Positions 1-64,000 of a stretch of 64,000 nt of DNA are shown here, piece by piece. Below the pieces are notes generated by a model that saw only the letters and a program-made list of their open reading frames with translations, made no database searches and was not told where the DNA came from. Numbering within the stretch: the stretch's first letter is position 1; every line of letters begins with the position of its first letter. This DNA is from a bacterium (lineage in GTDB: Bacteria > Myxococcota_A > Bradymonadia > UBA7976 > UBA1532): NCBI GenBank assembly GCA_030427205.1, contig JAUHXC010000001.1, positions 1,054,001 through 1,118,000 on the forward strand, given 5' to 3'. The position numbers and the translations under genes were made by a program.

Positions 1-122
1 ATGATCGTGCCGCCGATGAAGCAGTGGGTGATGATCCACGGGTTGTCGACCCCCGAGTCCTCGGTCTGCACGTGGTAGACCTTGCCGTTGTACTCGTGGT
101 TCGTATTGAGGCCGAGGATCAT
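1..122 (-). CDS. Conserved hypothetical protein, 5' part only (cut by window edge)
   Basis: Only the first 40 residues are in the window, beginning MILGLNTNHEYNGKVYHVQT and containing EDSGVDNPWIITH. This start pattern (N-T-N plus GKVYHVQTEDSG) resembles a short conserved protein of unknown function that I recall from deltaproteobacteria and relatives. The ATG overlaps the TGA of murI as ATGA, so the two genes are probably translationally coupled. No function can be given. Confidence 0.6.
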   Translation of the reverse strand, partial: MILGLNTNHEYNGKVYHVQTEDSGVDNPWIITHCFIGGTI

Positions 123-955
123 GAGCCCTCCCGCAGGTCCACATGGGTCATCGGGGGCAGGCGCTCGCCGCCCCAGAACCGTTGCGCCACCGCCGAGGCC
201 CGCCGGGGATGATCGGTGAGGAACATCCGCGGCGCAGCGCGCGCGCCCGCCCGGCGCAGGCCGTGGCGGTCGAGCACCCGGGCGACGTCGTCGGCGGTGG
301 CCCGGGCCGAGTCGACCAGCGCCACGTGCGGCCCGATCAGATCGTCCACCGCCGCCCGGATCGCCCCGCGCAACAGCGGATAGTGGGTACAGCCCAGGAT
401 GATCGTGTCAACCCCCGTGTCCACCAGCGGCGCGAGGTACTCCCGGGCGACCATGTGGGTCACCGGGTGGTCGAACCAGCCCTCCTCGGCGAGCGGCACC
501 AGCAGCGGACACGCGATCTGGTGCACCGCCCGCCCCGGCGCGCGGCGCTCGATGGCGCGGCGATAGGCGTTCGAGGCCACGGTCACCGGCGTCGCCAGCA
601 CCGCGACGGCGCCGCCCTTCGAAGCGTCGAGCGCCGCCCGCGCCCCGGGGCCGATCACCCCGACCACCGGCACCGTCTCCCCCTCGGCGAGCTCGCCGAT
701 GGCGTGGGCCGAGACAGTATTGCAGGCGACGACGATCAGCTTGACCCCCTGCTTGCGCAGGAAGTCGGCGATCGAGACCGCGTAGCGCACCACGGTGGCG
801 GGGGAGCGGGTGCCGTAGGGCACCCGGGCGGTATCGCCGAAGTAGATCAGCCGCTCGTCGGGCAGGTGGGCGTCGATGGCGGCGGCGACGGTCAGCCCGC
901 CGAGGCCGGAGTCGAACACCCCGATGGGGGCATCGGGGTCGAGGGTGTGCGGCAC
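119..955 (-). CDS. murI: Glutamate racemase
   Basis: Makes D-glutamate for peptidoglycan in the cytoplasm by interconverting L- and D-glutamate. The protein is 278 aa from a GTG start, the usual size for the family. It shows the N-terminal GVFDSGLGGLTV motif, the first catalytic cysteine in VACNT (about Cys78) and the second in ILGCTHYP (about Cys189). I chose the GTG at 955 because an AGGCGAGG-like ribosome site precedes it and the upstream lipoprotein gene ends 22 bp earlier. A longer in-frame version would run into that gene. The stop overlaps the next start. Confidence 0.93.
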   Translation of the reverse strand: MPHTLDPDAPIGVFDSGLGGLTVAAAIDAHLPDERLIYFGDTARVPYGTRSPATVVRYAVSIADFLRKQGVKLIVVACNTVSAHAIGELAEGETVPVVGVIGPGARAALDASKGGAVAVLATPVTVASNAYRRAIERRAPGRAVHQIACPLLVPLAEEGWFDHPVTHMVAREYLAPLVDTGVDTIILGCTHYPLLRGAIRAAVDDLIGPHVALVDSARATADDVARVLDRHGLRRAGARAAPRMFLTDHPRRASAVAQRFWGGERLPPMTHVDLREGS

Positions 956-977
956 GAACGCCTCGCCTGAGGTGGAT

Positions 978-3110
978 TCAGCGGCACACCGTGAAGCCGA
1001 AGCTCTCCACGTTGTTGTCGCCGCCGACCTCACGATAGCTCACCGACACCTCGATTGTGGAGACCACCGGGAAGTCGGGCGCGCCGGCGGTATCGAAGAC
1101 CGCGTAGGTATGGCGCGCGGCGAGCGGGTACTCCACCCGGCCGTCGCCGACGAAGTACATCGGCTCCTCGGTGAGCGGGTGCGGCTGCACGATGGGGTCG
1201 CCCTCTTCGTCGACCCGCACGAAGCAGCGGTTGATGTAGTCGAAGCCGTCGCGGTCGGTCTCCAGCGCGCCGTCGGTGCTGATCGAGGTGGTGCCCTCTT
1301 CGTAGCCGTCGAGGCAGTTGCCGTTGCGGTCGGCGAAGCGGGTCTCGAGCACCACCGAGCCGAACGCGTCGAGGTAGAAGTCCGACGGCGGGCAGTCGGC
1401 GTTGAAGTTCGGCCGGCGGGCGCAGCCCAGCTCTTCGAGGCAGTAGCTGTAGATCGGGCGGATCTCGGGGTCGAGCGGGTCGACGTGCAGGTTGCCGACC
1501 CACAGCACCAGGGTGCTGTCCCAGATCTCGGTGTCGCCGTCCCAGGTGCCGTTGGGCGGGCTCCAGACCCCGTCGCGGTCGGTATCGCGGAAGTCCTCGA
1601 TGATGCGGGCGATCTCGTCGTTGTCGTAGCGGCCGTTGTCGTTGACGTCGACGAACGGCTCGCCCAGATCCTGCTCGGGGGTCACGAAGTCGATCCCGTC
1701 GGTGTAGATCTTGTTGCCGTCGACGTCGGTGAACGCCTCTTCGCCGCGGGTGACCGCCACCAGCCGCACCAGCCCGTCCCGCGGGTTGAAGATGCCGTCG
1801 TGGCCGTTGGCGATCTCGTAGGGCAGGGGGGAGGTGTCGTAGGGCGCCCGCGGGCCGATGCGGTGGGCCGTGCGGGCCACGCCGAACTCGTCGCCCACCG
1901 ACTCCTGGGTCACGCTGCCCGCCTCGGTGAGGAAGAACGCGCGGGTCGAGATGTCGGCCTGGCCGCCGATGCGGTCGGCGAGCTGCACGGTGCACTCGGT
2001 GCCGTCGTCCTCCGAGGCGCCGAAGCGCCAGTTCCCGGCGTCCTGCCGGGTCACGAAGGCGGGGATGATCAGGTCGTCGCAGTGGAACTGCATGCGGTCG
2101 GCGGCGGGCACCCCACCGCGGATCACGACCACGCCCGAGCGGTCGAAGAGCGGCTCGTCGTCGGGCTCCTCACCGGCGGTCGTCGCCGTCACGGTGACCA
2201 CCCCCGGGGTGCCGCCGGCGAGCAGCCGCACCTGGGCGAAGCCCAGATCGTCGGTCTGGGCCTGCCGGGGCACGATCTCGACGTTGGGCGGCGCCGAGTT
2301 GGGCAGGGCGAAGTTCACCGTGCGCCGGGCCACCGGCTCGTCGAGCCGGGTCACTCGGAAGCGCAGCACCACCGAGTCGGGCCGGCCGAGGCCCGAGCCG
2401 CGGATGCCGATGACCAGGTCGGACTCGTCCTCCGGCGGCACGAACGCGATCGTCAGCTCGCCGGGCAGGTCGACCACGGCGTCCATGCCGCCGTCGCCGA
2501 CGCCCATGTCGCCGCCCATGCCGCCGTCGTCGTCGGGCAGGGCCATGTCGGGCACCTCACCCAGCTCGCAGGTGCGCTGGTAGACCGCCGGCTCCTGGCA
2601 GCGCACCGGCAGGATCCGGGTGGTCAGCGTGCGCGCGTCGCCGCCCGCCGCCGGCTGATAGTCCTCGACGGTGGCCTCGATGAGCACCGTGCCCGGGATC
2701 TGGCAGTAGAAGCTCTCCTGGGCCGTGCGGCCCACGAACTCCACCGGATCGCTGGCCACCGGCTGGCCCGGGATCTCCTGACCCCGGGTGGTCACGAAGC
2801 CGCCGAAGCCCGCGCGCAGGCGGTCTTCTTCGGTCTCGGGCTCGACCACGCGAAAAGAGACCCGGGTGCCCGCGCTCATGTCCCCCGATGCGTTGCCGGC
2901 GTCGATGCCGGTCACCGTCAAGCGGGCCACCCCCGCCAGCTCGCCGTCGACGATCCGGTCGGCCGCGGTGGTCGGCACGATGTTCTGCCCCTCGCAGGGC
3001 CCGGTCGCGACCAGCGTCAGGCTGGGCGCCGGCGGATCGAACGTCTGTGTCTCGCCGGTGCAGCCCGCCACGCCCAACGCGGCGAGGAAGCAGAGTGTAG
3101 TCCTACGCAT
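978..3110 (-). CDS. Large surface lipoprotein with Ca-loop-like repeats
   Basis: A 710-aa protein of unknown role. It starts MRRTTLCFLAALGVAGC, a clear lipobox with Cys17 as the likely lipidated residue. A Gly/Asp/Met-rich low-complexity linker lies near residues 190-220, followed by Ig-like beta-rich sequence. The C-terminal half has several Asp-rich loops (DVDGNKIYTDG, DVNDNGRYDNDE, DTDRDGVW) that resemble calcium-binding dockerin or EF-hand loops. It precedes murI by 22 bp, but nothing links the two functionally. I took the internal Met that starts the signal peptide rather than an upstream Met. Confidence 0.8.
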   Translation of the reverse strand: MRRTTLCFLAALGVAGCTGETQTFDPPAPSLTLVATGPCEGQNIVPTTAADRIVDGELAGVARLTVTGIDAGNASGDMSAGTRVSFRVVEPETEEDRLRAGFGGFVTTRGQEIPGQPVASDPVEFVGRTAQESFYCQIPGTVLIEATVEDYQPAAGGDARTLTTRILPVRCQEPAVYQRTCELGEVPDMALPDDDGGMGGDMGVGDGGMDAVVDLPGELTIAFVPPEDESDLVIGIRGSGLGRPDSVVLRFRVTRLDEPVARRTVNFALPNSAPPNVEIVPRQAQTDDLGFAQVRLLAGGTPGVVTVTATTAGEEPDDEPLFDRSGVVVIRGGVPAADRMQFHCDDLIIPAFVTRQDAGNWRFGASEDDGTECTVQLADRIGGQADISTRAFFLTEAGSVTQESVGDEFGVARTAHRIGPRAPYDTSPLPYEIANGHDGIFNPRDGLVRLVAVTRGEEAFTDVDGNKIYTDGIDFVTPEQDLGEPFVDVNDNGRYDNDEIARIIEDFRDTDRDGVWSPPNGTWDGDTEIWDSTLVLWVGNLHVDPLDPEIRPIYSYCLEELGCARRPNFNADCPPSDFYLDAFGSVVLETRFADRNGNCLDGYEEGTTSISTDGALETDRDGFDYINRCFVRVDEEGDPIVQPHPLTEEPMYFVGDGRVEYPLAARHTYAVFDTAGAPDFPVVSTIEVSVSYREVGGDNNVESFGFTVCR

Positions 3111-3248
3111 CGAATAGCCCCCCATCGGTACGGGTCGCCGCCGCGGACCCATCGCAGGCTACCCACGGCCCGAGCAGAGGGTCAACATCGTGCGCGATTC
3201 CGCATGGTTGGGCCGATCTTATCAGGCCGCCCGGGCTCGCCCCGGCGT

Positions 3249-4352
3249 TCAGGCACGCCCGGGCTGCGGCGCGGCGCCGCACAGCTCACCGAGCACCACC
3301 GTGGCATACGCCCCCGACGGCAGGGTGAAACGCACGCACAGCGCGCTCGGATCGGCCGGGTCGCGCGACCACTCGAGGTCGGCGGGCACGACCCGCGCCA
3401 CCCGCCGGGTACCCGGCGCGAAGCGCCCGAGCGCCGAGAGTGCGCAGTCGGTCTGCCACAGCGCCGCCGCTTCGGCCTCGCGCTTCGCCGCCGGGCCCTC
3501 GGCGGGCATCATACGCCCGCCGGGCATCGGCCCGGTGGGGTCGACCTCGCCGGCGGCCACCCGCGGGCCGTCCACCGCCGGCTCGGCGCAGACGAAGACG
3601 CCGCCGGTCTCGCGCTTGCGCAGCACGTCGCCCCCGACGGCGTCGTCGAGCAGGCCGTCGGCCACCCGGGCCCCGAGCCAGCTGTTGAACACCGCCGCCT
3701 GCAAGACGCTCGCGAGGAACTTCGGATCGCGCACCCGCCGCTTGGGCCGGGCGGCGAACGCCAGCGCCTGATGCAGGCTGCGCCCGCGAGACCCGAAGCG
3801 CTGGCCGCCGTAGTAGTTGGGCATGCCCCGCGCGAGGGCCTCGGCCAGCGGCGGCAGGCGTACCTCGGCGTCGTCGGCGACGCCCACCAGCCGAATGGTG
3901 AACCGGTTGCCCGCCAGGTGACCCAGCCGCAGCTTGCGCCCGTGGCGGGCGTATTCGAGCACCTCGACCCCGTCGATCGGCGCGATCTCCGGCGCTTCGG
4001 CGCCGTGCACCGCCGGCAGGCTGAACCACTGGGTGGTGACCGCGTGGGTATCCTTGCGTCCGGCGAAGCCGATCGCCCGCGCGTCGACGCCCGCCGCCCG
4101 AGCGAGGGCCTGACGCACCGCGGGGGTCGACAGGCGGGTCTTGCGCACCCGCACGAACCAGTGGTCGCCTTCGCCATCGGGCGCGTAGTTGGGCACTTCG
4201 TCGACCACGAAGTCGGCCGGATCGGGCCCCACGGCGCCGCCGATGCCCACCAGGGCGGCGGTGCGGCGGGGGTGGCCAGCGGTACCGGGCAAGGGCGGAT
4301 CGGGCCGCGGCGGGCCCTCTGGGCGGCCCTGGGGGCCTTCGGCGGGTCTCAT
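3249..4352 (-). CDS. truD: tRNA pseudouridine(13) synthase TruD
   Basis: Isomerises U13 of tRNA. The 367-aa protein carries the family signature FAGRKDTHAVTTQW, with catalytic Asp at about residue 101, and the NYYGGQRFG motif at about 179-187. PADFVVDE near residue 45 matches the N-terminal strand of TruD. The start is uncertain: the ATG used has no good ribosome site, and 30 Pro/Gly-rich residues precede recognisable TruD sequence. The gene begins 16 bp after the Fe-S oxidoreductase stop, so they may be co-transcribed. Confidence 0.92.
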   Translation of the reverse strand: MRPAEGPQGRPEGPPRPDPPLPGTAGHPRRTAALVGIGGAVGPDPADFVVDEVPNYAPDGEGDHWFVRVRKTRLSTPAVRQALARAAGVDARAIGFAGRKDTHAVTTQWFSLPAVHGAEAPEIAPIDGVEVLEYARHGRKLRLGHLAGNRFTIRLVGVADDAEVRLPPLAEALARGMPNYYGGQRFGSRGRSLHQALAFAARPKRRVRDPKFLASVLQAAVFNSWLGARVADGLLDDAVGGDVLRKRETGGVFVCAEPAVDGPRVAAGEVDPTGPMPGGRMMPAEGPAAKREAEAAALWQTDCALSALGRFAPGTRRVARVVPADLEWSRDPADPSALCVRFTLPSGAYATVVLGELCGAAPQPGRA

Positions 4353-4368
4353 CGAGGGGCCGGGCGGC

Positions 4369-6450
4369 TCAGGTCACGGCCCGATCGAGCAGCTCGGCGA
4401 GGTCGAGCACCTCGACGTCTTCCTCGCGGTTGCGGGCCTTGACCCCGTCGCCGATCATCGTCGCGCAGAAGTTGCAGCCGACGGCGATGACCTTGGGCTC
4501 GGTGGCGAGCAGCTCGTCGGCGCGCACGTAGTTCATGCGCTCGCCGATGTCCATCTCCATCCACATCTGGCCGCCGCCGGCCCCGCAGCACAGGCCGGTG
4601 CGCCTGGTGCGCTCGGGCTCGACGCGCTGCACGCCGGGCAGCGCGTCGATGATGTCCCGCTGGGGGTCGTAGATGTCGTTGTAGCGCCCGAGATAGCACG
4701 AGTCGTGATAGACCACCCGGCCCGCCGCCTCGCCCTGGGGCTTGAGCGTGCCGTCGGCCACCAGCTTGCTGAGCAGCTCGCTGTGGTGGATGACCTCGTA
4801 CTCGCCGCCGAACTGCCGGTACTCGTTCTTGAGCGTGTTGTAGCAGTGGGGGCAGTGGGTCACGATCTTCTTCACCCCGGCCTCGTCGAGGGTCGAGATG
4901 TTGTTCTTGGCCATCTCGCGGAAGAGGTTCTCGTCGCCGAGGCGCCGCGCCGAGTCGCCGGTGCACGCCTCGCGCTTGCCGAGGATCGCGAAGTCGAGCC
5001 CCGCCTTGTTCATCAGCCGGCTGACCGACTTCGAGACCCGCTGGCCCTGGTCGTCGTAGGCCCCCGCGCAGCCGACCCAGTAGAGGTACTCGCTCGGGTT
5101 CTCATCGTCCCAATCACGGACGACGTCGTCCATCTCCTCGGCCCACTTGCCGCGGTCGCGGCGGGGCAGGCCCCAGGGGTTGGCCTTCTTGCTGCGCTGC
5201 ATGCCCTTGAGCGCCTTCGACGAGCCGTAGCCCGGGTCGCCGTTCATCGTCAGGTAGCGCCGCATGTCGATGATGTCGGGGATGTGCTCGTTGCCCACCG
5301 GGCAGACTTCCATGCACGCCCGGCAGGTGGTGCACGACCACAAGACGTCGGTGTCGATGACGCCGCCGGCGAGGATGTTCTCCGGCGCGAGCAGGTCGGC
5401 CTTCTCGCCGTGCTGCGCGGCGCGGTAGCGGTCCTCGGCGTGGTGCTTGAGGTCGACGATGATGTGCATCGGCCGCAGCGGCTTGCCCGAGATCGAGGCC
5501 GGGCAGTTGTCGGTGCAGCGCCCGCACTCGGTGCACGCCAGCCCGTCGAAGATCTGCTTCCAGCTGAGGTCTTCGAGGTTGCGCGCGCCGAAGTAGAGGT
5601 CTTCGGGGGCCCAGTCGGGGTCCTGCTCCATGCGCTGCTCGACGAGGTCGAGCTCGTCCATCCTGCGCAGCGCGCCCTTGGGCTCGACGCTGGCGAAGAT
5701 CCAGTTGGGCGGCGCGGCGAAGACGTGGCTGTGCTTGCTGAACGGCACGTAGTTGCTGAACGCCAGCAGCGTGGCCAGGTGCCCCCACCACGCGATGCGA
5801 TAGCCGGTGGTCAAGGTCTCGGGGTCGCTGCCGCTGACCACCGCGGTGGTGATGCCCGAGAACCAGATCGCGGGCACCACCTCGCCGGTGATCGCCATGT
5901 GGAAGCCGGTCTGCAGGGCCTCGAAGAACATCAGCCCGAAGATGAAGAGCAGCGTATAGAGCGCATCGCGGGTCAGCGGCAGCCGCTTGGGCTTGATGAT
6001 CGTGCGGTTGACCAGCGCCATGCCCAGGCCGACGATGCACAGGAAGCGGAAGGTGTCCGCCAGGCCCTGATAGACCGCGCCGTCGCTGAACGGCAGGTGG
6101 AACGCGGGCCCGGGCGGGCGGCGCAGGATGATGTCGAGCGCCTTGAAGTGGGCGTCGACGATGAAGTTGATGGTGTCGACCGACAGCACCACGAAGGCGC
6201 CGAAGATGAAGATGTGCAGGATGCCCGAGTAGCGATAGCCGTGGGACGGCAGCCGCTTCTGGCCCATCACGTAGACCAGGAAGTTCTTGATGCGGCTGGG
6301 CATGTCGTAGAAGCGATCGTCGTCCCGCTTCGCCTGGGTCACCTGGCGGAAGCGCAGGTTGATGGCGAAGATGAAGGCGATCGCGGCGGCGGTCATCAGC
6401 ACGCCGAAGCCGATGAGACCCGCGAAGGAGCTGACCGGATGGTGATTCAT
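4369..6450 (-). CDS. Membrane-bound Fe-S oxidoreductase with CCG domains (EMO/HdrD-like)
   Basis: A 693-aa membrane protein. The N-terminal 240 residues hold several hydrophobic segments of cytochrome b/NarI-like character. A ferredoxin-type part follows, with CTECGRCTDNCP (residues 306-316) and CTTCRACMEVCP (373-383). The last third has cysteine-rich CCG-type motifs (VGCAGAYDD, HDSCYLGRY, CCGAGGGQMW). This architecture is found in heterodisulfide reductase-related proteins and in membrane oxidoreductases that pass electrons from electron-transfer flavoprotein to menaquinone. The exact partner is inference, as no etf genes are visible here. The ATG at 6450 has a GTGGAGA ribosome site. Confidence 0.85.
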   Translation of the reverse strand: MNHHPVSSFAGLIGFGVLMTAAAIAFIFAINLRFRQVTQAKRDDDRFYDMPSRIKNFLVYVMGQKRLPSHGYRYSGILHIFIFGAFVVLSVDTINFIVDAHFKALDIILRRPPGPAFHLPFSDGAVYQGLADTFRFLCIVGLGMALVNRTIIKPKRLPLTRDALYTLLFIFGLMFFEALQTGFHMAITGEVVPAIWFSGITTAVVSGSDPETLTTGYRIAWWGHLATLLAFSNYVPFSKHSHVFAAPPNWIFASVEPKGALRRMDELDLVEQRMEQDPDWAPEDLYFGARNLEDLSWKQIFDGLACTECGRCTDNCPASISGKPLRPMHIIVDLKHHAEDRYRAAQHGEKADLLAPENILAGGVIDTDVLWSCTTCRACMEVCPVGNEHIPDIIDMRRYLTMNGDPGYGSSKALKGMQRSKKANPWGLPRRDRGKWAEEMDDVVRDWDDENPSEYLYWVGCAGAYDDQGQRVSKSVSRLMNKAGLDFAILGKREACTGDSARRLGDENLFREMAKNNISTLDEAGVKKIVTHCPHCYNTLKNEYRQFGGEYEVIHHSELLSKLVADGTLKPQGEAAGRVVYHDSCYLGRYNDIYDPQRDIIDALPGVQRVEPERTRRTGLCCGAGGGQMWMEMDIGERMNYVRADELLATEPKVIAVGCNFCATMIGDGVKARNREEDVEVLDLAELLDRAVT

Positions 6451-6593
6451 CGAGCGGTCTCCACTGACGGTGGACGGGTGAGCCAGAGCCTCCCAGAAGG
6501 GCATCTGCGTATCACGCGGCCGCTGCCGGTGTCGAGAGCGCGACAGGGGCACGGCCGGCGAACGGCGCGCCGGTCTCGGGCGGCGGGGGGCCG

Positions 6594-7670
6594 ATGAACG
6601 CCCGTTTGTGGTGGGCCCTGGCCGCGGTCTGGTTCGCCGGCGTCGCGGTGCTCGGGGCCTGGATCTTCGCCGATCGGGCCGACGCGCAGCGCCGAGAGGC
6701 CCGCCAGGCGGCGTGGTTGTCGAGGGTGCAGGCGGTGCAGGCCATCGGTCCGGCCGTGCCAGGAACACCAGCTGCGAAATCGCCGGCTCCAGCGGAGGGG
6801 AAGCCCATGCAGGCTCGAGAGTCGACCCGAACCACCGTCGAGCCCGACCGCTTGATGGCCCACGTGCGCGCGCTGGCTTTCGAGCGCTTCACGCCCGAGG
6901 CCCGTCAGAAGGCCCGCGGGGTGATCGCCCACGCGCTGACCGAGATGGGCTACACCCCCGACCTGCACGGCTACAAGACCGGCATGAACATCATCGCCGA
7001 GCGCCCGGGGCGCGACCCGCAGGCCAAAGCGGTGCTGGTGGCGGCCCACTTCGACACCGTGCGCGGCAGCCCGGGCGCCGACGACAACGCCTCGGCGGTC
7101 GCGGCGGCGTTGGAGGTCGCCCGGCAGCTGAAGGATCGCCCGACCCGCCGCCCGCTGCGCATCGTCTTCTTCGACGAAGAAGAGGTCGGCATCGTCGGCA
7201 GCGCGGCCTACGCCCAGAGCCCCACCCGGCGCGCCGGGATCGCGGCGGTGGTGGTGCTGGAGATGGTCGGCTTCACCTGCAAGACCAAGGGCTGTCAGAC
7301 ATTTCCGCCGGGGCTGCCGCCGGGCCTCGCCCCCGATACGGGGGACTTCATCGCGGTGATCGGCGACCTGGAGCACGTCGATCTGCTCGAAGCCTTCCGC
7401 CGGGCGAGCGGACCCGACCGCCCCCCGGTCTTCGCGTTGCCGGTGCCCGACAAGGGCGACCCGCTGCCCGATACCCGGCGCAGCGACCACGCGCCGTTCT
7501 GGGACGCGGGCATCGGCGCGGTGATGGTCACCGACACCGCCAACCTGCGAAACCCGCACTACCATCGGGCGAGCGATACGCCCGAGACGCTCGACCCGCA
7601 GTTCATGGCGGGGGTGACGGCGATGACGATCGACGCGGTGGCCGACTTGCTGGATCGGCAGGGGCCCTGA
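6594..7670 (+). CDS. M28-family zinc aminopeptidase, membrane anchored
   Basis: A 358-aa predicted metallopeptidase. Residues 6-27 form an uncleaved transmembrane or signal segment, and a Pro/Ala linker follows. The catalytic part shows AAHFDTVRGSPGADDNASA (zinc ligands about His152 and Asp163), VFFDEEEVG (catalytic Glu and zinc Glu near 195-196) and a C-terminal HYHRASDTPETLD histidine, the order typical of M28 peptidases. It would act outside the cytoplasmic membrane. It is transcribed divergently from the Fe-S oxidoreductase, with 143 bp between the starts. Confidence 0.88.
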   Translation: MNARLWWALAAVWFAGVAVLGAWIFADRADAQRREARQAAWLSRVQAVQAIGPAVPGTPAAKSPAPAEGKPMQARESTRTTVEPDRLMAHVRALAFERFTPEARQKARGVIAHALTEMGYTPDLHGYKTGMNIIAERPGRDPQAKAVLVAAHFDTVRGSPGADDNASAVAAALEVARQLKDRPTRRPLRIVFFDEEEVGIVGSAAYAQSPTRRAGIAAVVVLEMVGFTCKTKGCQTFPPGLPPGLAPDTGDFIAVIGDLEHVDLLEAFRRASGPDRPPVFALPVPDKGDPLPDTRRSDHAPFWDAGIGAVMVTDTANLRNPHYHRASDTPETLDPQFMAGVTAMTIDAVADLLDRQGP

Positions 7671-8126
7671 CGGGGGTCGTGGGTGGGGGTTGTGGGTAGA
7701 GCGACGGCGTCACGCCTGCCGAATCGCGCCCTTCGCTTGGCGCTGCGCGCCGCGCAACGGACCTACGCCCCGTCGGGTCGAGGGCTTGGTCCCCGGCTTC
7801 GGTATCCAAAGCCACGACGTTGGCCTCACCGCCGCGACGTCAGGCGATCACATCCGTTTCAGCAGGGCCTGCAGGAGGTCGCCGGGGCGCGCTCCGGCAG
7901 TCGCTCCGCGGGATCTGTTGAGAGAAGATCTGTTCGCTTGAACTTGGGAAGCGGGACACACGGCGGACAGCGCCCCACCGACCTCCTGCAGACCCTGTCG
8001 GAGCACGGGAGGTCGGTTGGGATTGATGCGGGAGGTCGACGGCTTGTGATCGAGATATCGAAGCTGGGAGGTGGGGCGCTGGCCGACGGGTGGACCGCCG
8101 GGGCGTTGTAGGGGTCGTCGAGGGGC
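7671..8126. other. Convergent intergenic region, no credible gene
   Basis: About 450 bp between two converging genes. Short open frames exist on both strands, but they lack ribosome sites and recognisable protein sequence. Its main structure is the long inverted repeat listed separately. Confidence 0.6.
7861..8000. repeat. Imperfect ~29-bp inverted repeat with ~80-bp loop
   Basis: The left arm (7861-7889, core CTGCAGGAGGTCG) is matched in reverse complement by the right arm (7971-8000, core CGACCTCCTGCAG). By eye about 26 of 29 positions pair. It lies between two convergent genes and could form a long hairpin in either transcript. There is no T-tract, so I do not call it a terminator. Confidence 0.75.
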
Positions 8127-9074
8127 TTATTCGCCTTCGCCCTCGCCCTCGCCTTCGCCCTCGCCCTCGCCTTCACCCTCGGCGCCAGCGGCTTCGATGT
8201 TGCTCTCGGTCAGCGTGTAGATGACGTTGTTGGTATCGCGGTACTGCCACTGCACCACGCCCAGGCCCTGCTGGACCCAGTAGGTGCGGCTGATGGTGTT
8301 GGTGAAGTCGTCGGTGACGTCCACCTTGAACAGCTCGTCGCGGTACATGCCCTCCATGGGCAGGATCTTGGGGGTGGTGTCGGTGATGACCGAGAGGTTG
8401 ACGATGCCCGACAGCTCGCGGGGCTCTTCTTCCCCGCGCACCCGCACGACCTCGGTCAGCCGGGTCATGTCCGACTCGACGCGGGTGCCGATGAGGCCGG
8501 TCTTCCAGGTGTCGAAGAAGAGGGTGTAGGGCGGCTCGTAGATCCGGCTGACGGTGCGTACGAAGCGCTCGTCTTCGATGGTGCGCTCTTCGATCTCGAG
8601 CGACTTGAACTTGACCTCGGGCCCGATGAGCTCGTCGGACGGGGTGATGACGTAGGTCTCCTCGATGACCTGCCGCACCTTCTGCACCTCGTCGTCGACG
8701 AGCAGGTCGATGACCACGACGGTGCGCTTGAGATACTCGTTCTCGGCCCCGTCGACGGGGATCAGGATCTCGCTCTCGCCGCCTTCGGTGACCGGCGGCG
8801 GGTCCTGCCACATGGCGGTCTGCTTGCGATAGCGCCACACGGCGCCCCGCAGCGTCGGATAATAGCTCTGCTCGTCGACCTCGGCCCCTTCGGGCAGGGG
8901 GGCGATCTGGCCCTCGTAGGGCACGGTGGGCAGCGCGGCGTCGGGCTCGAGCGGGTCGTCGCCGTCGCCGCCGCCGCCCGGATCGCAGGCGACGAGGCCC
9001 AGGCAGGCGAACGCCATCAGGCTGCGGACGATCGCGGAGCGGGCCGCGCGACGGTTCTGCGGGAAACGATGCAT
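8127..9074 (-). CDS. Lipoprotein with Gly-Glu repeat tail
   Basis: A 315-aa protein of unknown function. A lipobox (LGLVAC, Cys30) follows a long basic N-region, then a short Gly/Asp linker. The body (about residues 55-295) is a beta-rich soluble domain without recognised motifs. It ends in an EGEGE tail of about 18 residues encoded by a six-base simple repeat. It is probably exported and held on a membrane surface. Confidence 0.78.
   Translation of the reverse strand: MHRFPQNRRAARSAIVRSLMAFACLGLVACDPGGGGDGDDPLEPDAALPTVPYEGQIAPLPEGAEVDEQSYYPTLRGAVWRYRKQTAMWQDPPPVTEGGESEILIPVDGAENEYLKRTVVVIDLLVDDEVQKVRQVIEETYVITPSDELIGPEVKFKSLEIEERTIEDERFVRTVSRIYEPPYTLFFDTWKTGLIGTRVESDMTRLTEVVRVRGEEEPRELSGIVNLSVITDTTPKILPMEGMYRDELFKVDVTDDFTNTISRTYWVQQGLGVVQWQYRDTNNVIYTLTESNIEAAGAEGEGEGEGEGEGEGEGE
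8129..8181. repeat. Hexanucleotide simple repeat encoding a Glu-Gly tail
   Basis: Repeats of the form CTCGCC/TTCGCC on the plus strand encode (Glu-Gly)n on the minus strand. The repeat ends at the stop codon, so copy-number change would change tail length without a frameshift. Confidence 0.7.
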
Positions 9075-9124
9075 GAGGGCGCCTCCGGGGGGTCGAGCGG
9101 GCGCACTCTACTCATCCGCGCCGG

Positions 9125-10342
9125 TCAGCGCCAGCGCTCGCCCTTCAGCCGGAAGACGAGCGGCTTCTTGCGGTTCCACGGCATGGGCGCGGGCGGGGCG
9201 TAGAAGTTGCCCGGGTCGGCCAGATAGTGGTCCCGGCGCTCGAGGCCGTCGGGCACCGCGATGCCGATCTGCAGCCGATGGGCCTTGCCATCGCGCTTGC
9301 GCAGCACCTCGAAGGGCGCGGTGGCCGAGCCTTTGCCGACGAACTCGACGTGCACCTTGTGGGCGAAGCGCCGCTTCCAGTAGCCGTCGTGCATGCCATA
9401 GACCTCGACGATGCCCACCCGCACCTCGCCGGGCACCGACCACTCGGTGTGCTCGACGATCAGCTCGTCGCCGGGCACGCCGTCGAGCTCTTCGAACTCG
9501 GCCCGGGTCACCTCGGGGTCTTCGCGCCAGCCGTGGGTGAAGTAGAGGTAGGCCGCCCGCTCGGGCAGGTCCTTGCCGATGAGCACGACGTCTTCTTCGG
9601 TGACGAGCACCTCTTCGGGGAAGGGGTCGCCGAAGATGTCGCCGTGCAGCGTGCGCTTGGGCATGCCGAGCGGCTTGCGGTCGGCGCGGTAGATCTGGCG
9701 GCCCTCTTCGAGCGCGGCGAGCGCTTCGAGCCGCAGGTTCTTCTTGGTGGGCGCCAGCGACCCGTCCACCGGCGCGCTGCTGACGATGCCCTCGGCGGTA
9801 TTGGCGTCGGCGTCGGCGTCGTGCACCAGCCCCGCCGAGCGCACGGTGCCCGCGCCGGCGAGCGGCAGGCTCAGGTTGGGGATCGAGACCTCGACCGCCC
9901 AGCCGTCGACCCGCATCGTGCCGGCGGTCTTGCAGCCGGGGCAGGGCTTGCCGTCGATCTGGACCTTGGGCGGCCGCACCTCGAGGGTATTGAGCAGCAC
10001 CTGCACGGTGCGGGTCGGGCCGTCGTCGGGGCGGAAGACGAAGAAGAGCCGGTCGCCCTGCTCGGCGCCGCCGGGCTGGAACTTGTCGTCGACGACCTGC
10101 GCGGCGAGGTAGACCCGCGAGGCGTCGAAGGCCACCTGCCAGGTGCCGCCGAGGTCGCCCGATCCGTCGCGCTTGCCCTGCACGGTGGTATCGAAGAGCG
10201 AGAGCGGGCGGCCGCTCCAGTCGTCGAAGAAGGCGTCGATGGTCGGCGAGTTCTCGGCCGGCGCGATGATCAGCGGGGCGGCGGCGGCCGGCGCGGCGAG
10301 CGCGAGCAGCGCGAGAGCGGAGCGGGCGAAAGCGCGACCCAT
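9125..10342 (-). CDS. Exported protein with N-terminal CBM9/DOMON-like domain
   Basis: A 405-aa secreted protein. Its Sec signal peptide is rich in Ala and Leu and ends near APAAAAP. The next 180 residues (PTIDAFFDDWSG, then VYLAAQVVDDKF and VEVSIPNL) follow the pattern of the family 9 carbohydrate-binding or DOMON-like beta sandwich. The C-terminal half is unrecognised. The ATG at 10342 has a strong GAGGAGG ribosome site, which excludes the longer in-frame start. Ligand and role are unknown. Confidence 0.75.
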   Translation of the reverse strand: MGRAFARSALALLALAAPAAAAPLIIAPAENSPTIDAFFDDWSGRPLSLFDTTVQGKRDGSGDLGGTWQVAFDASRVYLAAQVVDDKFQPGGAEQGDRLFFVFRPDDGPTRTVQVLLNTLEVRPPKVQIDGKPCPGCKTAGTMRVDGWAVEVSIPNLSLPLAGAGTVRSAGLVHDADADANTAEGIVSSAPVDGSLAPTKKNLRLEALAALEEGRQIYRADRKPLGMPKRTLHGDIFGDPFPEEVLVTEEDVVLIGKDLPERAAYLYFTHGWREDPEVTRAEFEELDGVPGDELIVEHTEWSVPGEVRVGIVEVYGMHDGYWKRRFAHKVHVEFVGKGSATAPFEVLRKRDGKAHRLQIGIAVPDGLERRDHYLADPGNFYAPPAPMPWNRKKPLVFRLKGERWR

Positions 10343-10423
10343 GGGGCCTCCTCGTCGAATGGCGGGCTGTGAATGGCGCACGGTGCACCGACACGGCGCT
10401 CTACGCCGGGTTCCGACGATTCT

Positions 10424-11881
<1,458 letters not shown>

Positions 11882-12071
11882 GCGCGTCACGTTAGGTGTC
11901 CCCCGCCCCCGAGTCAATCATGACACACGGGGAATCCACCGCCCATGGGCGGGGTTGTCCCGCCTGAATCAACGCCGCCCGGCCCCGTCGGCCCGCCTGC
12001 GCTTGACGGCCGGTGCCCCCCCGGCGTACAGCCTGCCCGAGCGCCCCGACCGACTCCCGAGGAGACCCGCC

Positions 12072-12815
12072 ATGCGCGTTTCGATTGCTCTGCTGCTCGC
12101 CGCCACCGGCGCCCTGGCCCTGCCGGCCCTCGCCGACCAGGGCGAGCCGGCCCCCGGCGCCGGCCCGACGCCGGTGCCCGCCGCGACCCCCAAGGCCCCG
12201 CCGGCGGTGGCCGCCGACGCCGCGCTCGACCCCGAGGTGAAGCGGGTGCTCGACGGCATCCAGGGCTTCTACGCCAACGCCACCGACCTCAAGGCCGAGT
12301 TCACCCAGACCTACACCTACAAGGTCTACGGCAGAAAGCAGGTCTCGGGCGGCAAGGTCTTCTTCAAGAAGCCGCGCATGATGCGCTGGGACTACAAGAC
12401 CCCTGTCTCGAAGGTCTTCGTCGCCGACGGCAGGACGCTGTGGGTCTACGAGCCCGAAGAGAACCAGGCCTTCAAGCAGGACCTCGCCGAGAGCCAGCTG
12501 CCGGTGGCCCTGACCTTCATGAGCGGTGAAGGGCAGCTCGCCGACGAGTTCGACGCCCGGCTGATGCAGAGCCCGTCGGACGTCTACACCGTCGAGCTGA
12601 TCCCCAAGCGGCACGCGGGCGACTACCAGTCGCTGCTGCTCAAGGTCGACCGCGAGACCTTCGCGGTGCGCTCGAGCACCGTGGTCGACCCGGTGGGCAA
12701 TACCAATCAGGTGGTCTTCGACGCGGTGGCCACCAACGCCGGCATCGCCGACAAGGCCTTCGAGTTCAGCCCGCCCAAGGGCGTGCGGATCATCACCGAC
12801 CCCCGCCAGCGCTGA
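12072..12815 (+). CDS. lolA: Outer-membrane lipoprotein carrier protein LolA
   Basis: A periplasmic chaperone that ferries lipoproteins from the inner membrane to the outer membrane receptor. The 247-aa protein has a signal peptide (MRVSIALLLAATGALALPALA) and a Pro/Ala-rich spacer. The LolA fold begins near residue 55: ATDLKAEFTQ, GGKVFFKKPRMMRWDY, DGRTLWVYEPEENQ. Its presence means lipoproteins in this window can reach the outer membrane. Start chosen at ATG 12072, with GGAGA upstream. Confidence 0.9.
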   Translation: MRVSIALLLAATGALALPALADQGEPAPGAGPTPVPAATPKAPPAVAADAALDPEVKRVLDGIQGFYANATDLKAEFTQTYTYKVYGRKQVSGGKVFFKKPRMMRWDYKTPVSKVFVADGRTLWVYEPEENQAFKQDLAESQLPVALTFMSGEGQLADEFDARLMQSPSDVYTVELIPKRHAGDYQSLLLKVDRETFAVRSSTVVDPVGNTNQVVFDAVATNAGIADKAFEFSPPKGVRIITDPRQR

Positions 12816-12922
12816 CGCCGCGCCGTAGACACCCAGCGGCCGTGAACCGCCGTCCGCGCCCGCCATCCGCCCGATCGTGAACCGCGGTGCGCGACATCGC
12901 GGCCCCGCCGCGCCCCGCTCAC

Positions 12923-12937
12923 TGGCACGCCCGATGC
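12923..12937 (+). promoter_or_regulatory. Possible sigma-54-type promoter (alternative: extended -10)
   Basis: TGGCAC, five bases, then ATGC resembles the -24/-12 sigma-54 consensus (TGGCAC-N5-TTGC). It lies about 38 bp before the ATG of the following lipoprotein gene. The same stretch also reads TGCTATAC, which could be an extended -10 for the housekeeping sigma factor, so the assignment is open. Confidence 0.35.
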
Positions 12938-12974
12938 TATACGGCGCCTCCGCACCCGGACCGCGGAGGCCATC

Positions 12975-13880
12975 ATGAACCGCTTCACCCCGACCGTGTT
13001 CGCCCTGCTCGCCGCCATCGGCCTCACCGGCTGCCCGCCGCCCGACGAGGGCCGGGGCGAGCTGGATACGCTCTCCTTCGACTGGCGCCTGCCCGCCGGC
13101 GGGCAGCGGTCGGTGGACATCCCGCTCGCCGAGGGCACCCGGGGCATCCTGCAGGTGCAGAGCGACGACGGGCCGCCGATCATCCGCGAGGCCGACTCGA
13201 GCAACCGCGACATCCTGCGGGTGATCTCGGTCGCGGACGATCTGATCCACCTCGAGGCGGTGGGCCCCGGCACGACCACCGTCGAGGTCTTCACCGATCG
13301 GGGCAACGACTGGCTGCGGCTGCAGGTGCAGGCGGTCGATCGGGTCTCGCTGTCGCCCAAGTTCTCGGCGACCCGGGTGCTGCAGGGTGGCGTCGACGTG
13401 CTGCACGCGCGCCGCTTCGGGCCCTTCGGCGGCGAGCTGGTGGGCCACGCGCCGCTCGCGCTGACCTTCGAGCCGGCCGACGGCGCCGCGCTGCTGCCCT
13501 CGCCGACGCACGAGCTGCGGCTGAGCTACCCCGCGCCGGGGGAGGTGCGGGTCAATACCGTCGGCGGCTCGCTGCGGCGGGTGGTGGTCGAGCGCGACGC
13601 CCTGCGCACCCTGGAGGTCTTCGATACGCCGCCGAACCTCGTCGCCGGCGAGCTGTACCACGCGCCGCTGGCGATCTACGACGGAGACGGGGTGCGGCTC
13701 GGCGGCCTCGAGGGTCTGCTGGCGGTGCAGAGCGCCGACACCGACGTCTGCGACGCCCGGCTCGACGCCGCCGGGGGCGAGCCGGCGGTGCGCGTCGAGG
13801 CCCGCACCGCCGGCCGCTGCGCGATCAGCGTCGCGCTCGACGGGCTCGCCGAGGACTTCGCGTTCGACATCCTGCGCTGA
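12975..13880 (+). CDS. Hypothetical lipoprotein
   Basis: A 301-aa protein with signal peptide and lipobox (IGLTGC, Cys20). The remainder looks like two or three Ig-like beta domains (VGPGTTTVEVFTDRG, VEARTAGRCAISVALDG), similar to the bacterial Ig-like folds common in surface proteins. No catalytic motif is visible. It sits between lolA and rimO in the same direction. Confidence 0.7.
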   Translation: MNRFTPTVFALLAAIGLTGCPPPDEGRGELDTLSFDWRLPAGGQRSVDIPLAEGTRGILQVQSDDGPPIIREADSSNRDILRVISVADDLIHLEAVGPGTTTVEVFTDRGNDWLRLQVQAVDRVSLSPKFSATRVLQGGVDVLHARRFGPFGGELVGHAPLALTFEPADGAALLPSPTHELRLSYPAPGEVRVNTVGGSLRRVVVERDALRTLEVFDTPPNLVAGELYHAPLAIYDGDGVRLGGLEGLLAVQSADTDVCDARLDAAGGEPAVRVEARTAGRCAISVALDGLAEDFAFDILR

Positions 13881-13962
13881 GTCCGCGGGCGTCCGCGGGC
13901 GGCGGCGCTGGATCCGGCCCTGCGGTTCTGCTACTCACGCGTCCTTCGATCGGAGGCGCGTC

Positions 13963-15315
<1,353 letters not shown>

Positions 15316-15325
15316 CCGCGCCGCT

Positions 15326-17353
<2,028 letters not shown>

Positions 17354-17378
17354 TGCCCCTCCCGTGAAAGGTAGAGGC

Positions 17379-17408
17379 AGAATAGAAGCTTTGTGAGCTT
17401 TAGAGCAA
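17379..17408 (-). promoter_or_regulatory. Probable sigma-70-type promoter of the linker lipoprotein
   Basis: On the minus strand TTGCTC (17408-17403), an 18-base spacer and TATTCT (17384-17379) lie about 25 bp upstream of the ATG. The A+T content of this stretch stands out from its surroundings. Confidence 0.4.
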
Positions 17409-17419
17409 TGGCCGCCCGC

Positions 17420-18277
17420 TCAGCCGGCCAGCGTCTCCAGCCAGCTGCGCAGGATGCGGCGGGCGACCGACTTGCGGTAATCGGCGGTGCTGCGCACGTC
17501 GTCGATGGGCGTGATGTCGCCGGCGAGGGCCGCCACCGCGTCGCTGATGCTCTGCGCCGACAGCGGCTTGCCGACCAGCATCTGCTCGGCGATCGTCGAG
17601 CGCACCGGCGTCGCCGCCACGCTGCCCCAGCCCAGCCGCGCCTCGCTGACCGTATCGCCGTCGAAGCGCAGCCGCCCGCCGAGCACCACCTTGCTGATCG
17701 ACTGCGCCATGCGGGTGCCGACCTTGCGGAAGTGCAGCCGGTCGGCCGCGCTCGGCTTGGGGATGCGCACGAACGCGATCAGCTCGTCAGCGGCCATCAC
17801 CGTGCGCTTGTAGCCGGTATAGAAGTCGGCCAGCGGCACACTGCGCAGCCCGCGCTTCTCGCTCTGCAGCTCGACGATCGCGTCCAGCGCGAGCAGCACC
17901 GGCATGGTATCGCCCGCCGGGCTGGCGTTGGCGATGTTGCCGCCGATAGTGCCCCGGTTCTGGATCTGGCGCGCGCCGACGGTGCGGGCGGCCTCGACCA
18001 GCGTCGGCAGGTGCTTCTGGCAGTCGGCGTCGTCGATGATCGCGGTGTAGTCGGTGCACGCGCCGATGCGGATGTGGTCGGCCCCGGCGTCGATGCCCCG
18101 CAGATCGGCCACCTGCCACAGGTCGATGAAGCCCGGCGGGTCGATGGCGTGGGCCTCGAGGTAGACCATGATGTCGGTGCCGCCGGCGAGCAGCCACGCC
18201 TCGGGGTGCGCGGCCCGCAGCGACAGGGCCTCGGCGATGCTGGCCGGCGTATGCACCGGCGCCTGGGAGGTCATCAT
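17420..18277 (-). CDS. Molybdenum hydroxylase FAD-binding subunit (XdhB/CoxM type)
   Basis: A 285-aa flavin subunit that takes electrons from the Fe-S subunit. FAD-binding motifs: LLAGGTDIMV near residue 28 and NRGTIGGNIANASPAGD near residue 107. The C-terminal domain is of the CO-dehydrogenase flavoprotein type. The ATG overlaps the TGA of the Fe-S subunit gene as ATGA, which sets the start. It is the last gene of the three-subunit set. Confidence 0.9.
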   Translation of the reverse strand: MMTSQAPVHTPASIAEALSLRAAHPEAWLLAGGTDIMVYLEAHAIDPPGFIDLWQVADLRGIDAGADHIRIGACTDYTAIIDDADCQKHLPTLVEAARTVGARQIQNRGTIGGNIANASPAGDTMPVLLALDAIVELQSEKRGLRSVPLADFYTGYKRTVMAADELIAFVRIPKPSAADRLHFRKVGTRMAQSISKVVLGGRLRFDGDTVSEARLGWGSVAATPVRSTIAEQMLVGKPLSAQSISDAVAALAGDITPIDDVRSTADYRKSVARRILRSWLETLAG

Positions 18278-18746
18278 CGGCCGGCCTCCTCTGCGCTCGC
18301 CAGCGTCCGCGCCACCGAGTCGACGATCTTCTGGTAGCCCGTGCAGCGGCAGAGGTTGCCCGCCAGCGCCTCGCGGATGGTCACCGCGTCGGGGTTCGGG
18401 TCGCGCTCGAGCAGCTCGGCGGCGGCGACCACGAAGCCCGGCGTACAGATGCCGCACTGCGCGCCGCCGTGGTCGATGAACGCCTGCTGAACCGGATGCA
18501 GCCGGCCGTCTTCGGCCAGCCCTTCGACGGTCTTCACGCTCGCCCCGCGCACCTGCACCACCGGCACCAGGCAGCTGTTGACCGCTTTGCCGTCGATGAG
18601 CACGGTGCACGCGCCGCACTCGCCCTCGCCGCAGCCCTCTTTGCTGCCCGTCAGCCGCAGGTCTTCGCGCAGCACGTCGAGCAGCCGGGCCATCGGGGTC
18701 ACGTCGACCGTGGTCTCGGCGCCGTTGAGTCGGAATCCGATCTTCA

Positions 18747-18747
<1 letters not shown>
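18274..18747 (-). CDS. Molybdenum hydroxylase [2Fe-2S] subunit
   Basis: A 157-aa small subunit with two [2Fe-2S] clusters. The plant-ferredoxin-type cluster has Cys39, 44, 47 and 59 (GCGEGECGACTVL). The four-helix cluster has Cys98 and 101 (QCGICTPGF) and Cys133 and 135 (NLCRCTGYQ). All eight ligands are present. The start codon shares one base with the stop of the large subunit gene (TGATG). Confidence 0.93.
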
Positions 18748-21008
<2,261 letters not shown>

Positions 21009-21067
21009 CGTCACCTCCTCGCCGCGCGCAGGGACCTTAGCGCATGTCTCGATGTGACGGCAGGGTG

Positions 21068-22093
21068 TCAGCGGCGGCCGGGCACCTTCCACAGCGCGTC
21101 GCAGAACCAGCGCTCGTGGTCGTAGAACAACGCCTCGATCTCGAAGCCGGCGAAGTAGGCGAGATCGGTGATGTCTTCGTCGAGGTACTTGTAGCTGTAC
21201 TCGGTGTGGATCGGCTCCCAGGGCGAGAACTCGAAGCTCTGGCGCAGGGCGCCGATGAAGACCCGCTGCCGCTCCTGGCTGACCAGGTAGCTCTCCATCG
21301 CCCCCGAGAAGACGTTGTAGGTGGCGAAGTGGCGGAAGGTCTTGCGGTCGAAGTTGCCGCCCAGCTCGCGGTTGATGCGGTCGAGCAGGTTCAGGTTGAA
21401 CTCGGCGGTGACCCCCTCGCGGTCGTTATAGGCCGCCAGCAGCAGCTCGATGTCCTTCTTGAGGTCGAAGCCGACGAGCACGTGGTCGCCGGGGCTCAGG
21501 GCGCTCCACAGCTGCTGCAAGAAGGCGCGGGCGTGGGCCTTGTCGAAGTTGCCGATGTTCGAGCCGAGAAACAGCACCAGGTTGGTGCGCTCGGTCTGCT
21601 CGCTCAGCCAGCGCACGCCGTCGAAATACTCCGAGACCAGCCCCTCGATGGGCAGCGCGGGGAAGCGCTCGCCCATGGCGGCGACCACCGTCTTCATGGC
21701 CGGCTCGGAGATGTCGATGGGCACGTAGCGCACGTCCATGCCCCGCGCGGCGAGGGCCTCGAGCACCACCGCCGTCTTGCGCCCGTCGCCCGCGCCGAGG
21801 TCGACGAGGTTGATCGGGCGCTTGCCGAAGCGCTCGACGAGCGTATCGGCGTGGTTGCGCAGGATCTCGAACTCGCTGCGGGTGAGGTAGTACTCCTCGA
21901 GGTCGCAGATGCGCTCGAAGGCGTCGCTGCCCACCGCGTCGTACAAGAAGCGCGAAGACAGCGACTTGGGCTTCTTCGACAGGCCGATGAGCACCTCGGT
22001 CATGAAGATGCGGCGGCTGGCCTCGGCGCTCGCCGAGGCGCTCGGCTCGAGGATGCGGTAGCCGGTGTGCGGGCTGCTCTGCGGGTCGCTCAT
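21068..22093 (-). CDS. egtD: L-histidine N-alpha-methyltransferase EgtD
   Basis: Trimethylates histidine to hercynine, the first step of ergothioneine synthesis. The 341-aa protein has the SAM-binding motif [21 protein letters not shown] and the C-terminal EYSYKY segment of the EgtD family. The ATG at 22093 is preceded by GAGGAG at seven bases. A GTG six bases upstream would leave almost no spacing. It starts 16 bp after egtB ends, and its stop is 59 bp before the molybdenum hydroxylase start, so one transcript may cover all five genes. Confidence 0.93.
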
Positions 22094-22109
22094 CTGCACG
22101 CTCCTCGAT

Positions 22110-23381
22110 TCAGCGGTCGTCGGCCAGCCGGATGCCGCTGAACTGCCAGCGCTTGTCGGGCTGGAAGAAGTTGCGGTAGCTGACGCGGATGTGGTCCCGC
22201 GGGGTGGCGCAGCTGCCGCCGCGCAGCACCCGCTGGCCGTTCATGAACTTGCCATTGTATTCGCCCAGCGCGTCGGCCGGCGCCCGATAGCGGGGGTAGG
22301 CCAGATACGCGCTCTGCGTCCACTCCCAGACCTCGCCCAGCAGGTGGCGCAGGCCGCCGTGGGTCGGCGCGGCGCGGCCCACCGGGTGCAGCGCGCCGTC
22401 GTCGGCGAAGGTGCCGTCCGCCGCCGGCTTCACCGACCGGGCGGCGTGCTCCCACTCGAACTCGGTGGGCAGGCGCTTGCCGCGCCAGCGGGCGTAGGCG
22501 TCGGCCTCGAAGAAGCTGACGTGGGTCACCGGCGCGCCGTCGTCCAGGTCGCGCCGCCCGCCGAGCGTGCGCTGGCGCCAGCGGCCGCCGTCCGAGACCC
22601 AGTACAAAGGCGCGCGCCAGCCCTCGGCCTGCACCGTCGCCCAGCCGTCGGAGAGCCACAGGTGCGGCGTCGTATAGCCGCCGGCCTCGATGAACTCACC
22701 GAACTCGCCGCAGGTGACCAGATCGCCGGCCAGCGCGAAGGGCGCGGTGTGCACCCGATGCACCGGGCGCTCGTTGTCGAAGTGGAAGCCGTCGCCGGTG
22801 TAGCCCACCTCGACCAGCCCGCCGGCGAGTTCGACCCAGCCGGCCTTTGACGCGTGCGCGACGGGCGCGGCGGCCTTGGGGTCGTAGATCGGGTCGAGCG
22901 GGTTCTGCAGCAGGCCGTGCTTGATGTCGGTGACGATCAGCTCCTGATGCTGCTGCTCGTGGTTGAGCCCGACCTCGATCAGCGGGTCGACGATCTGCCG
23001 CAGCGCATCGTCGGCGCCGGCGAGCAGCTCGACCATCGCCCGGTCGACCCGCTGACGCCACGCGCCCACCTCGGCCACCGTCGGCCGGCTCAGGACGCCC
23101 CGGCGGTGCCGCGGCCACTGGGCGCCGACGCCGTTGTAGTAGCTGTTGAACAGCTCGCGATACAGCGGGTGCGGGCTCTCGTAGCCCTTCAGGTGCGGCT
23201 CGAGCACGAAGGTCTCGAAGAACCACGTCGTATGGGCCCGATGCCAGCGGGTGGGGCTGGCGTCGGCCATGCTCTGCACCATCTGGTCTTCGGGGCCGAG
23301 CGGCGCTGTGAGGGCCTCGGTGCGCGCGCGCACCGCCCGGTAGCGGTCGGCGAGCGAAGCAGAGGGGGCGGCGTCGGTCAC
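22110..23381 (-). CDS. egtB: Ergothioneine synthase EgtB (iron-dependent sulfoxide synthase)
   Basis: Joins hercynine to a thiol donor using O2 and non-haem iron. The 423-aa protein has an N-terminal DinB-like domain with the three-histidine iron site (His50 in HRAHTTWFFE; His141 and His145 in NHEQQHQEL). A C-terminal formylglycine-enzyme-like domain follows (RLPTEFEWEHAAR, GEVWEWTQSAY, RVLRGGSC). Translation starts at GTG 23381 after AGGAGA. No separate egtC or egtE is visible in the window. Confidence 0.93.
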   Translation of the reverse strand: MTDAAPSASLADRYRAVRARTEALTAPLGPEDQMVQSMADASPTRWHRAHTTWFFETFVLEPHLKGYESPHPLYRELFNSYYNGVGAQWPRHRRGVLSRPTVAEVGAWRQRVDRAMVELLAGADDALRQIVDPLIEVGLNHEQQHQELIVTDIKHGLLQNPLDPIYDPKAAAPVAHASKAGWVELAGGLVEVGYTGDGFHFDNERPVHRVHTAPFALAGDLVTCGEFGEFIEAGGYTTPHLWLSDGWATVQAEGWRAPLYWVSDGGRWRQRTLGGRRDLDDGAPVTHVSFFEADAYARWRGKRLPTEFEWEHAARSVKPAADGTFADDGALHPVGRAAPTHGGLRHLLGEVWEWTQSAYLAYPRYRAPADALGEYNGKFMNGQRVLRGGSCATPRDHIRVSYRNFFQPDKRWQFSGIRLADDR

Positions 23382-23428
23382 GGCGTTCTCCTGTGCGTCT
23401 CGGCGGGCCGATGGTAGGGTCCCCGCCG

Positions 23429-24103
23429 ATGAAACGCTATGCGCTGGTGGTGGTCACGCTGAAGCTCGTGCTGCTGGCCCTCTTCGGGCTGGTGACGCTG
23501 CTCGGCGTGCCGCTGTTGACCGACCCCTCCCCCTGGCTGGGGCAGGCGACGCCCGGGGCGGCGGCGCTGGGGGTCGGGCTCCTGGTGGCCGATGTCTTGA
23601 TCCCGGTGCCGTCGAGCCTGGTGATGGTGGCTCACGGCGCGCTCTTCGGCACGGCGCTCGGCGCGGCGCTGTCGGTGCTCGGCAGCGTGCTGGCGGCGGC
23701 GCTCGGCTTCTTCATCGGGCGCCGCGGCGGGCCGCTGCTGGACAAGGTGATGAGCCCCGAAGAGCGGGCCCGCGGCGACCGGCTGCTGGCGAAGCACGGC
23801 GGCCTGGCGGTGGTGCTCAGCCGGCCGCTGCCGATATTGGCCGAGACGGTCTCGATCCTGGCGGGCACCTCGCCGATGCGCTGGCGTACGCTGCTGTTGG
23901 CGGCGACCTTCGGGGTCATCGGGCCGTCGCTGCTCTACGCCGCGGCGGGCGCCTCGGCGGCGACGCTCGACGATCAGGCGCTGATGTTCGGCGCGGTGAT
24001 GGGCTCGGCGGCGCTCTTCTGGCTGATCAGCCGGGCGCTCGAGCGGCGCTTGAGCCCCACAGAGCCGGGTTCGGCAGGCCCCGCGGAGGGCGAGACCGAG
24101 TGA
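23429..24103 (+). CDS. VTT/SNARE-associated (DedA-like) membrane protein
   Basis: A 224-aa integral membrane protein with four or five hydrophobic segments and the VTT-type core (DVLIPVPSSLVMVAHGALFG, then GFFIGRRGG and SRPLPILAETVSILAG). Such proteins act as lipid scramblases or flippases in envelope maintenance, but the substrate here is unknown. It diverges from egtB with only 47 bp between starts. Its TGA overlaps the GTG start of xdhC. Confidence 0.82.
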   Translation: MKRYALVVVTLKLVLLALFGLVTLLGVPLLTDPSPWLGQATPGAAALGVGLLVADVLIPVPSSLVMVAHGALFGTALGAALSVLGSVLAAALGFFIGRRGGPLLDKVMSPEERARGDRLLAKHGGLAVVLSRPLPILAETVSILAGTSPMRWRTLLLAATFGVIGPSLLYAAAGASAATLDDQALMFGAVMGSAALFWLISRALERRLSPTEPGSAGPAEGETE

Positions 24104-24924
24104 AGCCCACCTTCTTCGCCCGGCTCGCGGCCCTCGAAGCTGACCAGACCGCCTTCGTGCTGGCCACCGTCATCGACCACGGCGGCTCGACGCCGCGTAT
24201 CGCCGGCGCGCGCATGGCCGTCTGGGCCGACGGCTTCATCGGCACGGTCGGCGGCGGCGCGTTCGAGAAGCGGGTCATCGACGAGGCCCGCGGGCTGCTC
24301 GCCGGCGGGCGGTCGGTGCAGCGGCTCGACGTGCACCTCGTGCGCGACCTGGGCATGTGCTGCGGAGGACGGATGAGCGTTTTCATGGAGAAGGTCGAGC
24401 CGCGCCCGCCGCTGCGCATCTACGGCGCGGGCCACATCGGCACCGAGCTGGCGGCCATCGCCGATCGGGCGGGCTTCGCGGTGACGGTGGTCGACGCCCG
24501 CGCCGAGTGGGCCGATCCGACGCGCTTCCCCGATTCGGTGCACGTCGAAGACGCCGAGCCCGAAGACCACCTGCGGGCGAACATGCCGGGGCCCGCGGAG
24601 TTCGTCGTGGTGGTGACCCACGACCACCCGCTCGACGAGGCGCTGGTGCGCATGCTGCTGCCGACGAGCGAGGCGGCGCCGCGCTACCTGGGGCTGATCG
24701 GCAGCCGCGGCAAGTGGGCCCGGTTCGTCAAGCGCTACCGGGCGCGCGGCTTCTCCGACGATCAGATCGGGCGGGTGCGCTGCCCGGTGGGCCTGGATCT
24801 GGGCGGCACGACGCCGGCCGAGATCGCGGTGAGCATCGTCGCCGAGCTGGTCACCGTGCGCCGCGGCGGCCCCAAGTGGGGCGAGGCGGTCAACGCGCAG
24901 ATCGCGACCCGCAGCGAGGCCTGA
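24100..24924 (+). CDS. xdhC: XdhC/CoxI-family molybdenum cofactor insertion protein
   Basis: Inserts or sulfurates the molybdenum cofactor of xanthine dehydrogenase-type enzymes. The 274-aa protein has the N-terminal XdhC domain (GSTPRIAGARMAV, GTVGGGAFEKRVIDEAR, DLGMCCGGRM) and a C-terminal Rossmann domain (RIYGAGHIGTELA, YLGLIGSRGK, GLDLGGTTPAEIAVSI). The GTG start overlaps the previous stop as GTGA. The partner enzyme is presumably the three-subunit set about 3 kb away on the other strand. Confidence 0.9.
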   Translation: MKPTFFARLAALEADQTAFVLATVIDHGGSTPRIAGARMAVWADGFIGTVGGGAFEKRVIDEARGLLAGGRSVQRLDVHLVRDLGMCCGGRMSVFMEKVEPRPPLRIYGAGHIGTELAAIADRAGFAVTVVDARAEWADPTRFPDSVHVEDAEPEDHLRANMPGPAEFVVVVTHDHPLDEALVRMLLPTSEAAPRYLGLIGSRGKWARFVKRYRARGFSDDQIGRVRCPVGLDLGGTTPAEIAVSIVAELVTVRRGGPKWGEAVNAQIATRSEA

Positions 24925-25029
24925 GGCGGACCGCCCATCCCCCGATCAGCCAGCGGCCGGCTCCGAACGAAGACGCCTTGCTTCGCGCTCTCGCCTCTCT
25001 AGAGCACCCATGGGATGAGGGGAGATGAC

Positions 25030-27330
25030 ATGAAGCGCACGGTATGCCCGTTCGTGGTGGCCCTGGGGCTGCTGGTTTCTGGTGGATGTACGCCCGACGG
25101 CGGCTCGGGTGGCGATGACGACCCCCCGAGCGCCGACATGGCGCCGACGCAGGACGGCGCCCCCGAGCCCGATCCCGACATGGCCCCCGAGCCCGACGGG
25201 ACCCCCGAACCCGAGCCCGACGCCGCCCCGGAGCCGGGGCCCGACGCCAACCCCGAGCCAGAGCCCGACGCGGCCCCGGAGCCCGAACCCGACGCGGCTC
25301 CGGAGCCAGAGCCCGACGCGGCCCCCGAACCCGAGCCCGACGCGGCCCCCGAACCCGAGCCCGACGCCGCCCCGGAGCCGGAGCCCGACGCGGCCCCCGA
25401 ACCCGAGCCCGACGCCGGGCCGCCGGGCGATCCAGGCACCTGCGGCGCGCCGTTCGACATCGAGATCGGCGACCTCGGCGAGGGCAGCACCGCCGACGCG
25501 CCGAGCGCGCACGGCGGATCGTGCGGCGCCGACGGGGCGCCCGAGGCGGTGTGGCGGCTGCGTTCGCCGGTCGATACCACCGCTTGTGTGCGCACCAACG
25601 GCTCGGACTTCGACACCGTGCTCCACGTGCGCCGCGACCGCTGCGCCGACGGCGCCGAGGCGGGCTGCGACGACGACGGCGGCGAGGGCACCCGCTCGGC
25701 GCTGACCGTCGAGCTGCGGCGCGGGCAGGACGTCTACATCTTCGTCGATGGCTTCTCGGGCCTGGGCGACCCCGCGGCGGGCGACTATCGCCTGCGGGTG
25801 CTCGATGGCCCGTGCGCCGCGAACGCCGAGTGCGTCGACGACGGCGACTGCCGGGGTGACGATCGCTGCGCGGGCGGGGCCTGCAGCCCGCCGCCCGAGT
25901 GCGACGCCGACCGCCCCTGCCCGCCGGCCTTCGTCTGCGAGGCCGGGCGCTGCGTCGACCCGCCGCTCGACCCGCCGGGCACCTGCGGCAACCCCATCCC
26001 CATCGCCGTCGGCGATACGGTCGAGGGCGATACCCGCGGCGCGCCGCCCTCCCTCGAAGCCAGCTGCGGCAGCGACGCCGAGGGCCCCGACGTGCTCTAC
26101 GCGCTCGCCGTCGAGCGCGACGGCCCGCTGTGCGTGACCAGCGACGGCTCCGACTTCGATACGGTGCTGCACGCCTACATCGGCGCCTGCGGCGGCCCGG
26201 AGGCCGGCTGCGACGACGACGGCGGCGAGGGCAGCCGCTCGGCGCTCGACATCGACGGGCTGGCGGGGGTGACCTATATCGTCGCGATGGACGGCTACGG
26301 CGGCGTCGAGCCCGCCGTGGGCCGCTATCGCCTGCGGGTCTTCGCCGGCACCTGCGCCGAGCGCCCGCGGTGCCTCGCCGACGCCGACTGCCCCGCCGGC
26401 GAGGTCTGTCGGGCCGGGCAGTGCGGGCTCGAGCCGGCCTGCCTCGTCGACGCCCAATGCCCGGGGGCCGAGATGTGCGTCGACGGCCAGTGCGTGCCCG
26501 AGTGCCTGTTCGACGCGGAGTGCGCCGCCGGCGAGCGCTGTGACGAGGGCGCCTGCGTGCCCGACGGGCCCGCCTGCGACGTCGACGGCGACTGCCCGCC
26601 CGGCTGGAGCTGCGACGGCGGCCGCTGCGCAGAGCCGCCGCCCACCTGCGCCGACGACGCCGAGTGCGCGCCGGGCACGCTCTGCTTGGGCGGCGACTGC
26701 ATCGAGGCGCAGTGCCGGGCCGACGCCGAGTGCGACCAGGGCCGGCTGTGCATCCGCAACCGCTGCCGGACCAACCAGAGCGGCGGCGACTGCGAGTTCG
26801 CGCCCGCCCCCGAGGTGTTCATCGGGCTCGGCGGCGGCGCCGCGGGGCGGCTCTTCCGCGATCGGATCAGCGACGGCCGATCGTGCGTCGAGGTGGACGG
26901 GGCCGACGGCGCCTTCGTCTACTTCGGCGACGGCGGCCGGATCTGCGCCACCACCCGCGGCTCGACCATCGACACCGTGCTGCGGGTGCACACCGACGCC
27001 TGCGACTTCAACCCGACCGTCGTCGCGTGCAACGACGACGCGCCAGCGGTCACCGGCGGCAGCCAGGCCGCGGTGGTCTTCGATACCGAGCCCCGGGAGC
27101 GCTACTGGATCATCGTCGACAGCCGCAGCGGCGAGGCGGGCGACTTCTTCCTGCAGCTGTGGCGCGGCGAGTGCCCGCTCGATCCGGGCTGCGAGGTGAA
27201 TGGCGACTGCGGCGCCGGCCAACGCTGCGTGCAGGGGGTCTGCCGCGAGTGCAGCCTCGACCGGCACTGCCTGCAGGACGGCGAGGCGTGCTTCGACGGC
27301 GAGTGTCGCCCCGCGGCGCGGCGGGACTGA
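25030..27330 (+). CDS. Lipoprotein with acidic linker, PPC-like domains and Cys-rich repeats
   Basis: A 766-aa surface lipoprotein. Lipobox VSGGC (Cys20); residues about 45-135 are EPEPDAAP repeats. Three beta domains follow, each with the pattern SDFDTVLH or STIDTVLR and CDDDGG, resembling the PPC-like modules of myxobacterial proteins. Between them lie short Cys-rich repeats (CxxDxxCxxGxxCxxGxC) that should form disulfide knots. Likely an adhesin or scaffold; no enzyme motif is seen. ATG 25030 begins the signal peptide. Confidence 0.82.
25167..25421. repeat. 24-bp coding repeat (EPEPDAAP)n
   Basis: About eight to ten degenerate 24-base units encode the linker of the lipoprotein. Several adjacent units are identical, pointing to recent expansion or contraction. 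Confidence 0.75.
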
Positions 27331-27345
27331 TGACGACCGCGCCGC

Positions 27346-28809
27346 TCAGCGGCCGGTGAGCGGGTTGACCGCCGTCGCCTGCCCCGACGCCCGCGGCGCG
27401 GCGACCCGGCCCAGCGCGCCCCGCTGCGACGGCGCGTCGAGCGTCAGCCGCTGGACGAAGCCGTCGGCCGGCACGTAGCGGTGCTGGCCCTCGAAAGACG
27501 GCGCGCCGGCGACGCCTCCGCCGAGGGTGCCGACCCATGCCACCCCAGCGGGCCCCGCGACCACCGCCGCCGGCTCGTCGGCGTTCGGGCTGGCGACGAC
27601 CCACTCGCCCGTCGGCCGGCCCTTGCCATCGAAGCGGAACAGCACGCCGTCGGGCCGGCGATGCAGGCCGGCGATGCCCGAGACCCAGACCTGGCCTCTG
27701 CGGTCGACCGCGATGCCGGCGGTGGCCTCGCGGCGATCGGTGCCGAAGCGCCGGGCCCAGACCCGCCGACCGCGCGGATCGAGCCGCTCGAGCACCAGAT
27801 CGGCCGCGCCCAGCCGCATGCCCGCGACGGGCCGCACGCCCGGGTGATGCTCGGCGCTCGACAGCCCCACCACATACAGCCCGCCGCCCGGCGCCGCCGC
27901 CAGCTCGGCCGGGATCGGCGCCGAGCGCGGCCGGTAGCGCACCTTCGGCCGCTCGCCGTCCAGGGTCAGCGTCATGTGAAACCGGCGCCACGCCCGCGCT
28001 TTGCGCTGCTTGACGAGGTCGCCCTCGGTGCCGCCGACGATATGCAGCCGGCCGTCGGCCACCGCGATGGCGCGGGCGTAGTCATTGTATTGCGTCGGGA
28101 TCCGATCGGGGTCGGGGTCGCCCACTCCGAAGAGCCGGGCGAAGCGGGTGCGGCCGTCGGGGCGCAGCGCGAGCACGAAGACATCCCAGCCGTTGTGCGC
28201 GCCGTTGTAGGCCTTGCCGATGTGGCGCGCGCCGGCCAGATCGCCGCGGGTATGGCCGGTGATGTAGACCGTGCCGTCGGGGCCGAGCGTCATGTCTTCG
28301 ACGTCGACCCCGCCCGAGCGCGAGTCATCGGCGCCATAGTCGGTGCGCCACAGCTGCCGCCCGTCGCGGTCGTGGGCGACGACGAAGATGTCGACCTGGC
28401 CGACCTGCGGCGCCGCGGTGCCGACGCTGACGAGCTGCTCGCGTCGGGCATCCCAGGCGGTGGTGAAGACGAAGCCGCGATCGCCGAGCACCCGGCTCCA
28501 CGCCACCCGACCGCCGGGGTCGAAGGCCATTACGACCGGGCGATCGTGCACCTCGTCGCGGGTGACCCGCCCGCCGGCCCAGGCGCTGCTGGCGCCGCCG
28601 ACGACAAAGACGCGCCCCCGATCGTCGACGGCCGCGTCGTCGGGCCGGTCGAGGCCCTCGCCGCCGAAGCGCAGCAGCGCGCCGCCGGGTCTGTCGGTCT
28701 CGATGGTCTGTGGTGGCCCGGCGGCGGCCGCGAGCGGCGCGGCCAGAAGAGCGGCGAGCAGGGCGGCGAGGGTGGGGGCGAGGGTAGAGCGGCGGCTTCG
28801 CGACGACAT
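27346..28809 (-). CDS. Secreted beta-propeller-like (SBBP-type) protein
   Basis: A 487-aa exported protein with a long Ala/Leu-rich signal peptide and no lipobox cysteine. The body carries blade-like repeats: AAVDDRGRVFVVGG, TLGPDGTVYITGHT, AVDRRGQVWVSGIAG, PGGGLYVVGLSS. These match the SBBP pattern of bacterial beta-propellers. The function is not evident. It converges on the Cys-rich lipoprotein gene with 15 bp between stops. Confidence 0.78.
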   Translation of the reverse strand: MSSRSRRSTLAPTLAALLAALLAAPLAAAAGPPQTIETDRPGGALLRFGGEGLDRPDDAAVDDRGRVFVVGGASSAWAGGRVTRDEVHDRPVVMAFDPGGRVAWSRVLGDRGFVFTTAWDARREQLVSVGTAAPQVGQVDIFVVAHDRDGRQLWRTDYGADDSRSGGVDVEDMTLGPDGTVYITGHTRGDLAGARHIGKAYNGAHNGWDVFVLALRPDGRTRFARLFGVGDPDPDRIPTQYNDYARAIAVADGRLHIVGGTEGDLVKQRKARAWRRFHMTLTLDGERPKVRYRPRSAPIPAELAAAPGGGLYVVGLSSAEHHPGVRPVAGMRLGAADLVLERLDPRGRRVWARRFGTDRREATAGIAVDRRGQVWVSGIAGLHRRPDGVLFRFDGKGRPTGEWVVASPNADEPAAVVAGPAGVAWVGTLGGGVAGAPSFEGQHRYVPADGFVQRLTLDAPSQRGALGRVAAPRASGQATAVNPLTGR

Positions 28810-28902
28810 GGGATCTCCTGCCAGGGTGGGTTTCGGGTCGCGGCGCGGCGACGGGTGCCCGGTCGACCTATTCAGGGGCGGGCAGACACGACGCAGGCCG
28901 GG

Positions 28903-29655
28903 CTACACCCGGAACGCCGGCCCCTCGACGCCCAGCCGCGCCTTGCGCGCGGCCCAGTCGGGCAGGACGCGGTCCATCAGTCGCCAGAACGCCGGCGAGT
29001 GATCGCGCACCGCGAGGTGGCAGACCTCATGGGCCACCACGTAATCCACCAGGGCCAGCGGGGCCATCACCACGCGCCAGTTCAACCGCAGCACCCCCGC
29101 CGCGGTGCAGCTGCCCCAGCGCTTGTCCTGCCCGGCCACGTGCACCGCGGGCGGCGGCACGCCCAGGCGCTCGGCGTAGACGTCGACCCGCGGCGGCAGC
29201 GCCTCCGCCGCGCGGGCCCGATACCAGCCGACCAACGCCGCCCGCACCGCGGGCGCCCGCGCCGCGCCGTCGAGGTCGGCGGGCAGCGTGACCCACAGCC
29301 AGCCCCCCGCGATGTGCACCCGCGCCCGCGCGCCGTCACCCACCGCGACCCGCAGCCGCAGCCCGCGCCCGAGGAAGCTGTACGACTCCCCGCTCACGTA
29401 GCGCCGCGGCGGCGGCTCGGGCGCCAGCGCGTCGAAGCCCGACAGCTTGCCTACGATCCAGGGCGCCCGCGCGCGCACCGCCGCGTCGATCGCCGCGCCG
29501 TCGACGCTCGTCGGCGCCTTCACCACGACCCCGGCCCGCTCGACGACGATCGACAGCGTGCGCCGGCGCCCGCTGCGCTCGACCGCGAAGGCGATATCGC
29601 GCGACCCGAAGCGCACCGCGCGCCGCTCCGTCGAAGCATCCACCGGCCCGCTCAC
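28903..29655 (-). CDS. YgjP-like (DUF45/M48-type) metallopeptidase
   Basis: A 250-aa predicted zinc peptidase. The metal site HEVCHLAVRDHSPAFW fits HExxH plus a downstream His, and WGSC precedes it as is usual in this family. The GTG start overlaps the hsdR stop as GTGA, so it is the distal gene of the restriction operon. Members of this family often sit beside type I restriction genes, where their role is unclear; proteolytic control of restriction is a guess. Confidence 0.85.
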   Translation of the reverse strand: MSGPVDASTERRAVRFGSRDIAFAVERSGRRRTLSIVVERAGVVVKAPTSVDGAAIDAAVRARAPWIVGKLSGFDALAPEPPPRRYVSGESYSFLGRGLRLRVAVGDGARARVHIAGGWLWVTLPADLDGAARAPAVRAALVGWYRARAAEALPPRVDVYAERLGVPPPAVHVAGQDKRWGSCTAAGVLRLNWRVVMAPLALVDYVVAHEVCHLAVRDHSPAFWRLMDRVLPDWAARKARLGVEGPAFRV

Positions 29656-32603
29656 GCCCACTGCTCCTCGATCACCTGCATCAGCCGCAGCGTCGCGCTC
29701 TCGACCTCGCCCCGGGGCAGCCCGGCGCCGCGCAGCCGCTGCTTGATCGCCAGCCGCATCCGGCGCTTGACGTCCGACTTGCGCCGCCAGTCCACCACCG
29801 CCAGCCCCTGCAGCGCCTGCACCGTCTCCCGCGCCAGCGACCGCCGATCGTCCTCGTCGAGCGCCAGCCCCTCCAGCGCGCCCAGCTCGCCATAGACCGC
29901 GAAGCCCGCCTCGCTCAGCCCCAGGGCCTCCGCCGACGAGGGCACCCCGCGCAGATCGATCGCCACCCCTTGCAGCAGCTCGAGCTGCTCGGCCATCGAG
30001 ATGCGCTGCGCCTGCCGCTGCTCGATGATCTGGGCCAGCCGGGCCGACAGCTTCTCGTAGAACGCCGGGTTCGACGCCATGCGCACCCCGATCTCGTGGC
30101 GGGCGGCGTGCTCGATCTCGCTGGCCCGGGCCGCGTCCGAGTCGAGCGTATCCAGCTTCTTCTGAAAGCCCGGCGCCAGGATCGACACCCGCTCCACCAG
30201 CGTCTCGACCGCGCCGCCGCGGATATGCTCGGCGATCAGCGCCCGCACCTTGGCCCGGCAGCCCTCCAGCGACAGCTGCTCGTCGTGAAAGCGGCTGCGG
30301 GCCACCGCGCGCAGCTTGCCCAGCCAGCGCAGATCGTCGGCGTAGGCCAGCCCCTCGGGGTCGGGCAGGAAGAGATCCAGCGCCTGGGAGAACGCCTTGA
30401 ACGCCGCCTCGAACTCGGCGCGCACGTCCTCCGGCTCGATCACCGCCAGGCACGCCTCCAGATCATCACGCGCGACCCCCTCGAAGAACGCCAGCACCCG
30501 CCGGTGGCGCGACTGAAGCTGCGGCAGGCGATCGGCCCGCGGCGTCATCGCGCCCCGCACCTGCGCCGGGTCGAAGATCGCCAGCGCCTCTTCGAGCTGC
30601 GCCGCCACCCCCCAATAGTCGACGATCAGCCCGTGATCCTTGCCCGGCGCCGTGCGGTTCACCCGGGCCACCGCCTGCAAGAGCGTATGCTCGCGCAGCG
30701 ACGCGTCGAGGTAGAGCACCTGCTCGATCGGCGCGTCGAAGCCGGTCAGCAGCATGTCGCACACCACCAGGATCTTCAGCGGATCACCCGGCGCCTTGAA
30801 GCGCTCGATCAGCGCCTTCTGCTCGGTCTTCGAGCGCCGATGACGCACCATGTCGGCGTCGTCGTCGGGCCCCGACGACATGACCACCGCCACCTCGGGC
30901 CCGCCCGGCCCGATCAGGCCGGCCAACGTATCGGCCCAGGTCACCGCCGCCCGCCGGCTGCTCGCGACCACCTGCGCCTTGAAGCCGTTGGGGTCGATGC
31001 GGGTCTCGAAGTGCTCCAGCATGTCCAGTGCCAGCGCCTTGACCCGCGCCGGCGCCTCGGCGATGGCCGTCGCCGTGCCGTAGCGCCGCTTCAGCCGGCC
31101 GCGGTCGTCATCGGACAGCCCGCGAAAATACCGCTCGAACAACGCGTCGAGGCTGCGCCCCTCGACGTGCTCCTCCATCGCCCGCATCTCGTAGAGGATC
31201 TCGACCGTCGCCCCGTCGGCCACCGCCTCGCGGATGCCATAGGTGTGGATGTACTCGCCGAACACCTCGCGGGTGCTGCGGTCGCGCCGATCGAGCGGCG
31301 TGCCGGTGAAGCCCAGGAAGCACGCCTCGGGCAGCGCCGCCCGCATATGGGCCGCCAGCGCGCGATACTGCGTGCGGTGAGCCTCGTCGACCATCACGTA
31401 GACGTCGCGCGAGCCGTCGAGCGCGCCGTCGTCCCCCGCGCCGTGGAACTTCTGCACCGTCGTCAGCAGCGTGCGCCCGCCGCGCTTGCCGAGCTGCGCG
31501 CGCAGATCGGCCGACGTCTTCGCCCGGATGGGGTTGGGGAAGCCGCAGCGGCGAAACGTCTCGCTGATCTGCCGGTCGAGGTCGCGGCGGTCGGTGACCA
31601 CCACCAGCGTCGGGTTGCCCAGCAGCCGGCGCAGCGACACCGCCAGAAACAGCATCGTCAGCGACTTGCCCGACCCCTGGGTATGCCAGACCACGCCGCC
31701 CCGCCGATCGGCCCGATCGGCGTCGCGGATGCGGGCCAGCGCGCTCTGCACCGCCACGAACTGCGGATAGCGCGCCAGCTTGCGCACCGCCTGCCCGCCC
31801 TGCGCCTCGAAGACCACGAAGTCGCGCACCAGCGCCAGCAGGTTCGGCTTGTGAAACAGCCCGTAGAGCAAGACCTCCTGCGCCCGCGGCACCTGCCCCC
31901 ATGCCCGGGACAGCGCGTCGATCGTCTCGGGGTAGGGCACCTTCCACGGCCCGTAGAAGCCCGCCGGCGTGCCCACCGTGCCGTACACCGCCCGCTCGCC
32001 CGCCGCCGCCACCAGCACCTGCGCGGTGTGGAAGAGCCGCGGCGCGCCCTGATGCCGGTGCCCGTCGAGCTCCTGATAGCGCCGCAGCTGGCGGATGCCC
32101 TCGGCCAGCGGCGCCTTCAAGGTCGGCGACTTGCACTCGATGACCGCCAGCGGCAGCCCGTTGACGAAGACCACCAGATCGGGCACCGCCGTCGCCGAGA
32201 CCCCCTGCACCCGGTACTGCCGGGTGAACAGCCACTCGTTGGCGCCCGGGTCGTCGAAGTCGATGAAGCGCACCTGCTGGTTGACCAGCCCCCGCCCGCG
32301 GTCTTGCGGCAAGGCGACCCCGTAGACCAGCGCGGTGTGCAGCGCCGCCGAGGCCTCCAGCAGCCCGCCGGCCGGCGGCGCGCTCACCGCGCGCATGGCC
32401 TGCTCGACGTTGCCGTCGTCGATCCACGGGTTCAGCCGGCGCAGCGCCGCCGCCAGCCGCGGCCGCAAGACCGGGTCGGACAGCGCGCCGCGCTCGGCGT
32501 CGAGTGCCTTGGCCTCGACGAAGCCATAGCCCAGGAACCCCAGCATCTCCGCCGCCGGCTCCTCGGCGAGGTGCAGCTCGTCCCATTCGACCTTGCTCGG
32601 CAT
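29652..32603 (-). CDS. hsdR: Type I restriction enzyme, endonuclease/translocase subunit
   Basis: A 983-aa restriction subunit. N-terminal PD-(D/E)xK nuclease: PDLVVFVNGLPLAVIECKS (Asp142, Glu156, Lys158). Superfamily 2 translocase: Walker A HTQGSGKS (307-314), DEAH (406-409), FTGTPLD, and QAVARVNR near residue 660. A C-terminal helical region would contact HsdM. All key residues are present, so it should be active. The ATG shares one base with the hsdS stop (TGATG). Confidence 0.95.
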   Translation of the reverse strand: MPSKVEWDELHLAEEPAAEMLGFLGYGFVEAKALDAERGALSDPVLRPRLAAALRRLNPWIDDGNVEQAMRAVSAPPAGGLLEASAALHTALVYGVALPQDRGRGLVNQQVRFIDFDDPGANEWLFTRQYRVQGVSATAVPDLVVFVNGLPLAVIECKSPTLKAPLAEGIRQLRRYQELDGHRHQGAPRLFHTAQVLVAAAGERAVYGTVGTPAGFYGPWKVPYPETIDALSRAWGQVPRAQEVLLYGLFHKPNLLALVRDFVVFEAQGGQAVRKLARYPQFVAVQSALARIRDADRADRRGGVVWHTQGSGKSLTMLFLAVSLRRLLGNPTLVVVTDRRDLDRQISETFRRCGFPNPIRAKTSADLRAQLGKRGGRTLLTTVQKFHGAGDDGALDGSRDVYVMVDEAHRTQYRALAAHMRAALPEACFLGFTGTPLDRRDRSTREVFGEYIHTYGIREAVADGATVEILYEMRAMEEHVEGRSLDALFERYFRGLSDDDRGRLKRRYGTATAIAEAPARVKALALDMLEHFETRIDPNGFKAQVVASSRRAAVTWADTLAGLIGPGGPEVAVVMSSGPDDDADMVRHRRSKTEQKALIERFKAPGDPLKILVVCDMLLTGFDAPIEQVLYLDASLREHTLLQAVARVNRTAPGKDHGLIVDYWGVAAQLEEALAIFDPAQVRGAMTPRADRLPQLQSRHRRVLAFFEGVARDDLEACLAVIEPEDVRAEFEAAFKAFSQALDLFLPDPEGLAYADDLRWLGKLRAVARSRFHDEQLSLEGCRAKVRALIAEHIRGGAVETLVERVSILAPGFQKKLDTLDSDAARASEIEHAARHEIGVRMASNPAFYEKLSARLAQIIEQRQAQRISMAEQLELLQGVAIDLRGVPSSAEALGLSEAGFAVYGELGALEGLALDEDDRRSLARETVQALQGLAVVDWRRKSDVKRRMRLAIKQRLRGAGLPRGEVESATLRLMQVIEEQWA

Positions 32604-33898
32604 CAGCCGCCCCCGTCGTCTGCCAGCCGCGCGACCAGCGCGGGCGGCACCCGCAGTCTACCCGACAGCAGCTCGCGGGCGAGGCCGTCCTTCAGGGCGG
32701 TGAGCCGCTTCAGCGCGGCCGACTCGGCGGCGATGCGGGCGTCGTAGGCCTCGCCGACCGCGGCGATGGCCCGCTGCTCGGCGACTGGGGGCAGCAGGAT
32801 CTGCAGGCCTTTGAAGACGTTGAAGAAGATGTTCTTCAGCGAGGTGCTGCCATCGCTGAGGCGCTGCCACTCTCGCTGGATGTGCCGAAAGGTCTGCTGG
32901 AGGAATGGCCCATGCAAGTCTGCTCCGGGGACGAAGCCCACATAATCCTGGCTCGTGGCCATGGGCCTCGAGAGCCGTGAGCACGCGCCGCGTGAGCCGC
33001 CCGTGCGGACCAGCAAGACCGTTCCTCGGGGCATGAGTCTCGCCGAGGAGTTGCTGAGACCATCCGGCGTGATCCGCCCGTAGGCGTCGTCCACGAGCAG
33101 CTGGCTCAACCGGGGCGCGTCCGGCAGCGAGAGCCAGGGGATGTCCCCGCCCCAATACTCGGGGTGCTTGCGGCTGGGCGTATGCCCGCTCTCCAGCCGA
33201 GCGACGGCGGCCAGCCGGACCAGACGCCAGCCGGCCGGCATGTGGGTCACGCCCGGCGCGACCCGGCCCATGCGCCAGGGGCGCGGCAGCGGCGCCATCT
33301 CGTGCTGCTTCGCGGGCAGGCCCTCGGTCAGCAGCCGGCGCATCGTCCAGTGTTTGGCTTGCTTCAGCCGCTCGACGAGGCGCCGGGTGCTCGCGATGCC
33401 GTTCAGCGCCTCTCGAAGGGTCTGCACCCGCGCCCGCTGCTCGGCCAGCGGCGGCAGCGTCACCTCGATCCGCGAGAAGGCGCTGAAGTGGGTCATGCGG
33501 CGCTTGCCCGCCTTGTTGCCGCCCTCGGCCCACTGCCCGTAGCGCGCGACCATACGCGGGCTGCGCAGCAGGATCGCGACATAGTCGTGGTCGACGGATT
33601 CGTCGAGCCGGAAGACGGTGTAGGCCGGGCTGACGATGCCCTCGTCGATCGCGTCGAGCCGCCCGATCGCCCCGTAGTAGAGGGCCATGGGCGCCAGGGC
33701 GAACTGCCCCCGGCGGACGAGCCGATACGCCGAGCGGTCGGCGCTGGCGACCTCCTTGCCATACGTCCGGCTCTGAAGGATCACGCCGTGATCCTTGGTG
33801 ACCGAGAGCAGCGGCGGCTCGGGTCGGTCGCCGAGCCGGGCGCTCACCGGGTGGCAGAAGTCGCCGAGCCGGCGGACCCGCCACCCCTCACGACTCAA
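32603..33898 (-). CDS. hsdS: Type I restriction specificity subunit
   Basis: A 431-aa subunit with two target recognition domains: about residues 5-150, and about 222-385 (LESGHTPSRKHPEYWGGDIP, SSARLMPRGTVLLVRTG). Each is followed by a conserved helix (PPLAEQRARVQTLREALN and PPVAEQRAIAAVGEAYD). The frame opens with TTG at 33898, overlapping hsdM by 11 bp. No good ATG or GTG lies nearby, so a TTG start is likely. The recognition sequence cannot be read from sequence alone. Confidence 0.9.
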   Translation of the reverse strand: MSREGWRVRRLGDFCHPVSARLGDRPEPPLLSVTKDHGVILQSRTYGKEVASADRSAYRLVRRGQFALAPMALYYGAIGRLDAIDEGIVSPAYTVFRLDESVDHDYVAILLRSPRMVARYGQWAEGGNKAGKRRMTHFSAFSRIEVTLPPLAEQRARVQTLREALNGIASTRRLVERLKQAKHWTMRRLLTEGLPAKQHEMAPLPRPWRMGRVAPGVTHMPAGWRLVRLAAVARLESGHTPSRKHPEYWGGDIPWLSLPDAPRLSQLLVDDAYGRITPDGLSNSSARLMPRGTVLLVRTGGSRGACSRLSRPMATSQDYVGFVPGADLHGPFLQQTFRHIQREWQRLSDGSTSLKNIFFNVFKGLQILLPPVAEQRAIAAVGEAYDARIAAESAALKRLTALKDGLARELLSGRLRVPPALVARLADDGGG

Positions 33899-35456
33899 AG
33901 CCCAGCTCCGCCAGCAGCCGGTCCAGCTCGGCCACCGCCGCGTCGCGCTGCTTCTCCGCCGCGCGCACGTCCTTCAGCAGCGCCGCCACGTCCGCCGGCT
34001 GCTCCGGCTCCAGGGTATCCACATAGCGGGCGATGTTGAGGTTGTAGTCGTTCTCGACGATCTCGTCCCGCTCGACCACCCGGCTGAAGCGGTCGATGTC
34101 GCGCCAGTCGCGCCAGACGTCGACGATCCGGTCGATGTCGTCCCGCCGCAGCACGTTCTGCCCGGTCTTCGACTCGAACCCCTCGGCGGCGTGCACGAAC
34201 AGCACCCGCCCCTCGCGGCTCGGCCGCGCGGTGCGCCGCAGCAGCAGCACCACCGCCGGGATGCCCGTGCCGAAGAACAGGTTCTCCGGCAGCCCGATCA
34301 CCGCCTCGAACAGCCCGCGGTCGATCATCGCCTTGCGGATGCGCTTGTCGCCCGACCCGCGGAAGAGCACCCCGTGGGGCATCACCACCCCGGCCAGCCC
34401 GTCGTCGGTCAGCGCGGCGACCATGTGCTGCACGAAGGCGAAGTCGCCCACGTTGCGCGCCGGCACGCCCCAGTCGAAGCGCTTGAAGCCGTCGGCCTTC
34501 GCCTCTTTCTGGCCCCAGCTCTTCAGGCTGAACGGCGGGTTGGCGATCACCCGGTGGTAGAGCCGCAGCGCGCCGTCTTCGAGCAGCTTCGGCTGGCGGA
34601 TGGTATCGCCCTGCTCGAGCCGGAAGTCGTGGATGTCGTGCAGCAGCAGGTTCATCTTGCAGATGGCCCAGGTGCCCTGGTTCTTCTCCTGCCCCTCGAG
34701 CGTCAGGTCGAGCGCATCGAAGCCCAGCCGCTTGCCCGCCTGCTCGGCGACGTACTGCGCCGACTGGATGAGCATGCCGCCCGACCCGCAGGTCGGGTCG
34801 CAGATGCGCATGCCCTCGCGCGGGTCGAGCAGCTCGACCACCAGCCGCACCACCTGATGCGGGGTGTAGAACTCGCCGCCCTTCTTGCCCGCGTCGTCGG
34901 CGAAGCGCTCGATCAGGTACTCATAGGCCCGGCCGAGCATGTCGGGCTCCGACAGCGCCCGGTTCGACAAGTCGAGCTCGGCGAAGTGCGCGATCAGCGC
35001 CGAGAGCAGGGCGTCGCGCTGCTTGCTGTCGCCCAGCTTCTGCGCGTCGTTGAAGTCGATGCCGCGCAGCACCCCCTGCACCGCCGGCCCGTTGTGGTCT
35101 TCGACGGCGCTGCAGGCGATGTTCAGCGCCTCGCCGACGCCGACGCCCACCTTCTCCAGCGTCTCCCAGCGGGCGTCTTGGGGCACGTAGATCGCGTGGT
35201 AGTCCGGGTCGCCATAGGCGTCGTCGCGGTGCACGCCGTCCTTCTCGAGCGCTCTTGCCTTCTCGATGAAGCGGTCGGAGATGCGCTTGAGGAACAAGAA
35301 GCCGAAGATGAAGTGCTTGTAGTCGGCGCTGTCGATGGTGCCGCGCAGGATGTCGGCGGCGGCCCACAGGTGGTCTTCGAGCTTCTTGCGGCTCAGCGCC
35401 CCGGCGGGGGCCTCTGCGCCTTCGGTGGGCTTCATCTCCAGGTCGAGCTGGCTCAT
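33888..35456 (-). CDS. hsdM: Type I restriction DNA adenine methyltransferase
   Basis: A 522-aa modification subunit. An N-terminal HsdM helical domain (LEDHLWAAADILRG, YKHFIFGFLFLKRISDRF) precedes the catalytic domain, with SAM site DPTCGSGGM and the adenine-methylase motif NPPF. It modifies the host sites and, with HsdS and HsdR, forms the restriction complex. The stop overlaps the hsdS start. Confidence 0.95.
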   Translation of the reverse strand: MSQLDLEMKPTEGAEAPAGALSRKKLEDHLWAAADILRGTIDSADYKHFIFGFLFLKRISDRFIEKARALEKDGVHRDDAYGDPDYHAIYVPQDARWETLEKVGVGVGEALNIACSAVEDHNGPAVQGVLRGIDFNDAQKLGDSKQRDALLSALIAHFAELDLSNRALSEPDMLGRAYEYLIERFADDAGKKGGEFYTPHQVVRLVVELLDPREGMRICDPTCGSGGMLIQSAQYVAEQAGKRLGFDALDLTLEGQEKNQGTWAICKMNLLLHDIHDFRLEQGDTIRQPKLLEDGALRLYHRVIANPPFSLKSWGQKEAKADGFKRFDWGVPARNVGDFAFVQHMVAALTDDGLAGVVMPHGVLFRGSGDKRIRKAMIDRGLFEAVIGLPENLFFGTGIPAVVLLLRRTARPSREGRVLFVHAAEGFESKTGQNVLRRDDIDRIVDVWRDWRDIDRFSRVVERDEIVENDYNLNIARYVDTLEPEQPADVAALLKDVRAAEKQRDAAVAELDRLLAELGFES

Positions 35457-35547
35457 GCTGCGCGCGCCTCCGGGTGTGCGTCGGCCGGCAGGTATACCGC
35501 GCCGGCCGGCAGGGGCGCGAGGGTGATCAGGGGTCGGCCGGCCGCGG

Positions 35548-36291
35548 TCAGAGCGGGTGCACCGCCCCGTCGCCGTCGACCCACTGCGCGCCCTTGGTGG
35601 TCAGCTCGATACTCGGCGTCTCGCCCTCGGGGTCGTAGCGCACGCCGCGGGCGAGCAGCGCCGACACCGCGCCGCGGATGGCGTTGATCTGCTCGTCTTC
35701 GCCCTGCCGCGCGTTGACGGCGGCGCCGACGAAGACGCGAGCTTCGAGCGCGAGCCCCTGCCCATCGACCACCGTCACCCTGCGCCACTCGCCGCCGGGC
35801 CTCCCTCGATGGAGCGGCCAGACGACCATGCTGCCCGCGCGCGGCTCGCCGCCCTCGTCGCTGAAGTCGATGGGCCATAGCCGCGCGCCGTCGAGGCGGT
35901 TGATCGCGCGCACGCTGGCCAGCGCCTTGCGGGTCGGCTCGGACTTGAGCACCTGACCCAGCGCGGCTTCGAAGGCGGCCCGGGTGGGGTACGGCCAGGG
36001 CTTCGCCTCGTCGGCCGTGTACGGGTGCAGCGTCACCGGGAAGTCGAGGGCGTGCTGGTCGACCCGGAGCAGCGCGTAGCTGTAGTCGGCCAGCGCGGCG
36101 CGCAGGCGGAACTCCCAGCCCGCGAGGCCCGCGTCGGGCGTGGTGGGCCGCACCTCGGCCCGAACCTGCCCCCGGGTGAGCTCGGCGAGCACCTCAGCTT
36201 GCTCTTCGAGCAGGGCGACGACCGGGTTGATGTCGGCGTCGTCGCCAGGTGCGTCGATGTCGCCCCACAGGTTGCGGTTGGTCTGACTCAT
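35548..36291 (-). CDS. Unknown protein of the restriction operon (247 aa)
   Basis: Not recognised as a named family. It is soluble, with no signal or membrane segment. The N-terminus (NPVVALLEEQAEVLAELTRG) is a helix of the sort seen in some conserved hypothetical proteins near restriction and defence genes. The middle has alternating beta strands, and the C-terminal third (QINAIRGAVSALLARGVRY) is helical. It lies 91 bp before hsdM and 31 bp after the 177-aa gene, all on one strand, so it is probably co-transcribed. ATG 36291 has GAGG five bases upstream. Confidence 0.75.
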   Translation of the reverse strand: MSQTNRNLWGDIDAPGDDADINPVVALLEEQAEVLAELTRGQVRAEVRPTTPDAGLAGWEFRLRAALADYSYALLRVDQHALDFPVTLHPYTADEAKPWPYPTRAAFEAALGQVLKSEPTRKALASVRAINRLDGARLWPIDFSDEGGEPRAGSMVVWPLHRGRPGGEWRRVTVVDGQGLALEARVFVGAAVNARQGEDEQINAIRGAVSALLARGVRYDPEGETPSIELTTKGAQWVDGDGAVHPL

Positions 36292-36322
36292 GTCGCCTCG
36301 TCGAGTTCGCAGACGCTCGGCG

Positions 36323-36856
36323 CTACTTCGCGCTCGACGCGCGATAGTTGCCGGTGCCGATGTGCGTGGTGAGGGGGGGGTCGCCCGGCGCTTTGCCGTC
36401 GCTGCTCAAGTGTCGTGTCTGGTCCCGGCCGACGGCCCAGATCGCCCGCCGACTGCCGGAACCGCCACGCACCAGCTTGACGACGCGCGCCCAGAGCCTC
36501 TTGGCGTCGTTGATGCTCGTCTCGTCGTCAGGCACCGCCAACACGCAGATGCTCGGGCTCTTGGCCGGCTCGTCCTGCAGAGCGTACGCGTAGAACGTCG
36601 CGAGCCGCGTCGTACCGTCCTTAGTGTCGATGGTGCCGGCGTCGCGCACGTCGACGATGTACGAGCCACCGATCAGGTTCGGCACCCGTGGCTGACTGCC
36701 AGCGACCTGGATCGGCGCGGGGAACGGCGCCTTGTCGTGCCCTCTCACGTTTATCGCAGGTCTGCCCTGCCCGCTGAGGCTCTCCACGATGAGCCGGCAT
36801 ACGCCGGTTCGCGCCTTGTGCTCATCGGTCTGGTTGATCGCGTTCTTGTCAGGCAC
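36323..36856 (-). CDS. Unknown protein of the restriction operon (177 aa)
   Basis: A 177-aa soluble protein of unknown function. I set the start at GTG 36856 because AGGAGG lies four bases upstream, the best ribosome site in this cluster. The segment PRVPNLIGGSYIVDVRDAG has a faint likeness to a PD-(D/E)xK nuclease core, but with Asn and no clear ExK, so this is only a thought. The C-terminus is basic. Base composition looks slightly less G+C-rich than that of hsdM/R. Confidence 0.7.
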   Translation of the reverse strand: MPDKNAINQTDEHKARTGVCRLIVESLSGQGRPAINVRGHDKAPFPAPIQVAGSQPRVPNLIGGSYIVDVRDAGTIDTKDGTTRLATFYAYALQDEPAKSPSICVLAVPDDETSINDAKRLWARVVKLVRGGSGSRRAIWAVGRDQTRHLSSDGKAPGDPPLTTHIGTGNYRASSAK

Positions 36857-36914
36857 ATGGCCTCCTCTCAGTGACAATCTCTCGTGGCGGTGCATGGGAT
36901 GCAGTGGCCCCAGC

Positions 36915-37592
36915 TCACGATGCGCCCGGGTCGGCGGCGCCGCCGGCCGGCCCCCCGCCCGCCAGCAGCGCCTCGGCGGTGGCCCGGCCGGCGGCGCGGC
37001 GGTGGTGGGCGGCGAGCACCCCGAAGAACCACGCCCGCTCGGCCGCCAGCACCAGCGCCTCGACCCGCCGCTGCACCGCGTCGGGCGGCATCGGAGCCCG
37101 CAGCCGGGCGACGTCGGCGACGCCCAGGGCCACGGTGGCCGTCGACACCCGGGCCATGCGGTGCAGCTGCAGCCGGCCGTCGCGGCTCTGCAGCCACGCC
37201 CAGAGCACCGCCGGGCGCAGGCCCTCGGGGCGGCAGCGCAGCACCAGGATGTTCGCGTCGGGCACCGCGCCCACCCCCCGGTCGCCGACGAGGCAGGTGC
37301 GCACCGCGGGCGCGCGCGCGGTCAAGAGGACGTCGCCCTCGCGCAGCCGGCGCTCTGCGAGCCGCGCCGGGCTCAGGTCGAGCGCGAGCGGCGCGAGCGA
37401 GCCGGTGAGCATGTGGTCGTCCAGGTCGCCCAGCCGCACGACCGGGACCTCGACCCCGGTCTGCCCCTGATGGCGCGCCAGCGGCAGGCCGAGCGCGATC
37501 TCGCACACCTCGCCCAGCGCCGCGGTCGGATCCGCTCGGCTGAACTGCCCGGTGCTCTCGTCGCCGTCCCGTGCCCAATGTGATCTCTCCAT
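36915..37592 (-). CDS. Half-size HsdS-like specificity protein
   Basis: About 225 aa with the layout of a single target recognition domain: PVVRLGDLDDHMLTG, ERRLREGDVLLTARAP, LRCRPEGLRPAVLWAWLQS, ARLRAPMPPDAVQRRVEAL. This is the beta-rich recognition domain plus the start of the conserved helix, as in one half of a type I S subunit. It could dimerise, compete with the full HsdS, or be a decayed remnant. The start is uncertain: ATG 37592 lacks a clear ribosome site and an upstream in-frame start (37676) is possible. Confidence 0.65.
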   Translation of the reverse strand: MERSHWARDGDESTGQFSRADPTAALGEVCEIALGLPLARHQGQTGVEVPVVRLGDLDDHMLTGSLAPLALDLSPARLAERRLREGDVLLTARAPAVRTCLVGDRGVGAVPDANILVLRCRPEGLRPAVLWAWLQSRDGRLQLHRMARVSTATVALGVADVARLRAPMPPDAVQRRVEALVLAAERAWFFGVLAAHHRRAAGRATAEALLAGGGPAGGAADPGAS

Positions 37593-38387
37593 GTGTAAAT
37601 ACGACAGCGCGATCGCCCTCGCCTCCTTCTCACCAAAACGGCTGAACCCATCGCGTATACAGATACGACAACCCAAAGCTGCCGATCAAGGGCAATCTGG
37701 CGGCCGTTCGCCCGGCAGGCGGGCGCGGCGGCCCGTCGACAGACCTGCGCGGCCCGCTGTCGAGGTGCCCCAGCCGGGCGACAGCCTCGGAAGGCCCGCC
37801 GTCGAGCCGCACGGGCGAGGGCATCGGGCGCGGCGGCCCGCCATCGGGCGTCACGGGCCGCAGGCCGCGGGCGTCGGCCCGCCGTCGGGCCGTCCGCGGC
37901 CGTGGGGTCGACGCGTCGGCCTGCCATCGGGCCGATGGCGCCCGTGCATCAGCCGCTATCGGCCCGCGATCGGGCCGCGCGCGCCCGTGCATCAGCCGCG
38001 TTCGGCGCGCGCGCGGGCCGATGAGAGATGCGCGTCTGCCGCGTCGGGCCCGCCATCGGGCCGCGTGAGCCGGCGCGTGGGGGTCAGGCGGGGTCGATCA
38101 TGCTCGATGCACAGCGCCGCGCAGCCCGCCCGTGGGCCGCGCTGCTCTGTCTCGGGGCGCGAGCGTCGCGTCAACGGGGTTCGCGCGCCTGTCGTCCGGT
38201 TCGAGCGGCCCGCCGTCAGGACCCACGGGGTCGCTGGCGGCTCGACCGGCCCGGCGCTGAGCCCGGCGGCCCTGTCGACCGGATCGGGCGGGCCGGCGTC
38301 GAGCCGCGCGCGGGCGTCGGTCAGCTCGCCGGGGCAGGGTGCAAGATTTCAGCAAGAGAAGAAGAAGTCTCCCTCGTCACTTTCGCC
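37593..38387. other. Gene-free region dominated by a degenerate tandem array
   Basis: Roughly 800 bp upstream of the half-hsdS gene. Open frames occur on both strands but show only composition-driven Arg/Pro/Gly sequence. The region contains the 42-43 bp array listed separately and, at 38388-38415, a promoter for the next plus-strand gene. Confidence 0.6.
37751..38062. repeat. Tandem array of eight ~42-43 bp units, degenerate
   Basis: The unit core GGCCCGCCATCGGGC recurs at 37751, 37793, 37835, 37876, 37918, 37961, 38004 and 38047 (spacings 42, 42, 41, 42, 43, 43, 43), with 1-6 mismatches. The sequence between cores is also partly conserved (GCGCCCGTGCATCAGCCGC at 37938 and 37980). Weaker units continue at about 38123, 38208, 38248 and 38291. 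The core is close to palindromic. Minus-strand frames show recurring PDGGP, but single-base period changes break any reading frame. Confidence 0.75.
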
Positions 38388-38415
38388 TTGACGGATTCGC
38401 CTGACTCGCTACAGT
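38388..38415 (+). promoter_or_regulatory. Probable sigma-70-type promoter
   Basis: TTGACG at 38388-38393, a 16-base spacer and TACAGT at 38410-38415 lie 36 bp before the ATG of the following gene. The surrounding A-rich tract is unusual for the window. Confidence 0.5.
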
Positions 38416-38451
38416 GACCACAGGGTTCAACAACATCACTGGAGCTCACCC

Positions 38452-39408
38452 ATGTCCCATCCGTTCAAGCCGGTCATGGATCTGTTCGGCGTGCACCGCC
38501 TCACCGGCGGCCGCTGCCTCGTCATCGGCGACGAGGTCGGCCGCATGGCGGTCGATCTGGGCGACGCCGGCCTGCAGCGCGCCGCCGACCACCTCGTCGA
38601 GCGCGCCGAGAACTACGACGACTTCCGCATGCGCCGCCGGGTGCAGCGCGGCGCCAAGGGCGGGGGCCGGGCGACCGAGGTCGACCGCATCCTCGACAAC
38701 GTGCTGGCCATGAAACACAGCCACCTCGTGGGGCTGAAGACGGCGACCGCCGGCCAGCCGCTGCACGCCAAGGTGGTCGAGGTGCTCGACCGCTGCTTCC
38801 CCGAGGGGCTGGGCGCGGTCGTCAAGATCCCCTACGAGGACGAGCTGATCCAGGTGCGGCGCATCGCGGCGTACCTGCGCAGCCTCGACGAGGGCACGAT
38901 CGAGGCCCTGGGCATCCGCTGGCACTTCTCCGAGATCGAGCGCCTGCTGCCCGAGTACGCCGAGGCCCTCGCCGCCCGGCAGCTGGTGACGGCGGGCGAC
39001 GTGGCCTACGCCCGCGAGGGCATGCACGCCGCGCTGTGCCGGCTGGTGGCCTACGTCGTGGCGATGTACTTCGACGACGAGGCGATCGAGCTGCGCGACA
39101 AGCTGCTGGCGCCGATCTTCGAGCAGCAGGCGCGGCTGTCGGCGCTGATGCGCGCCCGCCGGCTGGGGCGTTCGGCGGCGACGCCGGCGGAGGAGTCCGA
39201 CTCGATCGACGGGCTGCTCGGCGCCGAGCAGGCGGACGACGCCGCGTTCGAGGCCGCCGAGCGAGCGGACGATGCGGTCGCAGAGGCGGCGGAGGCCGCC
39301 GGCGAAGGCGACGTCGAAGACGTGACGGTCGAGTCCGATTCGGTGGACGCGGGCGGCGCCGACGCCGGCGCGCCGCGGCTGTCGCCGATCAACCTGCCGG
39401 TCGACTGA
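38452..39408 (+). CDS. Unknown protein with acidic C-terminal tail (318 aa)
   Basis: Not recognised. Residues 1-240 are a compact mostly helical domain (AGLQRAADHLVERAENYDDF, IPYEDELIQVRRIAAYLRSL). Residues about 245-305 are an Asp/Glu/Ala-rich disordered tail, and PRLSPINLPVD ends the protein. No signal peptide or membrane segment is visible, so it is cytoplasmic. The ribosome site GGAG precedes ATG 38452, and a good promoter lies just upstream, so it is expressed separately from the restriction operon behind it. Confidence 0.75.
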   Translation: MSHPFKPVMDLFGVHRLTGGRCLVIGDEVGRMAVDLGDAGLQRAADHLVERAENYDDFRMRRRVQRGAKGGGRATEVDRILDNVLAMKHSHLVGLKTATAGQPLHAKVVEVLDRCFPEGLGAVVKIPYEDELIQVRRIAAYLRSLDEGTIEALGIRWHFSEIERLLPEYAEALAARQLVTAGDVAYAREGMHAALCRLVAYVVAMYFDDEAIELRDKLLAPIFEQQARLSALMRARRLGRSAATPAEESDSIDGLLGAEQADDAAFEAAERADDAVAEAAEAAGEGDVEDVTVESDSVDAGGADAGAPRLSPINLPVD

Positions 39409-39457
39409 ATCGACCCGCCCGCCGACGGGAGGCCGCCCGGCCGACGCGCTCGACGCC

Positions 39458-39486
39458 TTGCTGGCCCACCCTTCGCCCCGTAGTGT
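39458..39486 (+). promoter_or_regulatory. Possible sigma-70-type promoter
   Basis: TTGCTG, a 17-base spacer and TAGTGT end 24 bp before the ATG of the NmrA-like gene. Confidence 0.35.
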
Positions 39487-39510
39487 TCACGCCGACTCTC
39501 GGGGGACCTC

Positions 39511-40410
39511 ATGAATCGACAAGAGGGCAGCGGCGCAGCGCGGGGCCCGGCGGCGCTCGTCACGGGGGCCAACGGCCACGTCGGGCGGCATGTCGTCGAC
39601 CAGCTGCTGCAGCGGGGCGTCGACGTGGTCGCGGCGAGCTTCGACCCGGTCGCGCTGCGGGCGCGCTTCGGTGACGCGGTCGCCACCGCCCGGCTCGACT
39701 TCCGCGACCCCGACACCTGGCCCGACGCCCTCGGCGGCGCGGATCGTATGTTCCTCATGCGACCGCCGGCCATCGCCGACGTGCAGGACACCATCAACCC
39801 GTTCGTGGACCTCGCACGAGCGCACGGCATCGACCACGTGGTCTTCCTCTCGGTCGCCGGCGCCGGGCGCAACAAGGCGGTGCCGCACCGCAAGGTCGAA
39901 GACCACCTGCGCGCGCGCGGCGCGGGCCATACCAACCTCAGGCCGGGCTTCTTCGCGCAGAACCTGGAGTCCGCCTACCGCGCCGACATCGTCGAGGACG
40001 ATCGCATCTACGTGCCCGCCGGGCGCACGCAGCCCGTCAACTGGATCGATACCCGCGACATCGCCGAGGTCGCCGCCCGGATCCTGGTCGACCCCGCGCC
40101 GCATCTGGGCGAGAGCTACACCCTGGCCGGTCCGGGCGCGGTGCCGTGGTCGGACGTGACCGACGCGCTGGGCGCGGCGCTCGGGCGCCCCATCCGTTAT
40201 GAGCCGGCGTCGGTGTTCGGCTATATGCGCCACCTGTCCCGGCGCGGCTTGCCGCGGGGCGCGATCGTGGTGCAGACGATCTTGCATTTTCTGCTGCGCT
40301 TCGGTCAGGGGGCGACGGAGGACCCGACGCTCGAGCGCTTGCTCGGTCGCCCGGGGCGCACCGTGGGCGAGTACATCGAAGACCACGCGGCGGTCTGGGC
40401 CGGGCCCTGA
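39511..40410 (+). CDS. NmrA-like NAD(P)-binding protein / quinone-oxidoreductase-like
   Basis: A 299-aa atypical short-chain dehydrogenase. The N-terminal Rossmann motif TGANGHVGRHVV and the segments HVVFLSVAGAGRN and NLRPGFFAQNLES fit the NmrA/SDR-a5 group, which senses or reduces using NAD(P)H. WIDTRDIAEVAARIL is typical of this group. There is no YxxxK catalytic pair in the standard place, so a sensor role is possible. It converges on mutY with 17 bp between stops. Confidence 0.82.
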   Translation: MNRQEGSGAARGPAALVTGANGHVGRHVVDQLLQRGVDVVAASFDPVALRARFGDAVATARLDFRDPDTWPDALGGADRMFLMRPPAIADVQDTINPFVDLARAHGIDHVVFLSVAGAGRNKAVPHRKVEDHLRARGAGHTNLRPGFFAQNLESAYRADIVEDDRIYVPAGRTQPVNWIDTRDIAEVAARILVDPAPHLGESYTLAGPGAVPWSDVTDALGAALGRPIRYEPASVFGYMRHLSRRGLPRGAIVVQTILHFLLRFGQGATEDPTLERLLGRPGRTVGEYIEDHAAVWAGP

Positions 40411-40427
40411 CCCGCTCCGCCTGAGCT

Positions 40428-41594
40428 TCAGCCCGCCTTCTTGCGCCCCGCGCCCCGCCGATGGGGCAGCTTCACCCCGCACGCCCGCAGCGCCTTGAGC
40501 GAGGGCCCGGTCAGCCCGAGGGCCGGCAGCGCGGCCTCGTCGAACGCCTGCCAGCGCACCGCCTCGCCGCCCGCGGGTATGCCCGTCGCGGCCCAGGTAT
40601 GCACCCGCCAGATCAGATGGGTGAAGCCGTGCTCGACGGTGGTCGGGTCGGCCTCCAGGTCGGGCTCGAGCCCCAGCTCGCGCAGCGCGGGGCCGTCGGG
40701 GCCGCTCGCTTCGACCGCGGGCAGGCCCCACAGCCCGCCCAGCAGGCCTTCGGTGGGCCGCTGACCGAGCCAGATCCGCCCCGCATCGTCCCGCACCAGC
40801 GCCGCGACCCGGTGCACGGTCGGCCGCTTCTTGCGCCTCGGCTTGACCGGCAGCGCCTGCTCGACGCCGGCCTCGCGGGCGAGGCACAGGTCGGCGACGG
40901 GGCACAGCAGGCAGGTGGGCGACTTGGGGGTGCAGACCGTGGCGCCGAGCTCCATGAAGGCCTGGTTGAGGTCGCCGGGCCGCTCGCTGTCGATGACCGC
41001 GGCGGCGCGGCGCCAGATGACCTCGCGGTTCTTGGGCGGCCGCGGATCGTCGGTGAGGTGGTCGAGCCGGCAGATGACCCGCACCGCGTTGCCGTCGACC
41101 GCGGGCAGGCGATGGCCGAAGGCGATCGACATCACCGCGCCCTTGGTATAGCGGCCGACGCCTTTGAGCGCGCCGAAGGCCTCGGGGTCGTCGGGCACGC
41201 GGCCGCCGTGGCGCTCGACGACCTGGTTGGCGGCGGCGTGCAGGTTGCGGGCGCGGGCGTAGTAGCCCAGGCCGGCCCACAGGCCGAGGATGTCGTCCAG
41301 CGGCGCGGCGGCCAGATCGGCGGGGGTCGGGTAGCGCTGCATGAACCGCCGCCAATAGGGGATCGCCGAGTCGACCCGCGTCTGCTGGCACATGATCTCC
41401 GACAGCCAGACGGGCCACGGGCGCGGGTCGCGGCGCCAGGGCAGGTCGCGGCGGTGGGCGGCGTACCAGCTGCGCAGGCGCTCGCGGATCCGGGCGGCGG
41501 GGGCGCTCACAGCGCGGACTGACGCCCGCAACCCAAGGGGTGCTTCGGCCTGGTCGGGGGCCGGAGACGAACTCTGCATACCCGGCTGACTCAT
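40428..41594 (-). CDS. mutY: A/G-specific adenine DNA glycosylase MutY
   Basis: Removes adenine opposite 8-oxoguanine. In the 388-aa protein the catalytic Glu66 lies in LSEIMCQQTRV, with Cys where most MutY have Leu. Helix-hairpin-helix: LKGVGRYTKGAV. The Schiff-base region Asp167 is in AVDGNAVRV. The [4Fe-4S] ligands Cys221, 228, 231 and 237 have the standard C-x6-C-x2-C-x5-C spacing. The C-terminal Nudix-like domain reads GLLGGLWGLPAVE and EHGFTHLIWRVHTW. The start is uncertain; about 30 residues precede the conserved domain. Confidence 0.93.
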   Translation of the reverse strand: MSQPGMQSSSPAPDQAEAPLGLRASVRAVSAPAARIRERLRSWYAAHRRDLPWRRDPRPWPVWLSEIMCQQTRVDSAIPYWRRFMQRYPTPADLAAAPLDDILGLWAGLGYYARARNLHAAANQVVERHGGRVPDDPEAFGALKGVGRYTKGAVMSIAFGHRLPAVDGNAVRVICRLDHLTDDPRPPKNREVIWRRAAAVIDSERPGDLNQAFMELGATVCTPKSPTCLLCPVADLCLAREAGVEQALPVKPRRKKRPTVHRVAALVRDDAGRIWLGQRPTEGLLGGLWGLPAVEASGPDGPALRELGLEPDLEADPTTVEHGFTHLIWRVHTWAATGIPAGGEAVRWQAFDEAALPALGLTGPSLKALRACGVKLPHRRGAGRKKAG

Positions 41595-42055
41595 CGACCA
41601 GCGAACGGCTGAACCAGTTGAAAATACGGGTGAATCACTACACCGCCTGTTCCACGAGAGAACTCTTCACGGGCCGTTGTTCCAACCCGAGTTCCACTTT
41701 GGCACGTCGATCGCGCTCATCGCCATCGCCGCCCGCCATGCCCAGCCCGTCGAGCGTTGCGGCCGCCGCCTCGAGCAGCCGGTCGCCGACGTGGGCGTAG
41801 CGCTCGGTCATCTTCACCGTCCCCTCCGGGCCGGGTGTCCCCCGCAATCGACCGGCTCGTGTCGATTCAGCGGCGCACATACGAGACGCTCGACTTCGAT
41901 GGGCTCGGCCGGCCGAGGTGAAGCAGCGCGGGCCCGAGCATGGTTGTGGGCTGGAGCGAAGTCGTCCGCAGCCTGTTGGTGCGGCGCTGCGCTCTCCAGG
42001 TCTGCCCGGACACAAAAAAGCGGAGGCTGTGCCAGCGCCGAGGCGGCCATTGTCG
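41595..42055. other. Intergenic region with a recombinase remnant
   Basis: Between mutY and the tandem paralogues. Besides the integrase fragment listed separately, I see no gene. A run of T on the minus strand (about 42014-42019) lies 40 bp after the upstream gene's stop, but the stem before it is weak. Confidence 0.5.
41638..41820 (-). pseudogene. Tyrosine recombinase (phage integrase), C-terminal remnant
   Basis: About 60 residues beginning TVKMTERYAHVGDRLLEAAA and running to a TAG stop. TERYAH contains the nucleophilic tyrosine, and the text matches the end of tyrosine recombinases just after the usual LGH box. The upstream sequence switches to unrelated sequence at about 41820, so the rest of the gene (Arg, His-x-x-Arg boxes) is lost. 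Its stop is 43 bp from the mutY start. It marks an old mobile-element insertion or excision near here. Confidence 0.72.
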
Positions 42056-43549
42056 TCAGCCTTCCGCGGCCCCGAACAGCGCGGCGCAGGTGCGCTCGGC
42101 GGTGAAGCGCGTCAGCGGGGCGGCGCTCGGGTCGTCTTCGACGGCCTGCGCGGCGGCGGCCATCTGCGCGGCGGCCTGCGGATCGCCCGACAGCGCGTGC
42201 CATCGCGCCCGCTGCCGGGCGGCGAAGGCCAGGTCGTGGGCGCGCTCGAACGAGGCCTGCACGCACCGCTCGGTCCAGCCTTCGTCGGCGGCCTCGCGGG
42301 GCTCGGGCAGGTCCCAGTCGCTGCGATCGTCGTCGTCCCACATCCAGCGCCCGTCGCCTTCGAAGATCGCCGAGAGCGTCGCGACGTCCGGCGCCTCGCC
42401 GGGCTCGACTTCGGCGGGGATCGGGTCTGCCGGGCGGGCGAGTCGGCGGAAGACGGAGATCGCGCCCAGGTCGAGTTCGCGGATCGACTCCCCCCGCTCC
42501 CGCCTGCGTCGGGTGGCGGCGCGGACGGCGGCGGCGGCCTCGAGGGCGGGCACCGACGCCAGCGGACCCACGCGGGCGTCGAGGCGGGCCACGAAGTCGT
42601 CGATCAGCTCAGGATACGCCTCGGGCTGCACCTCGCCGCTGTCGGGCAGCACCCCGTCGGCGTGCAGGTCGAGGCTCGCGAGCAAGGCGCCATCCGTCGG
42701 CCGGTCGAGGCCCACGATGACCGTGTAGGTGCCGTCGGGGGTCGCCGGCGTCATCCAGGCGCGGGCCTCGGGCCGCGGTGCGCCGTGCCCCGCCTCGCAG
42801 CGGGCGCGGGCCCGGTCGAACGCCTCGTTGAGCTGAAATCGCGTGGCGCCCTCGGCTCGCTTGCGGGCGAACTCCAGGAGGTCGAGGGCCTCGAGGTCGG
42901 CCTCGTCGACCAGCCGCTCGATGATCGGGGGCCAGACCGCGGCCAGCGCGGGGTCGCGCAGGACCAGGCGATAGACCAGACCCGCCGGGGTGCCGAGCAT
43001 CGCCCGGGTCTCTTCGAAGACCGCCTGCAGCCGCTCGGTCGCGTGCAGGCCGTCCGTGCCGTCCGCGTCGACCGAACGGCCGAGGCGCTCGGCGATGAAC
43101 GACGCGCCTTCGAGCGGCAGGCGCTCGGTCTCCATCAGCTCGACGACCGTATTGCGGATGAGCAGCCGTGTGCCGAGCATCGGGTCGCGGGCCAGCACCC
43201 GATCGACGCGATCGGGGTCGTGGCCCGCCAACAGCGCCAGCGCCTCGACCCGCACCGCGTCCGGGCGCCGACCGCACGCGATCTGCACCAGCCGGTCGGC
43301 GACCGACTCGGGGTCGACGGCGTGGAACATCTCCGCGAAGCGGTTGGCGCGGATCGGGCTGACGAAGCCCGCCAGCATGAAGTCGAGCAGGTCTCGGCGC
43401 ACCTCGGCGTCGGTGCGGCCTCCGCAGAACCGCTCGACGCGCGCCGGATCGGGGTCGGCGAGGATGTCGCTGAGCAGCAGGCGGGTGGCGATGGCGCGGG
43501 CCTTGTCGGGGCGCACGCGGCGGATCTTGCGGCGGATGGCGCGTGGCAT
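42056..43549 (-). CDS. Paralogue A: unknown 497-aa protein
   Basis: Not recognised. It begins with the basic peptide MPRAIRRKIRRVR, then a helical N-terminal half with HEAT-like short repeats. A conserved middle follows (GTPAGLVYRLVL, PEARAWMTPATPDGTYTVIV, DFVARLDARVGPLASVP), then an acidic Trp-rich segment and the tail QAVEDDPSAAPLTRF. It is clearly paralogous to the gene just upstream, with the C-terminal half better conserved. Cytoplasmic by sequence. The ribosome site GGAGGAGAAG lies in the duplicated leader. Confidence 0.78.
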   Translation of the reverse strand: MPRAIRRKIRRVRPDKARAIATRLLLSDILADPDPARVERFCGGRTDAEVRRDLLDFMLAGFVSPIRANRFAEMFHAVDPESVADRLVQIACGRRPDAVRVEALALLAGHDPDRVDRVLARDPMLGTRLLIRNTVVELMETERLPLEGASFIAERLGRSVDADGTDGLHATERLQAVFEETRAMLGTPAGLVYRLVLRDPALAAVWPPIIERLVDEADLEALDLLEFARKRAEGATRFQLNEAFDRARARCEAGHGAPRPEARAWMTPATPDGTYTVIVGLDRPTDGALLASLDLHADGVLPDSGEVQPEAYPELIDDFVARLDARVGPLASVPALEAAAAVRAATRRRRERGESIRELDLGAISVFRRLARPADPIPAEVEPGEAPDVATLSAIFEGDGRWMWDDDDRSDWDLPEPREAADEGWTERCVQASFERAHDLAFAARQRARWHALSGDPQAAAQMAAAAQAVEDDPSAAPLTRFTAERTCAALFGAAEG

Positions 43550-43552
43550 GAG

Positions 43553-43640
43553 GTCTTCTCCTCCGAGGCGGTGGCCGGGAGGACTAAGGATCGAAGCCGC
43601 CCAGGTGTTCGCCGCGGGCGGTTGATTCGACCGGCAGAAC
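43553..43640. repeat. Duplicated leader, copy A
   Basis: Lies between the stop of paralogue B and the start of paralogue A. The 68 bases at 43553-43620 match 45116-45183 with one difference. The similarity continues at lower identity to 43640 and into the first 30 bases of the gene. It includes the ribosome site and so is probably the promoter or leader region. Confidence 0.85.
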
Positions 43641-43649
43641 GCCGCCGGC

Positions 43650-45113
43650 TCAGGCGGCGCGCGCGGCCTCGGCCAGCGCCGCGCAGGTACGCTCGGCGGT
43701 CATCCGCAGCAACGGCGCGGCGGTCGGATCGTCTTCGACGGCCCGAGCGGCGGCGACCATACGCCCGGCTGCGTCGGCATCGCCGGCCCACTCGAACCAC
43801 TGCGCGGCGCGCCGGGCGGCGAACGCGAGGTCGTCGGCTCGATCGCGGGCCGCATCGATGCAGCGCTCGATCCAGGCCGCGTCGTCGGCGGCGTCCGGCG
43901 GGTCCGGCGCCCAGTCGGCGAGGTCGCGGGCGTGCCACCGCCACTCGAAGGGCTCGGCATCGAGCGCCTCGGCGAGCCAGTCGGTGTCCGGCGGTTGGCC
44001 GGGCTCCACCGCGGCGGGCTCGACGGCTGTCACCCGCCGGAAGGCGAAGTACGCCCCCCAGTCCTGCCCGTCGTGCAGCGTATCGACGTCATCGCTGATC
44101 TCGGCGGCGCGCCTCGTGAGCGCAGCCGCCTGAGCCGGGGGGATGATGGCCAGCGGCCCCACCCGCCGGGCGAGGCGATCGATGACGTCGTCCATCGACT
44201 CGGGCTGCGCTTCGGGGTCGACATAGCCAGTGTGGCGCCTCATGCCCGATCGATCGACGCCGATACAGGCGAAGAGCGCGCGCCCGCAGGGGCGGTCGAG
44301 CGCGATGGCGAAGACGTGGCGACCGGCGGCGTCGGGGCAGGACATCCAGGCGCGCGCCGGTGGATCGGTCGGTCGCGGCGCACGACGCGCCCGATCCAGG
44401 GCGTCCCGCAGCCTCGAGACATCGGCCTGCCAGGCCGCATCGACCGCCGCCTGCAGCACGTCGATCGCGGTGGCGTCGGCTTCGCGGGCCAGCAGCTCGA
44501 CCGCGCGGGCGCGCAACGGCTCGAGGCCGGACGACTGGAGCACCTGGCGGTAGACCAGACCGGCTGGGGTGCCCACCTCGGCGCGCGCGGCCTCCAGCTC
44601 GGCCCATTTTGCGTCGACCTGCTCTGGCGCGCAGTCGATGAACTGCTCGAGGATGGCGTCTGGCCCGGTGTGCGGGTCGCGCTCGATCTCGAACAGAGTG
44701 GCCGTCGCGTTGAGGCGGCTGAGCCGCTCGACCACCGCGGGGCAGGTCTGCCGCAAGGCCGCGAAGTCCGGGGGGTCGGCCTCGGCGAGCACCGCGGCCG
44801 CCGACGCTCGGAGATCCATGTCGCGACGGGGGTTGCGGGCGATGCGTCGCAGCCGGGGCAGCATGGGCGCCACCTCGACCGCGATACACAGGTCGACGAA
44901 GCCCTGCAGCCCGCGCACGCCGACCTCGTCGGCGAGCAGCGCATCCATCGCGGCCCGCCGGAGCAGGTCGGCCTGTGCGTGGCGGGCGAAGTCGATGATC
45001 GCGAGGACGTCGCCGCCGAGGATCAGGCGGCGGATGTCCTCGCGATAGGTGTCGGCGAGCGCCGCGCTCACGGCGGCGCGGCGACGGGTCTTGCGGCGGA
45101 TGGCGCGGGGCAT
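43650..45113 (-). CDS. Paralogue B: unknown 487-aa protein
   Basis: A paralogue of the gene downstream. It shares the start MPRAIRRKTRRR, the middle (GTPAGLVYRQVL, PPARAWMSCPDAAGRHVFAI, DRLARRVGPLAIIP) and the end (RAVEDDPTAAPLLRMTAERT). The N-terminal half differs more, as if it evolved faster or recognises a different target. No signal peptide or catalytic motif is seen. It starts behind the second copy of the leader. The pair arose by duplication of a leader-plus-gene unit of about 1.56 kb. Confidence 0.78.
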   Translation of the reverse strand: MPRAIRRKTRRRAAVSAALADTYREDIRRLILGGDVLAIIDFARHAQADLLRRAAMDALLADEVGVRGLQGFVDLCIAVEVAPMLPRLRRIARNPRRDMDLRASAAAVLAEADPPDFAALRQTCPAVVERLSRLNATATLFEIERDPHTGPDAILEQFIDCAPEQVDAKWAELEAARAEVGTPAGLVYRQVLQSSGLEPLRARAVELLAREADATAIDVLQAAVDAAWQADVSRLRDALDRARRAPRPTDPPARAWMSCPDAAGRHVFAIALDRPCGRALFACIGVDRSGMRRHTGYVDPEAQPESMDDVIDRLARRVGPLAIIPPAQAAALTRRAAEISDDVDTLHDGQDWGAYFAFRRVTAVEPAAVEPGQPPDTDWLAEALDAEPFEWRWHARDLADWAPDPPDAADDAAWIERCIDAARDRADDLAFAARRAAQWFEWAGDADAAGRMVAAARAVEDDPTAAPLLRMTAERTCAALAEAARAA

Positions 45114-45489
45114 TGGTCTTCTCCTCCGAGGCGGTGGCCGGGAGGACTAAGGATCGAAGCCGCCGAGGTGTTCGCCGCGGGCGATGGATTCGATGGGCAG
45201 CACCACCCCCCGACGAGACGACCTGGAAGATGCTGCTCTCGCCGAATGGCAAGGCCAGGACGGCTCGATGAAGTGTTCGCCTGGAGCCTCGCCGGAGAAC
45301 AAGCGCTGCAGGTGTAGCCCGGCTCCCGCGCGTTGCCGACATGCTCGTCATGCCCTACCTGGGCGTTGCCACCGCGGGCGTTGCCCTCGCCGGCCCGTTC
45401 GATATCACCGAACCTCATTCTTCGTGAGATCCCGATTCACCGAACCCCGAACGATCGCTACCGTGAAGCCATCACTTCGGAGGTGCCCC
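45114..45489. other. Divergent intergenic region
   Basis: Separates paralogue B (minus) from a lipoprotein gene (plus). It holds the second leader copy (45116-45203). The remaining 290 bp show no credible gene. AT-richer sequence near 45400-45470 may hold the promoter of the lipoprotein gene, but I cannot place its boxes. Confidence 0.5.
45116..45203. repeat. Duplicated leader, copy B
   Basis: Partner of 43553-43640, directly upstream of paralogue B. It contains GGAGGAGAAG on the minus strand before the ATG. Confidence 0.85.
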
Positions 45490-46050
45490 ATGACCCACCA
45501 GACGATCCGCTTCGCGCTCATCGCCCTCTTCGCCCTGACCGGCTGCATCGAAGGCCTCGGCGGCATGCCCGCGCCCGAGACCGACGCGCCGGCCTGGCGC
45601 CTGGGCGGGCTGAGCGAGACCACCATCGCCGAGCGCGCCGCGCGGCGGGCGGCCTGCGTGCCCCGGGAGGGCGAGGTCGGGGCGATGCAGAACCCCGAAG
45701 GCCTCGCGGTGGGTGACATCCGGCTGGTCGAAGAGGACGGCGCGACGTTCCTCGAGCTGGAGCTGCTCAACCTCTCGCCCGAGCCGTTCATGGCCTACCC
45801 GCTGCTCGAGGTGGAGATCCTCGACGGCGACCTGGCGCTGCCCGCGCGCGTCCACCGCCCCGGCGAAGACGGGCGCACGATCGTGAGCAACTACTACGGC
45901 ATGTTCGGCTGCGATCTCTACGTGACCCGGCTGCCGCTGGTGCCCGCGGCGGCGGCGGCGCCCGAGCCGGTCACGCTGCGGGTGGCCGCCAGCGCGCTGG
46001 GCTTCGAGGCGCCGGTCGACGAGTGGGTCTTCGTGCTCTCGCCCCGCTGA
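45490..46050 (+). CDS. Small hypothetical lipoprotein
   Basis: A 186-aa lipoprotein with lipobox FALTGC (Cys19). The mature part is a single domain of beta strands (LEVEILDGDLALPARV, PVTLRVAASALGFE) with two further cysteines that may pair. No function is recognised. ATG 45490 follows GGAGG, and the much longer in-frame extension upstream has no protein-like sequence. Confidence 0.72.
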   Translation: MTHQTIRFALIALFALTGCIEGLGGMPAPETDAPAWRLGGLSETTIAERAARRAACVPREGEVGAMQNPEGLAVGDIRLVEEDGATFLELELLNLSPEPFMAYPLLEVEILDGDLALPARVHRPGEDGRTIVSNYYGMFGCDLYVTRLPLVPAAAAAPEPVTLRVAASALGFEAPVDEWVFVLSPR

Positions 46051-46073
46051 ACGGGCTCGTCGAGCGGCCGCGC

Positions 46074-48413
<2,340 letters not shown>

Positions 48414-48654
48414 CGAGGCCTCCGGGGCGTCGGGGTGGACCGCTCGGCAGAGCAAGGCGCATGCCGCCCGCTCCCGGGCCTGCGCGACGTCACTCAGCCC
48501 CGCGTGACGTCGAGCGCGTGTGGCGCGCGCAGCACAGCGGGACCGCCGCGCCGCGGCGGGCGTGTCTCGATATGGAGTGACCGTACGGAAGAGTGACCGC
48601 GCGTCGGCCCCGGCCGGTCGGTTATCCTGGGCCGAATCGAATGAGGGGGAGCCG

Positions 48655-50682
48655 ATGGATACGTGGCCGCGGGGTTCGAGCGCGCGGTGGCCGACCGTGA
48701 GGTGGCTGCTGGTGTTGATGGTCTTCGGCGCGAGCGCCGCCTGCATCCCGGCGGGCGGCGGCGGCGGCGGCGGTGATGACGACGACGGCGGCGAGGCCGA
48801 CGGGCGGATCGACCCCGACGACGGTATCCCGCCGGACATGTTCGTCGACCCCGACGACGGGGTGCCGCCGCCCGACATGTTCATCGACCCCGATGACGGT
48901 ATTCCTCCCGCGGATATGGCGCCCGACCCCGACCCCGACGACGGGGTGCCGCCGCCCGACATGGCGCCGCTGCCCGACGGCGGCGACTGCGCGCCGGAGA
49001 CCTGCAACGGCGCGGACGACGACTGCGACGGCACAATCGACGAGGGCTTCGACGGCCTCGGCGAGCCGTGCTTCGTCGGCGTGGGGCTGTGCGAGGCCGA
49101 CGGGGTGGTGATCTGCACCCCCGACGGCAGCGGCACGGTCTGCGACGCCGCCTCGCCGGGCGCGGTGCCCGAGACGTGCAACGGGCTCGACGACGACTGC
49201 GACGGCGACGTCGACGAGGCGCTCGACCCCGCGCCGTGCGAGAGCGGCCTGGGGCGCTGCGCCGAGGGGCTCGAGCAGTGCGTCGACGGCGAGGCGCTGT
49301 GCATCCCGCGGCTCGATCCGATCGACGAGGTCTGCAGCGGCGAGGACGACGACTGCGACGGCCGGGTCGACGAGGGTCAGGGCGGCGAGCTGTGCGTCAG
49401 CGGCGAGCCGGGGCTGTGCGCCGCGGGGGTCGATGTCTGCGTCGACGGCATGCTGTTCTGCCAGCCCGGCGAGCCGGCGGCCGAGCGCTGCAACGAGGAG
49501 GACGACGACTGCGACGGCGACATCGACGAGCGGGGCGTCTGCGACGCGTGTGCCGGGGTGAACTGCCCGCCGGGTCTCGCCTGCGTCGACGGCGAGTGCC
49601 TGCCCGACGACCCCTGCGCCGGGGTGAACTGCCCGCCGGGCACGGTCTGCGACCGCGGCGAGTGCGTGCCGATCGATCCGGGCGAGGCGACGCCCATCGC
49701 CGCCGAGGGCCGCAGCATCGAGCTGGCCGGCGCGCTGACCGCCGACGATCCGCTGTGGGATCGCGCGGCGGCCAACTGCGCCGCCGGCAGCGGCCGCCAG
49801 GCCCATTTCGACGCGCTGCGCATCGTCAACGCCTCGGGCATCCCGCGCACGATCACGGTCACCGGGCGCTGGGGCGGCGGCGTCGACGGGTTCCTGCACG
49901 TCTTCGACGCCGGGTTCGAACCGGGGTCGCTCGAAGGCTGCCTGCGCGGCGACGACGACTTCAACGGCACGGGCGCCAGTCAGGTGGCCGAGCTGCCCAT
50001 CGGGCCGGCGCAGGAGCAGGTGATCGTCGTCTCGACGTTCAGCGCCGGGCGCACCATGCCCGACTACACCGTCGAGGTGCAGACGCTGGGCGGCGCGGTG
50101 CCCGTCGAGGTCTGCGACGACCGCCTCGACAACGACGGCAACGGGCTGGCCGACTGCCAGGATCCCGCGTGTATCGACGATCCGGCCTGCGACGCGGACG
50201 ATGGGCTCATCCCGGGCGTGCAGCAGGACGTCGCCCTGGCGGCGGTCGAGGCCCGCGGCTGGCGCGTCTGCCACAGCAGCCTGTACAGCAGCAGAGGTGA
50301 ATCGGTCGACGCGCTGCTCGACGGCTGCGCCGGCGAGCAGCTCATGCTGGCCTGCCGGCCCGTGGGTGCCGCGAACCTGACCCTGGCCGCCGAGGGGCTG
50401 CGGGCCGACGTGACGTTCGATGTGGGCCGCGGCGCGAACATCAGCCACAACGCCAACGAGGTGGAGTGGTACCTCTCACCGACGCGCTCGTGGGGCTTCG
50501 CGCCGGGCGGCGCGGCGGTCAACCTCGGCTCGTGTGACTTCGGCGGCGACCAGCCCGAGCTGCGCATGTGCATGCACCTCGATCCGGGCGGCGTGCGGGG
50601 CAATACCGACGATGGCTACCGCTGCGGCGACAACGACCTCAACGCCGACCGCGACTGGGAGCGGTTGGTGCTCGCCCGCTGA
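48655..50682 (+). CDS. MopE-repeat lipoprotein with conserved C-terminal WGFA/WERL domain
   Basis: A 675-aa lipoprotein (lipobox ASAAC, Cys30). A Gly tract and DPDDGVPPPDMF repeats precede four to five MopE-type motifs (ETCNGADDDCDGTIDEG), then two CxGVNCPPG repeats. A PPC-like domain follows at about 340-485. The last 145 residues form a distinct domain with GWRVC, LMLACRP, YLSPTRSWGFAP, LRMCMH, GYRCGDNDLN and WERL, a pattern I have seen at protein C-termini elsewhere but cannot name. MopE motifs bind copper or calcium in relatives. Confidence 0.82.
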   Translation: MDTWPRGSSARWPTVRWLLVLMVFGASAACIPAGGGGGGGDDDDGGEADGRIDPDDGIPPDMFVDPDDGVPPPDMFIDPDDGIPPADMAPDPDPDDGVPPPDMAPLPDGGDCAPETCNGADDDCDGTIDEGFDGLGEPCFVGVGLCEADGVVICTPDGSGTVCDAASPGAVPETCNGLDDDCDGDVDEALDPAPCESGLGRCAEGLEQCVDGEALCIPRLDPIDEVCSGEDDDCDGRVDEGQGGELCVSGEPGLCAAGVDVCVDGMLFCQPGEPAAERCNEEDDDCDGDIDERGVCDACAGVNCPPGLACVDGECLPDDPCAGVNCPPGTVCDRGECVPIDPGEATPIAAEGRSIELAGALTADDPLWDRAAANCAAGSGRQAHFDALRIVNASGIPRTITVTGRWGGGVDGFLHVFDAGFEPGSLEGCLRGDDDFNGTGASQVAELPIGPAQEQVIVVSTFSAGRTMPDYTVEVQTLGGAVPVEVCDDRLDNDGNGLADCQDPACIDDPACDADDGLIPGVQQDVALAAVEARGWRVCHSSLYSSRGESVDALLDGCAGEQLMLACRPVGAANLTLAAEGLRADVTFDVGRGANISHNANEVEWYLSPTRSWGFAPGGAAVNLGSCDFGGDQPELRMCMHLDPGGVRGNTDDGYRCGDNDLNADRDWERLVLAR

Positions 50683-50692
50683 GAGGCATGAC

Positions 50693-51649
50693 ATGACGAC
50701 GAAGTGGCTGGTCATGGCGATGCTCGTCGGCCTGAGCGTCGCCTGCGTCCCCCGGGGTGGTGGCGGCGGCGGCGGGGACGACGACGGCGGCCCGGCGGAC
50801 GGGCGGATCGACCCCGACGACGGGGTCTCGCCGGCAGATATGTTCATCGATCCGGACGATGGCGTGCCGCCGCCGGACATGTTCGTCGACCCGGACGACG
50901 GGGTGCCGCCGCCCGACATGGCGCCCGCGCCGGACGGCGACCGGCCCCGCGACATGGCCCCGCAGCCCGACGGCGCCGAGTGCGACCCCGAGACGTGCAA
51001 CGGCGCGGGCGACGACTGCGACGGCGTGGTCGACGAAGGCCAGGACGTCGCGCCGTGCGTGACCGATACGCCGGGCCGCTGCGCCGATGGCCTCGAGCAG
51101 TGCGTCGGCGGGGCGCCGCTGTGCGTGCCGCGGCTCGACCCGCAGGACGAGCAGTGCAACGACGAGGACGACGACTGCGACGGCGCGGTGGACGAGGGCG
51201 ATGTCTGCGACCCGTGCGCCGGGATCGACTGCGCGCCGGGCGAGCTGTGCAGCGACGGCGTCTGCGGGCTGATCGATCCAGGCTGCGGCGACTACGCCGA
51301 GGTGGCCGATCCGACCCGCAACCTCGCCGCGGGCGAGAACGGCAGCGCCTGCGATCGGGCCGGCGGCGATCTGCCCGTCGGCGAGTGGCTCCGCTTCGTG
51401 CCGCCGGCGGGCGAGCGCATGGCCGAAGAGGCCCCCGAGGACGACATCTGCGGCACCGACGCGCCCGGCTGGCTGATGGGCGGCCACCCGCAGACCGGCG
51501 AAGGCGTCGTCGAGCGCACGGTGTGCTTCAGCTGGCGCGACAACCCCTGCCGCTGGGAGGCGCAGGTCGAGGTGCTCGACTGCGGCGACTTCGTGCTCTA
51601 CCGGGTGCCGCCGGTGCCCATCTGCAACTTGCGCTACTGCGCCGAGTAG
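50693..51649 (+). CDS. MopE-repeat lipoprotein with C-terminal D8C domain
   Basis: A 318-aa lipoprotein (lipobox LSVAC, Cys18) sharing the Gly tract, DPDDGVPPPDMF repeats and MopE motifs of its upstream neighbour, 10 bp away. From about residue 198 the C-terminus differs and carries eight cysteines in the D8C pattern: GEWLRFVPPAGERMAE, ICGTDAPGWLMGGHP, GVVERTVCFSW, NPCRWEAQVEVLDC, VPICNLRYC. It matches the domain of vertebrate uromodulin and GP2 in both cysteine order and intervening residues. In animals such domains are extracellular and disulfide-bonded. Confidence 0.85.
   Translation: MTTKWLVMAMLVGLSVACVPRGGGGGGGDDDGGPADGRIDPDDGVSPADMFIDPDDGVPPPDMFVDPDDGVPPPDMAPAPDGDRPRDMAPQPDGAECDPETCNGAGDDCDGVVDEGQDVAPCVTDTPGRCADGLEQCVGGAPLCVPRLDPQDEQCNDEDDDCDGAVDEGDVCDPCAGIDCAPGELCSDGVCGLIDPGCGDYAEVADPTRNLAAGENGSACDRAGGDLPVGEWLRFVPPAGERMAEEAPEDDICGTDAPGWLMGGHPQTGEGVVERTVCFSWRDNPCRWEAQVEVLDCGDFVLYRVPPVPICNLRYCAE
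51284..51646 (+). other. D8C-like domain coding segment
   Basis: Encodes residues 198-318 of the lipoprotein. Eight Cys codons are spaced as in D8C, with the hallmark WLRF, GWLMGGHP, CRWEAQV and CNLRYC elements. The recognition is by pattern recall, not by search. Confidence 0.72.
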
Positions 51650-51657
51650 GCTGCGCC

Positions 51658-51684
51658 GAGCAGGCTGCGGGCCTTCGCCTGCTC
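51658..51684. terminator. Hairpin between convergent genes
   Basis: GAGCAGGC and GCCTGCTC form a perfect 8-bp stem with an 11-base loop, nine bases after the D8C gene stop. There is no T-tract, so termination is only suggested by position. Confidence 0.35.
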
Positions 51685-51735
51685 AACGCGCCCGCAGGGC
51701 CAGTGCCATCAGCGCGCCCGCAGGGCCAGTGCCCA

Positions 51736-54294
<2,559 letters not shown>

Positions 54295-54607
54295 GGCAGC
54301 CTCCCCGGCGCCTCCCCGGCGCCCGTCGCCAGTATAGCCCGGCGGCCACGAGGCGATCCCGACGATGCCGCCCTTGCGCCGCGCCCCGGGGCCGCGCATC
54401 ATGCCTGGGCAATGCACATCTACATCCGCCTGCGCTGAACCGCCGCCGACCGGGCCCCACCGCCCGCTCGCGCCGCGTCGTCTTTCGCGCTCTCCATGCC
54501 CGGGGAGCCGCGCGCAGGGGATCGTCTCCGCCCACCGCCGAGCATCCCACGCGGCCCTCCGTATTCGACCCGAACCGCGCCCCGTGCGCACGCCGAGGAG
54601 CTCCCCC
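54295..54607. other. Divergent intergenic region before hflX
   Basis: No gene recognised. It contains the starts of two diverging transcripts, but no convincing promoter boxes are visible. A tiny frame MHIYIRLR (54412-54438) has no ribosome site. Confidence 0.5.
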
Positions 54608-55963
54608 ATGCCGGCCCATCTGCCCCCCCGCCCCGAACGCACCGCCCGCCGGGCGATCCTGTCCGCTGTCCAGACCCCCGAGGTCGACGACGGACGCCTC
54701 GCCCGCTCGCTCGACGAGCTGCGCCGCCTCGCCGAGGGGCTGGGCGTCACGGTGATCGACACCGTCGTGCAGCGCCGCGACACCGACCGCAAGACCCACG
54801 TCTTCGGCCGCGGGCGCCTCGAGGCGCTCAAACGCCGATTCGAGGGGTCCGACCCGACGCAGGAGGGCCCGCCAGGGCCCGCAGACGGCCCGCGGGAGGC
54901 CGATCTGCTGCTGGTGGACAACGAGCTGGCCCCCGGCCAGCAATTCGCCTTGGAGAAGGCCCTGGGCGCCCCGGTGATGGACCGCACCGCGGTCATCCTG
55001 GAGGTCTTCGAGTCCCGCGCGCGGACCCACATCGCCCGCCTCGAGCTGGAGATCGCCCGCCTCGAATACGCCGTGCCGCGCATGCGCGACCTCGACGAGC
55101 CCGACCGCGAAGGCGGGGGGGCGCGCGGTGAGCGGGGGCATACCCAGGCCGAGCTGCGCCGGCAGCAGGCCCGCATCCGCCGGGCGGCGCTGCGCAAACA
55201 GATCGAGGCCGCCCGCGCCGCCGACGACATGGCCCGCGAGCGGCGGCGCGACGTGCCGGTGGCGGCCATCGTGGGCTATACCAACGCCGGCAAGTCGTCG
55301 CTGATGCGCGCGCTGACCGGCGACGGGGTGCTGGTGGCCGACAAGCTCTTCGCCACCCTCGGCTCGACGGTGCGCGCCATCGAGCCCGAGACCGACCCCA
55401 AGACCCTGGTGGTCGACACCGTCGGCTTCATCGAGAACCTGCCGCACCACCTGGTGGCCTCGTTCCGCTCGACCCTCGAAGAGGCCCGCGAGGCCGACCT
55501 GCTGGTCTATGTGGTCGACGCCTCCGACCCGCACCGCGAGAACCAGCTGGCGGTGACGCAGCGCACGGTGGCCGATCTGATCGCCGAGCGGGCCGACGAC
55601 CCCGACGCGCCGCTGCCGCCGTCGCTGCTGGTGTTCAACAAGATCGACCGGCTCGACGCCGACGCGCGGCATGCCCTGAGCGAAGAGTGGCCCGACGCGC
55701 TGCAGCTCTCGGCCTTCGAGCCGGCAGACGTCGCCCGGCTGCGGGCGACCATCGAGCAGCACATGCGGCGCGGTCATCAGCGGGTGTGGCTGCGGGTGCC
55801 GTATTCGGCGGGGCATCTGTTGGGCGAGGTGCACGGCGCGGCGCGGGTCATCGGCGAGACCTACGACGCCGAGGGCACGCTGCTCGAGGTGCAGGTGGGC
55901 CCGGCCGAGCTGGGTCGGCTCGAGAAGCGGGGGGTCAGGCGGGTGGCGGCGCCGGAGGGGTGA
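54608..55963 (+). CDS. hflX: GTPase HflX
   Basis: A ribosome-binding GTPase that splits or rescues stalled ribosomes under stress. The 451-aa protein has an N-terminal HflX domain (THVFGRGRLEAL, VMDRTAVILEVFESRA), a charged linker around residues 160-215, and a G domain: G1 GYTNAGKS, G3 DTVGF, G4 NKID. ENLPHHLVASFRSTLEEA is the family signature. The long upstream in-frame extension has no protein-like sequence, so ATG 54608 is used. Confidence 0.93.
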   Translation: MPAHLPPRPERTARRAILSAVQTPEVDDGRLARSLDELRRLAEGLGVTVIDTVVQRRDTDRKTHVFGRGRLEALKRRFEGSDPTQEGPPGPADGPREADLLLVDNELAPGQQFALEKALGAPVMDRTAVILEVFESRARTHIARLELEIARLEYAVPRMRDLDEPDREGGGARGERGHTQAELRRQQARIRRAALRKQIEAARAADDMARERRRDVPVAAIVGYTNAGKSSLMRALTGDGVLVADKLFATLGSTVRAIEPETDPKTLVVDTVGFIENLPHHLVASFRSTLEEAREADLLVYVVDASDPHRENQLAVTQRTVADLIAERADDPDAPLPPSLLVFNKIDRLDADARHALSEEWPDALQLSAFEPADVARLRATIEQHMRRGHQRVWLRVPYSAGHLLGEVHGAARVIGETYDAEGTLLEVQVGPAELGRLEKRGVRRVAAPEG

Positions 55964-55989
55964 TCACGAGAGCTGTGGAGCCCTCGACT

Positions 55990-57465
55990 TCAGGCTCCGA
56001 GTTCAGCCTCCAACTCCAGCCGCTCCTCATCGGCGATGAGTTCCATGTGATTGAGGTGGTTCAGGGTGGCGTGCATGGTTGTCCCGAAATGTGACATGAG
56101 ATCACGGACCACCATCCCATCGATCTGTCGCACACTCTGGTCGTCCAAGAAGGCCCGGATCCCGGATTCGGGCATCAAGAGCATGGCCGCGAAGGCCTTG
56201 GCTCGTGCCGTGGTCGGCCAGTGAGCCGTCGAGCTGAAGGTGAATGCGAAGTCACTGTCGGACGGGGCATCGAGCAACCAGACGCCGAGGGCGGCAGCGG
56301 TCAACATTCGGGGGCTCAGGCGGCGACTTGCCTTGCTCCCGTCATTGATGTCGATGAGCGGTCGACAGCTGGAGCGGGCGACGAGGATCGAGTCCAGTGC
56401 CGATGGCTTCAGATCACTCGAGGCATCGACTTCGTGCTGGGCCAGCCAGGCCGGCAGGTCATGGGGAGCCGGGTCGTTCTTCCAGCCGAGGGCATCGCGT
56501 ACTCTCAGCGCGGCTCGATAGCCGTCCTGCCAGGGTTGCCTGAACGGAGCGGGGTGGGGTGCCCTCAGGCTCTGCAGTGTGTCTGACGCGCCGCCCGGTC
56601 GTGCGCGACGGGAGAGGAGATGCTCCAGCTCATTGGCGGAGAGATGCGAGCAGTCGCGCAGGAGAAGTGTCTCGACCGAATGAGGAACGACGATGTCCGC
56701 CGAACCCGCGCGCCTGCCGAGCCGCTGCACGAGTTTCTCGAATCTCGGCGTCGTACGCAGAGTCTCGCCCACGGTCGTCGGTACGAGCCATCGCCAGTCA
56801 TCTCGGCTGGCCCGAGGCATGGCGATGCCAAACGCGGCCTGGCTGCGTGACTCCACCGCGGAAATCACGACCCCGAGAGCGTCCGACCAGATGCTGGCGA
56901 CGTCGATGGCCCCCACCTGTGCTTTGCCGAGGGCTTCAGTGAAGAGGAGGCCTCTGCGGGACGGTCTCCATGTGTCGTTGTCCCACGAGAACTCGATGAA
57001 ATCGCCGAGCCGGCGAATCACCACATATGGGGCATCAGCATCCGGAAATGCCGAGAAAAGCTCATGTCGATGCCGCCACGACCACCGCGTGGCGAACCAG
57101 TGGTCTTCCTCGGCTTCACGCATCGTCCAGGGAGCCGATTCGCTTCGCAGGACCCAATCCGCACCGGTCCTGGCTTGTTTGCGCGTCGGATTGGGGAACG
57201 GCTCTTCATTCAACAAGGGGATGATCGAGCGACAGCTCCAGCGAACGAACTCATCGAGGTACCACTCTACGGCACTATCGACCTGCCCCCCACGGGTGGA
57301 TTGAGTCAGGCAGCGTCCATGTACCCAGATTTCGAGTTTGCCCCAGCTTGCCGCCCTGATGGGGTCGGCGTCCGGGTGAGCATGGGGATCATCGTGCAAC
57401 TCGATCTTCAGACCGAACCGCTGCGTATCACCAAAGAACCGCTGGAACCACATCAGGATGGCCAT
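55990..57465 (-). CDS. ImmA/IrrE-like protein with degenerate metal site
   Basis: A 491-aa protein. The N-terminal 80 residues (SWGKLEIWVHGRCL, VEWYLDEFVRW, LLNEEPFP) form a domain seen before ImmA-type regions. The C-terminal 110 residues have the ImmA/IrrE layout: RMLTAAALGVWLLD aligns to the usual helix with HELGH but reads AALGV (about 391-395), then RAKAFAAMLLMPESGIRAFL and the winged-helix-like HFGTTMHATLNHLNHMELI. Both zinc histidines and the catalytic Glu are missing, so it is probably a non-catalytic binding protein. It overlaps the small gene by 13 bp. The G+C is visibly lower than in its neighbours. Confidence 0.78.
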   Translation of the reverse strand: MAILMWFQRFFGDTQRFGLKIELHDDPHAHPDADPIRAASWGKLEIWVHGRCLTQSTRGGQVDSAVEWYLDEFVRWSCRSIIPLLNEEPFPNPTRKQARTGADWVLRSESAPWTMREAEEDHWFATRWSWRHRHELFSAFPDADAPYVVIRRLGDFIEFSWDNDTWRPSRRGLLFTEALGKAQVGAIDVASIWSDALGVVISAVESRSQAAFGIAMPRASRDDWRWLVPTTVGETLRTTPRFEKLVQRLGRRAGSADIVVPHSVETLLLRDCSHLSANELEHLLSRRARPGGASDTLQSLRAPHPAPFRQPWQDGYRAALRVRDALGWKNDPAPHDLPAWLAQHEVDASSDLKPSALDSILVARSSCRPLIDINDGSKASRRLSPRMLTAAALGVWLLDAPSDSDFAFTFSSTAHWPTTARAKAFAAMLLMPESGIRAFLDDQSVRQIDGMVVRDLMSHFGTTMHATLNHLNHMELIADEERLELEAELGA

Positions 57466-57824
57466 TCGTCGGGCAGCGTCTTCTGCCGCCTCAGATCTCG
57501 CAGTTGATCACGGGTGATGTGACCCGACTCGTGTAGAGCGTACAACACTTGTTCCCCAGCCTTCGCGCCGGCCACGGGAAAGCCATGCCAGATATGTGGT
57601 GAAGGCCCATTGGGGTAGGTCTGGTAGGCCTTGAAGCACCACAAACCGTCGACTACCCAGAGCGCCTTCTTGGACGAGGTCGACAGGTCTGCGAGTTGAA
57701 CCGCGCGTTCGAGTAGAGCCTGGGCGTCGGGCGTCTTCAGCCCATGAGGGCAGTGGCTTCCGTTTCCCTTGGGCCACTTGTGCTTCTCGTGCGGCACATA
57801 CTCTCGATCGGGTTCCTCAGCCAT
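57453..57824 (-). CDS. Small unknown protein paired with the ImmA-like gene (123 aa)
   Basis: Not a family I can name. It has a Lys/His-rich N-terminus (HEKHKWPKGNGSHCPHG), a central WVVDGLWCFKAY and PHIWHGFPV, and a basic C-terminus (LRDLRRQKTLPDEW). It is the first gene of a two-gene unit with the ImmA-like protein, sharing 13 bp. Gene order, size and overlap recall toxin-antitoxin or stress-response pairs, but which member would be toxic cannot be told. ATG 57824 begins the compact domain. Confidence 0.72.
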   Translation of the reverse strand: MAEEPDREYVPHEKHKWPKGNGSHCPHGLKTPDAQALLERAVQLADLSTSSKKALWVVDGLWCFKAYQTYPNGPSPHIWHGFPVAGAKAGEQVLYALHESGHITRDQLRDLRRQKTLPDEWPS

Positions 57825-57880
57825 GCGGCACTGCCTACCACGATGCTGGTCGATGACCCAAGAGGTTGGCCCCGTTCTAC

Positions 57881-58951
57881 TCAATACCGGAACGGCCAAG
57901 CCATGAAGTAGCGCTTGATGCGCAGCCAGATGCCGAGGATGCCCAGCGGCTCGAAGACGAGGAAGAGGCACAGCGCCGGGTAGAACAGGATCACCGCCCG
58001 GTTCTCGCTGCTGAACGCGTCGGGGAAGGGCAGGTGCTCGCCGGCCACTTCGCACAAGGGCAGGAGCAGCGTGAACGCCAGCGCGCCCCAGACCGCGCCG
58101 AAGGTGGTGCCGGCGCCGCCGAGCACGACCATGGCGATATAACCCACGCTCATCGTCAGGCCGAAGGGCTCGAGGGTCACGATGGGGTGGGCGAAGGCGT
58201 ACATGCCGCCGGCGATGCCGGCGAAGAACGACGAGAGGCCGAACGCCACGAACTTGGTGCGGGCGGCGTCGACGCCGAGCACCTCGGCGGCCAGGTCGCG
58301 GTCGCGCACGGCCATCATCGCCCGGCCGGTGCGGCTGCGCTGCACGTTCTTGCTGACGTAGGCCGTGCCCAGCACCAGGGCCAGGAACAAGAAGTAGAGC
58401 TTCTGCGCGCCGCTCAACAGGCCATCGTCGCGGAAGCCGCCCAGCCCCGACGGGTCGTCGACGAACCAGCCGTGCATCGGCACGGTGAGGTAGTCCTTGC
58501 CGTAGGCGATATCCAGGCCGTTTCGCAGCAAGTGATCGACGAGGAACAAGAGCCCCACCGTCACGATGGCCAGATACAGCCCCTCCAGCCTGAGCGCGAA
58601 CGGGCCGACCAGCAGCCCGACCCCCGCGGCGACCAGCCCGCCGACGGGCAGCGCCAGCCAGAAGGGCCAGCCGAAGGTGCCGCCGAGGATCGCGACGGTG
58701 TAGGCCCCCAGCGCGAGGAAAGCCGCGTGGCCCAGGCTCACCTGACCGCAGAAGCCGGTCAGGATCATCATGCCGATGGCCCCGACCACCGCGATCATGC
58801 CCGCGTGGGCCACGGTGAGCCCGTAGGCGCCGGCCAGGAACGGGAAGAGCCCCAGGATGACGACCCCGGCGACCACCCCGAGCTTGTGGTAGCGGTCGGG
58901 GAAGAGCGCCAGGTCGTCTTCGTAGCGGGTGACCAGCTTGCGAGTGGGCAT
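57881..58951 (-). CDS. livM: Branched-chain amino acid-type ABC transporter permease LivM
   Basis: A 356-aa inner-membrane permease with about nine hydrophobic segments and the family motifs LTGFCGQVSLGHAAF and SFFAGIAGGMYA. It works with LivH, the two ATPases and a binding protein. The ATG shares a base with the livH stop (TGATG). The real substrate may be an amino acid or a carboxylic acid. Confidence 0.92.
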   Translation of the reverse strand: MPTRKLVTRYEDDLALFPDRYHKLGVVAGVVILGLFPFLAGAYGLTVAHAGMIAVVGAIGMMILTGFCGQVSLGHAAFLALGAYTVAILGGTFGWPFWLALPVGGLVAAGVGLLVGPFALRLEGLYLAIVTVGLLFLVDHLLRNGLDIAYGKDYLTVPMHGWFVDDPSGLGGFRDDGLLSGAQKLYFLFLALVLGTAYVSKNVQRSRTGRAMMAVRDRDLAAEVLGVDAARTKFVAFGLSSFFAGIAGGMYAFAHPIVTLEPFGLTMSVGYIAMVVLGGAGTTFGAVWGALAFTLLLPLCEVAGEHLPFPDAFSSENRAVILFYPALCLFLVFEPLGILGIWLRIKRYFMAWPFRY

Positions 58952-59901
58952 CAGAGACGCTCCACCTTGCGCTGGCCCAAGAGGCCATAGGGTTTGACGA
59001 TCAGCACCACGATCATCAGCAGATAGGGCATGACGATGTGGAAGTTGCGCCCCATGTCGCCCAGCGCGTCGTTGAGGTAGCCGGCGGTCATGACCTCGGC
59101 GACGCCCAGCAATACGCCCGCCAGCACCGCGCCCGTCGGCGACTCGAGCCCGCCGACGATGACCGCGGGGAAGGCCCGCAGCGCGATGAAGCCGGTGGTC
59201 GCGTCGACATAGGGGTCGCGCACGGCCACGCAGACCCCGGCCAGCGCGGCGAAGGCCCCGGCGATGATCCAGGTGGCGGCGAAGACCCGCCCCACCGGGA
59301 TACCCAAAGCCAGCGCGGTCTCCTGGTCGCTGCTCGTCGCCCGCATGGCGATGCCCAGCCGGCTGAAGCGCAGCAGCGCGAAGAACGCCAACAGCGCGAT
59401 GGCCGAGGCCGCGATGATCGCCGCCGAGGTGTAGTCGAGCACCGCCCCGCCGACGTTGAATTGACCCATCGGATCCCACGGCGTCGCCAGGGGCATCGCC
59501 CCCGCGCCGTAGATCAGGATCATCGCCGTGCGCAGCAGCGCGCCGATGAACAGCGTGATGATGATCGAGACGAAGACCGGCCGCCCCACCAGGGGCCTGA
59601 GCGCCACCCGCTCGACCAGCGCCGCCAATATGCCCGTCGCCGCCAACGCGATGGGCAGCGCCGCGAACCACGGCATACCCAGCCCGCTGACCTCGGGCGC
59701 GCCGATGGCCAGCATGTCTTCTTCACTCACGGCGGGCGAGGTCATCCACACCATCGTCAGCGCGCCGAACGCCAACAGCTCGCCGTGGGCGAAGTTGAAG
59801 ACCTGGCTGGCGCGGTAGATGACCACGAAGCCCAGCGCCACCAGCGCGTAGACCCCGCCCAGAGCCACGCCCGAGACCAGGTACTGGATGAACTCGGTCA
59901 C
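58951..59901 (-). CDS. livH: Branched-chain amino acid-type ABC transporter permease LivH
   Basis: A 316-aa permease with motifs YALVALGFVVIYRASQVFNF, AHGELL, SRLGIAMRATSSDQE and AVIVGGLESPTGAV. It starts at GTG 59901; the only candidate ribosome site (AGAGGG) lies within the tandem repeat immediately upstream, whose first copy begins exactly at the start codon. It is separated from the acyl-CoA ligase by 588 bp, unlike the overlapping genes before it. Confidence 0.92.
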   Translation of the reverse strand: MTEFIQYLVSGVALGGVYALVALGFVVIYRASQVFNFAHGELLAFGALTMVWMTSPAVSEEDMLAIGAPEVSGLGMPWFAALPIALAATGILAALVERVALRPLVGRPVFVSIIITLFIGALLRTAMILIYGAGAMPLATPWDPMGQFNVGGAVLDYTSAAIIAASAIALLAFFALLRFSRLGIAMRATSSDQETALALGIPVGRVFAATWIIAGAFAALAGVCVAVRDPYVDATTGFIALRAFPAVIVGGLESPTGAVLAGVLLGVAEVMTAGYLNDALGDMGRNFHIVMPYLLMIVVLIVKPYGLLGQRKVERL

Positions 59902-60068
59902 GGCTGCCCTCTGCCGTGCTCATCCGGTCGCCCTTCGGGCGGGATCTCCGGCATCTCCTCGGCCCTGCGGGCCTGCGTCGTGCCTCCGACCCGTGCGGGC
60001 CAGCCCGCACGACCTCCTTCCGCTCGGCGGCTCGCTACGCTCGCGTGTTCGCGCTGCGCGCTCACGAA
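59901..60068. repeat. 168-bp tandem repeat, copy 1
   Basis: Begins at the livH start codon. It contains the hairpins CGCCCTTCGGGCG (59929-59941) and GTGCGGGCCAGCCCGCAC (59993-60010). It differs from copy 2 at one base by eye (GGCATCTCC versus GGCACCTCC). Confidence 0.9.
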
Positions 60069-60235
60069 CGGCTGCCCTCTGCCGTGCTCATCCGGTCGCC
60101 CTTCGGGCGGGATCTCCGGCACCTCCTCGGCCCTGCGGGCCTGCGTCGTGCCTCCGACCCGTGCGGGCCAGCCCGCACGACCTCCTTCCGCTCGGCGGCT
60201 CGCTACGCTCGCGTGTTCGCGCTGCGCGCTCACGA
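60069..60235. repeat. 168-bp tandem repeat, copy 2
   Basis: Abuts copy 1 without a spacer, with the same internal hairpins (for example 60161-60178). It runs out at TCACGA. The near identity implies a recent duplication or gene conversion. Confidence 0.9.
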
Positions 60236-60489
60236 TGCTCCTCCAGCGCCTGTCTCGACCTCGACCGCACAGCCCATCCCGAACCCCCCCGACCTGCCCA
60301 GCGGACCGGACGACGGATGCGCCCCCGCCAACCGCCTACAGGCCCGAGCCGAAGCCGACCCCATCACCCGCCCACGCCGCAGGACCGCCCACCGCGCCGC
60401 GCCACACGCCGAAGCAGGGCGGCGGGGGCGCATCCGGCGGACGGGCCGCCACCGCCCAGCCAGAAGCCCCCCAGCCACAAACCTCCCCC
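60236..60489. other. Rest of the liv intergenic region
   Basis: G+C-rich sequence between the tandem repeat and the ligase stop. I see no gene, promoter or terminator that stands out. Confidence 0.5.
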
Positions 60490-62340
60490 TCATGACGACG
60501 CCTCCGCATCCGACGAAGCCGAAGACTCAGCGGGCTTCTTCTTGCTGTAGATGCCCTCGATCAGCGCCGCGTACTTCTCGGCGATGGCCCGCCGACGCAC
60601 CTTCTGGGTCGCCGTCAGCTCGCCGTCGTCCTGGTGCAGCTCCTTGTCGAACAACCTGAAAGCCCGCACTTGCTCGACCCGGGCCAGCTTGTCGTTGGCC
60701 TCGTTGATCGCCTTGGCGATGAGCTCGCGCACCTCGGGCCGCCCCGACAGGTCGCCGAACGACGTATACGGAATCTCCCGCCGCGTGGCCCAGTCGCCGA
60801 CCGCGTCGGGCTCGATCTGAACCAGCGCCGAGATGAACTTGCGCCGATCGCCGATGGCGACGGCCTCCTTGATGTAGGGGCTCATCTTGAGCGCGTTCTC
60901 GATCTTCTCCGGCGAGAGGTTCTTGCCGCCCGCGGTGATGATGATCTCCTTCTTGCGCCCGGTGATGCGCAGGTAGCCGTCATCGTCCTCTTCGCCGATG
61001 TCGCCGGTGTGCAGCCAGCCGTCGACGACGGTCTTCGCCGTCGCCTCGTCGTTGTGCAGATAACCCACGAACACCGCCGGCCCGCGCACGCAGATCTCGC
61101 CGTCGTCGGCGATGCGGCACTCGAGACCGGGCAGCGTCGTGCCCACCGTACCGATGCGCTCGGCGCCGGGCGGGTTGATGTGGCTGACGCCGGCGCACTC
61201 GGTCTGCCCGTAGCCTTCGAGCACCGGCACGCCGATGCCGTGGAACCACGACAACAGCTCCGCCGAGATCGGCGCCGCGCCGGTCACCGGGATCCGACAA
61301 CGGCGCATGCCCAGCCGCTCCTGCAAGGGCCGGAACACGAGAAAGTCGGCCAGCGCCCACATCACCCGATCGCCGCCCGTCGCCGTGCCCGCCCGCCGGC
61401 GATCGGCGATCTGCTGACCGACGCGGGCCGCCCAATCGAACAGCCGCCGCTTGAGCGGTGAGCTGTCCTTCATCTTGAGCGTCACCGAGGCGTGCATCTT
61501 CTCCCAGATGCGCGGCACGCCGAGGAAGATCGTCGGCGAGACCTCGCTGAGATCCTGACGCACCGTCTCGATGCTCTCGCCGAAGTGCACGACGGCGCCG
61601 GCGGTCAGCGGGGTGAAGTAGGTGAAGATCTTCTCCGCTACGTGGCACAGCGGCAGATAGCTCAACAGCTGGTCTTCGGGGGTGACCCCCAGCATCTCGC
61701 AGACGCCCGGCGCGATCTCCATCGCGTTGCGCCCCGAGATCAGCGCGCCTTTGGGCTGCCCGGTCGTGCCCGAGGTGTAGACCACCATCGCCGGCGCGTC
61801 GGGATCGAGCCCGGCGACGTACTCGGTGAAGGCGTTCGGCTTCTGCTTCAGCAGCTCGAAGCCGCGCGCCCGCCAGTCGTCCCAGGTCACCAGCCGGTCG
61901 TCGTCGTAGCCGTGCGTGCCGCGGGGGTCGAAGACGACGATCTGCTCGACGCTGGGGGTCTCGGCGCGGCACTCGACCGCTTTGTCGACCTGCTCCTGGT
62001 CTTCGCAGAAGAGCACCCGGCACCGGGCGTGGCTCAAGACATAGGCCACGTCCTCGGCGGGGTTGGTCTGGTAGATGCCCACCGCCCGCGCGCCCAGCGT
62101 CTGGGTGCCCAGGTCGGCGAAGAGCCACTCGGGGCGGTTGTCGCTGAGGATGGCGACGTGGTCGCCCGGCCCGATGCCCAGCTCGCCCAGCGCCAGGGCG
62201 CAGGCGGCGGTCTCATCGCGATAGTCGGCCCAGGTATACGGCTGCCAGATGCCCATGCGCTTGACGCGCAGCGCGGTGCGATCGGGCGTCTGCTGCGCGT
62301 GCCGGGCCAGGGCGCCGGGCAGGGTCAACGCGTGGCTCAT
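60490..62340 (-). CDS. Long-chain acyl-CoA synthetase (FadD15-type AMP ligase)
   Basis: Activates carboxylic acids to CoA thioesters via acyl-adenylate. The 616-aa protein has motifs VVYTSGTTGQPKGA (P-loop), YLPLCHVAEK, EGYGQTEC, GWLHTGDIGE and GRKKEIIITAGGKN. The ATG overlaps the livG stop as ATGA, so it is translated with the transporter. That suggests the imported compound is an acid that is activated on entry, though long-chain fatty acids are the usual substrates of this type. It ends in a Lys/Ser/Glu-rich tail. Confidence 0.92.
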   Translation of the reverse strand: MSHALTLPGALARHAQQTPDRTALRVKRMGIWQPYTWADYRDETAACALALGELGIGPGDHVAILSDNRPEWLFADLGTQTLGARAVGIYQTNPAEDVAYVLSHARCRVLFCEDQEQVDKAVECRAETPSVEQIVVFDPRGTHGYDDDRLVTWDDWRARGFELLKQKPNAFTEYVAGLDPDAPAMVVYTSGTTGQPKGALISGRNAMEIAPGVCEMLGVTPEDQLLSYLPLCHVAEKIFTYFTPLTAGAVVHFGESIETVRQDLSEVSPTIFLGVPRIWEKMHASVTLKMKDSSPLKRRLFDWAARVGQQIADRRRAGTATGGDRVMWALADFLVFRPLQERLGMRRCRIPVTGAAPISAELLSWFHGIGVPVLEGYGQTECAGVSHINPPGAERIGTVGTTLPGLECRIADDGEICVRGPAVFVGYLHNDEATAKTVVDGWLHTGDIGEEDDDGYLRITGRKKEIIITAGGKNLSPEKIENALKMSPYIKEAVAIGDRRKFISALVQIEPDAVGDWATRREIPYTSFGDLSGRPEVRELIAKAINEANDKLARVEQVRAFRLFDKELHQDDGELTATQKVRRRAIAEKYAALIEGIYSKKKPAESSASSDAEASS

Positions 62341-63112
62341 GCCGCCCCTCCCAGGTAGGCCTCGGTCACCGCCGGGTCGCGGGCCACCGCGCGGGGCAGG
62401 CCGTCGGCGATCTTGCGGCCGAAGTCGAGCACCGCCACCCGGTCGGCCAGCTCGAGCACGAAGCGCAGCTCGTGCTCGATGAGGATCTGGGTGATGCCCA
62501 TCTGCTCCTTGACGTCGAGCATGTAGCGGGCGAGCGCCTCGGTCTCCTCCTGGTTGAGCCCCGCCGCCGGCTCGTCGAGCAGCAGCAGCCGCGGCTCGGC
62601 GCACAGCGCGCGGCCCAGCTCGACCCGCTTGAGGATGCCGTAGGGCAGGATCATCACCGGCGTCTTGCGCACCCGCTCCAGGTCGAGGAAGTCGATGATC
62701 TCTTCGACCTTCTTGCGGTGGGCCACCTCTTCGTCGCGCGCCTTGCGGGTCCACAGCGCGTCGTGCCACCAGCGGCTCTGGTAGCGGTGGTGGCGGCCGA
62801 GCAGCAGGTTCTCCTGCACGGTGAGCTGCTGAAACAGCGCCGGGTGCTGGAACATGCGGGCGACGCCCAGCGCCGCGATGTGGTGCGGGCGCTGGCCGAT
62901 CAGCTCGGCGCCTTCGAGGCGGATGCTGCCCTTCTGCGGGCGATAGGCGCCGCTGACGCAGTTGAACAGCGAGGTCTTGCCGGCGCCGTTGGGGCCGATG
63001 ACCGCCTGCAGCGCGCCCTCGGTCACCGACAGCGAGACCCCGTCGAGGGCCCGGATGCCGGCGAACGACAGCTCGAGGCCGTCGATCTCGAGCAGCGCGC
63101 GGTTGCCGTCGG

Positions 63113-63116
<4 letters not shown>
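62337..63116 (-). CDS. livG: Branched-chain amino acid-type ABC transporter ATPase LivG
   Basis: A 259-aa ATPase. Walker A: GPNGAGKT. LPYGILKRVELGRAL replaces the standard LSGGQ with the LPYG form usual in LivG. Walker B: LLLLDEPAAGLNQEE; switch His: IEHEL. The ATG overlaps the livF stop (ATGA). The longer upstream reading is rejected because it overlaps livF. Confidence 0.93.
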
Positions 63117-63910
<794 letters not shown>

Positions 63911-63918
63911 CGGCGGCC

Positions 63919-64000
63919 TTACTTCTGGTCGCCGGCGGGCGCGGCCGGAGCGTCGGCGGGCGCGGCCTCGGCGATGGCGCTCGGCGCGGCGTAGTCCGAC
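63919..64000 (-). CDS. 3' end of an upstream liv-operon gene (cut by window edge)
   Basis: Only the last 26 residues are visible: an Ala/Pro-rich tail that ends AGDQK before TAA. Position suggests the periplasmic binding protein of the transporter or another operon member, but the tail has no diagnostic motif. Confidence 0.45.
   Translation of the reverse strand, partial: SDYAAPSAIAEAAPADAPAAPAGDQK

Follow-up and report, generated by a model that had tools for sequence, protein, structure and literature searches.

A D8C domain of the uromodulin/GP2 family with four predicted disulfides, in a predicted stalked lipoprotein of Myxococcota

The window analysed here, a stretch of 64,000 nucleotides of bacterial DNA, carries on its forward strand an open frame for a predicted lipoprotein of 318 amino acids with a cysteine-rich stalk and a C-terminal D8C domain (50693..51649), which begins with an ATG at 50693 immediately downstream of a Shine-Dalgarno-like GAGAGG; the same layout is found in homologues of the 318-residue protein. 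The signal peptide (50693..50746, +) ends in a possible lipoprotein box, LSVA-C18. Behind it lies a linker of low complexity in which DPDDG occurs three times, at residues 40, 53 and 66 (50747..50977, +); the upstream gene has the same linker. Next come the stalk with two MopE-like CNxxxDDCDGxVDEG motifs at residues 102-116 and 155-169 (50996..51199, +), a short cysteine-rich segment delimited by eye, CDPCAGIDCAPGELCSDGVC (residues 172-191; 51206..51265, +), similar to a segment of the neighbour gene, and finally the D8C/D10C-type domain (residues 198-318; 51284..51646, +). An earlier sequence-only reading of this locus had proposed both a lipid anchor and a fusion of the domain to MopE repeats, and both call for qualification. 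In case of the anchor, LSVA-C18 together with K4 fits a loose, PS51257-like lipobox rule but fails a stricter lipobox pattern because of the serine at position -3. In case of the repeats, the two motifs are visible and the stalk aligns with the repeat region of the neighbour gene (55% identity over 92 residues), which Pfam assigns to Cu-binding_MopE, but Pfam does not report MopE in the D8C protein itself at E <= 1.

Directly upstream lies a tandem paralogue (48655..50682, +; Pfam MopE, 41 bits), which ends 10 bp before the D8C gene, so that the two are probably co-transcribed. The paralogue shares its leader, linker and MopE stalk with the D8C protein but diverges from it at the C-terminus: one stalk design thus bears different heads. 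This C-terminal domain (GWRVCH...LMLACRPVG...; 50206..50679, +), for which Pfam reported no family, was located by BLASTP alignment to L002, the other D8C protein of the genome, where it follows directly behind the D8C domain; since the two domains are adjacent within L002, the D8C head and the head of the paralogue probably belong together. Downstream, a convergent neighbour (51736-55269, -) encodes numerous MopE-like repeats together with a WGPCP-containing module that is present three times. In the sister genome G057, the 19-kb piece around hflX matches at hflX only and the genome is without a D8C match, indicating that the genus can do without the gene.

The assignment of the C-terminus to the D8C family was examined at the level of sequence, profile and predicted structure. 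The last 121 residues contain exactly eight cysteines (198, 220, 253, 278, 286, 297, 311 and 316), the uromodulin-like motifs quoted in the sequence-only reading occur in the order given there, and positions 51284-51646 do correspond to residues 198-318. The proposed HMM search returned Pfam PF23283 (D8C_UMOD; curated cut-off 27 bits) with 53.5 bits for the domain (E 2.8e-14) and 51.3 bits for the whole protein, whilst phmmer against the PDB retrieved GP2 (E 1.2e-21) and uromodulin (E 2.6e-17), with the next and unrelated match at 0.026. Across 14 control genomes, the D8C profile found nothing at E <= 1e-4; at E <= 1 there were matches in six of these genomes, none above the cut-off. The proposed structural overlay placed the AlphaFold model (pLDDT 93) on crystalline GP2 with 1.2 Å over 118 residues. 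Neither the lack of a significant match nor an unlike fold or disulfide pattern, which had been named in advance as speaking against the identification, was encountered, with one exception: one of the five disulfides is absent, both partners together. Profile, single-sequence search, predicted fold and the pattern of cysteine losses described below all agree, and by profile and predicted fold residues 198-318 are a member of the D8C family.

The report on the GP2 crystal structure (PMC8930769) describes ten cysteines with the bonds C1-C8, C2-C9, C3-C6, C4-C10 and C5-C7. The window protein has C1, C2, C4, C5, C7, C8, C9 and C10, and its eight cysteines differ from the original eight that named D8C. 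Compared with the decoy module D10C of human GP2 (PDB 7p6r/7p6s/7p6t), the bacterial domain is without the C3-C6 cysteines: it holds eight of the ten that characterise D10C in GP2 and UMOD, with the bonded partners C3 and C6 both absent, and, judged by the ten-cysteine rule, it counts as a separate bacterial branch with four predicted disulfides rather than as a canonical D10C. For the other four disulfides, the pairing 198-297, 220-311, 253-316 and 278-286 is predicted, being carried over from the GP2 structure (PMC8930769); all eight cysteines align and the model superposes on GP2. None of the 80 aligned bacterial rows (61 from loci and 19 from protein searches, with some genes in both) has a cysteine at C3 or C6, while 121 of the 131 animal rows keep C3; the ten that do not are seven Montipora domains and the three domains of one shark protein. 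The latter, from Mustelus (P0012), are tandem D8C domains without C3-C6 like those of bacteria, yet they group with the bilaterians. Three Montipora domains (P0005_1, P0005_3 and P0015_1) have likewise lost the C3-C6 pair; arginine and aspartate occupy the two positions, perhaps forming a salt bridge that substitutes for the disulfide.

In order to follow the pairs across the family, joint and single losses were counted. Over 251 rows, C3/C6 showed 100 joint losses and one single loss, C2/C9 ten joint and twelve single (in seven of the latter, rows of Nannocystis or its relatives, C9 is present but shifted by one residue) and C5/C7 two joint and one single; the counts were one joint and no single loss for C4/C10, no joint and three single losses for C1/C8 and, for contrast, twelve joint and 105 single losses for the non-bonded pair C3/C9. 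On tree paths sharing no branch, and in nearly all draws inspected, same, opposite and neutral outcomes numbered 5/0/1 for C2-C9, 3/0/0 for C3-C6, 2/0/0 for C5-C7 and 0/0/2 for C1-C8. Four of the five pairs thus lose their two partners in concert, evidence for a pairing conserved between bacteria and mammals; C1-C8 is uninformative and without coupling, and its single losses may be domain-edge effects. A protein from a Nannocystaceae MAG (P0006) has three tandem D8C domains also without C2 and C9, predicted from sequence to be a three-disulfide form.

Human uromodulin (6tqk, 7pfp, 9nu1-3) resembles the bacterial domain in sequence, fold and the residues linked to kidney disease. The positions at which mutations of uromodulin cause kidney disease include, in GP2 numbering (PMC8930769), R74, D86, W92 and R94. 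These four are kept in 59, 59, 61 and 61 of the 61 bacterial copies, respectively, at a mean identity to GP2 of 35% over non-cysteine positions, and V163 and Y164 are each kept in 39 of 61, otherwise being mostly L/M and F. The likeness ends outside the domain: uromodulin-type EGF domains or a ZP module were not found in the window protein, for which Pfam at E <= 1 reports D8C only, and the bacterial head is preceded by the MopE-like stalk. The GP2/UMOD decoy has a disulfide-linked beta-hairpin before D10C; the segment before the bacterial head aligns poorly. Uromodulin also carries the FimH-binding glycan at N275, whereas the alignment places an arginine at this position of the window protein (GP2 R165; numbering from PMC8930769), and the FimH-binding high-mannose N-glycan mechanism of uromodulin is therefore unavailable here.

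The reverse search in bacterial genomes showed the domain to reach further than the animal literature consulted describes, in line with the suggestion that it is more widespread than thought: among 377 genomes drawn evenly from the window's phylum, Myxococcota, 20 carry D8C above the Pfam cut-off, the window's own family included. A scan of one genome per GTDB species, using patterns built from eight bacterial copies of Myxococcota and hence favouring that phylum, gave 42 loci, of which 38 bear myxobacterial names (Nannocystis, Polyangium, Enhygromyxa, Paraliomyxa and MAGs), two probably belong to the window's class, and one each belongs to a Deltaproteobacteria MAG and a Planctomycetota MAG. 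The last (L075) is the sole copy clearly outside Myxococcota-type records and, because it groups with myxobacterial copies, represents either a recent transfer or mis-binning. In two protein searches, which need shared words, all named non-bacterial organisms were animals (corals, anemones, two molluscs and vertebrates) and no non-animal eukaryote was named. None of the papers retrieved in our literature searches deals with bacterial D8C, although PF23283 annotations of such proteins are already present in databases. In several Polyangium loci (L043, L046, L047 and L065), D8C genes stand in side-by-side pairs.

The architecture was compared over 61 distinct bacterial frames from loci, whose start codons are provisional and some of which are truncated at their 5' side. 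D8C ends five residues or fewer from the stop in 55 of the 61 frames; a lipoprotein-type signal is present in 37 by the strict lipobox pattern and in 41 by the loose rule, which the remaining 20 fail, some because the frame is cut. Pfam at E <= 0.001 reports D8C in 59 frames, DUF4215 in 44, MopE in six, SRCR in four, Stig1 in three and Dicty_CTDC in one, and the NCBIfam cysteine-rich repeat TIGR02232 occurs in 43. With terminal D8C so frequent and signals and cysteine-rich repeats common, a signal, a disulfide-rich stalk and D8C at the far end form a recurring layout across the phylum. D8C occupies an internal position in the remaining six frames (L002, L017, L018, L040, L044 and L049). One Myxococcales D8C protein (L074:1388-4354) matches the Dictyostelium Dicty_CTDC repeat in its other part (E 3.7e-29), its D8C being seen by our own profile and not by Pfam. 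The window's genome (G000) has ten SRCR (scavenger receptor cysteine-rich) matches, for example C49:36102-36386, and SRCR occurs in 18 of the 377 phylum genomes, six of which also carry D8C.

The relationship to animal copies was addressed by identity and by phylogeny. Against 87 cnidarian rows, the best identity of 61 bacterial rows is 42-58% (median 50.4) and that of 42 vertebrate rows 37-52% (median 48.3), while bacterial rows reach a median best identity of 44.2 to vertebrate rows; the window domain itself is about equally close to both, with 44.9% to the best cnidarian row and 44.8% to human UMOD. The highest identity of a cnidarian row to any bacterial copy is 58.5%, between P0098 (Oculina, PAN domain) and L045, and P0099 (Nematostella, PAN domain), P0047, P0053 and P0056 branch beside or among bacterial rows; these cnidarian rows differ from bacteria in keeping C3 and C6 and in having PAN and mostly EGF partners. 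In the proposed phylogeny, the bacterial rows lie on the cnidarian side, apart from a well-supported bilaterian clade (99/97), with a single bacterial row straying to the bilaterians in one tree. The trees, built on about 120 columns, are poorly resolved: monophyly is neither supported nor rejected for bacteria (p-AU 0.28) or for cnidarians (p-AU 0.26).

How a uromodulin-type domain came to be present in these bacteria can be explained in several ways. Small disulfide-rich domains can converge, and the cysteine pattern and motifs might have arisen in this manner; with 37-39% identity to human GP2 and the superposition extending across the whole domain, we regard convergence as hardly credible and rejected it on this superposition and the phmmer matches in the PDB. 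An equally negligible probability attaches to animal contamination of the assemblies: many carriers are MAGs, but the domain is also encoded on a closed Nannocystis chromosome (a complete 13.2-Mb record) and in several strains with isolate names, the frames are stop-free with bacterial-type signals and stalks, GC3 is 95.9% for the window domain and 94.7% for its gene, and C3/C6 are absent from every bacterial row; on the closed chromosome, the frames, GC3 and the C3/C6 absence, contamination was rejected for the D8C family. An ancient domain that was inherited vertically, disappeared from nearly all lineages and never crossed between domains of life would accord with the presence of D8C in several Myxococcota families as well as in cnidarians, molluscs and vertebrates, but this is an improbable account: only one of the 42 scan loci (found with phylum-built patterns) lies clearly outside Myxococcota-type records, D8C occurs in one of 199 Planctomycetota genomes, which is the MAG with L075, the protein searches named animals as the only eukaryotes, and the bacterial copies are as near to coral copies as vertebrate copies are, which disfavours separate lines of descent since the root of life. 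That a bacterial and an animal lineage exchanged the domain, one of the options raised by the sequence-only reading, emerges as the best reading because its distribution is patchy and, in the data searched, almost restricted to a single bacterial phylum, and because the bacterial copies are no further from coral copies than vertebrate copies are. Most likely, judged from these sequences, D8C passed between animals and Myxococcota, once or more often and in either direction; C3-C6 would have been either lost on entry into bacteria or gained on entry into animals. GC3 of the domain is like that of its gene and of the neighbour (94.4%) and suggests an early date for any transfer.

With regard to function, the order of signal peptide, possible lipid anchor, cysteine-rich stalk and terminal D8C can be read from the protein, and we infer from it surface exposure, binding and a partner. 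On this basis, the last 121 residues, a D8C domain of the uromodulin/GP2 family without one bonded pair, are predicted to form the distal end of a cysteine-rich stalk lipid-anchored at the cell surface, likely as a recognition or adhesion head, a proposal to which we give about even chances. The N-terminal anchor and stalk would display the head at the cell surface, where four disulfides would hold it as a rigid platform that may make contact with prey or sister cells via a protein or glycan on them, and the tandem paralogue would present another head on the same anchor and stalk. Alternatively, D8C could itself bind nothing and serve at the C-terminus as a folding cap or export aid, by which the disulfide-rich stalk stays closed and withstands proteases. 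Its terminal position in 55 of 61 frames and its very different partners (DUF4215, MopE, Stig1, Dicty_CTDC and collagen) would suit such a cap, which is nevertheless rather unlikely given that D8C is internal in six frames, four of these with SRCR domains, modules that bind ligands in animals, and that animal proteins carry D8C repeated and at many positions. The closest working analogue of the proposed recognition head appears to be TraA, the kin-recognition receptor of myxobacteria, without membership of its family: TraA displays a head on a cysteine-rich stalk at the surface (PMC3325183), as is predicted for the window protein. TraA has an N-terminal PA14 head and a C-terminal MYXO-CTERM (PMC3325183), whereas the window protein has its possible anchor at the N-terminus and its head at the C-terminus. 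There is no match to PA14 or MYXO-CTERM in the window protein, and at E <= 0.001 the matches listed for the 61 frames include neither of them. With head and anchor at opposite ends and these domains unmatched, identity as a TraA-type receptor was rejected. Among animals, a zebrafish protein with five D10C domains has been reported to provide resistance to bacterial infection (PMC11415648).

These results add D8C, beside SRCR, as an animal-type extracellular module to the surface proteins of Myxococcota. The bacterial branch reveals which residues the D8C fold seems unable to spare and which disulfide is dispensable, and it provides a version that structural work can use free of animal glycosylation, as well as a tractable way of testing what the fold can do when the glycan is absent. 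More tentatively, and in our view doubtfully, the uromodulin decoy fold may go back to a head with four disulfides on surface receptors of myxobacteria, a fold that an early animal captured, furnished with C3-C6 and spread through secreted and mucosal defence proteins. If this were true, the module that animals use as a decoy for bacteria would itself be of bacterial, predator origin.
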